From contig NZ_RYYS01000020.1 of the NCBI RefSeq assembly GCF_004138215.1, forward strand, positions 1 to 64,000: DNA of 64,000 nucleotides, given 5' to 3'. Below, piece by piece: positions 1 through 64,000 of this stretch. Source of the stretch: Anaerophilus nitritigenes (GTDB taxonomy: Bacteria; Bacillota; Clostridia; Peptostreptococcales; Thermotaleaceae). The notes beneath the pieces are model-generated. The model was not told the origin of the DNA and ran no database searches. It saw only the letters and a list, made by a program, of their open reading frames with translations. How positions within the stretch are numbered: the stretch's first letter is position 1; every line of letters begins with the position of its first letter. The translations under genes and the position numbers were made by a program.

Positions 1-18
1 TATTTTTTTGCAAAAAAT

Positions 19-49
19 TAAATGTTGGAGTTATTCACCCCAACATTTA
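19..49. terminator. Inverted repeat near window start
   Basis: A 10-bp stem (19-28 with 40-49) closes an 11-base loop. Read on the minus strand it is followed by a run of T, as in a factor-independent terminator. On the plus strand no T run follows. No gene in the window obviously uses it, so orientation is uncertain. Confidence 0.45.
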
Positions 50-288
50 TTATAGAACCGATTAATTATGGCTTTTTAATTTATTATTATACTCTTATAT
101 AGTGTAAAACAAAATATAAAATGATTAAACAATTGTTAAAATTTAAAAATAACAATCAATTCATCATAGATATAGTAAATTATAACTAAATTCTACAAAA
201 AAAGTAGAAAATAGTAATAAAAAATAATATAATATCATTTGATACGATGTTATATTATGATATATTTTATACTATACGATAAGTATCT
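50..288. other. AT-rich intergenic region before the chemoreceptor
   Basis: This stretch is very AT-rich and shows no open frame with a ribosome binding site. It carries a short direct repeat of ATACGAT at about 243 and 274 and a possible sigma-A promoter at 239-266. Nothing else was recognised. Confidence 0.5.
239..266 (+). promoter_or_regulatory. Possible sigma-A promoter for the chemoreceptor
   Basis: TTGATA at 239-244 and TATATT at 261-266 are separated by 16 bases and lie upstream of the chemoreceptor. In DNA this AT-rich such matches arise easily by chance. Confidence 0.35.
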
Positions 289-333
289 ATGGAGAGAATT
301 ATAAATTATTTAAAGAAGAAAGGAAGAATAATA

Positions 334-2403
334 TTGAAAAGGAGAATAATATCGAAAACTTTTTTTAAGAAGAATGATTTTAGTATAACCAAAAAAGTTC
401 TTTTGGCAATCATCTTAGTAGTGGTACTTGTGTTTACTAGTACTGGTGTTTATTTTTATAATTATACAAAAAATATAATTACTGAGAGTATATTAAATGA
501 AATTCAGTTACAATCTAGACTAGCAACTCAAGAGATACAACAAATACTTCAAAATCATCAAATTATTACACAACAGATGAGTACCAATCAAGAAATTCAA
601 AAATATCTTAAGGAAGTAAATACTTATGATCAAGCTCAATCACATATACTCTATAAATCTATAGCGGATACATTAGCACAAATAAAAGAAAAAGATTCTT
701 ATATTCTGTCTGTTTGGGTAGGTAATGATCGAGGAAATTTTTATATTGATAGTGAATATAGTTTATCTAGTTCTGAGTTTGATGTAAAAACAAGAGATTG
801 GTATGAAGTGCTTATGAACAATAGAGAAACAGTATTTATAAAACCTTATATAGATGAAGATACAAAAAAAATGATTGTATCTGTTATGCAACCCATACGA
901 GATGAAAATAATGTTATTGGATTTGTAGCTTTAGACATTTCTCTTGAATCCATTCCTAAGATTATGAAGCATTATAGAATTGGAGAAGATGGATCGAATT
1001 TTTTAATTACAGAAGATGGAACGTATGTATATACAGAAGATGTTAAAAAAATTATGACAGAAAATATACTACAAGATCAAGATTTAAAAGAAATCGCTTC
1101 TCATATGATTAATGGAGAGACCGGAATCAAAGAACTTACATATAAAAATAAAGATTATTATGTAGCGTATAAGTCTATATCACTGAATAAATGGGCTATA
1201 GGGCTTTTTATAGATCAGGAAGAAGCCTTAGCACAATTAAATGAAGTAACATCAAGAATGTTGTATCTTTATATGATAGGTTCATTAATTTTAATATTGA
1301 TTGTATATGTTATTGTTAAAAAGAGTCTTGCACCTTTAAAATTTACAACAGAGCATGCAAAAGAATTATCAAAGGGAGATTTAACAAAAGAAATTCCACA
1401 AAAGTTTTTAGAAAAAAGAGATGAAATAGGAGATTTGGTGAAAGCATTTGATGGAATGACACAGAATTTTAGAAAATTAATTGGAAACATTATAGAATCT
1501 TCTGAACAAGTGGCTGCTTCTTCACAAGAATTAACTGCAATTTCACAACAAGCAGCATCTAGTGGAGAAGATGTGGCAAAAACTATAGAAGAAATTGCAA
1601 AGGGAGCAACAGATCAAGCACAAGATACACAAATTGGGGCACAACGTTCTTTAGAATTAGGAAAATTGATAGAAAAAGATCAAGAGTATATAAAAGATAT
1701 GACAGATTCATCGATATGTGTAGTTAAATTGATTCAAGAAGGACTTATTATTATTGAGGATTTGATTCAAAAAACACATCAAACAGATGGAGCAACAAAA
1801 GATATTACACAGGTAATTAGTAAAGCAAGTGAGAGTTCAAATAAAATAGGAGAAGCTAGCAGTATGATTGCATCTATTGCAGATCAAACTAATCTTTTAG
1901 CACTCAATGCGGCTATAGAAGCAGCTAGAGCAGGAGAACATGGAAGAGGCTTTGCAGTAGTAGCAGAAGAGATTAGAAAGTTAGCAGAGCAATCGAGTTT
2001 ATTTACTATGAAAATAGATGAAATTGTAAGAGAACTTGTGGACAATACAAAACTTGCACAAGAAACGATCCAAAATGTATCTATGATTATTAAAGATCAA
2101 GGAGAAAGTGTGAAAAATACTGAAAATAAATACAAAGAAATTGCAAAAGCTATTAAAATAGCAGAAGAAATTGTAGAAGAATTAAATTTTTCAGGAAAAG
2201 AAATGGAAAAGAAAAAATCTGAAATTGTAGAGACTATTCAAAATTTGTCTGCTATTGCACAACAAAATGCAGCTAGTACTGAGGAGGTTACTGCTTCTGT
2301 AGAAGAACAGACTGCATCTATGGAAGAAATTTCAAATGCAAGTGAAGGTTTGGCAAAATTAGCAGAAGAACTTCAAAAGTCTATTACACAATTTAAAATA
2401 TAA
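334..2403 (+). CDS. Methyl-accepting chemotaxis protein with dCache-type sensor
   Basis: Transmembrane chemoreceptor that passes ligand binding to the CheA/CheW array. A first membrane helix near the N-terminus (hydrophobic stretch [10 protein letters not shown]) is followed by an extracellular region of about 250 residues that looks like a double Cache sensor. A second helix ([15 protein letters not shown]), a HAMP linker and a long cytoplasmic coiled coil come next. The coil holds the conserved signalling tip ([19 protein letters not shown]). I prefer the TTG at 334, which has AGGAAG seven bases upstream, over the in-frame ATG at 289, which has no ribosome binding site; this gives 689 residues. 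The ligand cannot be read from sequence, and no other chemotaxis gene is nearby. The gene ends at a hairpin shared with the convergent lipoprotein gene. Confidence 0.93.
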
Positions 2404-2426
2404 AATTATATAATAATAACTAATAT

Positions 2427-2454
2427 AAAAACTCCTTGATTTTAAGGAGTTTTT
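2427..2454. terminator. Bidirectional terminator
   Basis: A perfect 11-bp stem (2427-2437 with 2444-2454) with a 6-base loop and T runs on both strands lies between convergent genes. The stop codon of the minus-strand gene is inside it. Confidence 0.9.
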
Positions 2455-3521
2455 ATATCTTGATTTTTAATAAGTTCTAATGTTTCCTTGATGATTTTTA
2501 TATATTCATTTTTACTTAGTGTTCCTATAATAGGTTTTCCTACGATATTTCCTTGCTGATCTACAAAAATACTAGTGGGGTAAGAAGCGATGGTATTTAA
2601 AAATTTAGTTTGAAGACTTTTATCAGGGATGATGTTAGTATAAGTAATTTTATTTTGAGATAATATTTTTTGTGTAAGTGATTCGTGATCTTGTGCATCT
2701 GCAATGATTCCTATAATATTGACATTTTGATTTTTTATTTCACAATATAGATTTTGAAGATCATTTATTTTATAAGTATCTACAGAGGTATCCCACACAT
2801 TGATCATAGTAAGTGAATAATCTTTAAATATACTACTGCTTATACTATTATGATTTATATCCAGAGCTTCAAAGGAAGGAAATGCTCCCATTAGTTCTAT
2901 ATCATGCTCATCATGTATTGGAAGAGTACGTTTAAAAATTTTCACAGTATTTTTAATTTTTTTAATATCCTTGTAAAATTCATCATACATTTTTTGTGAT
3001 GATTGGGATAAACCTACAATAGTCTTAGGATCTGGATAAGATAAGTAATAAACTAAATTATCTTGTTCTCCAAGAAAAATATTATGTGCAAGTCCAGATA
3101 AATTTTCTATAAGAATAGAATCTAATTTATCTTTATGATAAATATTAAAATGTACTAAAGGTTTTAATGTACTTAAAAGATTATTCCGTTCTTTTTCATT
3201 TTCTTGATTGATATCTGTAGTACAAGATTGAATTTTTGCTACATTTTCTTCTGGAATATAAGAAAGTTTAAGCCCTCCGTATAAAGGATTAGAAGCATCA
3301 GGAGAGGCTCCTAAAACGATACCATCAATATATTTTTCATGATCATCCCATTCTTTAGGCATGCTAAAGCTAAAACCTAATTCTTTGAGTTCAACAAGGT
3401 GACTTGCTTTAGATTGAGTTTGATTAGGTGTAGTGGATAGGTGTTTGTCTTCTTTAGAACAACCTATAAAAGTAAAGGGAAGTGTTCCTAACAATAATCC
3501 TAAAATAAATTTGTTGATCAT
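2442..3521 (-). CDS. Lipoprotein with thioredoxin/TlpA-like domain lacking CXXC
   Basis: Predicted 359-residue membrane-anchored lipoprotein. A short hydrophobic leader ends in a lipobox-like FIGC with the acceptor Cys at 21. Residues about 41-195 form a region I do not recognise. Residues about 210-350 follow the TlpA/ResA thioredoxin fold, including the cis-proline segment YPTSIFVD (Pro315). Where active members read WATWCxPC, this protein reads W243-DTSVDTY, so both redox cysteines are replaced (Val247, Tyr250). A thiol-disulfide role is therefore unlikely, and a binding or structural role is inferred. AGGAGG eight bases before the ATG supports the start. It is monocistronic and convergent with the chemoreceptor. 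Confidence 0.75.
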   Translation of the reverse strand: MINKFILGLLLGTLPFTFIGCSKEDKHLSTTPNQTQSKASHLVELKELGFSFSMPKEWDDHEKYIDGIVLGASPDASNPLYGGLKLSYIPEENVAKIQSCTTDINQENEKERNNLLSTLKPLVHFNIYHKDKLDSILIENLSGLAHNIFLGEQDNLVYYLSYPDPKTIVGLSQSSQKMYDEFYKDIKKIKNTVKIFKRTLPIHDEHDIELMGAFPSFEALDINHNSISSSIFKDYSLTMINVWDTSVDTYKINDLQNLYCEIKNQNVNIIGIIADAQDHESLTQKILSQNKITYTNIIPDKSLQTKFLNTIASYPTSIFVDQQGNIVGKPIIGTLSKNEYIKIIKETLELIKNQDIKTP

Positions 3522-3682
3522 ATTATAGTTCCTCCTTCTTTCTCTATTCTATTATATAAGAAATTTCCTAATTCTTCTATATAGAATATTTTTAAAAGAG
3601 TATTCGATGACTAAAAGTATTGGTAAATGCTAAAAATCATAAATAATACTAGGATGTTTAATAAAGAAGAATTTTTATATTA

Positions 3683-3711
3683 TTGATTCCTAAAGGAAGA
3701 TACCATATAAT
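3683..3711 (+). promoter_or_regulatory. Sigma-A type promoter
   Basis: TTGATT (3683-3688) and TATAAT (3706-3711) are separated by exactly 17 bases and end 33 bases before the phosphodiesterase start. Confidence 0.65.
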
Positions 3712-3744
3712 AAAAAAAGAAATATATAGAAAAGAGGGGAAAAT

Positions 3745-4290
3745 ATGAAATTGTTTTTTATTTCTGATATACATGGTTCATTATATTACTTAAAGAAGGC
3801 GTTAGAGGCTTATGAAAGAGAAAAGGCAGACTATATAGTAATATTAGGAGATGCTTTATACCATGGACCTAGAAATGGTCTCCCAAAGGACTATGATCCA
3901 AAAGAAGTAGCAAAAGTACTCAATCAATATCAAGAAAAAATTATAGCAGTACGAGGAAACTGTGATAGTGAAGTAGATCAAATGATGATTGAATATCCTA
4001 TGATGGGAGAATATTCTATAGTTTTTTATGAAAATAAAAAATTGTTTTTAACTCATGGACATATTTATCATAAAAATAATCTTCCAAAATTATCTAAAGG
4101 GGATGTATTTATTCATGGACATACGCATATTCCTGTATTAGAAAAAATGGACGATTGTTATCTTTTTAATCCAGGATCTATTTCTTTACCAAAAGAGAAC
4201 AATCCTTATACTTATGGTATCTTAAAAGATAAAAGAATAGAAATAAAAGATTTAGATGGCAATGTGATTTTAGATATGGAAATAGAATAA
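3745..4290 (+). CDS. yfcE: YfcE-like metallophosphodiesterase
   Basis: Calcineurin-like phosphoesterase of the YfcE/MJ0936 family, 181 residues, which is normal for the family. All dinuclear metal motifs are present: the N-terminal FISDIHG, GDALYHGP, RGNCD, LTHGH and IHGHTH. E. coli YfcE hydrolyses small phosphodiesters in vitro, but the physiological substrate is unknown. An AGGGGA ribosome binding site precedes the ATG. The gene stands alone behind a good promoter and is followed by a very long terminator hairpin. Confidence 0.9.
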   Translation: MKLFFISDIHGSLYYLKKALEAYEREKADYIVILGDALYHGPRNGLPKDYDPKEVAKVLNQYQEKIIAVRGNCDSEVDQMMIEYPMMGEYSIVFYENKKLFLTHGHIYHKNNLPKLSKGDVFIHGHTHIPVLEKMDDCYLFNPGSISLPKENNPYTYGILKDKRIEIKDLDGNVILDMEIE

Positions 4291-4416
4291 AATCTTTTTA
4301 GTAAAAAAGTCTTACTTTGAAAGATTTATAAGTAGATTTTTTTGAAATATATTAACGAAAATTATATAGTTATCCATAATTTTATAAAGTATATAATTTT
4401 CTATGTAGTATAAAAG

Positions 4417-4465
4417 AATATTAAAAATTCCCTATACGTATCTTGTATAGGGAATTTTTAATATT
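4417..4465. terminator. Long-stem terminator
   Basis: A perfect 21-bp stem (4417-4437 with 4445-4465) with a 7-base loop and T-rich 3' arms in both directions. The arms are longer than a terminator needs. Confidence 0.85.
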
Positions 4466-4486
4466 CAATAAGAATCGTGCATATAC
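4460..4486 (+). promoter_or_regulatory. Weak candidate sigma-E-like sporulation promoter before cwlD
   Basis: CATATACT at 4479-4486 is one base off the CATACANT -10 box of mother-cell sigma factors. An ATATT element lies 13 bases upstream, inside the 3' arm of the preceding hairpin. The spacer is short, so this is only a candidate. Confidence 0.25.
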
Positions 4487-4518
4487 TTTATTGAAATAAA
4501 AATAGAAAAGGTGATGGA

Positions 4519-5241
4519 GTGAAAAATAGAATATATATATGTACGATCAAAATGAATAAAAAATTCATATTTTTACTGTTTTTATTTATGCTAATACTAT
4601 TGCTAGTGTGGATATATAAGATAAATTTTTTACAAACAGTATTTCATTCTTATGAAAAAAGAATTGTAATCGATCCGGGACATGGAGGGATCGATAGTGG
4701 AACAGGAGAGAAATTTGGTATTTATGAAAAACAAATTAATTTAGATGTAGCCCTTAGATTAAGGAAATTGGTAGAGAAAGATTTTAAAGTAACTATGACA
4801 AGAGATAAAGACATTTCTTTGGAAAATAAAAGTGATTTAAATGATTCAAGATATAAAAAAGATTTACATGCTAGAAAGACAATTATCAATCAATATGGTG
4901 ATTTATTTGTAAGCATTCATGTAAATGCTGATCCGTACAATTCAAAAACTAGAGGAGTCAAAATTTTTTATTATCCTACATCAGAGGAAAGCAAGAAATT
5001 AGCTCATTCTATAAAAAAAGAAGTCGATAAAATTGTATATAAAGAGGATTTAAAAAAAGCAGAAGTTATAAAAGAAGACTATTATGTTTTAAGAGAGACT
5101 ACATGTCCAGGCGTATTGGTAGAGATTGGTTTTATAACTAATGTACATGAGAGAAAATTAATGCAAAATAGTGAATACAAAAATAAAATAGTAAAATCTA
5201 TTTCTGAGGGGATTAAAAATTATGCGAAAAAGAGCAGATGA
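4519..5241 (+). CDS. cwlD: CwlD-type N-acetylmuramoyl-L-alanine amidase
   Basis: Zinc amidase of the Amidase_3 family, 240 residues. In spore formers CwlD strips peptides from muramic acid so that cortex muramic-delta-lactam can form. A signal-anchor helix (about residues 15-33) is followed by the catalytic domain. The zinc ligands and catalytic residues are seen in VIDPGHGGIDSG, the EKQINLDVA glutamate, VSIHVNAD and VEIGFITN. The GTG start at 4519 is preceded by AGGTGATGG; an ATG at 4552 would shorten the cytoplasmic tail. The assignment to CwlD rather than another cell-wall amidase rests on size, the single anchor and absence of cell-wall binding repeats. Confidence 0.85.
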   Translation: MKNRIYICTIKMNKKFIFLLFLFMLILLLVWIYKINFLQTVFHSYEKRIVIDPGHGGIDSGTGEKFGIYEKQINLDVALRLRKLVEKDFKVTMTRDKDISLENKSDLNDSRYKKDLHARKTIINQYGDLFVSIHVNADPYNSKTRGVKIFYYPTSEESKKLAHSIKKEVDKIVYKEDLKKAEVIKEDYYVLRETTCPGVLVEIGFITNVHERKLMQNSEYKNKIVKSISEGIKNYAKKSR

Positions 5242-5254
5242 TGAACTGCTCTTT
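5229..5254. terminator. Terminator between cwlD and comFB
   Basis: A 9-bp stem (5229-5237 with 5246-5254) and T-rich flank. The stop codon of cwlD lies in the loop and the end of the convergent gene abuts the 3' arm. Confidence 0.8.
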
Positions 5255-5522
5255 ATTTCATATCATGTCTTTTATTATTTTGAACAATTTCAATAGCTTC
5301 TACAATTTTTTGTGTAACATTAATTTTAAATTGTCTATCTAACTCATTAGATTTTGCATAAGAATAACCTTGAGAAGTAGATACATATAAAGGTGGAAGA
5401 TGATTTAAGGAGAATGCTTTAATGTCTTCTAGACATTGTTTGCATAAACATATATTTTCAAAATTTTCTAAAATAGAAGGTAGTAGATGATCTACGATAT
5501 TTTCCATATAATTTTTAGGCAT
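5253..5522 (-). CDS. comFB: ComFB-family protein
   Basis: Small 89-residue protein matching the late competence ComFB family: an N-terminal YMENIVDHLLPSIL helix, a CLCKQC cysteine cluster (Cys25, Cys27, Cys30), and the family segment ALNHLPPLYVSTSQGYSYAKS. In B. subtilis comFB lies between comFA and comFC, but here it is alone. ComFB proteins have been reported to bind cyclic dinucleotides, so a signalling role is possible. Start chosen at ATG with AAAGGGA upstream. Confidence 0.8.
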   Translation of the reverse strand: MPKNYMENIVDHLLPSILENFENICLCKQCLEDIKAFSLNHLPPLYVSTSQGYSYAKSNELDRQFKINVTQKIVEAIEIVQNNKRHDMK

Positions 5523-5870
5523 AGTAAAGTCCCTTTCTTAATTAAGTAATGGATTATTGTCTATGATATTTCACCTTGATTTTATCATATTTTATAAAAA
5601 AAACCTAAAAAAATATATAGGTAAAAGGTAATAATTTAGTTGAAATAAATACAAATTACTTTGAAAAGATAACAAAATACAAAAATTCTTTATAACTAAA
5701 TAGTAAAATGTATAAATATGAAAAATACAAGTAGCCATTTGTAATCTATAATTTATCATATGTATTTAAAAAAAGTTCACTTATAAATAGTAGATAAGGA
5801 AGACTTTTTAAAATCTATATGATAATAGTATTATGATAAAATAAATTGGGTATCTTTATAAATAAAACAA
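5523..5870. other. Divergent intergenic region between comFB and nirJ1
   Basis: About 350 bases of AT-rich DNA between divergent genes must hold promoters for both. Several TATAAT-like strings exist (for example TATGAT at 5832), but no convincing paired -35 box, riboswitch or operator was recognised. Confidence 0.4.
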
Positions 5871-5888
5871 ATGAATAGGAGAATAAGT

Positions 5889-7037
5889 ATGTTAGATATA
5901 ACTAAATTATTATCTGCATATGTTGAGAAAGATTCTATCAGATATGCAGATACTTGTTCAAATACGTATACAGGAACAAATAAAGGAGCAGGTCCTGTAG
6001 TTGCATGGAATATTACTAAAAGATGTAATTATTCATGTAAGCATTGTTATTCTGGCTCAAATAATCAAAAGGGAGAAAATGAATTAAGTCTAGATGAAAT
6101 AAAGAATATAGTAGATCAATTAAAGGAAGCTAATACTCCTGTAATTTTACTATCAGGAGGAGAGCCTATGATTCGTGAGGATATCTTTTCGATTATAGAG
6201 TATATAAGAAATAAAAAAATTCATGTAAGTTTATCTACTAATGGGAGTTTGATTGATAGTAAAACTGCCTTTTCTTTAAAGAAATTAGGAATTGGTTATG
6301 TGGGTATTAGTATGGATGGGAAAAAAGATACAAATGATCTTTTTAGAGGAACAAAAGGAGCTTTTGAAAATTCTATAAAAGCTATTGAAAATTGTAAAAG
6401 AGCAGGGCAAAAGGTAGGTCTTAGATTTACTCTTCAAAAGTCAAACTATAAAGAGGTAGAAGATATACTAAGAATTATGGAATATATGGATATACAAAGA
6501 ATTTGTTTTTATCACTTAGTTCCATCAGGAAGGGGAAAAGAAATTAAGGATCAAATTTTATCTCATAAACAAACCAAAGAAGTAGTAGATATCATATATG
6601 AATATGCAAAGAAAGTAAAAGGGAAAAGAGAAGTATTAACAGTTGCCAATCATGCAGATGGACCGTATATTTATTTAAAAACTAAAAAAGAAGATCCTCA
6701 TCAAGCACAAAATATATATAACAATTTATTAAAAAATGGAGGCAATCGATCTGGAATGGCTATTTGTAACATGGATTGGCAAGGAAATATTTATCCAGAT
6801 CAATTTAGTAAATATTTATTATTAGGGAATTTAAGGGAAAATACTTTTAAAGAGATATGGATGAAAAATCCATTACTAGATGATCTAAGAAATCGAAAAG
6901 AAAAATTAAAAGGAAGATGTAGAAGCTGTAGATGGCTAAGTATTTGTAATGGAAATTTAAGAGCACGAGCATATACTATTCATAAAGAGTTATGGGCAGA
7001 TGATCCAGCTTGTTATTTGGAGGATATAGACATATGA
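5889..7037 (+). CDS. nirJ1: Radical SAM protein, NirJ1/AhbC type, heme biosynthesis
   Basis: Radical SAM enzyme, 382 residues from the preferred ATG at 5889, which has AGGAGA six bases upstream; the in-frame ATG at 5871 has none. The SAM-binding 4Fe-4S motif CNYSCKHC supplies Cys46, Cys50 and Cys53. A GGEP motif follows, and a C-terminal SPASM-like domain has CNMDW, CRSCRWLSIC and DDPAC. NirJ1 proteins of Firmicutes, AhbC and heme d1 NirJ are close relatives acting on didecarboxysiroheme side chains. Here the enzyme probably removes acetate side chains from the siroheme-derived intermediate. Its stop overlaps the next start, showing translational coupling. Family is secure; the exact reaction is inferred. 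Confidence 0.85.
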   Translation: MLDITKLLSAYVEKDSIRYADTCSNTYTGTNKGAGPVVAWNITKRCNYSCKHCYSGSNNQKGENELSLDEIKNIVDQLKEANTPVILLSGGEPMIREDIFSIIEYIRNKKIHVSLSTNGSLIDSKTAFSLKKLGIGYVGISMDGKKDTNDLFRGTKGAFENSIKAIENCKRAGQKVGLRFTLQKSNYKEVEDILRIMEYMDIQRICFYHLVPSGRGKEIKDQILSHKQTKEVVDIIYEYAKKVKGKREVLTVANHADGPYIYLKTKKEDPHQAQNIYNNLLKNGGNRSGMAICNMDWQGNIYPDQFSKYLLLGNLRENTFKEIWMKNPLLDDLRNRKEKLKGRCRSCRWLSICNGNLRARAYTIHKELWADDPACYLEDIDI

Positions 7038-8038
7038 TCATTTCATGGAATACTACAAAGAGGTGTAATCTTTATTGTGATCATTGTTATAGAGATGCAT
7101 CAAATGAATATTTTTCTGATGAATTAAATACCTATGAAGGAAAAAAACTCATTGAAGAAATATCAAAAGCAGGTTTTAAAATACTTATTCTAAGTGGAGG
7201 AGAACCTTTGATGAGAAAAGATTTATGTGAGATTTCTCATCATGCAACAAAGTGTGGATTGATTCCTGTACTAGGAACAAATGGAACACTTATTAGTAAA
7301 GACAAGGCTTATGAGTTAAAAAAATCAGGAATACAAGCAGCAGCTATTAGTATAGATAATATAGATGAAAAAAAACATGATGATTTTAGAAAAGTAAAGG
7401 GAAGCTTTCAAAAGGCAATAGAAGGAATTAAAAATTGTATAGAAGCAGGAATTCGTGTACAAATTAATACGACAGTTACAAAGAATAATAAAAATGAAAT
7501 TATAAAAATAATAAATTGGGCACAAGAGATGGGATCTTCTTCTTGTCATCCATTTTTTTTAGTAAAGGTAGGAAGAGGTAAGAATATACAAGATCAAGCT
7601 TTGGATGAAAAAGAATATATAAGACTTGTTCACAAAATTATAGACCATCAATTAAATGTAGATATAGAACTAAAACCAACCTGTGCACCTCAATTTATGT
7701 CCTTTGCCAAAAGCAAAAATATAAAGATGAGATTTAGTAGAGGATGTATTGCAGGAATTGGATATTGTTGTATATTACCTAATGGAGAAGTTCATGTATG
7801 TCCTTATTTGCCTATGCTAGCAGGAGATGTAAAAAAAACACCTTTTCATGTAATCTGGAAGAAAAGCTCTGTATTTCAAAGGTTAAGAGAAAAAGAAAAT
7901 TATAAAGGTTCATGTAGAAATTGTGATCATTTTTCTATATGCGGAGGATGTAGGGCAAGAGCTTATGAAGAGACAGGAGATTATATGATGGGAGATCCTT
8001 TAGGAAAATATTGTTTTGTAAGAGAGGAAATCAAATGA
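7034..8038 (+). CDS. nirJ2: Radical SAM protein, NirJ2/AhbD type, heme biosynthesis
   Basis: Second radical SAM enzyme of the cluster, 334 residues. The ATG at 7034 overlaps the nirJ1 stop as ATGA, with GGAGGA ten bases upstream; an upstream in-frame TTG at 7010 is less likely. The 4Fe-4S motif CNLYCDHC supplies Cys11, Cys15 and Cys18. The C-terminal part has CIAGIGYCCILPNGEVHVCPY and CRNCDHFSICGGC, the auxiliary cluster pattern of AhbD, which oxidatively decarboxylates two propionates of Fe-coproporphyrin to vinyls, giving heme b. The pairing with a NirJ1 protein and two decarboxylase subunits fits a siroheme-dependent heme route. Whether the product is heme b or another modified heme is not decided by sequence. 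Confidence 0.84.
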   Translation: MIISWNTTKRCNLYCDHCYRDASNEYFSDELNTYEGKKLIEEISKAGFKILILSGGEPLMRKDLCEISHHATKCGLIPVLGTNGTLISKDKAYELKKSGIQAAAISIDNIDEKKHDDFRKVKGSFQKAIEGIKNCIEAGIRVQINTTVTKNNKNEIIKIINWAQEMGSSSCHPFFLVKVGRGKNIQDQALDEKEYIRLVHKIIDHQLNVDIELKPTCAPQFMSFAKSKNIKMRFSRGCIAGIGYCCILPNGEVHVCPYLPMLAGDVKKTPFHVIWKKSSVFQRLREKENYKGSCRNCDHFSICGGCRARAYEETGDYMMGDPLGKYCFVREEIK

Positions 8039-8481
8039 CAAAAGAAGAAAAAATGATTTTAAATGAATTACAAAAGGGTATTCCATTAGAGAAAAGACCT
8101 TTTTTAAAAATTGCAAATAAGCTTTGCTTAAGTGAAGAAAAAATTATTCGTGCCATTCATTCTTTAAAAAAGAAAGGATATATAAGAAGATTTGGAGCTA
8201 TTTTGGATGTAAATCAATTAGGAGTTAAAAGTACTCTTGTGGGAATGAAGGTAAGAGGAGAAGATGTAGAAAAAATAGCAAATATAGTAAGTTCTTATGA
8301 AGGAGTGACTCATAATTATGAACGAGATCATATTTATAATTTGTGGTTTACATTAATGGAATCTTCTGACGAAAGATTAGAAAAAACATTAAAAGAAATA
8401 AAAGAAAGAACAAAAGTAGAAATGATTCATCTTCCTTCTGAAAAAAAACACAAAACCAATGTATTTTTTAAGTTTGAATAA
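8035..8481 (+). CDS. ahbA: Siroheme decarboxylase subunit, AhbA type
   Basis: Lrp/AsnC-like protein of 148 residues that acts as an enzyme rather than a regulator in this context. An N-terminal helix-turn-helix-like region (IANKLCLSEEKIIRAIHSLKKKGYIRR) is followed by an alpha-beta domain with HNYERDHIYNLWFT, the signature of siroheme decarboxylase and NirDLGH subunits; its histidines are thought to hold or decarboxylate the tetrapyrrole. It acts with the next gene to turn siroheme into 12,18-didecarboxysiroheme. The ATG overlaps the nirJ2 stop as ATGA, and GAGGAA precedes it. Confidence 0.87.
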   Translation: MTKEEKMILNELQKGIPLEKRPFLKIANKLCLSEEKIIRAIHSLKKKGYIRRFGAILDVNQLGVKSTLVGMKVRGEDVEKIANIVSSYEGVTHNYERDHIYNLWFTLMESSDERLEKTLKEIKERTKVEMIHLPSEKKHKTNVFFKFE

Positions 8482-8494
8482 AGGAGATCATATA

Positions 8495-8968
8495 ATGGAC
8501 AAAATAGATGAGAGAATACTTATAGAAATATCACAGAATATAGAAATTTGTATGGATGTTTATGAAGCATTGGCAAAAAAATTAAATTTATCAGAAGATG
8601 AACTCCTAAAAAGATTAAAAAATATGAAAAATCAAGGAGTTATAAAAAGAATTGCTCCTGTTCTTTATCATCAAAATACAGAATATAAGTATCATGCTAT
8701 GACTGCATGGAAAATACCAAAAAATAAGATAGATACTATGCTTTATGAAATGCAAAAGATAGAAAATATTAGTCATATTTATGAAAGAAACATAAATAAG
8801 GATTGGCCATATAATTTATTTGGAATGCTTCATGGAAAAGAAAAAGAAGAGATACAAAATATTATTAAATTTTTATCTAAAAAAATACAAGTTACTGAAT
8901 ATACTGTATTATATACAAAGAAACAATGGAAAAAAACAAGTCCTAATATAGAATATTTTATTCGATGA
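8495..8968 (+). CDS. ahbB: Siroheme decarboxylase subunit, AhbB type
   Basis: Second Lrp-like subunit, 157 residues, paired with AhbA. It has the N-terminal winged-helix-like region and the segment YERNINKDWPYNLFGMLHG, matching the DWPYNLF signature of AhbB/NirD-like subunits. The ATG at 8495 has AAAGGAGAT upstream. It starts 13 bases after the ahbA stop and ends the four-gene heme cluster. The two subunits are expected to form a heterodimeric siroheme decarboxylase. Confidence 0.87.
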   Translation: MDKIDERILIEISQNIEICMDVYEALAKKLNLSEDELLKRLKNMKNQGVIKRIAPVLYHQNTEYKYHAMTAWKIPKNKIDTMLYEMQKIENISHIYERNINKDWPYNLFGMLHGKEKEEIQNIIKFLSKKIQVTEYTVLYTKKQWKKTSPNIEYFIR

Positions 8969-8993
8969 ATCCATATAGAATGGAGAGTAAAGT

Positions 8994-9680
8994 GTGAGAA
9001 AAAAGCTTCTTATAATTAGCAAAATGATAATTGTTATATTTCTTCCTATTGTGATTTTGTTAGGGAGTTTAAAAGCATATGCATTGAATGAAGAATTTTA
9101 TATGAAGGAGTTTAAAAAATATGATATTGTTCAAAACATTCATATAAATGAGGCATCATTACATAAAATTGCCACAGGAATTGTGAATTATTTAAAAGAC
9201 GATGAAAAAGATTTATTAATCTTTATAGAAAAAAATGGAGAATATGTAGAAGCTTTTGGTCAGAAGGAAAAACTTCATATGAAAGATGTGAAGATTCTTT
9301 TTCAAAGAGGATATATCCTCAAAAATATAAGTCTCTTCCTAGTAGGATTTGCTTTTTTGATAATAATAAAATTTTCAAATATATGGAAAGACATACTTGG
9401 AAAAAGTTTGATTCAAGCAAGTATAATATCTTTTGTCTTTATCTTTTTTTTATATGTATTAATGAATATAGATTTTTATCAATATTTTATATATTTTCAT
9501 AAAATATTTTTTAATAATAATTTGTGGTTATTAGATCCTAAGACAGATTTATTGATTCAGATATTACCATTAGAATTTTTTATAGATATTGCTCAAAGGA
9601 CATTGATGCTTTTTTTAGGGATTATGTTTTTGACTGGATGGATTGGATTTGTTTTGGTTAGACATGTTATGAAAATATAG
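8994..9680 (+). CDS. lit: DUF1461/TIGR01906 membrane protein, Lit-like lipoprotein transacylase
   Basis: Integral membrane protein of 228 residues with an N-terminal helix, an outside loop of about 80 residues and three more helices (about 110-127, 140-157, 202-222). The family segment FNNNLWLLDPKTDLLIQILPLEFF is present. Members in Enterococcus and Bacillus cereus were shown to be Lit, which moves an acyl chain within lipoproteins to make the lyso form. Two histidines (His95 and His169) sit in places consistent with those reported as essential. GTG start with GGAGAG six bases upstream. It lies 25 bases after ahbB and may share its transcript, but no functional link to heme is evident. The family is clear; activity is inferred. 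Confidence 0.7.
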   Translation: MRKKLLIISKMIIVIFLPIVILLGSLKAYALNEEFYMKEFKKYDIVQNIHINEASLHKIATGIVNYLKDDEKDLLIFIEKNGEYVEAFGQKEKLHMKDVKILFQRGYILKNISLFLVGFAFLIIIKFSNIWKDILGKSLIQASIISFVFIFFLYVLMNIDFYQYFIYFHKIFFNNNLWLLDPKTDLLIQILPLEFFIDIAQRTLMLFLGIMFLTGWIGFVLVRHVMKI

Positions 9681-9711
9681 GAATAAAAATTTCATTTAGA
9701 AGTTTAAAAGA

Positions 9712-9740
9712 TTGCTATACAATTTTATCTAGTATATAAT
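9712..9740 (+). promoter_or_regulatory. Sigma-A type promoter
   Basis: TTGCTA (9712-9717) and TATAAT (9735-9740) with 17-base spacing lie 38 bases before the cyclophilin start. Confidence 0.65.
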
Positions 9741-9778
9741 TTTTTGTGTATAGAATAAAAAAGAAAGGATGATTACAT

Positions 9779-10297
9779 ATGAGAAATCCTATAGTAACCA
9801 TACAAATGGAAAATAGGGGACAAATTAAGGTGGAGTTATATCCAGAAATTGCACCAAATACAGTAAATAACTTTATAGCTTTAGTACAAAAGGGATTTTA
9901 TGATGGACTAATTTTTCATAGGGTAATTCCAGGATTTATGATTCAAGGAGGATGTCCCGAAGGAATTGGAACAGGAGGACCAGGATATACCATAAAAGGT
10001 GAATTTAGCTCTAATGGATTTTCTAATGATTTAAAACACTCAAGAGGAGTTCTTTCTATGGCAAGAGCTGCTCATCCTGATTCAGCAGGATCGCAATTTT
10101 TTATTATGCATGAGAATTCTCCTCATTTGGATGGAGAATATGCAGCTTTTGGAAAGGTTGTAGAAGGAATAGAAGAAGTTGATAGAATTGCAAAGACAAA
10201 AACGAATTTTCAAGATAAACCATTACAAGAGGAAAAAATAGAAAAAGTAACGATAGAATTATTTGAAGAAGAATATAAAGATCCTGAAATGATTTAA
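9779..10297 (+). CDS. ppiB: Peptidyl-prolyl cis-trans isomerase, cyclophilin type
   Basis: Cytoplasmic cyclophilin of 172 residues with no signal peptide. It has the active-site segments IFHRVIPGFMIQGG and AGSQFFIMHENSPHLDG, with the catalytic Arg in FHRV and the substrate-binding Phe, Met and Gln residues. It speeds prolyl isomerisation during folding. The gene has its own promoter and ends at a palindromic terminator shared with the converging Nudix gene. Confidence 0.95.
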   Translation: MRNPIVTIQMENRGQIKVELYPEIAPNTVNNFIALVQKGFYDGLIFHRVIPGFMIQGGCPEGIGTGGPGYTIKGEFSSNGFSNDLKHSRGVLSMARAAHPDSAGSQFFIMHENSPHLDGEYAAFGKVVEGIEEVDRIAKTKTNFQDKPLQEEKIEKVTIELFEEEYKDPEMI

Positions 10298-10326
10298 TAA
10301 AAGCTGGCATATGCCAGCTTTTATTA
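10295..10326. terminator. Palindromic bidirectional terminator
   Basis: A perfect 32-base palindrome (10295-10310 with 10311-10326) built on AAAAGCTGGC. It contains the stop codons of both convergent genes, ppiB and the Nudix hydrolase. Confidence 0.88.
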
Positions 10327-10707
10327 AATCATTTGTTTGATCAATTCCATAGCCTTTTGGAAGATTTTTTTTTCAGGAGAAAGAGGTGTTGGAAGGGTAT
10401 CTATAGTAAACCATTTTACTTCTTTACTTTCAAAGCTACATTGTATTTCTCCTGCTATATACTCACATGCATAAACATGAATATGCGAATGACTATATTC
10501 ATCTTTATAAGTAAAATCATGAATTTCTTCTAAGGCTTTGCATTCTATTCCAGTTTCTTCAAATACTTCTCGACAAATAGTCTCTTCAATGGTCTCTCCA
10601 GGATCAGAAAACCCTCCAGGGGGTCCCCAAATCATAGGATACCACTTACGGTGAACCAATAAAATATCATTTTCTTTTATCACAATACCAAGACCAGCAG
10701 TTTGCAT
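10324..10707 (-). CDS. Nudix hydrolase
   Basis: MutT-type hydrolase of 127 residues with the Nudix box GGFSDPGETIEETICREVFEETGI; the Glu residues of REVFEETG bind the metal that activates water. Substrate cannot be told from sequence. The likely start is ATG at 10707 with AGAGGTGA upstream; a GTG at 10716 lies within that ribosome binding site. It sits just after the aldolase gene, behind a weak hairpin, so partial co-transcription is possible. Confidence 0.88.
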   Translation of the reverse strand: MQTAGLGIVIKENDILLVHRKWYPMIWGPPGGFSDPGETIEETICREVFEETGIECKALEEIHDFTYKDEYSHSHIHVYACEYIAGEIQCSFESKEVKWFTIDTLPTPLSPEKKIFQKAMELIKQMI

Positions 10708-10729
10708 AGAAATCACCTCTTAAAGGAAG

Positions 10730-10749
10730 TAGCCAGGAAAACCTGGCTA
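10730..10749 (-). terminator. Weak hairpin after fba
   Basis: An 8-bp stem (10730-10737 with 10742-10749) with a 4-base loop lies after fba in the minus direction. The T run behind it is interrupted, so read-through into the Nudix gene is plausible. Confidence 0.55.
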
Positions 10750-10754
10750 TTCAT

Positions 10755-11687
10755 CTATTTCAATGTATTGCTTGAACCTAAAACATTTTTTATTTTATGT
10801 TGTACCATCTTTTGGATAGCATCTCTAGCAGGTCCAAGATATTTTCTAGGATCAAATTCTTCAGGATGTTCTACAATGAATTTTCTAACAGCAGCAGTCA
10901 TAGCAAGTCTTAAATCTGTATCTATATTTACTTTACATACACCAAGTTTTGCTGCTTGTCTAATCATTTCTTCAGGAACTCCTTGAGCACCAGGGATATT
11001 TCCTCCAAATTCATTACAAGCTTTTACAAATTCAGGTAAAACAGTAGAAGCTCCATGTAAAACAAGAGGAGTGTTTGGAAGAAGTTTTGTGATTTTTTCT
11101 AATCTTTCGAAGTCTAATCTTGGTTCTCCTTTAAACTTATAAGCACCATGACTTGTACCAATAGCAATAGCTAAAGAATCTACACCTGTTCTTTGTACAA
11201 ATTCTACAGCTTCATCAGGATCTGTAAAAGTTGCATCTTTTTCACTTACTTTTACTGCATCTTCGATTCCTGCAAGTTTTCCAAGTTCTGCTTCTACTAC
11301 AACACCTTTTGAATGAGCATACTCTACTACTTTTTGAGTAATAGCAATATTTTCTTCAAAAGGATGTTTAGATCCATCAATCATAACAGAACTAAAACCA
11401 TCATCAATACATGCTTTACATATTTCAAAATCTTCTCCATGATCAAGATGTAGCACAATATCTAGTCCACTATCTTCAATAGCAGCTTCTACAAGTTTTT
11501 TTAGATAAATTGGACTTGCATATTTTCTTGCTCCAGCAGAAACTTGTAAAATAAGAGGAGATTTCTCTTGTTTTGCAGCTTCTATGATTCCTTGGATGAT
11601 TTCCATATTATTTACATTGAATGCACCAATGGCATACTGTCCTTTTTGTGCATCCTTAAACATTTGAGTAGATGTAACTAATGGCAT
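10755..11687 (-). CDS. fba: Class II fructose-1,6-bisphosphate aldolase
   Basis: Zinc-dependent aldolase of glycolysis and gluconeogenesis, 310 residues, splitting fructose-1,6-bisphosphate to dihydroxyacetone phosphate and glyceraldehyde-3-phosphate. Seen motifs are VLHLDHGEDFE (catalytic Asp and zinc His), VEAELGKLAG, AIGTSHGAYKF (zinc His), LVLHGAST (zinc His) and the phosphate-binding VNIDTDLR. It resembles the FbaA/GatY group; the closely related tagatose-bisphosphate aldolases cannot be strictly excluded, but no galactitol genes lie nearby. GGAGGTCATATT precedes the ATG. Confidence 0.93.
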   Translation of the reverse strand: MPLVTSTQMFKDAQKGQYAIGAFNVNNMEIIQGIIEAAKQEKSPLILQVSAGARKYASPIYLKKLVEAAIEDSGLDIVLHLDHGEDFEICKACIDDGFSSVMIDGSKHPFEENIAITQKVVEYAHSKGVVVEAELGKLAGIEDAVKVSEKDATFTDPDEAVEFVQRTGVDSLAIAIGTSHGAYKFKGEPRLDFERLEKITKLLPNTPLVLHGASTVLPEFVKACNEFGGNIPGAQGVPEEMIRQAAKLGVCKVNIDTDLRLAMTAAVRKFIVEHPEEFDPRKYLGPARDAIQKMVQHKIKNVLGSSNTLK

Positions 11688-11996
11688 AATATGACCTCCT
11701 GTATTTAATATAATAAATATCTATATAAAGTATAACATAAAAATTATATAGAATATACTATTTGAAATTTAAAATAGAAATATGTACCTTATTGTCCATT
11801 TGACTTATCTAATTGTAATTATATAACAAGAAATTTAAAAATACCATAAAAAGTACTTTGAATTTATGAATTTTTTAGGTAAAATAATAATACATAGATA
11901 TAATCTTTGTGATATTATAATATTATAGTATAATAAAGTAAAAGAAAAAAATACATGCACTAAAAATAAAAGTGTAAAACTATAGGAGGATGAAAA
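11688..11996. other. Divergent intergenic region between fba and pssA
   Basis: About 310 bases of AT-rich DNA. It holds the pssA promoter at 11907-11934 and presumably an fba promoter on the other strand (a TATACT-like box near 11730). No open frame or structured RNA was recognised. Confidence 0.45.
11907..11934 (+). promoter_or_regulatory. Sigma-A type promoter for pssA
   Basis: TTGTGA (11907-11912) and TATAAT (11929-11934) with a 16-base spacer lie 62 bases before the pssA start. Confidence 0.55.
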
Positions 11997-12512
11997 GTGA
12001 TGTATAAAAGGCAAATACCAAATCTATTTACACTTTTGAATCTGATCTTAGGGATTTTGTCAATTCTTTTTATATTTGATGAAAAATATGTATTATCAGC
12101 AGTTTTAATTATTATTGCAGGAATGATGGATAGAATGGATGGAAAGATGGCAAGAAAGCTTGATGTAGTGAGTGATTTTGGAAAAGAATTAGATTCATTA
12201 TGTGATCTTATTTCTTTTGGATTAGCACCTGCACTTTTAATGTGGCATTTAAATTTAATGGCGTTAGGAGATATTGGAATTATAGTAACACTTGTTTTTG
12301 TTGTTTGTGGAACAATAAGACTTGCTAGATACAATATTACAGATTTTGAGGGAGTATATTTAGGAATTCCCATTACCCTCTGTGGAGGGCTTGTCGCTCT
12401 TATGTCATTATATTCTACTAAGTATGTAGCAAATTTAAACTTTTTGTTAATTACGATGTTATTTTTATCCTATGCTATGATTAGTAAAAAGATCAGACTC
12501 AAAAAAAGATAG
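11997..12512 (+). CDS. pssA: CDP-diacylglycerol-serine O-phosphatidyltransferase
   Basis: Membrane enzyme of phosphatidylserine and hence phosphatidylethanolamine synthesis, 171 residues. It has the CDP-alcohol phosphotransferase signature DRMDGKMARKLDVVSDFGKELDSLCD, with the catalytic and metal-binding aspartates, and about six membrane helices. The short length and early motif fit the Gram-positive PssA type; another CDP-alcohol transferase is possible because no psd gene lies adjacent. AGGAGG serves either the GTG at 11997 or the ATG at 12000, which give nearly the same protein. Confidence 0.85.
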   Translation: MMYKRQIPNLFTLLNLILGILSILFIFDEKYVLSAVLIIIAGMMDRMDGKMARKLDVVSDFGKELDSLCDLISFGLAPALLMWHLNLMALGDIGIIVTLVFVVCGTIRLARYNITDFEGVYLGIPITLCGGLVALMSLYSTKYVANLNFLLITMLFLSYAMISKKIRLKKR

Positions 12513-12519
12513 TAAAAAG

Positions 12520-12537
12520 CCCACCTATTATGGTGGG
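12520..12537 (+). terminator. Hairpin after pssA
   Basis: A stem of CCCACC (12520-12525) with GGTGGG (12532-12537), followed by a short broken T run. Confidence 0.6.
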
Positions 12538-12587
12538 TATCCTTTTGTCTGAAAATAGAAATACTAGAAAAAAAGGAGAGCTTATTT

Positions 12588-13928
12588 ATGAGATTACCTG
12601 AAAAGTTTACAGATAAAATGAAAGATTTACTAAAAGATGAGTATGAAGATTTTTTAGCTTCTTATGAAAAACAATATTTTAAAGGACTAAGAATTAATAC
12701 TTTAAAAATTTCTGTAGAAGAATTTTTAAAGATTTCTCCTTTTTCTCTAAAACCTATTCCATGGTGTGAGGATGGATTTTATTTTGACGAAGAAAGTCCT
12801 GCAAAGCATCCTTATTATCATGCAGGACTTTATTATATTCAAGAACCAAGTGCAATGGCACCAGTATCTTTTTTATCTCCAAATAAAGGAGATCATGTAT
12901 TAGATGTATGTGCAGCACCAGGAGGAAAATCAGTTCAGATTGCATGTGCACTAAAGGGAGAAGGCGTCCTGATTACAAATGATATAAACTTAAATAGAGT
13001 AAAGCCATTGATTAAAAATATGGAACTGTTTGGAATAAAAAATGCTATTGTTATGAATGAATCTATAGAAAAAATCAAAAGATATTTTCCAAATTATTTT
13101 GACAAAATATTAGTAGATGCTCCTTGTTCAGGAGAAGGAATGTTTCGAAAAGATTCATCTATGATCAAAAGCTGGGAAAAGCATGATCATAATTATTATA
13201 TTCCTATACAAAGGGAAATTATGAAACATGTAGATGAACTTTTAAATGGAGAAGGAAAAATTGTTTATTCTACTTGTACTTTTTCAATAGAGGAAAATGA
13301 AGAAATAATAAATGAGTTCTTGGAAGAAAATGATAATTTTCATATGTTAGATATTGAAAAAAAATATGGTATATCAGAAGGGATTTCAAATAAAAGAGAT
13401 GAGATTAAAAAATGTGCAAGACTTTTGCCACATAAAGTAGAGGGAGAAGGACATTTTTTAGCTTTTATGGGAAAAACAGAAAAAGAGTCTAATTATTCTT
13501 ATAAAAATGAAAAGATAAAGATTCCTAATGTATTTTACGATTTTGTAAAAGAAAACCTTACTATTGATATAGAAGGAGATTTTCAAATTCATAAGGACAA
13601 TCTGTATAGAGTTCCTAAGGAATTGCCAAATATGAAGGGCCTTAAAGTATTAAGATCAGGATGGCTATTGGGAACTTTTAAGAAAAACAGATTTGAGCCT
13701 AGTCATGCATTGGCTATGGGACTATCTATGAAGGATGCAAAAAGATTTGTAAATTTTAATAAAGATGATTTTGAAGTGATTAAATATTTAAAGGGAGAAA
13801 CCCTTCATACAAAAGGAGAAAAAGGATGGACTCTTGTATGCGTAGATGGATATCCGTTAGGATGGTCAAAGCATACAGGAAGCATATTAAAAAATTATTA
13901 CCCTCCTTCTTGGAGATGGATGGATTAG
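12588..13928 (+). CDS. rsmF: RsmF/NOL1-type RNA (cytosine-5) methyltransferase
   Basis: SAM-dependent m5C methyltransferase of 446 residues. The Rossmann core has the SAM loop DVCAAPGGKSVQIA, the catalytic motif DAPCSGEGMF, and a second cysteine in VYSTCTFSIEENE. The C-terminal third holds an RsmF-like ferredoxin-fold and PUA-like RNA-binding region ending near LGWSKHTGSILKNYYPPSWRW. Family members such as RsmF/YebU modify 16S rRNA; the exact base here is not determined. An AAAAGGAGAGC ribosome binding site supports the ATG. Confidence 0.9.
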   Translation: MRLPEKFTDKMKDLLKDEYEDFLASYEKQYFKGLRINTLKISVEEFLKISPFSLKPIPWCEDGFYFDEESPAKHPYYHAGLYYIQEPSAMAPVSFLSPNKGDHVLDVCAAPGGKSVQIACALKGEGVLITNDINLNRVKPLIKNMELFGIKNAIVMNESIEKIKRYFPNYFDKILVDAPCSGEGMFRKDSSMIKSWEKHDHNYYIPIQREIMKHVDELLNGEGKIVYSTCTFSIEENEEIINEFLEENDNFHMLDIEKKYGISEGISNKRDEIKKCARLLPHKVEGEGHFLAFMGKTEKESNYSYKNEKIKIPNVFYDFVKENLTIDIEGDFQIHKDNLYRVPKELPNMKGLKVLRSGWLLGTFKKNRFEPSHALAMGLSMKDAKRFVNFNKDDFEVIKYLKGETLHTKGEKGWTLVCVDGYPLGWSKHTGSILKNYYPPSWRWMD

Positions 13929-14101
13929 AGAAGTACTAAAGAAGAAAGCAAAAAGGGACACAAAGATATGTAAATCATTAGTGCATAAGAACTTTTTTGG
14001 AGAGTAAGAATTTTAATAATTCAATTTAACAAATAAAATGTTTAATATAGTGTTTAAATGCGAATAATAAATACGAAAATAAAAAAATAGGAGGTAAAAA
14101 T

Positions 14102-14320
14102 ATGAGAAAACTTTCGGATGCTGAAACATTATCATTAACAAATTTGCTAAAATTTGAAAAGGATGGACTGGCAGTATCTAGAGCTATGCAAACCTTAATA
14201 AATGATGAAGATTTAAAAAATCAAGCTGAATCTAGTATTTTAGCAACAGAAGGTAGAATAAAAGGTATACAGCAATTTATTAATGAAAATAGAGTAGCTG
14301 GAACAGAGGAGGTAAAATAA
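14102..14320 (+). CDS. Small spore-coat-like protein upstream of CotF-like gene
   Basis: A 72-residue helical protein with no membrane segment. The N-terminal SDAETLSLTNLLKFEKDGLAVSRAMQTLINDEDLKNQAESSI looks like a short ferritin-like or CotF-like helical hairpin. Its stop overlaps the start of the CotF-like gene (ATAATGG), so the two are translated together. AGGAGG lies just upstream. Spore coat function is inferred from the partner gene. Confidence 0.65.
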   Translation: MRKLSDAETLSLTNLLKFEKDGLAVSRAMQTLINDEDLKNQAESSILATEGRIKGIQQFINENRVAGTEEVK

Positions 14321-14619
14321 TGGCTTCTTTTTTAGGAAATAGAGTAAAAAATATGACAGATATTAATGATGAGGTTATAGTAAATAACATGCTTGCTGCT
14401 GGTAAGGGAGCAGCTGATGCATATTTAAATGCTACTATGACAAGTCCAACACCTGAGTTAAGAGCAATGTATGGCTCAAGTTTAAACCAAGTAGTAGTAG
14501 GACATACAGCATTAATGGAACTTGCTGTTAAAAAAGGTTGGGAAAAACCCTATAATTCTCCTTCTCAACAATTGACAGATGCTTATAATAAATCTAAAAC
14601 GACAACTCCAATAGAATAA
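14320..14619 (+). CDS. CotF-like spore coat protein
   Basis: A 99-residue protein matching the coat F domain: DINDEVIVNNMLAAGKGAADAYL, TSPTPELRAMYGSSLNQVVVGHTALMELAVKKGWEKPY, and a short polar tail. Such proteins are common as pairs or clusters in clostridial spore formers and are thought to be deposited in the coat by the mother cell. A GAGGAGGTAAA ribosome binding site lies within the end of the previous gene. Presence on the spore is inferred from family. Confidence 0.85.
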   Translation: MASFLGNRVKNMTDINDEVIVNNMLAAGKGAADAYLNATMTSPTPELRAMYGSSLNQVVVGHTALMELAVKKGWEKPYNSPSQQLTDAYNKSKTTTPIE

Positions 14620-14756
14620 TAATAGAAAAAAGAGTTTTAAAGAATGCTGTTTATATAAAGCAATAGATATTAAAATTTTTAGAGGTTGATAATTGATTTT
14701 TTATATGTTAAAATCAAATGATATAATCATTATGTAAAGAAAGGGAGACTTTTATC

Positions 14757-14804
14757 ATGAATATCTACATCCAATACAATGCATTACATCATCATCACCG
14801 CTAG
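14757..14804 (+). CDS. Histidine leader peptide
   Basis: A 15-codon frame with AAAGGGAGA nine bases upstream encodes MNIYIQYNALHHHHR and ends in TAG. Four consecutive histidine codons (14787-14798) sit right before the stop, as in the leader peptides of amino-acid operons. When charged tRNA-His is scarce a ribosome would stall here and alter the folding of the downstream stems. The peptide itself is probably non-functional. Its place 159 bases before histidyl-tRNA synthetase makes the match of codon and gene specific. Confidence 0.8.
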   Translation: MNIYIQYNALHHHHR

Positions 14805-14824
14805 AGACTTGTCCCTATGGAGAT

Positions 14825-14870
14825 CCATAGATACAGGTCTATTTATGTTTTGATAGGCTGGTATCTATGG
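14825..14870 (+). promoter_or_regulatory. Attenuator stem competing with flanking stems
   Basis: CCATAGATAC (14825-14834) pairs perfectly with GTATCTATGG (14861-14870). The left arm can instead pair upstream as CTATGGA-GA-TCCATAG (14815-14830). The right arm can instead pair with the terminator's left arm (TATGGG at 14866-14871 with CCCATA at 14903-14908). These exclusive choices are what a transcription attenuator needs. Directions of control are inferred. Confidence 0.65.
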
Positions 14871-14901
14871 GGTGAATGTCTTTATTGGATTGAATGGATT
14901 T

Positions 14902-14937
14902 ACCCATATAGGTTTACAGCCTATATGGGTTTTTTTA
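14902..14937 (+). terminator. Attenuator terminator before hisS
   Basis: ACCCATATAGG (14902-14912) pairs with CCTATATGGGT (14920-14930), followed by seven T. It ends 26 bases before the hisS ATG, so transcription that stops here would not reach hisS. Confidence 0.85.
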
Positions 14938-14962
14938 TATTTAAAAAATAGGAGGAGATTGT

Positions 14963-16285
14963 ATGAAAAATCAAATTATTAAACCATCTATATTACCAGG
15001 ATTTATGGAGTTACTTCCATCAGATCAGATATTATTTAACAAAATACTTGATATCATTAAGAAAAATTATGAAAGATTTGGATTTATTCCAATGGATACA
15101 CCTATCATAGAAAAATCAGAGATCTTACTTGCCAAAGGTGGAGGAGAGACAACAAAACAGATTTATAGATTTAATAAAGGGAAAAATGATATCTCACTTC
15201 GATTTGACTTGACAGTTCCATTTGCAAGATATGTTTCTCAGTATACTCAGGATCTAACTTTTCCTCTTAGAAGATATCAAATAGGCAAGGTATTTAGAGG
15301 AGAGAGAAATCAAAAGGGGAGATTTCGTGAGTTTTATCAATGTGATATAGATATTATTAATCGTGGAGAGTTAAATATTTTAAATGATGCAGAAATTCCA
15401 AGTATCATATATTCAGTATTTAGAGAATTAAACCTTGATTCATTCACTATATACATTAATAATAGAAAGCTTTTAAATGGTTATTTTGAATATTTAGAGA
15501 TAGAGAATAAGATAGATGTTTTAAGAACAATAGATAAGTTAGATAAAATAGGGAAGGATCAAGTTAAGGAAGAACTTAAGTTACTTTCTATAGAAAGTAA
15601 AGCTATTGAAAATATACTAAAATTTATAAAAATAAATGGTGAAAATGATGAAATATTGACTCAGTTAAAAAATTTAGGTGTTGAGAATGAGTTATTTAAA
15701 GAGGGATTAGATGAGCTTGAAAAAGCAGTGTATTATATAGGTTGTTTTGGAGTTCCTAAAAAATTTTATAATATCAATTTAAAAATAACAAGAGGATTAG
15801 ATTATTATACAGGAACAGTATACGAGACTATGTTGGATGATTATTTAAATATTGGTTCTATATGTTCTGGGGGAAGATATGATGATTTGGCTCAGAATTA
15901 TACTACAGAAAAATTGTCAGGAGTAGGAATTTCTATAGGACTAACTAGGTTGTTTTATCAATTAAGAGAAGCAAATATTCTAAAGATGAGTAGTGGTTCT
16001 ACGACTTCTCAAGTACTTGTAGTTCCAATGGATAAACAATATTTAGATGAATCTATAAATATTGTAAATAAACTAAGAAATAAAGATGTAAGAAGTGAAT
16101 TATATTTAGAAGATAATAAGCTTAGTAAAAAGCTTAATTATGCCAATAAGCTAAGAGTTTCATATATTATTTTAATAGGAAAAGAAGAAGTAGAAACTGG
16201 ATTGTTCACATTAAAAGATATGAAGACAGCAGTTCAATATAAGCTATCTATAGAAGAAATCTTTGAGATTTTGAATAATAGATAA
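14963..16285 (+). CDS. hisS: Histidyl-tRNA synthetase
   Basis: Class II synthetase of 440 residues that charges tRNA-His in the cytoplasm. It has motif 2 (RYQIGKVFRGERNQKGRFREF), the histidine-binding RGLDYYTGTVYE, SGGRYDDL, the motif 3 region GVGISIGLTRL, and a C-terminal anticodon-binding domain (QVLVVPM to the end). The anticodon domain and intact ATP motifs argue against the HisZ regulatory paralogue. GGAGGAGATT precedes the ATG. Expression is probably controlled by the histidine attenuator. The long insertion between residues 160 and 265 is family-typical. Confidence 0.93.
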   Translation: MKNQIIKPSILPGFMELLPSDQILFNKILDIIKKNYERFGFIPMDTPIIEKSEILLAKGGGETTKQIYRFNKGKNDISLRFDLTVPFARYVSQYTQDLTFPLRRYQIGKVFRGERNQKGRFREFYQCDIDIINRGELNILNDAEIPSIIYSVFRELNLDSFTIYINNRKLLNGYFEYLEIENKIDVLRTIDKLDKIGKDQVKEELKLLSIESKAIENILKFIKINGENDEILTQLKNLGVENELFKEGLDELEKAVYYIGCFGVPKKFYNINLKITRGLDYYTGTVYETMLDDYLNIGSICSGGRYDDLAQNYTTEKLSGVGISIGLTRLFYQLREANILKMSSGSTTSQVLVVPMDKQYLDESINIVNKLRNKDVRSELYLEDNKLSKKLNYANKLRVSYIILIGKEEVETGLFTLKDMKTAVQYKLSIEEIFEILNNR

Positions 16286-16305
16286 ATTGCTGCCTAATAA
16301 TATGG

Positions 16306-16360
16306 TATAATTCTATTTAAGTATGGATGTATATCAATACAATCCATATTTAAATAGAAT
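16306..16360 (+). promoter_or_regulatory. Extended -10 and long hairpin before rsuA
   Basis: TGGTATAAT (16303-16311) is an extended -10 box. It runs into an imperfect stem of about 22 pairs (16310-16332 with 16337-16360, one bulge and one G-T pair). A real T run is lacking, so the hairpin may be a weak terminator of hisS or a 5' untranslated stem of rsuA. Confidence 0.4.
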
Positions 16361-16392
16361 CTAAATTTATTTTTAAAATAGGAGCGATATGG

Positions 16393-17112
16393 ATGAAAAC
16401 TCAAAGAATAGATAAAATATTAGGCAATATGGGATATGGAACAAGAAAAAAAGTAAAATATATAATTAAAGATGGAAGGGTTAAGGTAAATGGAGAGCTT
16501 ATAAAAAGTAGTAGCATCCATGTAAAGCCTAATGAAGATACAATAGAGGTAGATGGAGAAGTACTAGAGTATAAAGAATTTATATACATTATGATGAACA
16601 AACCTCAAGATGTGGTATCTGCTACATTTGATCATAGAGATGAGACAGTCATTGATTTACTAGAGCCTATACATCAAGTATTTGAGCCTTTTCCAGTAGG
16701 ACGCTTAGATAAAGATACAGAAGGATTGTTAATCCTTACAAATGATGGAAAGTTATCTCATGAATTATTATCTCCTAAAAAGCATGTTCCAAAAACTTAT
16801 TTTGCATGTATTGATGGAATGGTAGGACAAAAGGATATTGATTCTTTTGAAAAAGGAGTTATATTAGATGATGGATATAAAACTTTACCTGCAAAGCTTA
16901 AAATACTAAAAAGTGATGATACATATGAAATCGAGTTGACTATTGTAGAAGGAAAATTTCATCAGGTAAAAAGAATGTTCGAATCTGTGGGCAAAAAAGT
17001 AACATATTTAAAAAGAATATCTATGGGAGAATTATCTTTAGATGAAGATTTAGAATTAGGAGAATATAGAGAGCTAACAGAAGAAGAGCTAGACAAATTA
17101 AAAAATAGATAA
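16393..17112 (+). CDS. rsuA: 16S rRNA pseudouridine synthase, RsuA type
   Basis: Pseudouridine synthase of 239 residues. An N-terminal S4 RNA-binding domain (RIDKILGNMGYGTRKKVKYIIKDGRVKVNG) is followed by the catalytic domain with the aspartate in GRLDKDTEGLLILTNDG and the helix HQVKRMFESVGKKV. The family converts a single uridine in small-subunit rRNA (U516 in E. coli). RsuA and RluB/RluF groups are related; the short S4 and early catalytic motif fit RsuA. TAGGAGCGATATGG precedes the ATG. Confidence 0.9.
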   Translation: MKTQRIDKILGNMGYGTRKKVKYIIKDGRVKVNGELIKSSSIHVKPNEDTIEVDGEVLEYKEFIYIMMNKPQDVVSATFDHRDETVIDLLEPIHQVFEPFPVGRLDKDTEGLLILTNDGKLSHELLSPKKHVPKTYFACIDGMVGQKDIDSFEKGVILDDGYKTLPAKLKILKSDDTYEIELTIVEGKFHQVKRMFESVGKKVTYLKRISMGELSLDEDLELGEYRELTEEELDKLKNR

Positions 17113-17118
17113 ATTATT

Positions 17119-17151
17119 TTAAAAGAAGATTTTTTAGCAGTCTTCTTTTAA
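17119..17151 (+). terminator. Terminator after rsuA
   Basis: An 11-bp stem (17119-17129 with 17141-17151), with T-rich sequence in loop and flank. Confidence 0.75.
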
Positions 17152-17182
17152 TTTATCAATAGCTTCAAAGGAGATGAAAAAA

Positions 17183-17449
17183 ATGGATCATTTAAGAGAT
17201 GAAATAGATAAAATTGATCAAGAACTAATAAGATTATTTGAAGAAAGAATGAATATTGTTCTACAAATTGTATCATACAAAAAAGAAAATAATATTCCCA
17301 TACTTCATTTCAAAAGAGAAGAAGAGGTAATTCGTAAAAATATGTCTTATGTAAAGGATTCATATTATGAAAAATGGGCAAGAGAGTTTTTACAAAATAT
17401 AATGGAGATCAGTAAAGAAATACAAAAAGATAAAATTTCAAGAAAATAA
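17183..17449 (+). CDS. Chorismate mutase, AroQ class
   Basis: All-helical chorismate mutase of 88 residues turning chorismate to prephenate for phenylalanine and tyrosine. The family pattern LRDEIDKIDQELIRLFEERMNIVLQIVSYKKEN is followed by REEEVIRKN. The ATG at 17183 has AAAGGAG nine bases upstream; the ATG at 17174 touches that site. It is 49 bases before aroQ of the shikimate path, and the two likely form a small aromatic operon. Confidence 0.88.
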   Translation: MDHLRDEIDKIDQELIRLFEERMNIVLQIVSYKKENNIPILHFKREEEVIRKNMSYVKDSYYEKWAREFLQNIMEISKEIQKDKISRK

Positions 17450-17497
17450 TGGGTAAGGGTATGAATAAAAAATATTAGTACTTCGGGAGTTGAAAAA

Positions 17498-17929
17498 ATG
17501 AAAATATTAATTATTAATGGTCCAAATATAAATTTTTTAGGGATTCGAGAAAAAGATATTTATGGAGAAATGACTTATGATAATTTATGTACATATCTAT
17601 ACAAAGAAGCTAAGAAAATCAATATTGATATAGACATAGTTCAAAGTAATGTAGAAGGTGAAATTATTGATTATATTCAAGATGCTTATAAAAAATATGA
17701 TGGAATCATTATTAATCCAGCAGCGTACACCCATTATAGTATTGCAATTTATGATGCATTAAAAGCTGTCAATATAAAAACTATAGAGGTTCATATTTCA
17801 AATATTCATCAAAGAGAAGAGTATAGAAAAATCTCTGTTACAGCTCCAGCTTGTATAGGTCAAATATGCGGAATGGGAGTATATGGGTATACACTTTCTA
17901 TGATGGCATTAAAAAGGATAGTCAAATAA
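17498..17929 (+). CDS. aroQ: Type II 3-dehydroquinate dehydratase
   Basis: Shikimate pathway enzyme of 143 residues that dehydrates 3-dehydroquinate. The family motifs GPNINFLGIREKDIYG (with the loop Arg and Tyr), NPAAYTHYSIAIYDAL (catalytic His) and EVHISNIHQREEYR are all present. The dodecameric type II form is usual in Gram-positives. A GGGAG ribosome binding site precedes the ATG. Confidence 0.95.
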   Translation: MKILIINGPNINFLGIREKDIYGEMTYDNLCTYLYKEAKKINIDIDIVQSNVEGEIIDYIQDAYKKYDGIIINPAAYTHYSIAIYDALKAVNIKTIEVHISNIHQREEYRKISVTAPACIGQICGMGVYGYTLSMMALKRIVK

Positions 17930-17943
17930 CCTATCCTTTTTAA
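17909..17943. terminator. Terminator after aroQ
   Basis: A 13-bp stem (17909-17921 with 17931-17943) overlaps the aroQ stop codon in its loop. It can also stop the converging gene at 17973. Confidence 0.88.
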
Positions 17944-17972
17944 TATGTTAGAAGCATATAAATTTTAATACA

Positions 17973-18704
17973 TTATTGTGCATCTTCTATGGGCAGAATA
18001 TCCTTTTCGTCTAGTACTTCAAGCTTTTCTTCTTTTGTATCTTCTATAAGTACTTTTTCATTACTTTCAATAGGAGATTCATCTTGTTTTTCTTCACTTC
18101 CATCAAATAAAGACATAAGCTTCATCATTTGTGCTATTTTTTTGAAATTATCTATATTTTTTATTTGCTCTTTAGGAAGCATAGGGCCTATGGCTTCGAT
18201 AATATTATTGACTTGAGCAGAAAGATCTTCTCCACCAGATTGTATAGCTTTTTTGATTTTCATGACGTTTTTTACATCTTTCATTTTATCTACCATAGAT
18301 ATGACGTTTTGTATATTTTCAAGATTTTCTCTGCTTTTTTCATCCATAGAGTCACCAAAGATATTAAGCACTTCTTTAAATATATTGATATTACGTTTCA
18401 TAGAAGAAGATTGAGATTGTGTCATGTTATTTTTAAGATCATGTAAATGACTCGCTTTCTTTAGATTTTCTAAAAGATGATATACTCGATCTAAAGTATT
18501 TTCGTTTAGAGCAGGAAGTTTTGGTTTTTCATAATGAGTTGTACTTAGTGCAGGAGTAAATTTTCGGTTTTTTAAAAAAATAAAAAGACAAAATGGAACC
18601 ATAAACATAAAGATATTATTGTTTAAAAACGTAAGACTAGCAATACTTAGTTCTTCTTCAGGTATAAAAATCTCTTTTTTTTGAGTAGGAATCAGTTCAT
18701 TCAT
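17973..18704 (-). CDS. Unrecognised protein with one membrane segment
   Basis: I do not recognise this 243-residue protein. From the ATG at 18704 (AGGAGG seven bases upstream) it has a short N-terminal tail, one hydrophobic helix (NIFMFMVPFCLFIFL, about residues 28-42), then a long helical, charged region rich in Asn, Lys and Met. A repeated-looking stretch DKMKDVKNVMKIKKAIQS follows. The last 50 residues are very acidic, mostly Glu and Asp. It is divergent from the small helical protein at 18854, and the two may be partners. Confidence 0.7.
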   Translation of the reverse strand: MNELIPTQKKEIFIPEEELSIASLTFLNNNIFMFMVPFCLFIFLKNRKFTPALSTTHYEKPKLPALNENTLDRVYHLLENLKKASHLHDLKNNMTQSQSSSMKRNINIFKEVLNIFGDSMDEKSRENLENIQNVISMVDKMKDVKNVMKIKKAIQSGGEDLSAQVNNIIEAIGPMLPKEQIKNIDNFKKIAQMMKLMSLFDGSEEKQDESPIESNEKVLIEDTKEEKLEVLDEKDILPIEDAQ

Positions 18705-18853
18705 ATTCTTCCTCCTAAAAATCAAATCTTACTTTATCATATGCAATATAAAGAATAGTGTTACTAAAATGAAAAAGATTTGAATGTAATAAATATATAA
18801 AAATCATCATAGATTGAATTGAGAATAACAATTTAAAATATGGAGGTGTATAA

Positions 18854-19138
18854 ATGAGTTCATTTGATAAAAGTAAAGTGGAAAAGTTAATGCAAAATAT
18901 GGGGAATATAAAACCTACAGATGAACAGATGGAAATGATAGAAGGATTATCTGAAAAATATAAAAATCAAAATGAGGAAGATATGTTAGAGGAACTTAAA
19001 AAATTAAAAAGTAGCATGATGAAAAATACAAAAAAATACAAAAAACAAATGGAAGCATTGAATCAATTAAAAGATTTTTTAGATGAGGAACAAAAAAAGA
19101 AACTTGAAAAAGTGATGGATTTTTTAAATGAAAAATAG
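18854..19138 (+). CDS. Small charged helical protein of unknown function
   Basis: A 94-residue protein made almost wholly of charged helix and probably coiled coil. It has no cysteine, no membrane segment and no recognised domain. TGGAGGTGTATAA precedes the ATG. The composition (Lys, Glu, Met) echoes the C-terminal half of the divergent gene at 17973-18704. It ends in a 14-bp terminator. Confidence 0.7.
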   Translation: MSSFDKSKVEKLMQNMGNIKPTDEQMEMIEGLSEKYKNQNEEDMLEELKKLKSSMMKNTKKYKKQMEALNQLKDFLDEEQKKKLEKVMDFLNEK

Positions 19139-19160
19139 GCTAAAAATTTAGCCTATTTTT
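19131..19160. terminator. Bidirectional terminator
   Basis: A perfect 14-bp stem (19131-19144 with 19147-19160) with a 2-base spacer and T runs on both sides. It overlaps the stop codons of the two convergent genes. Confidence 0.88.
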
Positions 19161-19611
19161 TCTTTCCTGCAACAATGTAAATAATGTCATCTAAAGAACT
19201 ATTAGATGGAATATCAAATTCACCTGATTTTAGTTTGGAATCCATACCCAACTCTGTTACCCTATCAATAAATTTTTGAGGATCATCAATTAATCCATTT
19301 TCCTTTAATATTTGTGCAATACCCATTCCAAAGGTTCCATTTGGAATATTGATAAGCAAAGTAGATACTTGTTTAGAATTATTTTCTGTTTGAGAGCTTT
19401 TTTCTTCATCATCAACAGAAGGTTTTTGGGAAGATGGATCAGAGGATTGTTCAGTTTTTGTAGATTCTTTTTGTATATTTTCTGGTTTTGAAGAATGAGC
19501 TAATGAATCTGTAACTTTCCAAGTGATTATAGTAGACATAAACAGTATAATGATGAGTGCTAAAAGCAAATCGCTCGTTTCATATAGTACATCTTTAAAT
19601 TTTTCCCACAT
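19153..19611 (-). CDS. Membrane-anchored protein with MltG/YceG-like N-domain
   Basis: A 152-residue protein. An N-terminal cytoplasmic tail and one helix (LLLALIIILFMSTIITW, about residues 16-32) are followed by a low-complexity Ser/Gln/Lys linker (40-85). The C-terminal domain INIPNGTFGMGIAQILKENGLIDDPQKFIDRVTE resembles the LysM-like subdomain of the lytic transglycosylase MltG. The MltG catalytic domain is absent, so it is not a transglycosylase. A peptidoglycan-binding role outside the membrane is inferred. GGAGG precedes the ATG. Confidence 0.7.
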   Translation of the reverse strand: MWEKFKDVLYETSDLLLALIIILFMSTIITWKVTDSLAHSSKPENIQKESTKTEQSSDPSSQKPSVDDEEKSSQTENNSKQVSTLLINIPNGTFGMGIAQILKENGLIDDPQKFIDRVTELGMDSKLKSGEFDIPSNSSLDDIIYIVAGKKK

Positions 19612-19757
19612 GTATGATGACCTCCATTTTTGTTTTTGAGGAAAATATCTATTTCTATTAATAAGAATAGCACAAGTAAGGTATACTTTTCAATATAAAA
19701 TAGAGGATACTATTAAAGAAAAGAAGTTTATGGCATAATAAAGTAGAGGTGAAAGAA

Positions 19758-20720
19758 ATGAGAAAAATATACATAGAAAAAAATGAAGCAAATCAAAGAA
19801 TAGATAAATTTCTACGTAAATATATAAATAAAGCTTCTTTAAGTTTTATTTATAAAATGATTCGAAAAAAAAATATAAAAGTGAATCATAAAAAAGTTTC
19901 AAATGATTATCTTTTACAAGAAGGAGATTACATAGAATTATTTCTGAGTGAAGAAACAATAAAAAGTTTTATAGAGCAAAAACAAATTCATCAAGTCAAA
20001 AGAACATTTCATATTATTTATGAAGATGACAATATGATTGTAGTGGACAAACCACAAGGGCTACTGGTTCATGAAGACCATAGTCAAGATAAAAATACAT
20101 TAATCAATCAAGTGATTAAGTACTTATATGATGAAAAAAAATATGATCCACAAAAGGAAAAAACTTTCGTACCTGCTAGTGTCAATCGATTAGATCGAAA
20201 TACTAGTGGAATTGTAATTATAGGAAAAAGCTATCAGGGATTACAAAGTTTAAATGAAATGATTCGAGAAAAGGATTGTATTCGAAAATATTATTTAACC
20301 ATTGTAAAGGGGAGAGTAGAGCATAAAAAAGAATTAAAAGCGTATTTAGTAAAGGATGAAAAAACAAATAAAGTACAAATTTTTTCTAAAAAAGCTCTCA
20401 ATGCAAAAGAAATTCATACTATTTATACACCAATTGAGTGGAATCAAGAATATAGTTTATTAGAAGTAGAGATTGTTACAGGAAGAAGTCATCAAATTCG
20501 AGCACATTTGTTGAGCATAGGACATCCAATTATAGGAGATCAAAAATATGGGGATTTAAAAACAAATAAGCTTTTTAAAAATCTAAAAAGTCAGTTTCTA
20601 CATGCTTATAAAATTGATTTTATAACCTGCAATAAAAATTTAAAATATTTGGAGGGGAAAAGTTTTCACAGCCCATTACCAGAGGAATTTAAGAAAATTA
20701 AGAGCAGATTATTTCAATAG
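19758..20720 (+). CDS. RluA-family pseudouridine synthase
   Basis: Pseudouridine synthase of 320 residues. An N-terminal S4 domain (ANQRIDKFLRKYINKASLSFIYKMIRKKNIKVN) is followed by a catalytic domain with the aspartate in NRLDRNTSGIVIIGKS and the C-terminal TGRSHQIRAHLLSIGHPIIGDQKYG. This is the RluC/RluD-like layout, which modifies 23S rRNA. The ATG at 19758 lies five bases after AGAGGTGA; the GTG at 19749 overlaps that site. Confidence 0.92.
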   Translation: MRKIYIEKNEANQRIDKFLRKYINKASLSFIYKMIRKKNIKVNHKKVSNDYLLQEGDYIELFLSEETIKSFIEQKQIHQVKRTFHIIYEDDNMIVVDKPQGLLVHEDHSQDKNTLINQVIKYLYDEKKYDPQKEKTFVPASVNRLDRNTSGIVIIGKSYQGLQSLNEMIREKDCIRKYYLTIVKGRVEHKKELKAYLVKDEKTNKVQIFSKKALNAKEIHTIYTPIEWNQEYSLLEVEIVTGRSHQIRAHLLSIGHPIIGDQKYGDLKTNKLFKNLKSQFLHAYKIDFITCNKNLKYLEGKSFHSPLPEEFKKIKSRLFQ

Positions 20721-20743
20721 ATGAGGCAAAAGGGGGGGAATAA

Positions 20744-21520
20744 ATGGATAAAACAAACTATATTATAATAGAGCAATTCATCAAACATTATGATTATACA
20801 GGTGCTTTAGAATTTATAAAAAAAGAAAATTATCATCAAACAAATTCATTGTTATTAGTTTGTAAGGATAGCATGAATTTTGATTTTCAATCAGCTTACT
20901 ATCATATTCAAGATGTAGAAAATGATGAATTTCATAAAAGATTACAATATTTAAAAAATAATTTAAAGGATTTGAGAAATGGAAAGCCAGATACAATTTT
21001 GTCTGAATTAATAGAGAATACTAAAATACAACTTTATAATGAACAGTATATAGATTTTTTAAGCAGAGTATATCGATTAAAGGAAGCTATCTTAAAATAT
21101 ATTTTTGCAATTCATCATGTAGAGAAAGATAAATTTTCTTTTATGAGTGATGTAGCTTCTAAAAGAATGATTTTAAAAGTTTTAAAAAGAAAATATAAAA
21201 TATATAATCCAAATTTAAGCTTTTCTATTACCACATATATCAATAAATATCTTTTAAAGGATAGACGATATATGGACGCTTTAGAAGTTATTAATAGCTC
21301 TCAAATGAATGAAATTATTGAAATGAGACATGATTGTATTGCAGGACATGGTTTTAAAGGTGTAAATAAAAAAGATATTATAAAGGTATATAAAGATCCA
21401 TATTTAATTTTAGAAGACTTTTGTGAGGTACTCAAAAGAATTGGGGTAAGGATTAGCCAAAATAAATATGATAAAATCAACAGACATATTCTTATAACCT
21501 TTGCAAAGGAAGATTGGTAA
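20744..21520 (+). CDS. Solitary HEPN-like protein, resembling Csm6/Csx1 effector half
   Basis: A 258-residue soluble protein. The N-terminal part reads YDYTGALEFIKK, like the helical-repeat segments that precede HEPN domains in some CRISPR-associated proteins. The middle is helical. Near the C-terminus EMRHDCIAGHGFKGVNKKDI gives an R-x6-H motif (Arg195, His202), the usual HEPN ribonuclease signature, with a following GFxGV turn as in CARF-HEPN proteins. A CARF domain is absent and no cas gene or repeat array lies nearby. A nuclease role is inferred, not proven. An unusual seven-G ribosome binding site (20732-20738) precedes the ATG. It is 23 bases after the RluA-type gene and probably co-transcribed. 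Confidence 0.6.
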   Translation: MDKTNYIIIEQFIKHYDYTGALEFIKKENYHQTNSLLLVCKDSMNFDFQSAYYHIQDVENDEFHKRLQYLKNNLKDLRNGKPDTILSELIENTKIQLYNEQYIDFLSRVYRLKEAILKYIFAIHHVEKDKFSFMSDVASKRMILKVLKRKYKIYNPNLSFSITTYINKYLLKDRRYMDALEVINSSQMNEIIEMRHDCIAGHGFKGVNKKDIIKVYKDPYLILEDFCEVLKRIGVRISQNKYDKINRHILITFAKEDW

Positions 21521-21549
21521 TTGTTTAGATTGATCATAAGTGATACAAT
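21521..21549 (+). promoter_or_regulatory. Promoter for lepB
   Basis: TTGTTT (21521-21526) and TACAAT (21544-21549) with 17 bases between, 36 bases before the start. Confidence 0.5.
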
Positions 21550-21584
21550 AATGAATAGAAAATCTGTAATAAGGGGAGATCAAA

Positions 21585-22106
21585 ATGAAGAAAGAAATTT
21601 TAGAATGGATCAAAACCATTGTTATATCTGTAGTTATTGCACTTATCATTACAACTTTTATAAGACCTACTTTAGTGAAGGGAGAGTCTATGTATCCTAC
21701 GTTGCATGAGTATGATTATTTGATTATTAATAAAATACCTTATATGATGCATACTCCAGAAAAGGGAGATATCGTTGTATTTCAGTCACATCTTTTGACA
21801 GAAGATGGAAAAGAGAAGGACTTGATCAAAAGGGTCATAGGAGTAGAAGGAGATCAAATACAAGTCAAAGATGGAGACGTATTTGTAAATGGAAAAAAAT
21901 TAGAGGAGTCTTATATTAATGGAGATTATACATCAGGTGAAGTAGATATGAAGGTTCCAAAAGATATGATTTTTGTTATGGGAGATAATAGACTCAATAG
22001 TTTAGATAGCCGTGATGAAAGTGTAGGAGCTATAGATATTGATACAGTTAGAGGAAAAGTACTTGTTCGCTTGTTTCCATTTAATAAAATAGGAAAAGTG
22101 TATTAA
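21585..22106 (+). CDS. lepB: Signal peptidase I (first copy)
   Basis: Type I signal peptidase of 173 residues that cleaves exported preproteins. A single N-terminal membrane helix (about 10-27) is followed by the Ser-Lys dyad: Ser35 in GESMYPTL and Lys82 in IKRVIGVEGD, with FVMGDNRLNSLDSR. Size and single anchor match the Gram-positive Sip group. GGGGAG precedes the ATG. A second copy lies at 31976. Confidence 0.95.
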   Translation: MKKEILEWIKTIVISVVIALIITTFIRPTLVKGESMYPTLHEYDYLIINKIPYMMHTPEKGDIVVFQSHLLTEDGKEKDLIKRVIGVEGDQIQVKDGDVFVNGKKLEESYINGDYTSGEVDMKVPKDMIFVMGDNRLNSLDSRDESVGAIDIDTVRGKVLVRLFPFNKIGKVY

Positions 22107-22133
22107 AAACTTAGATGACTTTATCTAGGTTTT
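22106..22133 (+). terminator. Terminator after lepB
   Basis: An 11-bp stem with one T-G pair (22106-22116 with 22123-22133), ending in a T run. Confidence 0.75.
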
Positions 22134-22269
22134 TGTTTATTTAAGCAACGGAAATTCTCGATCAAATGGAAGAATTTCGCTTAGGCTATGAGCAATTTCT
22201 CTAGAAATATGCGAATTTTTTGATAAAACTTGCACATCCTAAATAGTGAAAATAGAAAGGAGGTATTTT

Positions 22270-22695
22270 ATGAAAGTAAAAGATTTGATGACCAAAAAAA
22301 TTGCAATGGCAAATCCTGATACGCCACTTTCTCAAGTAGCAGAAAAAATGAAAGAATTAAATGTAGGTTCTATCCCAGTGTGCGATGAGTCTAAAAAGGC
22401 TATTGGGATTGTTACAGATAGGGATATTGTTTTAAAAGGTGTATCAACAGGAAATATTAATATGGATGCTCAAAGTGTAATGTCTAATCATTTGATTTAT
22501 GCAACACCTGAGATGGATGCTCATGAAGCAGCAAACATTATGGCGAAACATCAAATAAGAAGATTGCCTGTTGTAGAAAATAAAAAATTAGTAGGAATGT
22601 TAGCCATAGGAGATTTGGCGACTATCAATATTTATGTGAATGAAGCAGGAGATGCACTTAGTAATATATCTCAACCAAGTAGACCCATTATGTAA
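22270..22695 (+). CDS. CBS-domain pair protein
   Basis: A 141-residue protein made only of two CBS motifs: VKDLMTKKIAMANPDTPLSQVAEKM with GIVTDRDIVL, and SVMSNHLIYATPEMDAHEAANIMAKHQIRRLPVV with GMLAIGDLA. Such stand-alone pairs usually bind adenine nucleotides and regulate a partner. No partner is evident. The ATG at 22270 has AAAGGAGG seven bases upstream, so the in-frame GTG at 22246 is unlikely. Confidence 0.92.
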   Translation: MKVKDLMTKKIAMANPDTPLSQVAEKMKELNVGSIPVCDESKKAIGIVTDRDIVLKGVSTGNINMDAQSVMSNHLIYATPEMDAHEAANIMAKHQIRRLPVVENKKLVGMLAIGDLATINIYVNEAGDALSNISQPSRPIM

Positions 22696-22698
22696 TAG

Positions 22699-22730
22699 AA
22701 AAAAGTTCCTGAAATTTCAGGAACTTTTTT
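22699..22730. terminator. Palindromic terminator
   Basis: A perfect 32-base palindrome (22699-22714 with 22715-22730) with A and T runs at its ends, just past the CBS gene stop. Confidence 0.88.
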
Positions 22731-22815
22731 AAAGATAGAAGTTTTAATTTGAAATATTGGGTATAATATAAGAATATGATTTAAAATAAGAAGTTTCTTA
22801 TAAGGGGGATCATAC

Positions 22816-24471
22816 ATGAATAAAATAAATATCATAGTAAACAATCAAGAGAAAATAGAAGTGCAAAGAGGAATTTCAATTGAAGAATTAAGTGATCGTT
22901 TTAAAGATGATTATTTATCTACTATTGTAGCAGCTAAGGTAGATCATGATTTAAGAGAATTAACTCATACTCTACATAAGGATTGTAATATTGAATTTAT
23001 TGATCTTTCTTCATCGGATGGTATTCGTATTTATCAAAGAAGTCTTTCTTTTGTTTTCATAAGAGCTGCTAAGGAAATTCTTTCAGATTGCAAAGTTACT
23101 GTAGAACATTCTTTAAGTAAAGGATTATATTGTGAAATTCACTATAAAAGACCCATCACAGAAGAAGATGTAGAAAAAATTGAAGATAGAATGAAAGAAA
23201 TTATTGATGAAGATGTACCTTTTACCAAAAGTAGTATAGCTGTAGAAGATGCAAAAAAAATATTTAAAGATCTTGGTATGGACGCAAAAATGGAGCTTTT
23301 AGAATTTAGAGAAAATGATGAGATGAATATCTATAGCTGTGGATGGTTAAGAGATTATTTTTATGGATATATGGTACCAAGTACCAGATATTTAAAATTA
23401 TTTAAGTTAAAATATTACGAACCAGGAGTAATTATACAACATCCTGAAAAAACTCATCCAAATGAAATTCCTGTATTTGAAGAACAAAAAAAATTAGCTA
23501 CTATATTTAGAGAGGCCGAAAAATGGGGAAAGATTTTAGAAGTTCCTTATGTAGCCAATTTGAATAAAGTAATTTTAAATAAACAATATGCAGATATTAT
23601 TCGTATTGCAGAGGCTTTACATGAAAAGAAAATTGCACAAATTGCAGATATGATTACACAACAAAACAAAAGGATTATTTTAATTGCTGGACCTTCTTCT
23701 TCGGGAAAAACTACTTTTGCTCAAAGACTGGCTATTCAATTAAAGGTAAATGGTTTAAAACCAGTAGCTGTATCTATAGATGATTATTTTGTAGATAGAG
23801 AACATACTCCAAAAGATGAAAGTGGAGAATATGATTTTGAAGCCATAGAAGCAGTAGATTTGGAATTGTTTAATGAGCATTTAAAAAAATTAATTCAAGG
23901 AGAGAAAATAGAACTTCCAAGCTTTAATTTTCAAAAGGGAAAGAGAGAATACAAAGGAAGATTTATGAAAATTAAAGAAGATCAACCTATTATTATAGAA
24001 GGTATACATGGACTGAATGATAGACTGACAGAATATATTCCCAAAGATCAGAAATTTAAAATTTATATTAGTGCGTTGACTCAATTAAATATTGATGATC
24101 ATAATAGAATTCCTACTACAGATACTAGATTGATTAGAAGGATTGTAAGAGATAGCAAATATAGAGGACATTCAGCTCTTACAACTTTAAAATTATGGCA
24201 ATCTGTTCGTAGAGGAGAAAAAAGAAATATATTTCCATTTCAAGAAGAAGCAGATATTATGTTTAATTCTGCTTTAGTGTATGAATTATCTGTTTTAAGA
24301 AAATATGCAGAGCCTCTTTTATTAGAAATTAAACAAGAGGATCCAGGATATATAGAGGCAAAAAGATTACTAAAATTTTTACATTATTTTTCTTCCATTA
24401 AAGAAGAGGATGTCATTCCTCAGACTTCTATTATTAAAGAATTTATAGGTGGAAGTTGCTTTGCAGACTAA
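22816..24471 (+). CDS. TGS/ThrRS-like and uridine kinase fusion (nucleoside kinase)
   Basis: A 551-residue fusion. Residues about 1-65 look like a TGS (ubiquitin-like) domain. Residues about 70-270 resemble the threonyl/alanyl-tRNA synthetase second additional domain. Residues about 285-490 are a uridine kinase/phosphoribulokinase-like P-loop kinase with GPSSSGKTTF, SIDDYFVDREHTPKDESG and IIEGIHGLND. This is a known clostridial architecture annotated as a nucleoside kinase. The substrate is unverified, and the TGS and editing-like parts suggest a link to tRNA or ribosomal state. AAGGGGGATC precedes the ATG. Confidence 0.87.
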   Translation: MNKINIIVNNQEKIEVQRGISIEELSDRFKDDYLSTIVAAKVDHDLRELTHTLHKDCNIEFIDLSSSDGIRIYQRSLSFVFIRAAKEILSDCKVTVEHSLSKGLYCEIHYKRPITEEDVEKIEDRMKEIIDEDVPFTKSSIAVEDAKKIFKDLGMDAKMELLEFRENDEMNIYSCGWLRDYFYGYMVPSTRYLKLFKLKYYEPGVIIQHPEKTHPNEIPVFEEQKKLATIFREAEKWGKILEVPYVANLNKVILNKQYADIIRIAEALHEKKIAQIADMITQQNKRIILIAGPSSSGKTTFAQRLAIQLKVNGLKPVAVSIDDYFVDREHTPKDESGEYDFEAIEAVDLELFNEHLKKLIQGEKIELPSFNFQKGKREYKGRFMKIKEDQPIIIEGIHGLNDRLTEYIPKDQKFKIYISALTQLNIDDHNRIPTTDTRLIRRIVRDSKYRGHSALTTLKLWQSVRRGEKRNIFPFQEEADIMFNSALVYELSVLRKYAEPLLLEIKQEDPGYIEAKRLLKFLHYFSSIKEEDVIPQTSIIKEFIGGSCFAD

Positions 24472-24520
24472 ACATATAAAAGATCCATTACAAAATTGTA
24501 ATGGATCTTTTATATGTTTA
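24469..24520. terminator. Very long hairpin terminator
   Basis: A perfect 25-bp inverted repeat (24469-24493 with 24496-24520) with a 2-base spacer, starting at the stop codon of the kinase gene. It is the longest perfect stem I saw in the window. Confidence 0.88.
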
Positions 24521-24597
24521 TAAAGAATATGGAAGGAATTATAAGATTTTTGTAGAAATTTATAATAAAATATATATATTGGAAATGGAGAAATAAT

Positions 24598-26256
24598 ATG
24601 ATAGAAAAAACAAAAGAACATTATTTTTTTCCATTAAAGTATACGTACTTCATATTACTATTTATACTGTCTATTGTAGTATTTTATGTAAATATAAAAG
24701 TGAAAAATACAATTTCACATCTACATTCAGACTATATTTTTATTGGAATGAGAGCCTTAAAGTTTATAGGAATTATTATCTGTTTTATGATTTTTACTAT
24801 TACAAATTACAAATATCGACAAAGTAAAAAAATAAGAATTATTATATTTTCGTATACTTTTTTTATGGTAGGAAGTTTACAATTTTTAGATATGCTTTTT
24901 TATACAAAAAAAATGATTACATTACAAATTGATACTGTGCCAAATACTCTTTTATTTTTAATTGTAGAGAAAATAGTATTGGCTTTAGGAATGTTGGCTG
25001 CATGTTTAAATCCTTATGATAAACAAGTGAAATGGAGAAGAAGAGCTTGCTTTGGAGTAAGTATATTGATTTTAACTTTTATTACATATATATTTTTTTC
25101 TATGTATGAAAATAATGGTTATAAAATATATACAGATCTCTATCAATATAGAAAGGCTTCAAGAATATTCATTAGTATATCTTTTTTGATTTGCATTTTT
25201 CAGTCTATAAAAGACTATAAAATGAATAAAGATAGAAATTTTATTATTTTTGCTGTAGGATTGAGTATATGTATTCTTTCAGAGGTTATATGTATATTTT
25301 GTACTGAAAAAGATAATTTATGTAAAATAGTAGGATATATTTATAGGGATATAGGTATTTATTTATTATTTCAGAGCATTTTTTTATATCATATAGAGAA
25401 ACCTTATAAAACATTAAAATATTCAAAAGATAAAATAAAAAGATATGCTCAAGACTTAGAGAGAGTAGTAGAAAATAGAACTTGTCAAATTCAAAGTATT
25501 CATGAAAAGATGCTAAAAGATTTAGAGTATGCAAAAACAATTCAAGAATCTTTTTTACCTCCTTCATATTTTAAACTAGATCAAGTTAAGTTTGTATCAA
25601 CTTATATACCGTGTGAAAAATTAAGCGGAGATTTTTATAATATATATCCTATAGGAAAAGAGCATATAGGAATGTATATTGCAGATGTGGCAGGGCATGG
25701 TGTAGCTGCTTCTATGATGAGTATTTTTGCAGATCATATTATGAAGCCTCTAGATTTTAATCATAATATGAGGGAAGAACTTTATCCAGATATAAATATA
25801 TCTAATTTTTACAAAAAGTTTAATGAATCAAATTTTCCAAGTGAAATGCACATTGTTGTTTTTCAAGCAGTGTATCATAAAGAAAGCAAAATACTTTCTT
25901 ATTGTTCAGGGGGAATGAATGTATTACCTATTTTAATGAATAAAGATGGAAAAGTAAGAATGCTGGATCAAAGTATTGGCTTTCCTATTTGTAAATTTGG
26001 AGAGTTTTTTATACCTCCCTTTCAAAAAGCACAAATTCAGTTAAAAAAAGGAGATCGAATTATTTTTTATACAGATGGACTGGAAGAAGTTTTAAGACAT
26101 AATGAACTTTTAGAAAAAGAATATTTAATTCATATTTTACAAAAATATAGAAAAGGCTCTATAAATCAATTAAATGAAAAACTCAAAGATGAGATCAGAA
26201 AAATAGAAAAAGAATCCGTAGAAGACGATATTACATATTTTATTATTGAAGTATAA
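24598..26256 (+). CDS. Membrane SpoIIE-type PP2C serine phosphatase
   Basis: A 552-residue phosphatase. About seven to eight membrane helices (residues 12-265) are followed by a coiled segment (DKIKRYAQDLERVVENRTCQ) and a C-terminal RsbU/SpoIIE PP2C domain with AKTIQESFLPP, LSGDFYNIYPIG, ADVAGHGVAASMMS, FYTDGLEEV and EDDITYFIIEV. The metal-binding aspartates in SGDF, ADVAGHG and EDD are kept. The usual target is a phosphorylated anti-anti-sigma factor; no such partner gene is adjacent. The signal is probably sensed by the membrane part. GGAG precedes the ATG. Confidence 0.88.
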   Translation: MIEKTKEHYFFPLKYTYFILLFILSIVVFYVNIKVKNTISHLHSDYIFIGMRALKFIGIIICFMIFTITNYKYRQSKKIRIIIFSYTFFMVGSLQFLDMLFYTKKMITLQIDTVPNTLLFLIVEKIVLALGMLAACLNPYDKQVKWRRRACFGVSILILTFITYIFFSMYENNGYKIYTDLYQYRKASRIFISISFLICIFQSIKDYKMNKDRNFIIFAVGLSICILSEVICIFCTEKDNLCKIVGYIYRDIGIYLLFQSIFLYHIEKPYKTLKYSKDKIKRYAQDLERVVENRTCQIQSIHEKMLKDLEYAKTIQESFLPPSYFKLDQVKFVSTYIPCEKLSGDFYNIYPIGKEHIGMYIADVAGHGVAASMMSIFADHIMKPLDFNHNMREELYPDINISNFYKKFNESNFPSEMHIVVFQAVYHKESKILSYCSGGMNVLPILMNKDGKVRMLDQSIGFPICKFGEFFIPPFQKAQIQLKKGDRIIFYTDGLEEVLRHNELLEKEYLIHILQKYRKGSINQLNEKLKDEIRKIEKESVEDDITYFIIEV

Positions 26257-26288
26257 AGACTATGATGTTGTTCATAGTCTTTATACTT
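26249..26288. terminator. Bidirectional terminator
   Basis: A 17-bp stem (26249-26265 with 26272-26288) covering the phosphatase stop codon, before the converging superoxide dismutase-like gene. Confidence 0.88.
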
Positions 26289-26303
26289 TAGAAGATAAAA
26301 AAG

Positions 26304-26948
26304 TTATGGAATCATATAGGGGATAGGGATTGTATAAGGCATAGGGGGTTGTTTATACAAGTGTCTTAAAATTTCATTGTAGCGATATTCACAAATATTC
26401 CAATTGATATTTTTTATAAATATGTCTAGATATTTATTTCGATCAATACCAAAATCAATCATATACGCATGCTCGTAGACATCTAAAACAAGAATAGGAA
26501 GTGCATTCCATATGCCTCCTTGGTCATGGCTGTCACACATATAATTTCGTATCTTGTGATCTATAAAATCATAAGAGGTTACAACCCAACCTCTTGCTGA
26601 TTTTCCTGCATTTAAGAGATCTCTTTTAAAATTTTCATAGCTTCCAAAGTCATTTATCAATTTTTTTAATAAATTGCCATAAGGTGTGTGTATATTTCCT
26701 CCTAAATTTTCAAAATATAACTCATGAAGTTTTACTCCATTTAGTGCATAGCTTTCTCCTAGTTTTAAACATCTATAAGGGCTATAGGTAGGATTTGGAT
26801 TTTCAAACTTTTCTTCTTTTAGTTTTCTCCAAATTAAATTAATTTTTTCTACATATCCTTTATATAGGGTATAATGTTGGGTAAGTTGATTGTTTGATAT
26901 TCCTTTTATATCTTTAAAATCAAATATCTTAGGCGCAATAGGATTCAT
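26304..26948 (-). CDS. Iron/manganese superoxide dismutase-family protein
   Basis: A 214-residue protein of the Fe/Mn superoxide dismutase family. All four metal ligands are in place: His25, His75 (KLHELYFENLGG), Asp156 and His160 (LDVYEHAY). It departs from typical SODs in the first helix and in the SHDQGG region. It ends in a Pro-rich tail (QPPMPYTIPIPYMIP). Spore-associated SODs of spore formers are similar, so a spore-surface role is possible. Activity is not certain. GGAGGTATAAAATA precedes the ATG. Confidence 0.8.
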   Translation of the reverse strand: MNPIAPKIFDFKDIKGISNNQLTQHYTLYKGYVEKINLIWRKLKEEKFENPNPTYSPYRCLKLGESYALNGVKLHELYFENLGGNIHTPYGNLLKKLINDFGSYENFKRDLLNAGKSARGWVVTSYDFIDHKIRNYMCDSHDQGGIWNALPILVLDVYEHAYMIDFGIDRNKYLDIFIKNINWNICEYRYNEILRHLYKQPPMPYTIPIPYMIP

Positions 26949-27063
26949 TATTTTATACCTCCGTTATAATAGTTAACACTATTATACAATATGCAGAGAA
27001 AATAAAAGAGGTTCATAAAGGTTAGGATCAAAAAGATAGGGTATATGAGAAAGGAGATATATA

Positions 27064-27534
27064 ATGATTTATGTAGTTATGATTTTGATGTTTATAGGAT
27101 TATTAGGAATTTTCATACCAGGAGTTCCTGGAAACGGATTGATTTTTTTATCTATTCTTGGATATGGGTTTTTAACTCATTTTGAGAAAATTAGTATAAC
27201 TATGGTTATTATATTTAGTATTCTTACAGGATTATCTTTCTTATTAGATTATATATCGAGTGTTATGGGGGCAAAAAAGTTTGGAGCTACAAAAGCGGGT
27301 CTTATAGGAGGTTTTTTAGGAGGGATTTTAGGAATATTTATTTTAAGTTTACCAGGAATGATTTTAGGTCAGTTTTTAGGAACACTAATAGGAGAGCTGT
27401 ATTATGGGAAGGAACTAAAAAACTCTATTTTCTCAGGAGTAGGAACCGTAATAGGTTTTATAGTAGGAGTCATTTTGAATATGACCATAGGAATTGGTAT
27501 GATTAGTTTGTTTTTATGGAAAATTTTTAGATAG
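27064..27534 (+). CDS. DUF456 membrane protein
   Basis: A 156-residue, very hydrophobic protein with about four to five membrane helices and Gly-rich turns (GGFLGGILGIFILSLPGMILGQFLG). This matches the DUF456 family, whose function is unknown. AGGAGATATATA precedes the ATG. It lies 16 bases before endonuclease IV and is probably co-transcribed. Confidence 0.85.
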   Translation: MIYVVMILMFIGLLGIFIPGVPGNGLIFLSILGYGFLTHFEKISITMVIIFSILTGLSFLLDYISSVMGAKKFGATKAGLIGGFLGGILGIFILSLPGMILGQFLGTLIGELYYGKELKNSIFSGVGTVIGFIVGVILNMTIGIGMISLFLWKIFR

Positions 27535-27550
27535 AATAGGAGGAAGTATT

Positions 27551-28384
27551 TTGATCAATATTGGATGTCATTTATCTATATCAAAAGGTTTTTATAAAGC
27601 AGCACAAGAAGCACTAAGTATCGATGCTAATACTTTTCAATTTTTTACAAGAAATCCAAGAGGAGGAAGTGCGAAAGCACTAGATATAGAGGACATTAAA
27701 AAATCAAACGAATTTATGAAACAAAATAATTTTGCACATATATTAGCTCATGCTCCTTATACAATGAATTTATGTTCATCCAAACCAGATATTCGTGAAT
27801 TTGCAAAGACCATGTTAAAGAATGATTTAGAAAGGTTAAAACATATACCAAATAGTCTATATAATTTTCATCCAGGTTCACATACAGGACAGGGAGTAGA
27901 AAAGAGCATTGAGCAGATTATTCACGCTTTAAATGAAACCATAACAAAAGATACAGATACTTGGATTTTGTTAGAAACTATGAGTGGAAAAGGGACAGAG
28001 ATTGGAAGATCACTTGAAGAAATCAAACAAATTATAGATAAAGTTGAATATACTAAAATAGGTTTATGCCTAGATTCTTGTCATTTGTATTCAAGTGGTT
28101 ATGATATTGTGAATAATCTTAATGGGGTTATTGAAGAGATTGATTATATGATAGGAATAGATAAAGTAAAAGCAGTTCACTTAAATGATAGTAAACATGA
28201 ATTAGGAAGTAATAAAGATCGGCATGAACTCATAGGAGATGGAAAGATCGGATTAGATGCTATTGTAAATATTATTACTCATCCTAAGTTAAGTCATATT
28301 CCATTTATATTAGAAACACCTAATGATGTAAAAGGACATGGAGAAGAAATAAAAATGTTAAAAGATAAATTAATAAAAACATGA
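27551..28384 (+). CDS. nfo: Endonuclease IV
   Basis: Zinc AP endonuclease of 277 residues for base-excision repair. It shows HLSISKGFYKAAQEA, FTRNPRG, AHAPYTMNL, YNFHPGSHTG, ILLETMSGKGTEIG, LCLDSCHLYSSGYD, AVHLNDSKHELGS and HELIGDG, which hold the zinc-binding His, Glu and Asp residues. The start is TTG at 27551 with AGGAGGAAG upstream. It complements endonuclease III at 40406. Confidence 0.95.
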   Translation: MINIGCHLSISKGFYKAAQEALSIDANTFQFFTRNPRGGSAKALDIEDIKKSNEFMKQNNFAHILAHAPYTMNLCSSKPDIREFAKTMLKNDLERLKHIPNSLYNFHPGSHTGQGVEKSIEQIIHALNETITKDTDTWILLETMSGKGTEIGRSLEEIKQIIDKVEYTKIGLCLDSCHLYSSGYDIVNNLNGVIEEIDYMIGIDKVKAVHLNDSKHELGSNKDRHELIGDGKIGLDAIVNIITHPKLSHIPFILETPNDVKGHGEEIKMLKDKLIKT

Positions 28385-28417
28385 CCAAGAAATAAAATTC
28401 TTAGTCATGTTTTTATT
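28372..28417 (+). terminator. Terminator after nfo
   Basis: A 20-bp stem with one mismatch (28372-28391 with 28398-28417) overlapping the nfo stop and ending in T. Confidence 0.82.
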
Positions 28418-28507
28418 ATATATTAGGAAATATGAATTGTTATATAATTTTAGATAATAGAATAATTTTGATGACTATGGAATTTTAAAAATATTTTTCA
28501 AGTATAT

Positions 28508-28536
28508 GGAACCTTATGCAAATCTTATCCATCTAA
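28508..28536 (+). promoter_or_regulatory. ECF-type promoter before sigma gene
   Basis: GGAACC (28508-28513) and CATCTAA (28530-28536) with 16 bases between match the GGAAC...TCTAA layout of extracytoplasmic-function sigma promoters, 41 bases before the ECF sigma gene. Autoregulation is therefore likely. Confidence 0.65.
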
Positions 28537-28576
28537 TAAGTGTAATACTTAGCTAAGTAAAAAATAGGAGGATAAC

Positions 28577-29116
28577 ATGATGGAACTTATATCATTTTTC
28601 GATCATCGAAAAAAGACGTCGGTATATAAAGCAAAGAATGGAGATCAACAAGCATTTTTATCACTTATAGATGAAAATCGATTAAATGTGTATAGAGTGG
28701 CCAGAGGAATTTTAAAAAATGAAGAAGATATGAAAGATGCCATTCAAAATACATTGATCAAAGCATTTGAGAATATGTGTACTTTAAAAAAAGATGAATA
28801 TTTTAAAACTTGGTTGATAAGAATTTTAATCAATGAGTGTAATGAAACATTGAGAAAAAACAAAAGAAGTATTTCTCTAAATGAAACTATGGATCACATT
28901 AATGAACAATACGATGATTATTATAAAAATATGGATTTAATTTATGCGATACATTCATTAAGTGAAGAATTAAGGGTGACAATTACGTTATTCTATTTTG
29001 AAGATATTTCTGTGAAAAGTATATCAGAGATTTTAGAAATTCCCCAAGGAACTGTTAAATCAAGACTCAATAGAGCAAGGACAAAGCTTAAAGAAATATT
29101 AGGGGAGGATGAATAA
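28577..29116 (+). CDS. ECF sigma factor
   Basis: A 179-residue RNA polymerase sigma factor with sigma-70 region 2 (NVYRVARGILKNEEDMKDAIQNTLIKAFENM) and region 4 (LSEELRVTITLFYFEDISVKSISEILEIPQGTVKSRLNRARTKLKEIL), close to the SigV group. It lies behind a matching promoter and is translationally coupled (stop and start overlap) to its likely anti-sigma factor. AGGAGGATAAC precedes the ATG. The signal is unknown. Confidence 0.92.
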   Translation: MMELISFFDHRKKTSVYKAKNGDQQAFLSLIDENRLNVYRVARGILKNEEDMKDAIQNTLIKAFENMCTLKKDEYFKTWLIRILINECNETLRKNKRSISLNETMDHINEQYDDYYKNMDLIYAIHSLSEELRVTITLFYFEDISVKSISEILEIPQGTVKSRLNRARTKLKEILGEDE

Positions 29117-30021
29117 TGATGATAAATCATGATAAGTTATTTGATATGAAGATGAAAGAAAAATTTAAAAATGAAGTTTATGAGATTCCAGAAAATATAA
29201 ATGAAGAATTTGAGAAGACATTAACAATGATTATAAATCAGGAGGATAAGAATATGAAAAAGTTTAATAAAAAGAAAAAATCAACTGTTATAGCTGCATC
29301 TATTGTGTGTGTATTGTGTGCATCTACAATTATTATGCAAACTACTTTTGCACAAGAGATAGTCAATAAGATTATTAAAAGCTTATCTTTAAACAATATA
29401 ACAATATTTGAAAACAAAGATTATAAATGGGAGGATCAAGAGATACCACAAGCAGCCAAGGGAAAAGTATTTGATAAAGATGGAAAAGTAATAGGAAAAA
29501 TTACATTAGATAATAAAGATGAAATGTATAATGCAAATGGAGAACAAGTTTTTGGTATCGATACGGATGGAACATTAATAACAGAAGCAGTACAAAGGAA
29601 AAATGCCGAAAGAAATGCACAAGAGAATCCAGTAGATGATGTGATTGTAAAAGATTCTAAAAAGTTAAATGGATATACTCGTTTTGATGTAAAGTTACCA
29701 GCTTATGTACCAGAAGGTTTTGAATTTGATTATGGGGAGTTTTATAAAGATGATGATGGAAAGATCGTTGATGAAGCGTGTGCTTTATATTTTATAAACC
29801 ACAAGACAGAAGAAACAATATTTATATCTCAAACTTATATATGCGAAGAATCATCAGCAGAAACTGCATTTAATAACATTAAAAAGGTTAAAGTGAATGG
29901 AAAAGACGCCATTGTAGGTGATGAAGGAATTGTTTGGGAATTTAATGGAGTAAGATATTTAATGTATACGTATAATCTAGGTAAAGATGAAAGTATAAAA
30001 ATTGCTGAATCAATTCAATAA
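29116..30021 (+). CDS. Anti-sigma factor with extracellular DUF4367-like domain
   Basis: A 301-residue protein with one membrane helix (about residues 55-76), preceded by a cytoplasmic segment of about 50 residues and a Lys-rich stretch. The outside region has two parts, the last (LPAYVPEGFEFDYGEFYKDDDGK... to IAESIQ) of the DUF4367 type seen in partners of ECF sigma factors. The topology and its overlap with the sigma gene mark it as the anti-sigma factor that releases the sigma factor on envelope stress. The exact trigger is unknown. Confidence 0.85.
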   Translation: MMINHDKLFDMKMKEKFKNEVYEIPENINEEFEKTLTMIINQEDKNMKKFNKKKKSTVIAASIVCVLCASTIIMQTTFAQEIVNKIIKSLSLNNITIFENKDYKWEDQEIPQAAKGKVFDKDGKVIGKITLDNKDEMYNANGEQVFGIDTDGTLITEAVQRKNAERNAQENPVDDVIVKDSKKLNGYTRFDVKLPAYVPEGFEFDYGEFYKDDDGKIVDEACALYFINHKTEETIFISQTYICEESSAETAFNNIKKVKVNGKDAIVGDEGIVWEFNGVRYLMYTYNLGKDESIKIAESIQ

Positions 30022-30052
30022 AATTTTAAAATAAATTTAGTTATAAAAGAGA

Positions 30053-30080
30053 GAGATATGTATAAAAACATATCTCTTTT
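30053..30080 (+). terminator. Terminator after the sigma/anti-sigma pair
   Basis: A stem of 9 bp (30053-30061 with 30068-30076) ending in T. Confidence 0.75.
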
Positions 30081-30093
30081 TTCAATGCAAGAG

Positions 30094-30186
30094 TTAAAGC
30101 ATTTCTTTTTTGTGAAGAATATAGAGAATAAAAAATCCTACCACAATAAATATAGCTGTAAAAATTGCTTCGTATAATAAACTCAT
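30094..30186 (-). CDS. Small membrane protein, 30 residues
   Basis: A short minus-strand frame encodes MSLLYEAIFTAIFIVVGFFILYILHKKEML. AGAGGTG precedes the ATG by six bases. It is one membrane helix with a positive C-terminal end. It lies in the gap between the anti-sigma and DUF421 genes, in the opposite direction. No function is known and conservation would be needed to confirm it. Confidence 0.5.
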   Translation of the reverse strand: MSLLYEAIFTAIFIVVGFFILYILHKKEML

Positions 30187-30266
30187 AAAAACACCTCTTT
30201 TATGTATAGTATTTACAAACATAAACAAAATAAACTAAGACTAAATTGAATAAGGAAGGTGTGAAA

Positions 30267-30995
30267 ATGAAAATTCTAATAGAAGTAATCATTCAAACTT
30301 TTTTAGCTTTTTTTTCAATACTTTTTATTACAAGGTTATTAGGACGTCAGCAGGTATCTGAATTAACTTTATATGAATATATCAATGGAATCACATTTGG
30401 ATCTATTGCAGCAACTTTGGCTACAGATGTGAATCAAAAAACTTATCAACATCTTGTGGGACTTGTTTTATTTGGTCTTTTAACAGGAATAATTTCTATT
30501 ATTTCTTTAAAAAGACGAAGTTTTCGTAAAATAGTAGATGGAGAACCTATTTTAGTGATTCAGGATGGAAAAATATTAGAGCATAATATCAAAAGAGCAA
30601 GATATAGCATAGATGATATCAATCAACTTCTTAGAGGAAAAGATTGCTTTTCCATAGATGAAGTTGCTTATGCTCTTTTAGAGATTAATGGAGAAATTAG
30701 TGTTATAAAAAGAGAAGATAAAAGAAATGTTACTTTAGGGGACTTAAATTTAAAAGGACAACAAGAAAGTATACCTACAGAAATTATTATAGGAGGCCAA
30801 ATAATTTATGAAAATTTAAGAAAAAGAAAGATAACAGGAAAAAGTTTAATAAATCAATTAAAAATGTATGGAGTAAAAAAAATAGAAGAGGTTATGTATG
30901 CAAGCATAGATGAATATGGAAATTTATATGTAGATAAATATGACGATAAATTTAACAATTCATTAGATATGAGTGAAAATAACGAAGGGATATAG
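30267..30995 (+). CDS. DUF421 membrane protein (YetF-like)
   Basis: A 242-residue protein with three N-terminal membrane helices and a C-terminal cytoplasmic alpha-beta domain (VDGEPILVIQDGKILEHNIKRARYSIDDINQLLRGKDCFSIDEVAYALLEINGEISV). The LGRQQVSELTLYEYINGITFGSIAA start fits the DUF421 family. In spore formers members influence spore germination and stress behaviour, but no activity is established. The ATG at 30267 with AAGGAAGGTG upstream is favoured over the TTG at 30246. Confidence 0.88.
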   Translation: MKILIEVIIQTFLAFFSILFITRLLGRQQVSELTLYEYINGITFGSIAATLATDVNQKTYQHLVGLVLFGLLTGIISIISLKRRSFRKIVDGEPILVIQDGKILEHNIKRARYSIDDINQLLRGKDCFSIDEVAYALLEINGEISVIKREDKRNVTLGDLNLKGQQESIPTEIIIGGQIIYENLRKRKITGKSLINQLKMYGVKKIEEVMYASIDEYGNLYVDKYDDKFNNSLDMSENNEGI

Positions 30996-31020
30996 GACTG
31001 CAAAGAGCAGTCCTATTTTT
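30992..31020. terminator. Bidirectional terminator
   Basis: A 10-bp stem (30992-31001 with 31007-31016) with T runs. It overlaps the end of the DUF421 gene and the converging CBS gene. Confidence 0.82.
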
Positions 31021-31402
31021 GTAAAGGTTGTTTTTTGATAAAATAATCCATAATATCTTCAAAGGAAATAATACCTATTACCTTATGATTTTCAATAACA
31101 GGCATGGCAACAATATTATTTTCTCTCAGACGTCTGGCAATAGGTAAAATATGTTCGTTCTTTGTAGCAGTAATTACACTTTTACTCATTACCCATTCTA
31201 TAGGACAACTTCCATAGTGTCCTGGATCGATTAAAAATCTATAAATATCTGCTTTTACAACCATTCCTACTAATTCATTTTCTTCATTGATGATAGGAGC
31301 GCCGTTGATATGATGTTCATTCATGATCTTCAAAACATCCTCAACAGTATCTTTCATCATAAAAGTAATAGCAGGGCAACTCATAATTTCTTGTACGATC
31401 AT
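31013..31402 (-). CDS. CBS-domain pair protein
   Basis: A 129-residue protein with two CBS motifs (IVQEIMSCPAITFMMKDTVEDVLKIMNEHHINGAPII and WVMSKSVITATKNEHILPIARRLRENNIVAMPVI). It resembles many single-pair CBS proteins that sense adenylates and modulate a partner. It is shorter and clearly different in sequence from the CBS protein at 22270. AAGGAGGTTTTTTT precedes the ATG. Confidence 0.9.
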   Translation of the reverse strand: MIVQEIMSCPAITFMMKDTVEDVLKIMNEHHINGAPIINEENELVGMVVKADIYRFLIDPGHYGSCPIEWVMSKSVITATKNEHILPIARRLRENNIVAMPVIENHKVIGIISFEDIMDYFIKKQPLQK

Positions 31403-31468
31403 AAAAAAACCTCCTTTATTGCTTTTTTATTCATGAGAAAATTATGTATTTAATATAAATACCCTTTT

Positions 31469-31876
31469 TTAGTCAATGTAATCAATTTTATAAGAAATTT
31501 TATATTTACTTGTTTCATACAACTCTATTTCAATCCTTGGATTTTCTTTATCTATGCTATCAAATAGAAGTACTGGCTTTAATTGCTTATCATTTTCAAT
31601 GATTCCACTTTTTTCTATACCATCACAAATACTCTTTGGATAATTGTGTAGATCCCCCATTCTCTTATCTGGAAAATATAATTTAATAATGGTAATAATA
31701 TTTCCTGTTAAAGTAGATCCATCATACTGTTGATTGATATATCCTGCAATTTTATTTTCATAGGCAATATATTTACTGTGTTTTCCGTCCTTAGGCATCC
31801 ATACTTGTCCATGAATATTTTTAAGTTTAAAATTTGATTTACTAATTGGTTTTCCCGGGACAGTAATTTTAATCAT
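31469..31876 (-). CDS. RusA-family endonuclease
   Basis: A 135-residue protein of the RusA Holliday junction resolvase family. The acidic motif YFPDKRMGDLHNYPKSICDGIEKSGIIENDKQ contains Asp70, Asp75, Asn78, Lys81, Asp85 and Asp96, matching the metal-binding set of RusA. RusA genes are usually phage-borne, yet no other phage gene is visible here. GGAGGTGTAAAA precedes the ATG. It may serve host repair, or be a phage remnant with an intact frame. Confidence 0.82.
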   Translation of the reverse strand: MIKITVPGKPISKSNFKLKNIHGQVWMPKDGKHSKYIAYENKIAGYINQQYDGSTLTGNIITIIKLYFPDKRMGDLHNYPKSICDGIEKSGIIENDKQLKPVLLFDSIDKENPRIEIELYETSKYKISYKIDYID

Positions 31877-31975
31877 TTTTACACCTCCAAGGATATTTTA
31901 ACATATAAGGTGCATATAATAAATTAAAGAAATGGCAATAATCTAGTCAAATATACATAAGGATGTGATCATTTT

Positions 31976-32515
31976 ATGGATAGATTATTCAAGTGGATTA
32001 AATATATTTTTATAGGATTAACTATTTTTGTTGTAATTGACAAATTTATATTTGGACTGACTATTGTACAAGGAATGTCTATGCAACCTACCCTTCATAA
32101 TCATGATAAAGTTTTTGTGAATAAAATAGCATACTTTTTGAAAAATCCTCATTATGGAGATATTGTGATTTTTCATCCTCCCATTGATGAAAGAAAAGAT
32201 GAGCTTTTTATCAAAAGGATTATTGCAGTGGAAGGAGATGAATTTGTAATGAAAGGAGGAATATTATATATTAATGGAAAAAAAGTAGAGGAATCATATA
32301 TTCAGCACGAGAACTATGAAGAAAGACTATATGAAGTAACCAAAGGAAAAGTACCACCAGGTATGGTATTTGTTATGGGAGACAATAGAAATGACAGTAA
32401 TGATAGTAGATGTTTTGGATTTGTTCCTAAAAAAAATATAAAAGGAAAAGCAAATATAAGAATATGGCCTATGGAGGCTATACAAAGTTTTTCAAGCATT
32501 GAGAAGACAAATTAG
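31976..32515 (+). CDS. lepB: Signal peptidase I (second copy)
   Basis: Second type I signal peptidase, 179 residues. One N-terminal helix (about 9-25) is followed by Ser35 in GMSMQPTL and Lys80 in FIKRIIAVEGDEF, with VMGDNRNDSNDSRCFG. It shares the general fold of the copy at 21585 but differs in much of its sequence, so the two are not recent duplicates. AAGGATGTGATC precedes the ATG. Confidence 0.95.
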   Translation: MDRLFKWIKYIFIGLTIFVVIDKFIFGLTIVQGMSMQPTLHNHDKVFVNKIAYFLKNPHYGDIVIFHPPIDERKDELFIKRIIAVEGDEFVMKGGILYINGKKVEESYIQHENYEERLYEVTKGKVPPGMVFVMGDNRNDSNDSRCFGFVPKKNIKGKANIRIWPMEAIQSFSSIEKTN

Positions 32516-32521
32516 TCTTCT
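32502..32521 (+). terminator. Terminator after second lepB
   Basis: A 7-bp stem (32502-32508 with 32515-32521) overlapping the stop codon, with T-rich sequence after. Confidence 0.65.
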
Positions 32522-32671
32522 TCTTTGTTTATTACTTAAAGAATACATGAACTTTTCTAAAAAATATGCATAAAGATAAGTAAAAGGAAAAATTGTAGAA
32601 ATAAATGAAAGGATTTACATGTTTTGAATAAACTATACTAAAGGTATGGATCATGATAAAGGGGGAAGTTT

Positions 32672-35029
32672 ATGAAACAAAGAAAAGAACTTTCTTATTT
32701 ACAATTAAAAAAAAGTTATAACCCCGAGGATTTTTCTTTTTGCTCTACGGAAGAGTTAGATGTATTAGACGGAATTATAGGACAAAATAGAGCTGAAAAA
32801 GCAATGGAATTTGGACTTCTTGTAAAAAATTCAAAATATAATATATTTGTAACTGGACTTAAAGGAACAGGAAAAAAAAGTTATATTCAAAAAATAGTAA
32901 ATGAAAAAGCAAAGAAAGAGAATATTCCAGATGATTGGTGTTATGTGTATAATTTTTATAATCCCAATCATCCTATTGCAATTCATGTATCTGCTGGAAT
33001 AGGGAGAATATTTTCAGAAGATATGGATGAATTAGTAAAAAATCTTTTAGAAGAAGTTCCAAAGGCTTTTTCTGATGAAGGATACGAATTAGAAAAAGCA
33101 GAAATTGTAAAAAAATATAAGGAAAGTAGAGATATTCTTTTAGATGAATTATCAAAATATTGTTTAGAGAATGGATTTACTATAAAAAATACAACTAAGG
33201 GATTTGCCCTAACACCTACTCAAGATGGAGAAGCAATGAGTGATGATGTTTATGAGAAACTAGATGAAGAAGAGAGAGAGAGAATAGAAAGAAAAGCACA
33301 AGATGTTGAAATGAAGGCTGTAGAATTTTTAAAAAAGATAAAGCAAATTGAAAGTACTACAAAGGAAAAAATTTCACAACTAGATAAAAGTATCGCTATA
33401 AATACAATAAAACCTTATATAGATTATTTAGTCAATAAATATAAGAAGTATGAAGAAATTATGAGCTATTTAGAAGATATACAAGAGGATATGATAGAAA
33501 ACATATATGTTTTTGATAGATCAGAAAGTGAACAAGAAGAAAAGGAAGAAAATTTTTTAAAAAGATATAGAGTGAATTTATTTATTGATAATAGTGAAAA
33601 TGAAGGAGCTCCTGTAGTTGTTGAATACAATCCTACTTATAATAACCTTATTGGAAAGATTGAATATGAAAATGAACAAGGCTCTCTTAGAACAGATTTT
33701 ACAATGATTAGACCAGGAGCTATTCATAAAGCTAATGGAGGATATTTGATTTTACAAGCTAGTGAAGTTTTAATGAATGTAAAATCTTGGGATAGTTTAA
33801 AGAGAATTATACGCACAGGAAAAATTAAGATAGAAAGCTTAAGAAGTCAATTAGGAGTTGTAGATATTGCTTCTTTACAACCACAGACCATTCCTATTTC
33901 TATGAAAGTGATTTTAGTAGGAAACCCATATTTGTATAATATTTTATATGCTTATGATGAAGATTTTGAAAAATTATTTAAAATAAAAGTAGATTTTGAT
34001 TCTGTTATGGATGCGACAATGAGTCGTGCAGAAAAAATGGCAAGATTTTGTAAGTTTTTTTGTACAAAGGAGAATTTAAGACATTTAGATCCTAGTGGAG
34101 TAACAAAAATATTAGAATATAGTCATAAGATTGCTGGAAGTCAGAAAAAATTTACCACCAGATTTAATAAAATTGTGGAATTGTTGATTGAAGCAGATGC
34201 ATGGGCAAAACTAGACAAAAGCTCTTTAATTACAAAAAATCACGTAAAAAAGGCATATAAAGAAAAAATCTATAGGAATAATAAAATAGAAGATAAGCTT
34301 GAAGAAATGTATCATACAGGAAAGATTTTATGTAATTTAAAAGGAAAAGAAATAGGAAAAATATATGGTTTATCAGTTTTGGATCTGGGTGACTCTATAT
34401 GTGGAAAGCCTGCTGCTATAACAGTTACTACATTTTGTGGAAATAAAGGGATCATTAATATTGAAAGAGAAGTAAAAATGAGTGGAAGTATTCATGATAA
34501 GGGAGTAATGATTTTAGAAGGATATTTAAGTGAAAAATTTGCTCAAGAGTATCCTTTGAATTTAACTGCAAAAATTTGCTTTGAGCAAAGCTATAATGGA
34601 ATAGATGGAGATAGTGCTTCTAGTACAGAACTTTATGGAATTTTATCTAGTTTAAGCAAAATTCCTATTTCTCAAGGAATTGCTGTAACGGGATCTGTAA
34701 ATCAAAAGGGTGAAATACAGCCAGTAGGAGGGGTAAGTGAAAAGATAGAGGGTTTCTTTTCTCTATGTAAACATTTTGGTTTAACAGGAGAGCAGGGTGT
34801 AATTATACCTTGTCAAAATATAGATGATTTGGTCTTGTTTGATGAAGTAATAGAAGCAGTCAAAGAAGGAAAATTTCATATTTATCCTATTGCTAATATT
34901 CAAGAAGGAATAGAAATTTTAACAGAAAAATCATTTGATGAAATTTATAAAAGATGTAGAGAAAGATTAAACAAATTTAGAAGTAATATAGAAAATAAGA
35001 GTAAAAAAGCAAGACGAACAAAAAGATAG
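32672..35029 (+). CDS. LonB-like ATP-dependent protease
   Basis: A 785-residue Lon-family protease of the type without the N-terminal LAN domain. An AAA-like ATPase core starts with FVTGLKGTGKKSYIQ (Walker A). A long inserted helical part follows. The C-terminal protease domain has the catalytic Ser in DGDSASSTELYG and Lys in PVGGVSEKIEGF. The family degrades proteins in the cytosol or at the membrane. The architecture matches the Lon-related proteases common in Clostridia rather than classical LonA. GGGGGAAG precedes the ATG. Confidence 0.9.
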   Translation: MKQRKELSYLQLKKSYNPEDFSFCSTEELDVLDGIIGQNRAEKAMEFGLLVKNSKYNIFVTGLKGTGKKSYIQKIVNEKAKKENIPDDWCYVYNFYNPNHPIAIHVSAGIGRIFSEDMDELVKNLLEEVPKAFSDEGYELEKAEIVKKYKESRDILLDELSKYCLENGFTIKNTTKGFALTPTQDGEAMSDDVYEKLDEEERERIERKAQDVEMKAVEFLKKIKQIESTTKEKISQLDKSIAINTIKPYIDYLVNKYKKYEEIMSYLEDIQEDMIENIYVFDRSESEQEEKEENFLKRYRVNLFIDNSENEGAPVVVEYNPTYNNLIGKIEYENEQGSLRTDFTMIRPGAIHKANGGYLILQASEVLMNVKSWDSLKRIIRTGKIKIESLRSQLGVVDIASLQPQTIPISMKVILVGNPYLYNILYAYDEDFEKLFKIKVDFDSVMDATMSRAEKMARFCKFFCTKENLRHLDPSGVTKILEYSHKIAGSQKKFTTRFNKIVELLIEADAWAKLDKSSLITKNHVKKAYKEKIYRNNKIEDKLEEMYHTGKILCNLKGKEIGKIYGLSVLDLGDSICGKPAAITVTTFCGNKGIINIEREVKMSGSIHDKGVMILEGYLSEKFAQEYPLNLTAKICFEQSYNGIDGDSASSTELYGILSSLSKIPISQGIAVTGSVNQKGEIQPVGGVSEKIEGFFSLCKHFGLTGEQGVIIPCQNIDDLVLFDEVIEAVKEGKFHIYPIANIQEGIEILTEKSFDEIYKRCRERLNKFRSNIENKSKKARRTKR

Positions 35030-35055
35030 AAACTCTATTGAGTTTCTATCTTTTT
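35020..35055. terminator. Bidirectional terminator
   Basis: A 16-bp stem (35020-35035 with 35040-35055) with a 4-base loop. It overlaps the stop codon of both convergent genes. Confidence 0.9.
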
Positions 35056-35667
35056 GTTATCTTTTAAAGCAATGGATAGATCAATATGGGAATTCTTTAT
35101 ACCGTTTAAAAGTGCATCATATAGATCCGTAAGCTGTATTTGTCTTGCAAAAGTATCTTTCATAAAAAATTTACTAACCAAAATTTGATGAACACTTCCT
35201 ATAAAGATTAATGCAGAAAGATAAGGATCTATATCTCTAAAAAGATTTTGATGAATCCCCTCTTTGATAATACTTGCAATAAATTGTACTTTAGCTTCTC
35301 TTTGTCTTTGCATTATTTTTTTTATTTCAATACCAATGTGCTGAGATTCTTGTATAAATATATGTGCCAAATCTCCATATTGTTTAATACATTCTTCTTC
35401 AAGAACAATATAGATTTTTAATTTGTCAATAACAGATTCTTCATTCTTCATAGATTCTACAAGTTGATGAAAATATACATCCGTATAGTATTGAATCATT
35501 TTCAAAAATAAATCTTGTTTACTTTTAAAATATTCATAAAGGGTTCCTTTACCAATACCTGCTTTAGAGGCTATCTCGCTTACCTTTGCTTTATGAAATC
35601 CATCTTTACAAAAAATTTTCATGGCTGCTTGAATAATTATTGTTTGTTTTTCATTTATATTTAGCAT
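35035..35667 (-). CDS. TetR-family transcriptional regulator
   Basis: A 210-residue repressor. The N-terminal TetR DNA-binding domain reads QAAMKIFCKDGFHKAKVSEIASKAGIGKGTLYEYFKSKQDLF; the rest is a helical ligand-binding and dimer region. The gene is last of the efflux operon (membrane fusion protein, pump, regulator). A TetR-type operator at 39954-39967 precedes the operon, so it likely represses its own operon until an inducer binds. Start chosen as the second ATG (35667), six bases after GGAGG; an adjacent ATG at 35670 is alternative. Confidence 0.9.
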   Translation of the reverse strand: MLNINEKQTIIIQAAMKIFCKDGFHKAKVSEIASKAGIGKGTLYEYFKSKQDLFLKMIQYYTDVYFHQLVESMKNEESVIDKLKIYIVLEEECIKQYGDLAHIFIQESQHIGIEIKKIMQRQREAKVQFIASIIKEGIHQNLFRDIDPYLSALIFIGSVHQILVSKFFMKDTFARQIQLTDLYDALLNGIKNSHIDLSIALKDNKKIETQ

Positions 35668-35690
35668 CATAAACCTCCAATGTTATAATA

Positions 35691-38600
35691 CTAATGACTT
35701 TCTTGAATAGGTTCTTTTTTTCTTTTAAATTTAGATTTTATTTTTGATGATAAATCATCAAAAATAGTATACACAACAGGAATAAAAGATAAAGTAAGAA
35801 CCGTAGATAAAGTAAGTCCACCCACTACAACAGTAGCCATTGGAGCTTGTGTTGCTGCTCCTTCTCCCAATCCTAATGCTAAGGGCAAAAGCCCTAATAC
35901 AGTAGTTAAAGTAGTCATTAAGATAGGTCTAAATCTAGTAGATGCAGCTTCTTTAATAGCTTCTTTTCGATTCAGACCATTGCTTCTTAATTGATTGATA
36001 TAATCTACTAAGACAATAGCATTATTTACTACAATTCCAGCTAACATGATAATTCCTATAAAGGCTGGAACAGATAAAGCTCTATTTGTTAAGAAAAGAC
36101 CTATAAATCCTCCTGATAAAGCAAAGGGTACAGAAAGCATAACAGTAAAAGGATGTAGTAAAGATTCAAATTGAGATGCCAAAATCATATATACAATGAT
36201 GATAGATAAAGCGAATGCTTTAACAAGGCTTGAAAATGCGTTCATCATCTCTTCTTGTTGGCCTGTAAAATTGTATCCATATCCCGATGGAAGAGGATAT
36301 TCATCGATCTTTCTTTTTATATCATCTGTTACAGATTTTAAATCTCTTCCATTTAAATTAGAAGAAACAGTAACAGTTCTTATTTGATCAATTCTTGAAA
36401 TTTGAGTAGGAGAATTTCCGTACTCTATTGTAGCTACCTGTCCCATAGGCACCATTCCTGTAGATGTTTTGATTAAAATGTGTTTCATATTTTCAACAGA
36501 TGATTTTACTTGATCATCTAAGGAAATTTTTACATCGATTTCATCACCAGAAATTTTCAAAGTAGTAGCTTTTGTTCCATCTACTGAGGATTTTAAACCA
36601 TTAGCCAAATCATCAGTAGTAATACCATAAAAGGAAGCTATTTTTCTATTTAAGGTAATTTTTGCTTCAGGAGCTCCTTCCTCTGTATCTAAAGATACAT
36701 CAGCAGTTCCAGAAACAGATTTTGTAATTTCTTTAAAATCTTCACCAATAGATTTTAAAATATCTATATCAGCTCCTTTGATTTGGATGGCTATAGCAGA
36801 ACTGTCTCCTCCTCCGCCTCCTGACATAGAAGAAGATTCATTTACGGTAATATGTGCACCAGCGATGATTTGTACTTTTTCTCTCACTTCATTTACTATT
36901 TCCTCTGTAGATCTTTTTCTATCTTTTTGATTTATCAGTACACAATTTACAGTAGATGTATTAGAAGCTGAGGTTGAAAAGCCTTCTTTAGAAGAAACAG
37001 TTGTAAATATTTTTTCTTTTTCAGGAATATCTGTTATCATTTTTTCTACTTCTGCAACGATTTCATTTGTATCTTCAAGACTAGTTCCAAATGGAACTTC
37101 AATATTTACAGTAAAAGATCCTTCATCTTCCTTTGGAAAAAATTCTCCTCCTACTAACCCAATTAAACCAAGAGAAGAAATAAATATGAATAATCCTATA
37201 AAGATAGTAGTTTTTCTATGGCCTAAAGAAAAGTCTAATATTCTTTGATAGAAGTTACCTAATTTATCAATCAAATAGGAGAATATATCAAGGAATTTTC
37301 CAATAGAAAATCCTGTATGTTTTCTAGATTTTACTTCTCCTACTTTTAATATTTTTGAAGAAAGCATAGGTACAATAGTTAAAGAAATTACTAAAGATGC
37401 AAGTAATGAAAATGTTACAGTAAAAGACAATTGCTTAAATACAATAGCAGTAAATCCTTCTACAAATACAATAGGTAAAAATACTGCAATGGTAGTCATA
37501 GTAGAAGCAAATACTGCCATACCTACTTCTTTTGCACCCAATATAGCAGCTTCTTGAATGTCTATTCCTTTTTCTTCTCGTAAACGATAAATGTTTTCTA
37601 AAACAACAATGGAGTTGTCTACAAGCATTCCTACTCCTAGGGCTAATCCTCCTAAAGAAATAAGGTTTATGGTAAGTTTACCAAAATACATAAGAGCAAA
37701 GGTTGAAACAATAGATACAGGAATTGCAATCCCTACAATGAAAGTAGAGCGTATATTTCTTAAGAAAAGATAGAGAATAACAACAGCTAAAACTCCTCCA
37801 AATAAAGCGTTTTTAGTAACATTATCAATGGAATTATTGATAAATTCTGATTGATCTACTCCTACTGTAATATCAATTTGAGAATAGTCTTTTTTTACAA
37901 TTTCCATTTCTTCTAGTATTTTTTTAGCTACAGTTACAGTATTTGCTATAGACTGTTTTTTTATGGAGATTCCTATTGAATTTTTATTATTTACTCTAAT
38001 TAAACTTTCTTTTTCTTTGTAATCCAAGCTAACGCTAGAAATGTCTGAAAGTTTAATGATATCTCCATTTTTTAAAATGATAGGAATATTTTTAATATCA
38101 TCTATAGATTTAAATTCTCCTGTAGTTCTTATCAAAAGTTCTTTTGAACCATTTTTAACTTTTCCTCCAGGAAGATTCATATTTTCAGATCTTAATATAT
38201 TTTGAATTTGAGACAATGAAAGTTCATATCCAGATAATTTTTCTTGATTGATTTTAATTTTCACTTCTTGTTCATTTCCTCCATAAGTGTCTACAGAAGC
38301 TACTCCATCAATTCTTTCAAATCTAGATACAATCTCATCCTCTACTAAGGTTTGGAGTTTACCTTCTTCTAAATCAGAAGAAATTCCTAATTGTATAATT
38401 GCTTGAGCATTAGGGTCAATTTTTAATACCATTGGAGTAGAAGCATCATCTGGAAGCATTTTTTTGATTAAATCAACCTTTTCTCGCATTTCAAGAGAGG
38501 CCATATCCATATTTGCACTAGATTCAAATTCAGCAACTACAATAGAACTTCCTTCTCTAGAATAAGAATAAATCTTTTTAAGCTTGCTTACAGTTGCTAC

Positions 38601-38810
38601 AGATTGTTCTATAGGTTTTGTAATTAATGTTTCAATTTCCTCAGGAGCTGCTCCGCTATAGTTTACAGATACGATAGCTACAGGAATTTCCATTTCAGGA
38701 TAAAGATCGATAGGAATTAAGGTAAGAGAAACAATACCCAATAATACAGCAATAAGCATGAACATGAGGGTGGTGACAGGTCTTTTTACAGATGTTTTTG
38801 ATATATTCAT
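35691..38810 (-). CDS. RND-family efflux pump (AcrB/SwrC type)
   Basis: Proton-driven transporter of 1039 residues with 12 membrane helices and two large outside loops. The start is SKTSVKRPVTTLMFMLIAVLLGIVSL. The core includes LGVGMLVDNSIVVLENIYR (charged residues of the proton path) and later AFIGIIMLAGIVVNNAIVLVDYIN. Gram-positive relatives such as SwrC export lipopeptides or fatty acids; the substrate here is unknown and no outer-membrane channel is expected. AGGAGTTGATTAT precedes the ATG. It lies 11 bases after the membrane fusion protein gene. Confidence 0.94.
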   Translation of the reverse strand: MNISKTSVKRPVTTLMFMLIAVLLGIVSLTLIPIDLYPEMEIPVAIVSVNYSGAAPEEIETLITKPIEQSVATVSKLKKIYSYSREGSSIVVAEFESSANMDMASLEMREKVDLIKKMLPDDASTPMVLKIDPNAQAIIQLGISSDLEEGKLQTLVEDEIVSRFERIDGVASVDTYGGNEQEVKIKINQEKLSGYELSLSQIQNILRSENMNLPGGKVKNGSKELLIRTTGEFKSIDDIKNIPIILKNGDIIKLSDISSVSLDYKEKESLIRVNNKNSIGISIKKQSIANTVTVAKKILEEMEIVKKDYSQIDITVGVDQSEFINNSIDNVTKNALFGGVLAVVILYLFLRNIRSTFIVGIAIPVSIVSTFALMYFGKLTINLISLGGLALGVGMLVDNSIVVLENIYRLREEKGIDIQEAAILGAKEVGMAVFASTMTTIAVFLPIVFVEGFTAIVFKQLSFTVTFSLLASLVISLTIVPMLSSKILKVGEVKSRKHTGFSIGKFLDIFSYLIDKLGNFYQRILDFSLGHRKTTIFIGLFIFISSLGLIGLVGGEFFPKEDEGSFTVNIEVPFGTSLEDTNEIVAEVEKMITDIPEKEKIFTTVSSKEGFSTSASNTSTVNCVLINQKDRKRSTEEIVNEVREKVQIIAGAHITVNESSSMSGGGGGDSSAIAIQIKGADIDILKSIGEDFKEITKSVSGTADVSLDTEEGAPEAKITLNRKIASFYGITTDDLANGLKSSVDGTKATTLKISGDEIDVKISLDDQVKSSVENMKHILIKTSTGMVPMGQVATIEYGNSPTQISRIDQIRTVTVSSNLNGRDLKSVTDDIKRKIDEYPLPSGYGYNFTGQQEEMMNAFSSLVKAFALSIIIVYMILASQFESLLHPFTVMLSVPFALSGGFIGLFLTNRALSVPAFIGIIMLAGIVVNNAIVLVDYINQLRSNGLNRKEAIKEAASTRFRPILMTTLTTVLGLLPLALGLGEGAATQAPMATVVVGGLTLSTVLTLSFIPVVYTIFDDLSSKIKSKFKRKKEPIQESH

Positions 38811-38821
38811 ATAATCAACTC

Positions 38822-39937
38822 CTATTTTTTGATTTTTACTTTACTACCCTCATCTAAATAATTTTGACCTTTTGTTACAATTACGTCTCCTTCATTTAAT
38901 CCTTTTATGATTTCTACTTCTTTTCCATTATCTAATCCTAAAGATACTTCTTTAGATTTTGATGTATTTTTATTTACTACAAAGACTACCTGTTTTCCTT
39001 CTTTTGTAATGACGGCATCAGATGGAATTGCAATAATATTATCTTTTTTCTCAGAAACAATATGAATTTCTGCAAACATACCAGCTTTAATTAGAGCATC
39101 TTTATTTTCTAAAGAAATTTTTAATGGATAAGTCAGTTCATTTTTATTTGGGGCAGGGGATAGAGCTGATATTTTTCCACTGAAAGGTTTTTCGCTTGCA
39201 GATTTTATAAATATATCTACGGAATCTCCTAAATGAACTTTGTTAATCATATTTTCTGATATATTTGTTTCAATCGTAACCGTATTGATATTTGCAATAG
39301 TAAGAGCAGGGGAACCTACAGATGCCATTTCTCCCTCGTTAATATCTACAGAAGTAATAAACCCTGATATAGGAGCCGTAATGCTACAATCTACAAGCCG
39401 AGAATTTGCAGTATCTAAAGCTACTTTTGCTTGATCGATTTGTGCTTTTATTACTTGCAGATTTGTATCAGAGGATGAAAGCTCAGCTTGTTCATATTGT
39501 TGTAAAGATATTGCACCCTCTTCATATAAATTTTTTGTTCTTTCAAAATTTTTCTTTGCTAGATCTATTTGCTCCTGGGTATGAGCTAAATTTGCTAAAG
39601 CTACTTTATAGGCAGATTCTGCCTGCTTTATAGAATTGATTACATCTTCTTTATCTAATTCAAATAAAACATCTCCTCTTTGAACTTTATTACCAATTTC
39701 AACATATACTTTGGTTACTTTCCCAGGAATCTTTGGAGTAATACTTGATTCTTCGATAGGTTTTATTTTTCCTGATAAAGTTGTTTTTAAAACAATTGAT
39801 TTTTTTTGTGCATTAAATGTTTTTACTGTAACTAGTTTTTCTTCTTTTGCAGCAACAGGTTCTTTTTTTGTGCACCCAGTAAAAAATAATGTGATGCAAA
39901 GAATTGCTGAGATTAATAAAGTAATTTTTTTGTTCAT
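38822..39937 (-). CDS. RND membrane fusion lipoprotein
   Basis: HlyD-type periplasmic-adaptor-like protein of 371 residues. The leader ITLLISAILCITLFFTGC ends at a lipobox (Cys22). It has the lipoyl hairpin (SSITPKIPGKVTKVYVEIGNKVQRGDVLFELDK), a coiled-coil hairpin (SAYKVALANLAHTQEQIDLAKK...), a second lipoyl half (ISGFITSVDINEGEMASVGSPALTIAN) and a beta-barrel part. It partners the pump in the next gene. GGAGGGATAAG precedes the ATG, and the TetR-type operator lies immediately upstream. Confidence 0.93.
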   Translation of the reverse strand: MNKKITLLISAILCITLFFTGCTKKEPVAAKEEKLVTVKTFNAQKKSIVLKTTLSGKIKPIEESSITPKIPGKVTKVYVEIGNKVQRGDVLFELDKEDVINSIKQAESAYKVALANLAHTQEQIDLAKKNFERTKNLYEEGAISLQQYEQAELSSSDTNLQVIKAQIDQAKVALDTANSRLVDCSITAPISGFITSVDINEGEMASVGSPALTIANINTVTIETNISENMINKVHLGDSVDIFIKSASEKPFSGKISALSPAPNKNELTYPLKISLENKDALIKAGMFAEIHIVSEKKDNIIAIPSDAVITKEGKQVVFVVNKNTSKSKEVSLGLDNGKEVEIIKGLNEGDVIVTKGQNYLDEGSKVKIKK

Positions 39938-39953
39938 CTTATCCCTCCAGAAC

Positions 39954-39967
39954 TGACCAGTCGGTCA
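39954..39967 (-). promoter_or_regulatory. TetR-type operator for the efflux operon
   Basis: TGACCAGTCGGTCA has 5-bp inverted arms (TGACC/GGTCA), the usual half-sites of AcrR/TetR regulators. It sits just upstream of the ribosome binding site of the first operon gene, where a bound repressor would block transcription. The TetR-type gene is the third gene of the same operon. Confidence 0.75.
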
Positions 39968-40103
39968 AAATATTTCAAGTTTAATTGTATCTACATAAAA
40001 TATAGAAGTCAAGGAAAAAATATAAATATTTGGGTATATACAATATAAAAGATTTTGTATTTTAATGTATAATAGAGATAGTATTTTAAAAAGAGGTGAT
40101 CCT

Positions 40104-40385
40104 ATGATTATAGGTGCTTGTAGTGTAGAATTATTGATGTATGAACCCAACTCCCTAAAAGAAAAAAGACACATTATAAAAAGTTTAATAGGAAGAATAC
40201 AATCAAGGTTTAATGTATCAGTGGCAGAAGTAGGTGATAATGAAAAATGGAAAAGTGCAGTGATTGGATTTGCTTGTGTGACGAATACTACAAAACATGC
40301 CAATCAAATGATTAATAATATTATAAAGTTTATAGAAGGAGATAGCAGGGTAGAGATTGTAAAGTGGGACATAGAAATTTTATAA
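40104..40385 (+). CDS. DUF503 protein (YlxP-like)
   Basis: A 93-residue protein of the DUF503 family. It has the pattern IGACSVELLMYEPNSLKEKRHIIKSLIGRIQSRFNVSVAEVGDNEKWKSAVIGFACV. The related YlxP of B. subtilis is encoded near ribosome-maturation genes. The ATG at 40104 with AAGAGGTGATCCT upstream is favoured over upstream frames. It is 20 bases before endonuclease III and may be co-transcribed. Confidence 0.88.
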   Translation: MIIGACSVELLMYEPNSLKEKRHIIKSLIGRIQSRFNVSVAEVGDNEKWKSAVIGFACVTNTTKHANQMINNIIKFIEGDSRVEIVKWDIEIL

Positions 40386-40405
40386 AAAGAGAGGAAGAAA
40401 ACTTT

Positions 40406-41056
40406 ATGAAAAAAAAATCTCTTACCAAAAAAGAAATAAATATTGTATTAGATAAATTGTATCAAATGTATCCAGAAGCTGTCTGTGAACTAGTATTTAA
40501 AAGCCCATTCGAACTTTTGATTTCTACTATATTATCTGCTCAATGCACAGATATAAGAGTGAATAAAATTACAAAAGAATTGTATAAAGAATATAATACA
40601 CCACAAGCTTTTATAAGATTAACAGAGGAAGAGTTAGGAGAGAAGATTAGAAGCTGTGGATTTTATAGAATGAAATCAAAGAATATATTAGCTACTTGTA
40701 GAATTTTGATAGAAGAATATAATGAAGAAGTTCCATCAAATAGAGAAGAGCTTATGAAACTTCCTGGAGTAGGCAGAAAAACTGCAAACGTTGTGATGAG
40801 CAATGCTTTTTCAAAGCCTGCTATTGCAGTAGATACCCATGTGTTTAGAGTGTCTAATAGAATTGGGCTTGCAAGTAGTGATAATGTAGAGGAAACAGAA
40901 CAGCAGCTTATGAAAAATATAGAAAAAGAGAAATGGTCCGATGCACATCACTGGATCATTTATCATGGAAGAAGAGTCTGTAAAGCAAGAAAGCCTTTAT
41001 GTGAGGAATGTCTTCTTTGGGAGGAATGTTTATATTATAAAGGGATGAAGAGATGA
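40406..41056 (+). CDS. nth: Endonuclease III
   Basis: DNA glycosylase/AP lyase of 216 residues for oxidised pyrimidines. The helix-hairpin-helix LPGVGRKTANVVMSNAF supplies the catalytic Lys in GRKT, and VDTHVFRVSNRIGL the catalytic Asp. The 4Fe-4S cluster ligands follow in CKARKPLCEECLLWEEC. GAGGAAGAAAAC precedes the ATG at 40406. The stop overlaps the start of a tiny membrane protein (ATGA). Confidence 0.95.
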   Translation: MKKKSLTKKEINIVLDKLYQMYPEAVCELVFKSPFELLISTILSAQCTDIRVNKITKELYKEYNTPQAFIRLTEEELGEKIRSCGFYRMKSKNILATCRILIEEYNEEVPSNREELMKLPGVGRKTANVVMSNAFSKPAIAVDTHVFRVSNRIGLASSDNVEETEQQLMKNIEKEKWSDAHHWIIYHGRRVCKARKPLCEECLLWEECLYYKGMKR

Positions 41057-41190
41057 AAGGAATTCATATATGGGATATACAGTGGGATATGTTTATGGCA
41101 TTATGTGGAGCTGTCATTTCTTTAGTAGTTCTTAACAAAGTACATGATCGTATTTTAAAGAAAAACAAAAATCGTACTTTAAGACTATAG
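41053..41190 (+). CDS. Small membrane protein coupled to nth, 45 residues
   Basis: A short frame overlaps the nth stop as ATGA and encodes a protein starting MKGIHIWDIQWDMFMALCGA, with one hydrophobic helix (MFMALCGAVISLVVL) and a positive tail. The GGGATGAAG upstream can serve as a ribosome binding site. It ends just before a strong terminator, so it is the last gene of the transcript. No family is recognised. Confidence 0.6.
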   Translation: MKGIHIWDIQWDMFMALCGAVISLVVLNKVHDRILKKNKNRTLRL

Positions 41191-41206
41191 ACTTTAATCT
41201 ATAAGT

Positions 41207-41247
41207 AAAATATCCTTTAGAAAATACTATTCTAAAGGATATTTTTT
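41207..41247 (+). terminator. Terminator after nth and small membrane gene
   Basis: A 16-bp stem (41207-41222 with 41230-41245) ending in a T run. Confidence 0.9.
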
Positions 41248-41347
41248 AGATAATAAGAGTAAAAAGGAAAAAAGGAAATTGTAAAATCATGAAGAATATA
41301 ATAAAATTAAGTAAAAAGAAGGTTTAAAGTTGAAAGAGGTGCAAGCT

Positions 41348-43345
41348 ATGACAAAATCCATAATGGAAAAAATATCTTCTCATGAAGCTGTTTTTTCATT
41401 GGATATTGGAACAAAGAGTATAACTGGAATTGTTGCAAAAAAACAAGATGAAAAGTTTATTATAGTAGATACGGAGATCATGGAATATTCTGAACGTGCT
41501 ATGTATGACGGACAAATTCATGATATTGATAAAGTAGCTTTGGCAGCTAAAATAGTAAAAGAAAAATTAGAAGAAAGATTGGGATTTCCTTTAACAGAAG
41601 TAGCTATTGCAGCAGCTGGTAGAGCATTAAAAACTCATAGAGTTCAAGTGAGTATGGAGATTGATTCTACAAAAGAAGTTGATCAAGCTATGATTCAAAG
41701 CCTGGAAATAGAAGGAATTCAAAAAGCTCAAACAATATTAGATGGCGAAAATATGAAGGATGTAAAATACTATTGTGTAGGACATACAGTAATTAATTAT
41801 TATTTAAATGGAAGTATGATTACATCCTTAAAAGGACATAGGGGAGATAAAATAGAAGCAGATATATTGGCTACTTTCTTACCTCATGTAGTTGTAGATA
41901 GCTTGTATGCAGTAATGGATAAAATAAGACTTGAGGTAGTTTATTTAACTTTAGAGCCTATTGCAGCTATTCATGTAGCTATACCCCCTAAAGTAAGACT
42001 TTTGAACTTAGCTTTAGTAGATATTGGAGCAGGTACATCAGATATTGCACTTACACAAGATGGGACTATAATATCTTACGCTATGGCATCTGTTGCAGGA
42101 GATGAGATTACAGAAGCTATTGCAAGGGAATTTTTACTAGATTTTGATACAGCTGAAAAATTGAAAATAGATTTAAATCAAAATGAAAGCCATACCTTTG
42201 AAGATATTGTAGGTATTTCTTATACTATGACTACAGAAGAAATTATAAAAAAAATTGCTCCATCTATAGAAAATCTTGCAAGAGAAATTTCACAAAAGAT
42301 TATAGAATATAATGGAAAAGCTCCTAGTGCTGTATTCTGTATAGGGGGAGGAAGTCAAATTCCAACACTAACTCAATATATAGCAGAGGATTTAGGATTA
42401 AAGAAAGAGAGGGTAGTAGTAAGAGGAACAGAGATTATACAAAATATAGAGTTTTTATGTGAAAAATTACAAGGACCAGAGTTTATTACACCTATAGGGA
42501 TTTGTATGATTAGTACGAAAGAACAGGACGAAAATTTCATTAAAGTTGGTGTTAATGAAAAAACAGTAAAATTATTCCAAACAAAGGAACTGTTTGTATC
42601 TGATGCTTTAATTAAAGCAGGAATCAGTGCAAAGCAATTGATTGGAAGAAGAGGAAAAAGTTTAAATATTTTTATAAATGGTGAAAAAAAATCTATCAAA
42701 GGAACTTTTGGAGAATCATCTAAAATTTATGTGAATGGAAAATTAGCTAATTTAGATGAAAAAATTAATCATATGGATCAAATTATATTTCATCCTTCGG
42801 TAGATGGAGAGGATGGAGCTTTGTCTCTAAAGGATTTTATAGAAGATATAGGAGTCGTAAGATTTAATAATTTAGATATTCAATTGGTGAGTAATGTATT
42901 AATCAATGAAGAGAAAAAAGATATGGATTATATTTTTGAGGATGATGATAAAATAACTACGATGGAGATTTATCAGGTATCAGATGTTTTAAATAAATTT
43001 AATATAGAAGAAGATAAATATGATATTTATGTAAATGGAATAGAAACCGATTCAAATTGGATACTTAAAAATAAAGATGAAATTGTGATTTGTGAAAAAA
43101 AAGAGAAAATAGATAAACAGACAGTTAGTGTGAACGAAGATACAATAAAGATAATAGTAAATAATAAAGAAATAGAAATGCTTAAAAAAGGAAAAGAATT
43201 TATTTTTGTAGATATATTTGATTATTTTGATTTTGATAGAACAAAAGCTCAAGGAACACTCATTATGGAATTAAATGGAGAGAGAGCCGCTTATACCGAT
43301 TCTATTCAAGATGGAGATAGGATAGAAATATATTGGAAAAAATGA
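41348..43345 (+). CDS. FtsA-like actin-fold ATPase with C-terminal beta-grasp repeats
   Basis: A 665-residue protein. Residues about 10-390 are the FtsA/PilM actin-like fold with phosphate loops SLDIGTKSITG and VDIGAGTSDIAL and the adenosine motif FCIGGGSQIP. The last 230 residues hold three similar units, each with a (Y/E)xNGxx segment and an I-x-x-x-D-x-I pattern (KIYVNGKLANLDEKINHMDQ, DIYVNGIETDSNWILKNKDE, MELNGERAAYTDSIQDGDRI), reading as ubiquitin-like beta-grasp domains. The protein may organise division or sporulation. The ATG at 41348 with AAGAGGTG upstream is favoured over the TTG at 41330. The canonical FtsA C-terminal amphipathic helix is absent. Confidence 0.8.
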   Translation: MTKSIMEKISSHEAVFSLDIGTKSITGIVAKKQDEKFIIVDTEIMEYSERAMYDGQIHDIDKVALAAKIVKEKLEERLGFPLTEVAIAAAGRALKTHRVQVSMEIDSTKEVDQAMIQSLEIEGIQKAQTILDGENMKDVKYYCVGHTVINYYLNGSMITSLKGHRGDKIEADILATFLPHVVVDSLYAVMDKIRLEVVYLTLEPIAAIHVAIPPKVRLLNLALVDIGAGTSDIALTQDGTIISYAMASVAGDEITEAIAREFLLDFDTAEKLKIDLNQNESHTFEDIVGISYTMTTEEIIKKIAPSIENLAREISQKIIEYNGKAPSAVFCIGGGSQIPTLTQYIAEDLGLKKERVVVRGTEIIQNIEFLCEKLQGPEFITPIGICMISTKEQDENFIKVGVNEKTVKLFQTKELFVSDALIKAGISAKQLIGRRGKSLNIFINGEKKSIKGTFGESSKIYVNGKLANLDEKINHMDQIIFHPSVDGEDGALSLKDFIEDIGVVRFNNLDIQLVSNVLINEEKKDMDYIFEDDDKITTMEIYQVSDVLNKFNIEEDKYDIYVNGIETDSNWILKNKDEIVICEKKEKIDKQTVSVNEDTIKIIVNNKEIEMLKKGKEFIFVDIFDYFDFDRTKAQGTLIMELNGERAAYTDSIQDGDRIEIYWKK

Positions 43346-43370
43346 ACTAGAGCATAGCTCTAGTAATTTT
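43346..43370 (+). terminator. Terminator after FtsA-like gene
   Basis: An 8-bp stem (43346-43353 with 43357-43364), 3-base loop, then T-rich sequence. Confidence 0.75.
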
Positions 43371-43638
43371 TTGTGAAATTAAAAAAAGAGAGGGAAAAAA
43401 TTCCCTCATCTTAAAAAGGGGGAAAAAACTGTGGGGGGGGGTTGTTCACTACATAGTATGCATGTACAAAAAAAATGTTACACAAAATGGAAAAGCGATA
43501 TAAAATAATCCTCTATGCTATGAAATAAATATGATGTATAGTAATAAGGAAAACTATATTATTTGTACTATAGATATAAGTTATTTAATACAATAGTATA
43601 TATAATATTGATCGCAGAATTAGAAAGGAGGAGTTAGT
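43371..43638. other. Intergenic region with second hairpin and G-run
   Basis: This gap has a second small hairpin (43390-43396 with 43401-43407), a five-G run near 43418-43422 and a nine-G run at 43433-43441. Runs of G are rare in this AT-rich window. Nothing coding was found and no promoter is sure. Confidence 0.5.
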
Positions 43639-45090
43639 TTGAGCGAAAATGTAAAGAGTAAAGAAAAGAAATTAAAGCTTGGTACTGGTCTTATTATTGT
43701 CTTATTAAGTTTTCTTTTGTCAATTACGGCAATTGGATTCTTTTTATTATATCAAGATACTATTTATGATGGTGTAACAATAGAGAATCTAGATGTTGGG
43801 GGAATTTCTATTACAGAAGCTCAGCAAAAAGCTAAAAAGTATTTTGACAATATGTCGATAGAAGGAAAAATTGATTTTTCATATGGAGATAAGAATTGGG
43901 AAGTGAATAGTAAAGAGATTGGATATACGTATGATTATACAAAAGCTGTTCATGAAGCTTATCAAATTGGAAGAGAGGGAAGTTATTTTGAAAGATTGCA
44001 GACTATTCTTTCGTTATATAAAAATCCTCATTCTATAAGATTAAAAGCTATTTATGACAATGAAAAAATGAATCAATTTATATATGCTATTGAAAATGAA
44101 ATTAATAAAAAGGAGAAGGATGCAACAATCATAAGAAGTGGTGGAAAATTTCATATTACAAATGAAGTGGTTGGATTGCAGTTGGATGTGAAAAAAACTC
44201 AAGAGCTTTTATTGGAATCATTTAAAAATACAAAACTTCAAGAGGATATATACATTCAATTACCTATATCTAATATTTCGCCTAAGATTAGTGCAGAGAG
44301 TTTAAGTATGATTCAAGATTTACTAGGAGAGTATGAAACTACTTTTAATGCTTCTAGTACAAGTAGAACTGAAAATATAAGATTGTCTTCACAAGCTATC
44401 AATGGAACTATTTTAATGCCTACAGAAGTTTTTTCTTTTAATGAAATTGTAGGACCAAGAAGTAAAGAAAAAGGATATCAAGGAGCTATAGTGATCTTTG
44501 AAGGGGAATTTGTAGAAGGATTAGGAGGTGGAGTGTGTCAGACTTCTAGTACTTTATATAATGCAGTACTTTTAAGTAATTTGGATATTGTACAAAGAGT
44601 AAAACATACTATTCCTTCTACGTATGTTCCAAAAGGAAGAGATGCAACTGTATCTTATGGAGTATTAGACTTTAAATTTAAAAATTCAACTGCAAATCCA
44701 ATTTATATAGAGAGCTATGTTAGTGGAAATAAGGTTAAATTTAGAATTTATGGACATAAAGCAGATTCAAGGAGAGTGCAAATTCAATCTATAGAAAATG
44801 AAGTGATCAAAAGACCAATAGAGGTAAAATATGATCCTACACTTTTGGAAGGAAAAGAACAGATAGTAGACAAAGGAAGAGATGGATATAAAGTTACTAC
44901 CTATAAAATTGTATATGAAAACAACCAAGAAATAGAGAAGAAAAAAATTTCAAGTGATTACTATAAGCCTAAAAAACAAATTGTTATGAAGGGAACTAAA
45001 AAAATAACTCCATCTAATTCTGTAAAGGTTCAAAATAAAGAGGATCATAAGGATACAAATATTCCTTCTCATGATCAGACTATTTATTGA
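43639..45090 (+). CDS. VanW-family membrane-anchored cell-wall protein
   Basis: A 483-residue protein with one N-terminal membrane helix (about 18-40), a peptidoglycan-binding-like region (about 45-230, typical of YoaR) and a VanW domain (about 255-390) with FSFNEIVGPRSKEKGYQGA and EGLGGGVCQTSSTLYNAVL. A G5-like tail follows. VanW proteins sit outside the membrane; their role in cell wall metabolism is not established. The start is TTG at 43639 with AAAGGAGGAG upstream. Confidence 0.88.
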   Translation: MSENVKSKEKKLKLGTGLIIVLLSFLLSITAIGFFLLYQDTIYDGVTIENLDVGGISITEAQQKAKKYFDNMSIEGKIDFSYGDKNWEVNSKEIGYTYDYTKAVHEAYQIGREGSYFERLQTILSLYKNPHSIRLKAIYDNEKMNQFIYAIENEINKKEKDATIIRSGGKFHITNEVVGLQLDVKKTQELLLESFKNTKLQEDIYIQLPISNISPKISAESLSMIQDLLGEYETTFNASSTSRTENIRLSSQAINGTILMPTEVFSFNEIVGPRSKEKGYQGAIVIFEGEFVEGLGGGVCQTSSTLYNAVLLSNLDIVQRVKHTIPSTYVPKGRDATVSYGVLDFKFKNSTANPIYIESYVSGNKVKFRIYGHKADSRRVQIQSIENEVIKRPIEVKYDPTLLEGKEQIVDKGRDGYKVTTYKIVYENNQEIEKKKISSDYYKPKKQIVMKGTKKITPSNSVKVQNKEDHKDTNIPSHDQTIY

Positions 45091-45114
45091 TACAAAAGAT
45101 AAAGAGGTGAAGGA

Positions 45115-45804
45115 ATGGGAGTACCACCATTATATGATAAAGAAGTTCATTGTCCTGTATGCAAAAATATATTTTCTACAAAGAAGGTAAGGAGCTCAGC
45201 CATTCGAATAGATAAAAGAGATACGGACTTTTGTGTTTATTATAAAGGGGTCAATCCTATTTATTATGGAGTATTTGTATGTCCTAATTGTGGATATAGT
45301 GCACTAGAGAGTGTATTCCAAGAAATTAATCCTTCAGGAAAAAAAATAATCCAAGAAAATATTTCAAACTATTGGGTACAAAGAAGTTATGGAGAGGAAA
45401 GAACTATTTATGAAACGATAGAAACCTATAAACTTGCTATAGCTTGCGCTCAATTGTTAAATCAAAAAAGAGGAATCTTAGGAAACTTGTGTCTTAGAGT
45501 GGCTTGGATGTATAGGTATATTGGGAATGAAAGAGAAATACACTTTATTGAGCATGCAACAATTTGTTTTGAAGAAGCATTTCTTTATGAGTCATTGCCT
45601 ATAGGGAATATGGATGAAGTATCTTTAATGTATTTATTAGGTGAACTCAATAGAAGACTAAAAAAGTATGATGAGTCTATTGATTGGTTTAATAAAACAG
45701 TGAATAACAGAGCAATTAAGCAAAAAAAGAAATTAGATGTACAAGCAAGAGAACAATGGAGAATTGCTAAAGAAGCATATAGACAACAAAAAGAAGAAGA
45801 ATAA
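45115..45804 (+). CDS. DUF2225 protein
   Basis: A 229-residue protein with two zinc-ribbon-like CPxC pairs (CPVCKNIF and CPNCGYSALESVF) at the N-terminus and helical repeats resembling TPR in the second half (AWMYRYIGNEREIHFIEHATICFEEAF, DESIDWFNKTV). This fits DUF2225, of unknown function. It lies 24 bases after the VanW-type gene, so the two are likely co-expressed. AGAGGTGAAGGA precedes the ATG. Confidence 0.85.
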   Translation: MGVPPLYDKEVHCPVCKNIFSTKKVRSSAIRIDKRDTDFCVYYKGVNPIYYGVFVCPNCGYSALESVFQEINPSGKKIIQENISNYWVQRSYGEERTIYETIETYKLAIACAQLLNQKRGILGNLCLRVAWMYRYIGNEREIHFIEHATICFEEAFLYESLPIGNMDEVSLMYLLGELNRRLKKYDESIDWFNKTVNNRAIKQKKKLDVQAREQWRIAKEAYRQQKEEE

Positions 45805-45838
45805 AAGTTACTACAAATAAGTAGTAACTTTATTTTTT
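45804..45838 (+). terminator. Terminator after DUF2225 gene
   Basis: An 11-bp stem (45804-45814 with 45821-45831) with a following T run. Confidence 0.88.
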
Positions 45839-45919
45839 TAGAAATATAAAGAACAAATTTGTAGTATATATGTACTAAGAGTGTGGAAAAAATAGAGAGA
45901 TGATATAGGGGGGAGAATC

Positions 45920-47269
45920 ATGCATCCACTTTTTGTTACCATAGGAATATTAGAGCTTATGAGAAGAGGAGGGCAAGAAATAAAAAAGCCTATTGTATTT
46001 GTACCAGGCCTTTATGGATCTATGGGAGAAGATATTATTCCAGGTACTGGTGAATGGGGATTTGGAATGGCAGCTTCTATTTATGAACCTTTTATACAGA
46101 TACTAATGGATATGGGATATGAAAAGGACAAAGATTTATTTACTTGCTTTTATGACTGGCGAAAAGATTGTGCATTTTGTGCTCAAGAATATCTTCAAAA
46201 AACAATTGATCAAGCTAAAACTCAAACAAAAAGTAAAAAGGTGAATTTGATTTGTCATAGTATGGGAGGATTAGTAGCAAGGGCTTATGTACAAGGGCAA
46301 GATTATGGTTATGATGTAGAACAGTTAATTTTTATAGGAACACCCAATGGAGGAGCTGCAAATGCTTATTATTTTTGGGCAGGTGGAAAACTTCCATATG
46401 AAAAAAATATAAAATCTAGTATATTTTCTACATTATTAGAAGGGTATCTTTGGATATTGGAAAAAAAATATAAAAATGAAAATACTATGGAGGTGATTTA
46501 TAAGCATTTACAAGGAGTAAAAGATTTACTACCTAGTAAGACATATGGAGATTATCTTTATTATATAGATCATAATCAAAATATGAAATATATTCCTTAT
46601 GAAAAAATGAATCATCATAATAATTTTTTGGATGAATTGAATGAAAAAAAACACATTCTTAAAAATAGAAAAATAAAAGTTACTTTAATTGGAGGAAAAA
46701 GTATAGATACCAATCAAAAACTACAAGTAGATAGAAGATACAAAAGCGAGGAAGAGAAATGGAAGGATGGAAAAGTAGTGAGTTCATCTCAATCAAAGGA
46801 AGGGGATGGAACAGTACTTTTAAATAGCTTGTGTGAGATAGAAGGAGATACTTATGTTTTTGAATCAAATCATACTGATATTTTACAAAAATGCAAATTT
46901 ATTCTTCAGGAAAAATTAGGAATAAAAGAAGTTGTATCTTATAAAGAAACAACACCATCATTCAATGAATATGTAAGCATTTTAGTAAGTGGAAAAGGAC
47001 AGATTTGGATTAAAAGTTATGATAGAGGAGATAATATCTTATTATATGATGGAACAAAGCGTCATAAAGATGTATATGTACAAAAGATGGATGAGAAAAA
47101 TATATGGATATTTATAAAAGGTTTCTCTCAAAAATATTTGTATATGGAATACATTCCTATGGAAAAAGAACCAATAGAGATTATGATTAGGGATCATCTA
47201 GGGAGAAAGAAAAAAATTCAAGAAAGAAAAGGATACATGCAACAAGCTTATAAAATTAGTTTATCCTAG
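45920..47269 (+). CDS. Lipase-like alpha/beta hydrolase (PGAP1/LCAT-type)
   Basis: A 449-residue hydrolase. The core starts at PIVFVPGLYGSMGEDI and carries the nucleophile elbow CHSMGGLVARAY (Ser114) and the strand FIGTPNGG. It resembles PGAP1/LCAT-type lipases and esterases. No clear signal peptide is present, so it may be cytosolic. A later aspartate and a histidine (near EGDGTVLL and SNHTDIL) could complete the triad. The last part (residues about 340-449) is a beta-rich domain I do not recognise. GGGGGGAGAATC precedes the ATG. Substrate unknown. Confidence 0.85.
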   Translation: MHPLFVTIGILELMRRGGQEIKKPIVFVPGLYGSMGEDIIPGTGEWGFGMAASIYEPFIQILMDMGYEKDKDLFTCFYDWRKDCAFCAQEYLQKTIDQAKTQTKSKKVNLICHSMGGLVARAYVQGQDYGYDVEQLIFIGTPNGGAANAYYFWAGGKLPYEKNIKSSIFSTLLEGYLWILEKKYKNENTMEVIYKHLQGVKDLLPSKTYGDYLYYIDHNQNMKYIPYEKMNHHNNFLDELNEKKHILKNRKIKVTLIGGKSIDTNQKLQVDRRYKSEEEKWKDGKVVSSSQSKEGDGTVLLNSLCEIEGDTYVFESNHTDILQKCKFILQEKLGIKEVVSYKETTPSFNEYVSILVSGKGQIWIKSYDRGDNILLYDGTKRHKDVYVQKMDEKNIWIFIKGFSQKYLYMEYIPMEKEPIEIMIRDHLGRKKKIQERKGYMQQAYKISLS

Positions 47270-47313
47270 AATTGCATATACAGAAAAAATTTGATATAGT
47301 TAAGAAGATATTT

Positions 47314-47339
47314 TGTCCCTTATAGGGGCATATTTTTTT
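47314..47339 (+). terminator. Terminator before cobU
   Basis: TGTCCC (47314-47319) pairs with GGGGCA (47325-47330), followed by a run of seven T broken by one A. It closes the hydrolase transcript. Confidence 0.75.
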
Positions 47340-47404
47340 GAAGATCTATATAATTTTACAATATTAAAATAATAGGTAACTTAAAAAAAGTAAGAGGTGA
47401 TTTT

Positions 47405-47965
47405 ATGGAAGGAAAAATTACTCTTGTAACAGGTGGAGCCAGAAGTGGAAAAAGTAGTTATGCAGAAAATCTTGCAAAAACTTCAAAGGGTTTGGTAGCT
47501 TATTTAGCCACAGCTATTGCATTTGATGAGGGAATGAAAGATAGAATTAAAAAGCATAGAGACTTAAGACCTAGTGAGTGGACAACTTATGAAGGATATA
47601 AGGATTTATATAAAATAATAGGAGAGATAGGTACAAAACATAAAACTATTCTTTTAGATTGTGTAACCATCATGACAACAAATTTAATGTTTGAGTGTGA
47701 AGAAGATTGGGAAAATATAAGTCATGAAAAAATAGATGAAGTAGAAAACTATATTCAGGATCAAATGATCAAACTGATAGAAGAGATTAAAAAAAATAAT
47801 ATTTGGGGTATCATGGTTACCAATGAAGTTGGAATGGGTATTGTTCCTGAAAATAGAATGTCTCGTATTTTTAGAGATATAGCAGGAAGAATCAACCAAA
47901 TGATTGCAAAAAAAGCAGATGAAGTATACTTTACAGTATCTGGTATTCCTATGAAGATTAAGTAG
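47405..47965 (+). CDS. cobU: Adenosylcobinamide kinase/guanylyltransferase
   Basis: A 186-residue bifunctional enzyme of the cobalamin nucleotide loop that phosphorylates adenosylcobinamide and attaches GMP. It has the Walker A GGARSGKSS, the helix AENLAKTSKGLVAYLATAIAFDEGM, the motif HRDLRPSEWTTYE (His for GMP transfer), and LLDCVTIMTTNLMFE. It is followed by cobS and cobC, which complete the loop. GAGGTGATTTT precedes the ATG. Confidence 0.95.
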   Translation: MEGKITLVTGGARSGKSSYAENLAKTSKGLVAYLATAIAFDEGMKDRIKKHRDLRPSEWTTYEGYKDLYKIIGEIGTKHKTILLDCVTIMTTNLMFECEEDWENISHEKIDEVENYIQDQMIKLIEEIKKNNIWGIMVTNEVGMGIVPENRMSRIFRDIAGRINQMIAKKADEVYFTVSGIPMKIK

Positions 47966-47975
47966 GAGGGGGCTT

Positions 47976-48716
47976 ATGAAAAGGTTAATTTTAATGATAC
48001 AATTTTTTACAAGAATTCCTATTTATGCAAATTTAGAAGTGACAGAAGAAGATTTTTCAGAGGGAATTATTTACTTTCCTTTGGTAGGATTGATTATTGG
48101 AATGTTTATGGTATCGTTATATTATATAGGGTATCGATTAGGAGGGATTGTTTTAGGAAGTGTTCTTTGTGTAACAGGAGAGGTGTTTATTACAGGAGGA
48201 CTTCATTTGGATGGATTAGGAGATACTTTTGATGGGATATATAGTAATCGTCCTAAAGATCAGATTCTAGAAATTATGAAAGATAGTAGACTTGGAACCA
48301 ATGCTGCTTTAGCTATATTTTTAACGCTTTTATTAAAAATATCATTTATTTCTTCACTTCCAATTCCATATGTTTATGGTATATTGATTGTGATGCCTAC
48401 TTTTGCAAAATTATGTGTTATATATGCAGCAAGATTTTCTACTTATGCAAGAACAAGTGGAATGGGAAATTTCTTTATAGGAAAAACAAATAATAAACAT
48501 GTGATGATCGCTATTTTATTTTCTATACTTATAGGTTTAATTCATGCACAGTCTCTTCCGTTCATACTAGTAGGGTATTTATTTAGTATAGGATATGTAA
48601 AACATATTACAGGAAAGATTGGTGGTATGACAGGAGATACTTTAGGTGCTATATCTGAACTTGCAGAAATTGTTTATTTATTTTATTTTTTAATTTTAGA
48701 AAAGGTGATTTTATGA
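47976..48716 (+). CDS. cobS: Cobalamin (5'-phosphate) synthase
   Basis: Integral membrane synthase of 246 residues joining adenosylcobinamide-GDP to alpha-ribazole (phosphate). It shows FTRIPIYANLEVTEEDFSEGIIYFPLVGLIIG and the metal site GGLHLDGLGDTFDGIYSNRPKDQILEIMKDSRLGTNAALA, plus several membrane helices. It starts 10 bases after cobU and its stop overlaps cobC (ATGA). Confidence 0.95.
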   Translation: MKRLILMIQFFTRIPIYANLEVTEEDFSEGIIYFPLVGLIIGMFMVSLYYIGYRLGGIVLGSVLCVTGEVFITGGLHLDGLGDTFDGIYSNRPKDQILEIMKDSRLGTNAALAIFLTLLLKISFISSLPIPYVYGILIVMPTFAKLCVIYAARFSTYARTSGMGNFFIGKTNNKHVMIAILFSILIGLIHAQSLPFILVGYLFSIGYVKHITGKIGGMTGDTLGAISELAEIVYLFYFLILEKVIL

Positions 48717-49300
48717 ATCTAATTTTAGTAAGACATGGAGAAATAGAAGAAAATCATAAAGCATTATATTGTGGATTTACAGATTCTGCTTTAACTGAGA
48801 GAGGGATTTTACAAGCTAAAGAGATGAGTGAGCAATTAAAAGAAGAAAAGATTGATATGATTGTGAGTAGTAACCTAAAAAGAGCAATAAAAACAGCTCA
48901 GATGATTCATCAGCATCATAAAGTAAAGATCATTGAAGATGAAAATTTAAGGGAAATGAATTTTGGACTATGGGAAGGATTAAGTTATCATACAATAAAA
49001 GAAAAATATCCAAAAGAACTGCAAAAGTGGCAAGAAGATTGGATAGGCTATAGAGTTCCTAAAGGAGAAAGTTTAGCACAAATGTATGAGAGAGTAGTAG
49101 AATGCATAAAAAGAATACGAAAAGAGTATAAAAATCAAAACATTTTAATTGTATCTCATGCAGGATGTATTCGTGCTATCATATCTTATTTAGTAGGAAA
49201 CGGGGTTGAGGATTATTGGAAATATAAAATAGAAAATTGTAGAGTAACCAAAATTGAAATTGTAGATGATTTTCCTGTACTAACAGCCCTAAATCAATAA
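48713..49300 (+). CDS. cobC: Alpha-ribazole phosphatase (histidine phosphatase)
   Basis: A 195-residue histidine phosphatase. The RHGEIEENHKALYCGFTDSALTERG motif has the catalytic His; IVSSNLKRAIKTAQ, REMNFGLWEGLSY and IVSHAGCIRAIISYLVG follow. In this context it removes the 5'-phosphate from alpha-ribazole phosphate or cobalamin phosphate. The family also contains phosphoglycerate mutases, but the cobalamin operon position supports CobC. The ATG overlaps the cobS stop. Confidence 0.9.
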   Translation: MNLILVRHGEIEENHKALYCGFTDSALTERGILQAKEMSEQLKEEKIDMIVSSNLKRAIKTAQMIHQHHKVKIIEDENLREMNFGLWEGLSYHTIKEKYPKELQKWQEDWIGYRVPKGESLAQMYERVVECIKRIRKEYKNQNILIVSHAGCIRAIISYLVGNGVEDYWKYKIENCRVTKIEIVDDFPVLTALNQ

Positions 49301-49377
49301 TAAAAAATAAATACACATATATAATATTGAAATAAAAAAGATATTTTGATACCATGAAATAAGACAAATAAGTGAGA

Positions 49378-49535
49378 ACAGGTGTTATAAGATTTAAAAA
49401 GGAAGTTCGGTGAAAATCCGACACAGCCCCCGCTACTGTAAGTGAGGATGAAATCGACAAAATGTCACTTGGTGATTGATCTGAGGAAGGCGTCGAAAGT
49501 AAGGTGATTCACGAGTCAGGATACTTGCCTGTTTT
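49378..49535 (+). ncRNA. Cobalamin riboswitch
   Basis: A B12-sensing RNA. The conserved AAGTTCGGTGAAAATCCGAC (49403-49422), CAGCCCCCGCTACTGTAAGTG (49424-49444), GAGGAAGG (49483-49490) and the B12-box segment AGTCAGGATACTTGCCTG (49514-49531) are all present in order. It lies 97 bases before the start of cbiA. When the coenzyme is bound, expression of the downstream operon should drop. Confidence 0.95.
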
Positions 49536-49589
49536 TATAAATTTTGTACCTTCGGCGGGAAGGGGAAATAGAACGATTCTACGTTTATG

Positions 49590-49621
49590 CCCTGACCATT
49601 GATGGTTGGGGTATTTTGTTT
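49590..49621 (+). terminator. Terminator in riboswitch expression platform
   Basis: CCCTGACCAT (49590-49599) pairs with ATGGTTGGGG (49602-49611), with two G-U pairs, followed by TATTTTGTTT. It lies between the riboswitch and the cbiA ribosome binding site and is the likely off-state terminator. Confidence 0.7.
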
Positions 49622-49638
49622 ATGAGGGGATGATCAAT

Positions 49639-51039
49639 ATGAACTTATCAAGATTTGTACTTGCTGGAACCCAAAGTGGCGTTGGAAAAACTACTGTGTC
49701 TATAGGAATAATGGCTGCTCTTACTAAAAGAGGCCTCGATGTAGCTCCATTTAAGGTAGGACCAGATTATATAGATCCAGCTTTTCATACATTTGTAACA
49801 AATAATCAATCAAGGAATCTAGATAGCTGGCTTTTAGATGAAGATATCATTAAAAAATTATTCGTAAAAAATGCAAAAGACAAGATTTCTATCATAGAAG
49901 GAGTTATGGGTCTTTATGATGGATATGGCACAAGTAAAGATGAGGGCAGTACGGCTCATGTATCTAAAATATTAAAATCACCAGTTGTTTTGATTGTAAA
50001 TGGAAAAGGTATATCTACTAGTGCAGCAGCACAAGTTTTAGGATATAAAATATATGATGAAGATGTAGATATTAAAGGTGTTATTTTAAATAATATATCA
50101 GGAGAGGCTCATTATGAGCTTTTAAAAGAAAGCATTGAAAGAGATACAAATATAAAATGTGTTGGATATTTAAAGCCTAATAAAAATATTTCGCTAGAAA
50201 GTAGGCATTTAGGACTCATTCCTAGTGGAGAAGTAAAAGATCTAAAGGAAAAAATAAATACAATTTCAGATATGGTAGAGGAGACTATTGATTTAGATGC
50301 TTTAATACAAATAGCTCAAGAAGCAGAGTCTGTAGAAGATTTTATATATGAAGAAGAAAAAACTGTAAAAGATGTAAACATTGGAGTAGCTTTTGATCAA
50401 GCATTTAATTTTTATTATCAAGACAACTTAGATCTTTTAAAAGAATTGGGAGCAAATCTTATTTATTTTAGTCCTTTAAGAGATAATGCTCTTCCTAAAA
50501 ATATTCATGGACTATATATAGGAGGAGGATTTCCAGAAGTTTTTGCAAAAGAGTTATCAAAGAATATTTCAATGAAGGAATCTATTAAAAAATCTATACA
50601 AAATGGAATGCCCACTTATGCAGAATGTGGAGGATTTATGTATCTTACAAAAGCCATTACTACATTAGAGGATGAAACTTATGAAATGGTTGGAATTTTT
50701 GATACGGTATCAAAGATGACAACAAGGCTTCAACGATTTGGATATGTACATGTAAATATAGATAAGCCTTGTAGTATTGCAAGGGAGAAAAGTTATATCA
50801 AAGCCCATGAATTTCATAGATCATTGATTGAAGAAAATGACACAATAGAATATGCTTATATTGTAGATAAAATTAAGAATGAACAAAAGATAAAAAGCTG
50901 GAAATGTGGAGTGAAGAAGTATAATGCATTAGGAGCATATGCTCATATTCATTTTTATAGTAATAAAAATATTGCAAAATCTTTTTTAAAAAATTGTTCG
51001 AATGATCAGGATAGGAGTGGTATAACTTATGAAAAATAA
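49639..51039 (+). CDS. cbiA: Cobyrinate a,c-diamide synthase
   Basis: A 466-residue glutamine amidotransferase of the DTBS/GATase type. The N-terminal P-loop is [15 protein letters not shown], and the C-terminal glutaminase part has the nucleophile in [10 protein letters not shown] and EFHRS. It amidates the a and c side chains with ATP and glutamine. The ATG at 49639 has GAGGGG nine bases upstream; an in-frame ATG at 49630 and TTG at 49606 are less likely. First gene under the B12 riboswitch; overlaps cbiP by 11 bases. Confidence 0.94.
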
Positions 51040-52561
51040 ATCTTTGATGTTTCAAGGAACAGCATCTTCTGTAGGAAAAAGTTTACTTACAGCTGCTTTT
51101 TGCAGGATTTTTCATCAAGATGGATACAAGGTAGCACCCTTTAAATCACAAAATATGGCACTTAATTCTTATATTACAAAAGACGGATTAGAAATGGGGA
51201 GAGCTCAAGTAGTACAAGCAGAAGCCTGTTATATGGAGCCTAATGTTTTAATGAATCCTGTTTTGTTAAAGCCTACTACAGATAAAAAATGCCAAGTAAT
51301 TTTAAATGGAAAAGTATATAAAAATATGTCTGCTGCTCAATACCATGATTTTAAGCCTGAACTTTTAGAAATGGTAAAAAAAACTTTTGATAAGCTTTCA
51401 AGTAAAAATGATATTGTAGTTATAGAGGGAGCTGGAAGTCCAGCAGAAATCAATTTAAGAGATAAAGATATTGTGAATATGGGCATGGCAGAGATTTCAG
51501 ATTCTCCAGTTATATTAATTGGAGATATAGATCGAGGAGGAGTATTTGCTTCTTTATATGGAACGATTATGTTACTTACAAAAGAAGAAAGAAAAAGAGT
51601 AAAAGGTGTTATTATTAATAAATTTAGAGGAGATATTAATATATTAGAGCCTGGAATTAAAATGCTTGAAGACCTTATTCATATTCCAGTACTAGGGGTA
51701 GTTCCATATTCTAATGTACAAATTGAAGATGAAGATAGTTTGGCTGAAAGATTTAGATACAAAAAAAATGAAGGAGCACAAATAGAAGTAGGGGTATTGT
51801 ATCTTCCGCATGTTTCAAATTTTACAGATTTTAATGTGTTTGAAACACAAGAAGATGTACATGTACGATATATTATGAGAGGGGAAAGAATTGGAGATCC
51901 AGATATTTTAATTATACCAGGGTCTAAAAATACTATTGAGGATTTGGTTTATTTAAGAGAAACAGGACTAGAAGAAGAAATTTTGAGACTTCATAGAAGA
52001 GGGAAACTCATTATAGGTATTTGTGGAGGCTATCAAATGCTTGGAAGAAGAATATCAGATCCTCATGAAACAGAAAGTAGTATAAAAGAAATAAATGGAT
52101 TGGGACTTTTAGATACAGAGACTATATTTGAATTAGAAAAAACAACAACACAAGTAAATGCAAAAGTTATTGCTAAGAAGGATCATTTCTTTTCAGAAGT
52201 TTTTGGCATGAATATTGAAGGATATGAAATTCATATGGGGCAGACCAAATTAGGAAAAGAAGCCACTTCATTTCATACTATTGTAAAGAGGTTAGATAAA
52301 GAAGTAAATATAGAAGATGGAGCTATCAATAAAGAAGGAAATGTAATGGGAACTTATATTCATGGAGTCTTTGATAACATTGGATTTACTAGAAAAATAT
52401 TAAATAATATTAGAAAGGCCAAAGGATTGGATGAAAAACAAAGCAGTGTAGAAACTTTTAGAGAGTTTAAGGAAAAAGAGTATGAAAAGCTTGCAAAGAT
52501 TGTTCGTGAAAATGTAGATTTAAATAAAATATATGAAATTTTACAAGGGGATAAAAAATGA
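51029..52561 (+). CDS. cbiP: Cobyric acid synthase
   Basis: A 510-residue glutamine amidotransferase (CobQ/CbiP) that amidates the b, d, e and g side chains of adenosylcobyrinic diamide. P-loop [63 protein letters not shown], and GATase Cys in [13 protein letters not shown] with [11 protein letters not shown]. Its stop overlaps the start of cbiB (ATGA). AGGAGTGG precedes the ATG. Confidence 0.96.
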
Positions 52562-53493
52562 TTCACATATGCATAGGTTATTTATTCGATCTTTTATTTG
52601 GAGATCCTTACTTTATTCCTCATCCTATATGTTTAATTGGTAAATGTATTTCTAAAACAGAAACTTTTTTGAGAAAATTGGTAAAACATAGTAAAGATGA
52701 AAAAAATTTTGGAATTCTTTTGACTATGATTATTGTAGGTTCTACCTATGGAATTACTGTTGCTATTGTATTTTTTGCAAAATCTATTAATATTTATTTA
52801 GGATATGTGATAGAAGGATTTTTGATTTTTCAAATTCTTGCAGCTAAAAGTTTAGATAAAGAAAGTAGAAAAGTTTTAAATGCACTAGAAAAAAGTGATA
52901 TAGTAGAGGCTAGAAAATATTTATCTTACATTGTAGGAAGAGAAACGAGCAATTTAGATGAAAAAGAAATAATAAGAGCGACAGTAGAAACTATTGCTGA
53001 AAATGCTTCTGATGGAGTAATTGCACCTCTTTTTTATATTTTTATAGGAGGAGCACCTCTTGGTATGGCATATAAGGCTGCTAATACATTAGATTCTATG
53101 GTAGGATATAAAAACGAGAAGTATATTAATTTTGGATGGGCTTCTGCCAAATTTGATGATCTACTTAATTATATACCTGCAAGATTGACAGCGATGTTTA
53201 TGATTATAGGGTCCTTTTATCTTTTTTATGATTATAAAAATGCTATAAAAATAGTAAGAAGAGATCATAAAAATCACAAAAGTCCAAATTGTGGGTATCC
53301 AGAATCTGCCACAGCAGGAGCGTTAAATATTCGGCTAGGAGGAACAAATACTTATTTTGGACAAGAAATATACAAGCCTACTATTGGAGATGAAATAGAT
53401 TTATTAGAAAAAGATCATATAAAAAAATCTATAAAAATAATGTATGCATCTTCCGTAGTCGGATTTTTAGTATTTTATTTTATGTTTGGCTAA
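52558..53493 (+). CDS. cbiB: Adenosylcobinamide-phosphate synthase
   Basis: Integral membrane enzyme of 311 residues that attaches the aminopropanol arm to adenosylcobyric acid. It shows [25 protein letters not shown], the [26 protein letters not shown] motif and [28 protein letters not shown]-like sequence. Four to five membrane helices are seen. It follows cbiP with ATGA overlap and works with CobD and PduX. Confidence 0.94.
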
Positions 53494-53514
53494 AAGAATA
53501 AAGGGAGAGGTAGG

Positions 53515-54594
53515 ATGAAGCGAGCAGAGCATGGCGGAAATATATATGAAATTGTACAAAGATTAGGGATAAAAGAAGAAGAAATTATAGATTTTAGTGC
53601 AAATATCAATCCACTGGGAATTCCAAAAGATTTTAAAGAATGTTTACTTTTGAATATAAATAAGATTCAAAAGTATCCAGATCCTACATATAAGGATCTG
53701 ATCAAGGAGATTTCAGAGTATCACAAAATAGATTCATCTTGGATTAGTGTAGGAAATGGTGCAACAGAAGTAATTTTTTCTATGGTTCGTGAAATAAAAC
53801 CCAAAAATAGTTTGATTTTATCACCTACTTTTTTAGAATATGAAAGAGCACTAAAAAAAGTAGGAAGTCACATAGAATATTATGAATTACAAGAAAAAAA
53901 TAATTTTCAAATAGAGGATGACTTTTTTAATAAGCTACATGATGATATAGATCTAGTGATTCTTTGTAACCCCAATAATCCAACAAGTCAGTTAATTGTC
54001 AAAAGTCAAATGAAAAAGATATTAAATATATGCAAAGCTAGAAATATTCATCTAATGATGGATGAAGCTTTTATGGAGTTTGTAGAAAATGGTGATCAAG
54101 AAAGTATGATCCCACTTTTAAAAGATTATGAGCGTATGTATATCATTAAAGCATTAACAAAATTTTATGCATTGCCAGGATTAAGAATAGGATATGGATT
54201 AAGTTCTAATATGAAAATATTAAAAAATATCAGAAATAACCAAGAGCCTTGGAGTATTAATAGTTATGCAGCTATGGCAGGCATGGTTTTAAAAGATGAA
54301 GTTTATATACAAAAAAGCAAAGAATGGATTACAAAAGAAAGAAAAAGACTATATGAAGAGCTAATAAAGATCAAAACTTTAAAAGTGTATCCTCCGAGTT
54401 CAAATTATATATTATTTAAATACTTGGGATCAAATAAAAATTTAAAAGAAGCTTTACTCAAAAGTAAAATATTGATTAGAAGCTGTGATAACTATAAGAA
54501 TTTAGATGATTCATTTTATCGTATTGCCATTAAAGATAAAGAGTGTAATCTAAAATTGTTAAAAGCATTAAAAGAGGTATCTTATGAAGATTAA
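53515..54594 (+). CDS. cobD: Threonine-phosphate decarboxylase
   Basis: PLP-dependent aminotransferase-fold enzyme of 359 residues that makes aminopropanol phosphate from threonine phosphate. It shows HGGNIYEI, IDFSANINPLGIP, GNGATEVIF, NPNNPTSQLI and the PLP Lys in IIKALTKFYALPGLRIGYG. The related HisC is excluded by the adjacent PduX-like kinase and cbiB. Its end overlaps the pduX start by 11 bases. Confidence 0.93.
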   Translation: MKRAEHGGNIYEIVQRLGIKEEEIIDFSANINPLGIPKDFKECLLLNINKIQKYPDPTYKDLIKEISEYHKIDSSWISVGNGATEVIFSMVREIKPKNSLILSPTFLEYERALKKVGSHIEYYELQEKNNFQIEDDFFNKLHDDIDLVILCNPNNPTSQLIVKSQMKKILNICKARNIHLMMDEAFMEFVENGDQESMIPLLKDYERMYIIKALTKFYALPGLRIGYGLSSNMKILKNIRNNQEPWSINSYAAMAGMVLKDEVYIQKSKEWITKERKRLYEELIKIKTLKVYPPSSNYILFKYLGSNKNLKEALLKSKILIRSCDNYKNLDDSFYRIAIKDKECNLKLLKALKEVSYED

Positions 54595-55465
54595 AGCAAT
54601 TTGTCCTGCTTCTTGTGGAGAATTATTGCAAGGATATATAAAAGATGGAGAAAAATTAATATCTTATCCCATAGACATTTATTCTGTAGTTACTTTGGAA
54701 GAATGTAAAAATCCAATAAGGGATAATAATAAGAAAAAAGCTATAGAGGCTATGTATAAAACTCTTAATTTTTTTGGACAATCTTTTCAAATAGGAGATA
54801 ACATAAGTCTAGACATTCATTCAGATATTCCTATAGAAAAAGGTATGGCAAGCAGTACAGCAGATTTAGCAGCAACAATTCTAGCTACAGCTACTTATTT
54901 AGGTAAACAAATAACAGATGAAGATTTAGCAAAAATATGTACTCAAATAGAGCCTACAGATAGTACTATTTTTAAAAAATTGACTTTATTTGATCACTTA
55001 AAGGGTATAAAAGTAAAAAGCTTTGATTGGAATCCTAATCTTGATATATGGGTATTGGAATCAAGAGATCAAGTAAATACCCAGACTTTTAGAAAAAATA
55101 ATTATGAAGCTCTACGAATACAAAATAAAGAAAATATAGAAAAAGCATATGAAGTTTTTGAGAAAAGTTACTTGAAAAAAGATTTTCATCTTTTAGGGAA
55201 ATCTGCAAATATAAGTTCAATGACAAACCAAAATATACTTTATAAAAATAGATTAGAAGAAATTATAGATATAGCATTAAATATGAATTGTTATGGAGTG
55301 AATGTAGCTCATAGTGGGACAGTGTTAGGTATTTTATTTCAAAGGGATCAAGTAGATATAGAAAGGCTTATGAAAGAAATGGAACGAAAATACATTTTTG
55401 AAATTTATTACAAAAATTATTTTGCAAAAATGGTAGAAGGTGGACCGAAAATTCTATACAAATAA
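54584..55465 (+). CDS. pduX: L-threonine kinase (PduX-like)
   Basis: A 293-residue GHMP kinase with CPASCGELLQGYIKDG, the ATP motif IPIEKGMASSTADLAATILATA, and the C-terminal GVNVAHSGTVLGILF. In Salmonella PduX phosphorylates L-threonine for the cobalamin aminopropanol arm. The place between cobD and cbiC agrees with this. The protein is predicted soluble. Overlaps cobD by 11 bases. Confidence 0.88.
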   Translation: MKIKAICPASCGELLQGYIKDGEKLISYPIDIYSVVTLEECKNPIRDNNKKKAIEAMYKTLNFFGQSFQIGDNISLDIHSDIPIEKGMASSTADLAATILATATYLGKQITDEDLAKICTQIEPTDSTIFKKLTLFDHLKGIKVKSFDWNPNLDIWVLESRDQVNTQTFRKNNYEALRIQNKENIEKAYEVFEKSYLKKDFHLLGKSANISSMTNQNILYKNRLEEIIDIALNMNCYGVNVAHSGTVLGILFQRDQVDIERLMKEMERKYIFEIYYKNYFAKMVEGGPKILYK

Positions 55466-55478
55466 TAGGAGGCATAAC

Positions 55479-56099
55479 ATGAGTGAATATATAAAAATTC
55501 CCCATTTAATAGAAGAAAGAAGTTTTGAAATTATTACAGAAGAATTAGGAGATAAAACTTTTCCAGAGGAAATTGGAAAAATTGTAAAACGTATTATTCA
55601 TACTACAGCAGATTTTGAGTATGCAGATCTTACGATTATTTCTCCTGATGCAATACAAAAAGGAAAAGAAGCTATAAAATCAGGAGCTCATATTGTTACA
55701 GACACAAAAATGGCAATGTCAGGAATTAATAAAAATAGAGTAGCTCAGTATGGTGGAGAAGTACATTGCTTTATTTCTGATGAAGATGTCTCTCAAACAG
55801 CAAAAGAACAAGGGACTACAAGAGCTATGGCAGCTATGAAAAAAGCAGTGAAAGACCCTAAAAATAAAATATTTGTAATTGGAAATGCACCTACGGCACT
55901 TTTCACTTTAAAAGAATGTATAGAAAAAGGAGAAGTAAAGCCAGACCTTGTTATAGGAGTGCCTGTAGGATTTGTAGGAGCGGCTGAATCAAAAGATGAA
56001 TTTTCAAGCTTGGATGTTCCATATATTATTGTAAAGGGACGTAAAGGTGGAAGTACAGTAGCAGCAGCTATTGTAAATGCCATTTTATATATGCTATAA
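55479..56099 (+). CDS. cbiC: Cobalt-precorrin-8 methylmutase
   Basis: A 206-residue enzyme of the CbiC/CobH family that migrates the C11 methyl to C12. It has IKIPHLIEERSFEIITEE, IIHTTADFEYADL with the catalytic His, VTDTKMAMSGINK and IGVPVGFVGAAESKDE. The ATG at 55479 has AGGAGG six bases upstream. Spaced 13 bases both to the previous and to the next gene. Confidence 0.95.
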   Translation: MSEYIKIPHLIEERSFEIITEELGDKTFPEEIGKIVKRIIHTTADFEYADLTIISPDAIQKGKEAIKSGAHIVTDTKMAMSGINKNRVAQYGGEVHCFISDEDVSQTAKEQGTTRAMAAMKKAVKDPKNKIFVIGNAPTALFTLKECIEKGEVKPDLVIGVPVGFVGAAESKDEFSSLDVPYIIVKGRKGGSTVAAAIVNAILYML

Positions 56100-56112
56100 A
56101 GAAGGAGAGAAA

Positions 56113-57231
56113 ATGGATAAGTATATTATAAAGAATGGTAAAAAAATGAAATATGGATATACAACAGGTTCCTGTGCAGCAGCAGCTTCTAAAGCTGCTG
56201 CTTTGATGGCTATTAATGGAGAAAAGGTAGATTTTGTAAGAATTGATACTCCAAAAGGATGGATCATAGATATAGAAGTACAAGAATATGAAATGAAAAA
56301 GGATTGGGCCTTTTGTGCAGTACAAAAAGATGCAGGAGATGATCCTGACAATACCCATGGCATATTTATTCATGCAGTGGTAGAAATTATAGATGAACCC
56401 AAAATCCAGATCAAAGGAGGAATAGGAGTAGGAGTAGTTACAAAACCTGGGCTTTCTATATCTCCTGGCAATCCAGCTATTAATCCAGTTCCTCAAAAGA
56501 TGATTCAAAAAGAAGTAAGAGAAGTTTTGCCTAAAGATAAAGGTGCCATTATTACTATTTCTGTACCCAATGGAGAAGAAATTGCAAAAAAAACATTTAA
56601 TCCTAGACTTGGAATTGTAGGAGGTATCTCTATTTTAGGAACCTCTGGAATTGTAGTTCCTATGTCAGAGGAAGCTTATAGAGAATCTTTGGCTATAGAG
56701 ATGAAAGCTGCAATTTATGAAAATCCAGAGAAGATTATTTTGGTACCAGGAAATTTTGGAGAAGATTTAGCGATCCATTATTATCATTTAGAAAAACAAA
56801 AGATAGCAAAGATAAGTAATTTTGTAGGTTTTATATTAGAAAAATGTGTAGAATACAAAGTCAAAAAAGTGCTTATGATTGGACATATAGGTAAGTTTGT
56901 TAAGCTAGTAGGAGGTATTTTTCATACCCATAGTAAGGTTTCTGATGCAAGAATAGAAATATTAGCAGCAAACATGGCTTTAATGGGAGCACCTAGCTTT
57001 GTAATAGAAGAATTATTTGATTGTGTCACAACAGAAGCTGCAATAGAAGTCATTGAAAAAAGAGGTTATGAAGGAGTTTATGAAAAACTATGTAACAAAG
57101 CAGAAGAAAGATGTAGAATTAGAGTGCATGATGAATTAGAAATAGGAGTTATTATGTTTGGGATGGGGCAAAAGATTTTAGGTGAAGGGAGAATTGCCCA
57201 AAAATTATTGGAGGAATTTAAAAATGAGTAA
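56113..57231 (+). CDS. cbiD: Cobalt-precorrin-5B C1-methyltransferase
   Basis: A 372-residue CbiD with YGYTTGSCAAAASKAAALM, the Pro- and Asp-rich DDPDNTHGIFIHA, GVGVVTKPGLSISPGNPAINPVP and MIGHIGKFVKLVGGIFHTHSKVSDAR. It methylates C1 in the anaerobic route; its presence marks a cobalt-early path. The ATG at 56113 has AAGGAGAGA upstream. Overlaps cbiE by 8 bases. Confidence 0.96.
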   Translation: MDKYIIKNGKKMKYGYTTGSCAAAASKAAALMAINGEKVDFVRIDTPKGWIIDIEVQEYEMKKDWAFCAVQKDAGDDPDNTHGIFIHAVVEIIDEPKIQIKGGIGVGVVTKPGLSISPGNPAINPVPQKMIQKEVREVLPKDKGAIITISVPNGEEIAKKTFNPRLGIVGGISILGTSGIVVPMSEEAYRESLAIEMKAAIYENPEKIILVPGNFGEDLAIHYYHLEKQKIAKISNFVGFILEKCVEYKVKKVLMIGHIGKFVKLVGGIFHTHSKVSDARIEILAANMALMGAPSFVIEELFDCVTTEAAIEVIEKRGYEGVYEKLCNKAEERCRIRVHDELEIGVIMFGMGQKILGEGRIAQKLLEEFKNE

Positions 57232-57853
57232 GATTTATGTACTTGGAATAGGCCCTGGTCATAAAGACTACATTTTACCTGTTGTTATGAATACAATTTA
57301 TAATTGTGATGTATTAATTGGAGGAAAAAGACATTTAGAGGATTTTAAAGATTTAGGAAAAGAAATGCTTTATATAGGATCGAATTTGAAAGAACTTATA
57401 CAGTATACAAAAGAAAATCAACAAAATAAAAAAATAGCATATCTTCTTTCGGGAGATACAGGTTTTTATAGCATGTTGAGTTTTTTAAAAAAGTATTTTA
57501 AATCAAATGAATTAGAAGTAATTCCAGGAATTAGTTCGTATCAATATTTAATGGCAAAAGTAGGACAAACTTGGCATGATGCATATATAGGAAGTCTTCA
57601 TGGAAGAGAATTTGATTTTTTAGAGGTAGTAAAAAAATATAAGAAAGTAATTCTATTGACAGATCAAAAATATTCTCCAAAGGAAATTGCAAGAAAAATG
57701 ATCAATGATCATATACAAGGAAAAATCATGATTATAGGAGAAAATCTTTCTTATCCAAATGAAAAAATTACGATTGCTTCTTTAGAAGAAGTAATTCATA
57801 TAAGTGAATTTAATATGTGCGTGGTGGTGATTGTAGATGAATTGGAAATTTAA
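57224..57853 (+). CDS. cbiE: Cobalt-precorrin-7 C5-methyltransferase
   Basis: A 209-residue tetrapyrrole methylase with VLGIGPGHKDYILP, YLLSGDTGFYSML and IPGISSYQYLMAKVGQTWHDA. It is separate from cbiT here, whereas in many bacteria the two are fused (CobL). The ATG at 57224 has GGAGG upstream, and its stop overlaps the cbiT start by 17 bases. Confidence 0.93.
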   Translation: MSKIYVLGIGPGHKDYILPVVMNTIYNCDVLIGGKRHLEDFKDLGKEMLYIGSNLKELIQYTKENQQNKKIAYLLSGDTGFYSMLSFLKKYFKSNELEVIPGISSYQYLMAKVGQTWHDAYIGSLHGREFDFLEVVKKYKKVILLTDQKYSPKEIARKMINDHIQGKIMIIGENLSYPNEKITIASLEEVIHISEFNMCVVVIVDELEI

Positions 57854-58427
57854 AACTCCTGGAATACCAGATGAACATTTTATTAGAGGAAAAGTTCCTA
57901 TGACAAAAGAAGAAGTACGAGCTCTTACTATTTCTAAACTTAGATTAAAAGAAGATCTAGTTATGATAGATATAGGAGCAGGAACAGGATCTATTTCGAT
58001 TGAATCAGCTCATATTTGTAAAAAGGTAATAGCTATTGAAAGAAATCCTGAAGGAATAGAACTCATAAAAAAAAATAGTGAAAAATTTAATGTATCTATA
58101 GAAATTATTCACAACAATGGAATAGATGCCCTAAAAGAAATAGATACCTTTGATAGAGCTTTTATTGGGGGTAGCGGAGGAGAGTTAGAAGAAATTATAA
58201 AGTTATGTTATGAAAAATTAACAAATGAAGGAATTTGTGTAGTCAATTGTATTACTATTGAGACTTTATATAAGTCTATGGAGTTTTTGAAGTCTACTGG
58301 ATTTAAAGATATAGATCTAAGTTCTATCAATATATCCAAAGGAAAAGCATTAGGAAAATATACACTTATGGAAGCTTTAAATCCTATTTATATTATAGCA
58401 GCTAAAAAACAAAAGGAGGAAATATAA
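57837..58427 (+). CDS. cbiT: Cobalt-precorrin-6B C15-methyltransferase (decarboxylating)
   Basis: A 196-residue SAM methyltransferase with GIPDEHFIRGKVPMTKEEVRALTISKL, the SAM loop MIDIGAGTGSISIESA, and FIGGSGGELEEII. It methylates C15 and decarboxylates the C12 acetate. The stop overlaps the cbiF start by one base. Confidence 0.94.
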   Translation: MNWKFKTPGIPDEHFIRGKVPMTKEEVRALTISKLRLKEDLVMIDIGAGTGSISIESAHICKKVIAIERNPEGIELIKKNSEKFNVSIEIIHNNGIDALKEIDTFDRAFIGGSGGELEEIIKLCYEKLTNEGICVVNCITIETLYKSMEFLKSTGFKDIDLSSINISKGKALGKYTLMEALNPIYIIAAKKQKEEI

Positions 58428-59179
58428 TGGTATATTTCATAGGAGCAGGACCAGGAGATCCAGATTTAATCACAGTAAAGGGAAGAAAAATTGTAGAAAA
58501 AGCAGATGTGATTATTTATGCAGGATCTTTAGTAAACAAAGAAATCATTAATTGCAGAAAAGAAGAAGCACAAGTTTATAATAGTGCATCTATGACACTA
58601 GAAGAAGTTATTGAGGTTATAGAAAAAGCAGAACTAGAAAAACAATTAGTAGCCAGAGTTCATACAGGAGATCCAAGTATTTATGGTGCCATAAGAGAAC
58701 AAATAGATATATTAGAGGAAAAGAAAATTTCTTATGAAGTGATTCCAGGAGTAAGTTCTTTTGTAGGAGCAGCAGCGGCTATCGGCAAAGAATTTACTTT
58801 ACCAGGAATTACTCAAACTGTTATTCTTACAAGAATGGAAGGAAGAACTCCAGTTCCTGAGAAAGAAAGCTTAGAGAGTTTAGCTAAGCATAAGGCTTCT
58901 ATGTGTATATTTTTATCTGTTCATATGATTGGTGAAGTAGTTAAAAAACTTTTAACTCATTATGAGAGTCATACACCTATTGCAGTGATTCAAAAGGCTA
59001 CTTGGGAAGATCAAAAAATTGTATTAGGAACATTAGAAGATATTGAGAAAAAGGTGAAAAAAGCAGATATTAAAAAGACAGCTCAAATATTAGTAGGTCA
59101 TTTTCTAGGAAATGAGTATGAATATTCTAAGCTTTATGATAAGACATTTTCTCATGAATATAGGAATGCAAAGAAATGA
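58427..59179 (+). CDS. cbiF: Cobalt-precorrin-4 C11-methyltransferase
   Basis: A 250-residue tetrapyrrole methylase with YFIGAGPGDPDLITVKGRKI, VARVHTGDPSIYGAIREQID and VIPGVSSFVGAAAAIGKEFTLPGITQTVILTRMEGRTPVPE, the CbiF/CobM signature. GGAGGAAATATA precedes the ATG. Overlaps cbiG by four bases (ATGA). Confidence 0.95.
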   Translation: MVYFIGAGPGDPDLITVKGRKIVEKADVIIYAGSLVNKEIINCRKEEAQVYNSASMTLEEVIEVIEKAELEKQLVARVHTGDPSIYGAIREQIDILEEKKISYEVIPGVSSFVGAAAAIGKEFTLPGITQTVILTRMEGRTPVPEKESLESLAKHKASMCIFLSVHMIGEVVKKLLTHYESHTPIAVIQKATWEDQKIVLGTLEDIEKKVKKADIKKTAQILVGHFLGNEYEYSKLYDKTFSHEYRNAKK

Positions 59180-60237
59180 AAGCAATTATAACCCTTACAA
59201 AAGGAGGGGCTTGTTTAGGATATAGATTATTAAAGAATATGGATAATACTGTATTGTATGTAAATTCTAAATTTATAATAAAAGAAGATAATATATATCC
59301 TATCAAAGAAAAATTTTCCGATTTTGTATCAAAACTATTTAATCAATATGAATGTTTGATATTTATTATGGCTACAGGGATTGTAGTAAGAACTATTGCT
59401 CCAAATATAAAAGATAAAAAAGCAGATCCAGCAATCCTTGTTTTAGATGAAAAAGGAAAAAATGTGATTAGTCTTTTATCTGGACATATTGGAGGAGCTA
59501 ATGAGTATACAAAACATATTGCTATAATATTAGGGGCTAACCCTGTGATTACTACAGCTTCAGATGTAAATGACTCAATAGCAATAGATACTTTATCTAT
59601 GATGATCGGTGGAGAAATTGAAAATTTTAGTGATGCTACAAAGATTACAGCTCATATTGTCAATGGGGAAAAGGTAGGGATTGATTCAGATATTCCAATA
59701 AACATCCCTTTACCTGAGAATATAGTATATATTAAAGATCATATAAAAAACTGTATAGGAATGATTTATATTACAAATAAAGAAAAAATAAAACCTATTG
59801 CAATAGATCAGGTAATCATAAGACCCAAAAATATTATACTAGGGATAGGTTGTAGGAGAAGAAAATCAAAAGAAGAAATATTAAAGGCCATTGATGATTG
59901 TCTAGAAAAGCTTAATATTTCAAAAAAATCTATCAAACATATAGCAACTGTAGATTTAAAAAAAGATGAAAAAGGACTTATAGAAGCAGCTAAAGAATTA
60001 AAAATTCCACTTATGATTATAGCTAGAGAAGAGATCAAAAAAGTACAAGATCAGTTTGAAGGATCTGAATTTGTAAAAAAAATTACTGGAGTGGGAGCTG
60101 TTTGTGAGCCAGTAGCTTATTTAAGTGGTAAGGATGGGAATTTTATTCAAAACAAAAAAAAGTATGATGGAATAACCATAGCAGTCTTTGAAGAAGGTGA
60201 TAATAATGGAAATCGTAGTAGTAGGTGTAAATCATAA
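59176..60237 (+). CDS. cbiG: Cobalt-precorrin-5A hydrolase
   Basis: A 353-residue CbiG that opens the delta-lactone of cobalt-precorrin-5A and releases acetaldehyde. Seen are IIALTKGGACLGYRL-like start, FIMATGIVVRTIAPNIKDKKADPAILVLDEKGKNVISLLSGHIGGANE and the C-terminal ILGIGCRRRKSKEEIL. CbiG is unique to the anaerobic route. The last 32 bases overlap hemA in another frame. Confidence 0.93.
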   Translation: MKAIITLTKGGACLGYRLLKNMDNTVLYVNSKFIIKEDNIYPIKEKFSDFVSKLFNQYECLIFIMATGIVVRTIAPNIKDKKADPAILVLDEKGKNVISLLSGHIGGANEYTKHIAIILGANPVITTASDVNDSIAIDTLSMMIGGEIENFSDATKITAHIVNGEKVGIDSDIPINIPLPENIVYIKDHIKNCIGMIYITNKEKIKPIAIDQVIIRPKNIILGIGCRRRKSKEEILKAIDDCLEKLNISKKSIKHIATVDLKKDEKGLIEAAKELKIPLMIIAREEIKKVQDQFEGSEFVKKITGVGAVCEPVAYLSGKDGNFIQNKKKYDGITIAVFEEGDNNGNRSSRCKS

Positions 60238-61498
60238 AAATGCACCTGTTGAGATTAGAGAAAAAGTATCTTTTGGTAACAATGATTTACAAAATGCATA
60301 TGAATATTTAGAAGAAAATTCTTATATCGAAGAAGTAGTGATCTTATCTACTTGTAATAGAAGTGAGATTACCGCTTTTGTAAAAGATGAAGAAAAAGGA
60401 ATTGAAATTCTAAAAAATTTTTATAAAGACTTTTTTTCATTAAAAGATATGATGGATGATTATTTTTTTGTGAAAAATTCAGATGAAGCTGTAAAACATG
60501 TATTTCAATTAGCAGCTGGGCTTGAATCTTTAATTTTAGGAGAAGATCAAATTTTAGGACAAGTAAGAAATGCTCATGAATATGCTTTAGAAATAGGAAA
60601 AACAGGAAAAGTTTTAAACAAACTTTATAGAGAAGTCATTACTACTGCTAAAAAAATTAAAAGGGAAACAGCTATTTCACAAAATTCTCTATCAATTAGT
60701 TCTATAGCAGTAAAATTTATTGAAGAAATATTTGAGGATTTAAAAAAGAAAAAGGTGTTAGTCATCGGTGTTGGAACTATGAGTCGTATTGCTATTGAAA
60801 ACTTAATTGCTAAGGGAGTAAAAGAAATATATGTAACAAATAGAACTGTAGGACATGTGATTGATTTATCAGAGAGATATAAAGAAATTCAGGTAGTAGA
60901 GTTTTCTAAAAGATATGAATGGATTTCAAAAGTGGATATTATTATAAGTTCTACAAGTGCGCCTCATTATGTTTTAAAGAAAGATAAATTTATGAAATAT
61001 CATGATGGAGAAAAAGTCTGTATGGTGGATATTGCTATCCCTAGAGATATTGAGCCTCAAATAGGAAAATTAGAAGGGGTATCTTTATATGAGTTAGATG
61101 CTTTAAAAAGAGTATCTCTTGAAAATATGGAATCACGATTAGAAGCAGCAAAAGATGCTATTAAAATAATTATTGAAGAATGTATTGAATTTGAAAATTG
61201 GTACAATTGTCTTTCTATTTTTCCTGTTATAGAAGAACTTCAAGAATATAGTACAGAAATTTTAGAGACAGAAATAGAAAGTTTAATAAATAGACTTGAA
61301 GATGCTTCACAGAAGGATCAAGAATTAATTCAAATTGTTATGAGAAGTCTTACGAAAAAATTGTTAAAAAGACCTATTCTTAATTTAAAAAGGGCTGGAG
61401 AAGATCGAAAAGGAAGATTGTATGCTCAAATTGCTAGTGAATTGTTTGGAATGAATATATACAGTTGTAAAAAAGACAGGAGGCAAACAAATGAATAA
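60206..61498 (+). CDS. hemA: Glutamyl-tRNA reductase
   Basis: NADPH-dependent enzyme of 430 residues that makes glutamate semialdehyde, the first step of tetrapyrrole formation. It shows VVGVNHKNAPVEIREK, ILSTCNRSEITAF (Cys nucleophile), ESLILGEDQILGQVRNAHE, VLVIGVGTMSRIAIENL and the C-terminal dimer domain. The ATG at 60206 with GAAGGTGA upstream is favoured over the GTG-frame start at 60188; the gene starts inside cbiG. Placement in a B12 riboswitch operon ties the entry of the pathway to cobalamin supply. Confidence 0.95.
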   Translation: MEIVVVGVNHKNAPVEIREKVSFGNNDLQNAYEYLEENSYIEEVVILSTCNRSEITAFVKDEEKGIEILKNFYKDFFSLKDMMDDYFFVKNSDEAVKHVFQLAAGLESLILGEDQILGQVRNAHEYALEIGKTGKVLNKLYREVITTAKKIKRETAISQNSLSISSIAVKFIEEIFEDLKKKKVLVIGVGTMSRIAIENLIAKGVKEIYVTNRTVGHVIDLSERYKEIQVVEFSKRYEWISKVDIIISSTSAPHYVLKKDKFMKYHDGEKVCMVDIAIPRDIEPQIGKLEGVSLYELDALKRVSLENMESRLEAAKDAIKIIIEECIEFENWYNCLSIFPVIEELQEYSTEILETEIESLINRLEDASQKDQELIQIVMRSLTKKLLKRPILNLKRAGEDRKGRLYAQIASELFGMNIYSCKKDRRQTNE

Positions 61499-62228
61499 AG
61501 GTAAAATATATGTAGTTGGATTAGGACCTGGAAGCTATGAACATATGAGTCATAGAGCTAAAAAAGCAATAGAGGATTCACAAGTAATTGTAGGGTATAA
61601 AACTTATATAGACTTAATCAAAGATTTATTACATGAAAAAGAGGTCATTGATTCTGGAATGAGAAAAGAAGTAGAGAGATGTAATATTACTTTAGATGAG
61701 GCTTTAAAAGGAAAAAATGTTTCTATTATAAGTAGTGGGGATGCAGGAATTTATGGAATGGCAGGAATTATGTTAGAGGTAGTCAATGAAAAAGATGAAG
61801 ATATAGAAGTGGAAGTAGTTCCTGGAATTACAGCTTCGAATGCAGCAGCATCTACTTTAGGAGCTCCGATTATGCATGACTCGGCTGTTATTTCTTTAAG
61901 TGATCTTTTAACAGATTGGGAATTGATTAAAAAAAGGATTGAATGTGCTTCAATGGGAGATTTTGTTATATCTTTATATAATCCTAAAAGTAAAGGAAGA
62001 ATCCATCAAATAGAAGAAGCAAGAGAAATCATGTTAAAATACAAATCTCCAGATACACCAGTTGGAATTGTAAGAAATGCAAAAAGAGAAGAGGAAGAAG
62101 TTTTTATTACCGATTTAGAACATATGTTGAGCTATCCAATTGATATGCTTACAGTTGTGATTATAGGAAATCAAAAGACTTATGTAAAAAATGGAAAAAT
62201 GATCACACCTAGAGGCTATGTATTATGA
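61491..62228 (+). CDS. cbiH: Cobalt-precorrin-3 C17-methyltransferase
   Basis: A 245-residue tetrapyrrole methylase (CbiH/CobJ) with VVGLGPGSYEHMSHRAKKAI, VSIISSGDAGIYGMAGIMLE, VVPGITASNAAASTLGAPIMHDSAVISLSDLLTDWE and SLYNPKSKGRIHQ. It methylates C17 and contracts the ring. Overlaps hemA by 8 bases and cbiJ by 4 bases (ATGA). Confidence 0.95.
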   Translation: MNKGKIYVVGLGPGSYEHMSHRAKKAIEDSQVIVGYKTYIDLIKDLLHEKEVIDSGMRKEVERCNITLDEALKGKNVSIISSGDAGIYGMAGIMLEVVNEKDEDIEVEVVPGITASNAAASTLGAPIMHDSAVISLSDLLTDWELIKKRIECASMGDFVISLYNPKSKGRIHQIEEAREIMLKYKSPDTPVGIVRNAKREEEEVFITDLEHMLSYPIDMLTVVIIGNQKTYVKNGKMITPRGYVL

Positions 62229-62989
62229 TCATGATTCTTAGTGGTACACAAGATGGAAGAGAAATTGTAGATATGTTGCAAAACTTGAAATATCCACTTT
62301 TAGTGACCACAGCCACAGCTTATGGAGCAGAATTAATTCCAAAGAACAACAGATCTATAGTCATTCACAAAAAACTTTCAAAAGAGGAAATGCAAGAGAT
62401 GATTATCAATAAGAATATAAAAATTCTTATTGATGCAACTCATCCTTATGCAGTAGAGGTTTCGCAAAATGCAATAGAGGTTTGTAAAAAAAAGAATGTT
62501 CTTTATATTCGATTTCAAAGAAAAGAAAGTCTTTTATCTCAATATGAACATAGAATTTATTATGCTTCTGATTATGAAGAAGCAGCAAATAGGATAAATA
62601 CTTTAAAAGGAAATGTACTTCTTACGACAGGAAGCAAAACACTAGAAATTTTTACACAAAGTGTGGATACTAATAGACTTTTTCCAAGAGTGTTACCTGT
62701 AAGTGATGTCATTAAAAAATGTGAAAATTTAGATATAAAACCTTCTCATATTATTGCTATGCAAGGACCTTTTTCTACTCAAATGAATGTAGAAATCATA
62801 AAAAAATGCAAAATAGATATCTTAGTTTCTAAAGATAGTGGAGATTATGGAGGAACCATGCAAAAGCTAGAAGCAGCTAAACTTATGAATATATTTGTAG
62901 TGATGATTCAAAGGCCAAAGCTTAATTATCCTCATGTATTTGATAATATAGAAGATATGATAAATAAAGTGAGGATAGCTTATGAATAA
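62225..62989 (+). CDS. cbiJ: Cobalt-precorrin-6A reductase
   Basis: A 254-residue NAD(P)H-dependent reductase (CbiJ/CobK) with ILSGTQDGREIVDML, LIDATHPYAVEVSQNA, TTGSKTLEIF, ILVSKDSGDYGGTMQKLEAAKLMNI and RP. Overlaps the next gene by 8 bases. Confidence 0.94.
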   Translation: MIMILSGTQDGREIVDMLQNLKYPLLVTTATAYGAELIPKNNRSIVIHKKLSKEEMQEMIINKNIKILIDATHPYAVEVSQNAIEVCKKKNVLYIRFQRKESLLSQYEHRIYYASDYEEAANRINTLKGNVLLTTGSKTLEIFTQSVDTNRLFPRVLPVSDVIKKCENLDIKPSHIIAMQGPFSTQMNVEIIKKCKIDILVSKDSGDYGGTMQKLEAAKLMNIFVVMIQRPKLNYPHVFDNIEDMINKVRIAYE

Positions 62990-63623
62990 ATATTATCCTA
63001 TGATGTTAAATATTTATAATAAACAATGCTTAGTAATCGGAGGAGGAGAAGTTGCTCAAAGAAAGATATTTTCTCTTTTGCATTATGGTGCAAATGTAAC
63101 GTTAATAAGTCCTTATATAACCTATCAATTAGATCATCTTGTAAAGGAAGAAAAAATTAAGTATATAAAAAGAGAATATAAAAAGGGAGATATAAGGGGT
63201 TATTTTTTAGCTTATATTACTACAAATCATAAACAAATTAATGAGTTATGTATAAAAGAAGCAAGAGAAGAAAGAGTTTTAATCAATGTAGCAGATGATC
63301 CAAAAAAATGTGATTTTGTTATACCATCAACCTTTAATAGAGGAGATCTTCAAGTTTGTATTTCTACCAATGGAAAAAGTCCTATGCTTACTAAAAAAAT
63401 GAAAGAAGACTTAAAAGAGATTTTTCCTAAAGAATATGAAGAATTTATTAATGCATTAGGAGAGATAAGACAAATAATTATAAAAGAAGTAGATAATATT
63501 CATCTAAGGAAGGAAATTTTTGAAAAATTAGTGTATAATGATGTATTAAAGAAATATATAAACAAAGAAGTTAAAGATATAAAAAAAGCTTTAATTTCTT
63601 TGTATAATGAAAATATAAAGTGA
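62982..63623 (+). CDS. Precorrin-2 dehydrogenase / sirohydrochlorin ferrochelatase
   Basis: A 213-residue enzyme like Met8/SirC (the N-terminal part of CysG). The NAD-binding VIGGGEVAQRKIFSLLHYGANVTLISP is followed by NVADDPKKCDFVIPSTFNRGDLQVCISTNGKSPMLTKKMKEDL. It oxidises precorrin-2 to sirohydrochlorin, which can receive cobalt for B12 or iron for siroheme. The siroheme product is what AhbA/AhbB at 8.0-9.0 kb need. Whether it has ferrochelatase activity must be tested. Confidence 0.92.
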   Translation: MNKYYPMMLNIYNKQCLVIGGGEVAQRKIFSLLHYGANVTLISPYITYQLDHLVKEEKIKYIKREYKKGDIRGYFLAYITTNHKQINELCIKEAREERVLINVADDPKKCDFVIPSTFNRGDLQVCISTNGKSPMLTKKMKEDLKEIFPKEYEEFINALGEIRQIIIKEVDNIHLRKEIFEKLVYNDVLKKYINKEVKDIKKALISLYNENIK

Positions 63624-63636
63624 AAAGGTGAAAAAA

Positions 63637-64000
63637 ATGAAAAAAAGGATTGTGATTGGTTCTAGAGCAAGTGATCTAGCTTTAAAGCAAACTTATTGGA
63701 TCGTAGAATGTCTCAAAGAAAAATATCCTGATCTAGAATATGAAGTAGTAAAAATTAAAACTATGGGCGATCAAATTTTAGATCAAACATTAAGCAAAAT
63801 TGGAGGCAAAGGACTTTTTGTAAAAGAAATTGAAGCAGCACTTCTTGAGAATAAAATAGATTTAGCAGTACACAGTATGAAGGATGTTCCTACTCAAATG
63901 ATAGATGAATTAATTATTGGGGCTATTACAGATAGAGAAGATCCAAGAGATGTACTTATTACTAAAAATCATATTAAATTAGATGACTTAAAACAAGGAG
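63637..64000 (+). CDS. hemC: Hydroxymethylbilane synthase (porphobilinogen deaminase), cut by window end
   Basis: The frame is open from ATG 63637 to the window end, 121 full codons. It reads IVIGSRASDLALKQTYWIVECLK, IKTMGDQILDQTLSKIGGKGLFVKEIE and DLAVHSMKDVPTQM, the porphobilinogen deaminase N-terminal domain. It joins four porphobilinogen units into hydroxymethylbilane. The catalytic aspartate region and dipyrromethane-Cys would lie downstream. AAAAGGTGAAA precedes the ATG. Confidence 0.94.
   Translation, partial: MKKRIVIGSRASDLALKQTYWIVECLKEKYPDLEYEVVKIKTMGDQILDQTLSKIGGKGLFVKEIEAALLENKIDLAVHSMKDVPTQMIDELIIGAITDREDPRDVLITKNHIKLDDLKQG

Follow-up and report, generated by a model that had tools for sequence, protein, structure and literature searches.

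A putative histidine leader-peptide attenuator before a second hisS gene and its likely kinship with the trpB motif

The DNA that we analysed, a stretch of 64,000 nucleotides (the window), carries a leader with a run of histidine codons that very probably acts as a ribosome-mediated transcription attenuator of the genome's second gene for histidyl-tRNA synthetase, hisS. With a probability of roughly 0.8, the Rfam families RF04312 (the trpB motif) and RF02863 and the hisS leader of the window belong to one homologous attenuator family of Firmicutes, in which the codon run of the leader peptide alone adapts a conserved five-strand core to His, Trp, Tyr, Phe or Leu, which would make the family a ribosome-reading counterpart of the T-box. 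The window element alone is a further case of a kind predicted before, and the wider link to RF04312 is the part worth testing. If the link is true, a published riboswitch candidate that lacks a ligand gains a mechanism, a false ligand search is spared, and the codon run predicts the substrates of uncharacterised transporters.

The leader and the gene that it precedes

The leader comprises a short reading frame and five strands with alternative partners. Its parts, all on the forward strand, and the gene that follows are:

14686–14727, forward: candidate promoters TTGATA-17-TAAAAT (with a TG extension) and TTTATA-16-TATAAT, from a consensus scan only
14741–14747, forward: ribosome binding site of the leader peptide, AAGGGAG, 9 nt 5′ of the ATG
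14757–14804, forward: leader peptide reading frame, MNIYIQYNALHHHHR*, 15 codons, read and translated
14787–14798, forward: four regulatory His codons, CAT CAT CAT CAC, from the sequence and family-wide codon conservation
14805–14820, forward: strand 1, AGACTTGT CC CTATGG, from covariation of the 1:2 helix
14825–14843, forward: strand 2, partner of strand 1 (to 14840) or of strand 3, from covariation
14853–14872, forward: strand 3, partner of strand 2 or, as antiterminator, of strand 4, from covariation of 2:3 and permutation and shuffle tests of 3:4
14902–14912, forward: strand 4, the 5′ arm of the terminator, from covariation and a terminator scan
14920–14937, forward: strand 5 with the T tail, the 3′ arm of the terminator, from covariation and a terminator scan
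14824–14940, forward: match to RF04312 (trpB motif), 50.1 bits (gathering cut-off 59), E 3.8e-6 in a 501-base search
14963–16285, forward: hisS, second histidyl-tRNA synthetase paralogue, TIGR00442 392.6 bits (cut-off 286.75)

The basic proposal of the initial annotation was that hisS is preceded by a His leader peptide, alternative stems and a terminator; the sequence, conservation in some relatives and covariation bear it out. The reading frame (ATG AAT ATC TAC ATC CAA TAC AAT GCA TTA CAT CAT CAT CAC CGC TAG) has the 15 codons, the ribosome binding site and the four consecutive His codons that had been described; the His run does not, as was claimed, abut the TAG, because an Arg codon intervenes and the peptide ends in four His and one Arg. 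Neighbouring strands are all able to pair (1:2, 2:3, 3:4 and 4:5). The stems that the annotation had placed are all present at their positions, namely CTATGG with CCATAG within 14815–14830, CCATAGATAC (14825–14834) with GTATCTATGG (14861–14870) and TATGGG (14866–14871) with CCCATA (14903–14908), as is the T-tailed terminator. The first of these stems turned out to be longer than described: it extends to AGACTTGT (14805–14812) paired with ACAGGTCT (14833–14840) and begins at the base directly 3′ of the stop codon. A ribosome at the stop codon would largely cover strand 1.

Strand 5 proper spans 14920–14930 and the T tail follows. The terminator (14902–14930 plus the tail) is the sole terminator-like site in 14600–15000, where shuffled sequences average 0.1, and the promoter consensus scan of the same interval returned 6 sites versus 3.2 in shuffles. 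The 141 nt 3′ of the stop codon fold to −53.1 kcal/mol, versus −31 ± 3.6 for shuffled sequences (z −6.2), and none of 200 shuffles was as low. Judged by its sequence, the element has what characterises an attenuator: a short reading frame with a ribosome binding site and a run of four His codons matching the controlled gene, and mutually exclusive hairpins with an intrinsic terminator before that gene, the 3:4 pairing being the weaker part.

The controlled gene is a true hisS, but the genome's second. Residues 2–438 of its product align to the solved HisRS 3net_A, including the stretches RGL-YYTGTVYET and SGGRY, and it is one of two genes in the host genome that exceed the TIGR00442 cut-off. 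The other, canonical hisS lies on contig C51 (522 bits), directly behind a T-box (131.2 bits; L081:1225–1434); the earlier statement that hisS is normally under a T-box holds for this canonical copy. Downstream of the window hisS follow genes for a pseudouridine synthase and a chorismate mutase and aroQ, and no his genes. One genome with two HisRS genes, one behind a T-box and one behind a leader peptide, offers a test bed for why a cell needs both.

A model search of the host genome found the leader element only in its window copy. Three further weak matches were rejected: two on contig C74 (E 0.008 for the better one), neither with a visible leader, and one that is the terminator of the window element read on the opposite strand. 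Elsewhere in the window, a cobalamin riboswitch lies at 49363–49546 (104.3 bits).

Strand pairing and the proposed switch

In an alignment of 55 sequences that was fitted to the 2:3/4:5 structure, which favours the pairing figures, 94.0% of the cells of these two helices are paired, versus 84.0% when shuffled, and 26 of 28 pairs show changes on both sides; on each of five measures, all 500 shuffles fell below the alignment. In the outer 1:2 helix 83.6% of the cells are paired and the covariation score is 0.279 versus 0.211 (0 of 500 shuffles), with two of the five measures failing to beat shuffles (243/500 and 468/500). For all four neighbour pairings the duplex energy is lower within than between elements, and none of 10000 permutations was as low, in a test that related sequences inflate. 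The average energy is −13.7 kcal/mol for 1:2, versus −5.7 with one strand shuffled, and −11.2 kcal/mol for 3:4, versus −5.9. Helices 1:2, 2:3 and 4:5 covary, and 3:4 is supported less strongly, through the permutation and shuffle tests.

The leader residues overall show no protein-level conservation (27 synonymous and 71 other changes, P 0.14). The regulatory codons are kept better: across 44 close pairs, 15 of 181 comparisons show a change in them, versus 176 of 626 for the other leader codons.

In the mechanism that we propose, RNA polymerase would make a leader containing the 15-codon reading frame. When charged His-tRNA is scarce, the ribosome would stall on the His codons with its leading edge short of strand 1, so that 1:2 could form, strand 3 would be free for strand 4, the terminator 4:5 would fail and hisS would be transcribed. 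When His-tRNA is plentiful, the ribosome would reach the stop codon adjoining strand 1 and cover that strand; 2:3 and then 4:5 would form, and transcription would stop. Other Firmicutes use the same RNA core together with runs of Trp, Tyr, Phe or Leu codons, ahead of trp, aromatic-pathway and transporter genes. In this scheme we infer the stalling, the footprint, the order of folding and the regulation itself.

The footprint of a ribosome is about 13 nt. In the HisS/HisZ, NSS, BrnQ and ABC-permease groups, strand 1 starts a median 7–8 nt after the last regulatory codon (counted from its first base) and a median −1 to 2 nt after the stop codon. The SBP group differs, its stop codon lying inside strand 1. 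Across the family the medians move in the direction that the mechanism predicts: when transcripts end at strand 4 and the footprint is 13 nt, moving the ribosome from a stall at the first regulatory codon to the stop codon raises the median 2:3 pairing from 3.2 to 12.2 bp and lowers 1:2 from 10.1 to 0.0 bp and 3:4 from 5.2 to 3.6 bp. Among 172 elements, stalling adds more than 1 bp to 3:4 in 88 and, against the proposed logic, removes more than 1 bp from it in 46; the stalled state has the higher 3:4 pairing in no more than 43 of 85 elements of the HisS/HisZ group and in 2 of 8 of the SBP group.

For the window itself, the stall logic of the initial annotation, in which a free strand 1 allows 1:2 and the 3:4 antiterminator, agrees with the spacing and fares less well at equilibrium. 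At all of six ribosome positions and with each of three footprints, the full transcript prefers 2:3 and 4:5. Once the transcript is truncated at strand 4, a clear switch appears solely when the ribosome stalls at the first His codon and its edge is set at 13 nt; the outcome varies with the footprint. Because hairpin 1:2 (−17.5 kcal/mol) is weaker than 2:3 (−23.0 kcal/mol) and the full transcript ends in the terminator at equilibrium, the switch, if real, must be kinetic.

Occurrence of the element and agreement of codons with genes

The His codons and stems, which the initial annotation proposed to look for upstream of hisS in relatives, are kept there, but the leader occurs in just 4 of the 80 sampled loci encoding related HisS (L001, L002, L007 and L010). 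The upstream regions of some of the 80 are short (L001 has 331 nt and L074 has 3 nt). The four loci with the leader score at least 108 bits with a model built from them and the window, and nothing else exceeded 25 bits in the 84 sources searched with this five-sequence model. The leader is absent from L003 and L004, the other two closest HisS relatives. The ends of the four peptides differ (HHHHY, HHHH, HHHR and HYHR) and the core is alike; in a genome of the same genus as the window's (L087), 2 synonymous codon changes leave the leader peptide identical.

Our scans relied on general patterns for the T-box core and for Shine-Dalgarno sites. Over the 80 upstream regions the T-box pattern matched in L013 only, and Rfam, run on L001–L020, confirmed a T-box before hisS in L013. 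A T-box lies just 3′ of hisS in 12 of these 20 loci (L005–L012, L014 and L017–L019).

Two covariance models, R1 from 5 sequences and R2 from 55, trace the element further. With R1, 7 of the 16 family genomes searched give a match (E ≤ 0.01), as do 50 of 393 from the order (E ≤ 0.001), the host genome included. At E ≤ 1e-4, R2 matches in 22 of 391 genomes of the class and 10 of 398 of the phylum, tallies that include false matches, some weak ones being due to chance. The corresponding counts are 92 of 225 genomes in the order to which G763 belongs and 76 of 148 in that of G1001. The weak matches L169–L171 and L186–L189 were rejected by eye, having neither leader nor core. L168 and L185, which lie in different genomes, have a divergent core in common; neither shows an evident codon run, and one of them precedes a hisS-like gene. 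A single genome, G1175, holds five copies, with leaders for His (before hisS), His (before a binding protein gene) and Phe, Tyr and Leu (before symporter genes). This homologous family with other codons, related to RF04312, was absent from the initial annotation.

To compare codon runs with genes, we ran R2 on 187 sources (99 + 88), which took in 60 of the G763-order matches listed without a locus, not all of them, and obtained 182 matches at E ≤ 1e-6; removal of a reverse-strand echo (L215) left 181, and removal of 8 repeated cores left 173 unique elements. The leader reading frame was chosen by start codon, ribosome binding site, length and position, never by composition, and gene families were assigned through BLAST clusters and motifs, with representatives named. 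Before HisS, HisZ and HisD genes, 85 of 87 unique elements have His leaders; L183 and L185, before hisS-like genes, have no His run, L185 being counted as a miss here and excluded from the folding of ribosome states. Before NSS symporter, BrnQ, ABC permease, ABC_sub_bind and AroE genes, none of 67 leaders is of the His type (58 Tyr/Phe, 8 Leu and 1 Trp). All 8 elements before SBP_bac_3 amino-acid binding proteins have His leaders. Two NhaC-type transporters follow a His leader (HHQHHH, L089) and a Tyr leader (YYYYYR, L130), which predict histidine and tyrosine as their respective substrates. Nine elements have no assigned gene, and three of these (L144, L175 and L231) fall in the NSS cluster. 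Fisher's test of the match between codons and genes gives P 6e-42, a figure that overstates independence because the rows are related, and in which the substrates of the transporters are predicted solely from their leaders.

Genes after His leaders are hisS, hisZ-like genes and hisD; those after Trp leaders include trpB (twice), and those after Tyr/Phe leaders aroE (three times), DAHP synthase (once) and ABC_sub_bind (two). Inspected by eye, the 32 R2 elements of the order of G1001 comprise 24 Trp leaders, 6 Tyr/Phe leaders (one of which, L191, is a tie between two reading frames) and 2 His leaders, one of the latter before a HisZ-like gene that scores below the hisZ cut-off. Among 44 NSS-family symporters the leader type tracks the tree, with 4 changes versus 19.2 when shuffled; Leu leaders form one group, and swaps between Phe and Tyr are few. 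These comparisons suggest that the codons probably set the specificity of a shared RNA core.

Two loci stand apart in what follows the leader. L217 has an HHHY leader and an intact core 296 nt before an oxidoreductase-like reading frame (named by eye) rather than hisS, and in L260 the place expected for the gene, behind a Tyr/Phe leader, is taken by group II intron sequence.

Rfam families, alternative readings and precedents

The window match spans the full RF04312 model (positions 1–107), a significant homology of both hairpins, at a score that misses the gathering cut-off (50.1 versus 59 bits): the leader is a homologue of RF04312 and no formal member. The RF04312 model corresponds to strands 2–5; it starts downstream of the leader peptide and omits strand 1. 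The trpB motif thus has the same two hairpins (2:3 and the terminator) and a similar core, and the window leader differs from it in its His codons, in preceding hisS and in its score. Published in 2024 as a strong riboswitch candidate (SRC-39-1), the motif has more than 900 representatives in Firmicutes and Fusobacteria and most often precedes an uncharacterised ABC transporter gene (PMC11109978).

Our search with RF04312 was independent of R1 and R2, and several of its genomes were also found with R2. In 148 genomes, 88 match at E ≤ 0.001 and 35 lie above the cut-off; among 14 named controls, Lactococcus lactis alone matches, below the cut-off. At 30 loci located through Rfam's RF04312, the best leader reading frame has at least two Trp codons in 27 and one in the other 3, and it ends from 70 nt upstream to 5 nt inside the motif; at least two Trp codons appeared in 1.2% of 3000 dinucleotide shuffles. 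Loci of the order of G1001 reach the RF04312 cut-off in 11 of 20 cases and that of RF02863, ‘Enterococcus sRNA 2410’, in 2 of 20. In the order of G763, 20 loci were compared: RF04312 matches 9 of them at E ≤ 0.001 without reaching its cut-off, RF02863 matches 9 and reaches its cut-off on two, and the three His loci in the set match neither family.

The element could nonetheless be an attenuator that works by another strand logic, for instance by coupling to or blocking strand 2, with 1:2 merely a hairpin at which the polymerase pauses. The first hairpin of the E. coli trp leader is such a pause site, melted by the ribosome (PMC1183508), equilibrium folding yields no clean switch, and of all the pairings 3:4 is the most irregular; in the larger groups, however, the stop codon borders strand 1, and the complementarity of 3:4 beats permutation. 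We therefore rate this variant as possible but unlikely. Much more improbable is a riboswitch, in which the core of strands 2–5 would bind a small molecule directly and the upstream reading frame would be incidental. The candidate status of RF04312 and the conservation of the core sequence point that way, yet such conservation is also expected because strands 2, 3 and 4 each have two partners, and the authors of the motif themselves kept a classic attenuator possible (PMC11109978). A single core carries His, Trp, Tyr, Phe or Leu runs, and these fit the controlled gene in every case where its amino acid is known; this and the leaders with at least two Trp codons at 27 of the 30 Rfam-called loci argue against direct binding of a ligand.

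Two further readings have next to no standing. In favour of a T-box that senses uncharged tRNA-His, the host's canonical hisS and, in L013, a related hisS are each preceded by a T-box, but RF00230 finds no match at the window leader, either at the gathering score or at E up to 10, so that we regard a T-box here as extremely improbable. It is just as hard to credit that a constitutive terminator happens to follow a chance His-rich reading frame: short reading frames are common in AT-rich DNA, but relatives conserve the His runs and their stems covary.

The attenuator that we favour for the window has several counterparts. E. coli pheST is a classical attenuated synthetase operon. The T-box (RF00230) likewise reuses one RNA architecture for many amino acids through a change of codon; it binds tRNA, whereas the family described here would need a translating ribosome. 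The enterobacterial his attenuator (RF00514) resembles the window leader in its His-run leader and alternative hairpins, as set out with the trp attenuator in PMC1183508, and differs in its target. A proteobacterial His leader was rejected for the window, where RF00514 has no match at E up to 10.

The exceptional status that the initial annotation gave to a His leader before a Firmicute hisS finds no support in the literature. In 2010 such peptides had already been predicted for the hisS* and hisZ genes of Bacillus (PMC2965389); as in the window, the His codons precede a hisS paralogue of a Firmicute, reported in that case for bacilli, and the likeness is one of arrangement. Attenuators of the his operon were predicted in 2022 in Peptostreptococcaceae, Lutispora, the B. 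cereus group and Erysipelotrichales, with no RF00514 found in those leaders (PMC9413887). They share with the window three to five consecutive His codons and attenuator, terminator and antiterminator stems; their target is the his operon, and the available text of PMC9413887 makes no link to hisS, other amino acids or the trpB motif. Ribosome-mediated attenuation of cysS in Rhodobacterales (Cys leader uORFC-8-2) was proposed in 2021, as was a Phe leader (uORFC-13-1) before aroF in Acholeplasma (PMC8632094). These are likewise codon-specific, one before a synthetase gene and the Phe one before an aromatic-pathway gene; they come from taxa other than that of the window, and the likeness is one of description. 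In the portions of text available to us, which cover few subscription papers, we found none that joins these leaders to the trpB motif or to each other through this core.

RF02863 reaches its cut-off on leaders of the Tyr/Phe type (L282, L307, L229 and L259). The reported ‘Enterococcus sRNA 2410’ may be the terminated leader transcript.
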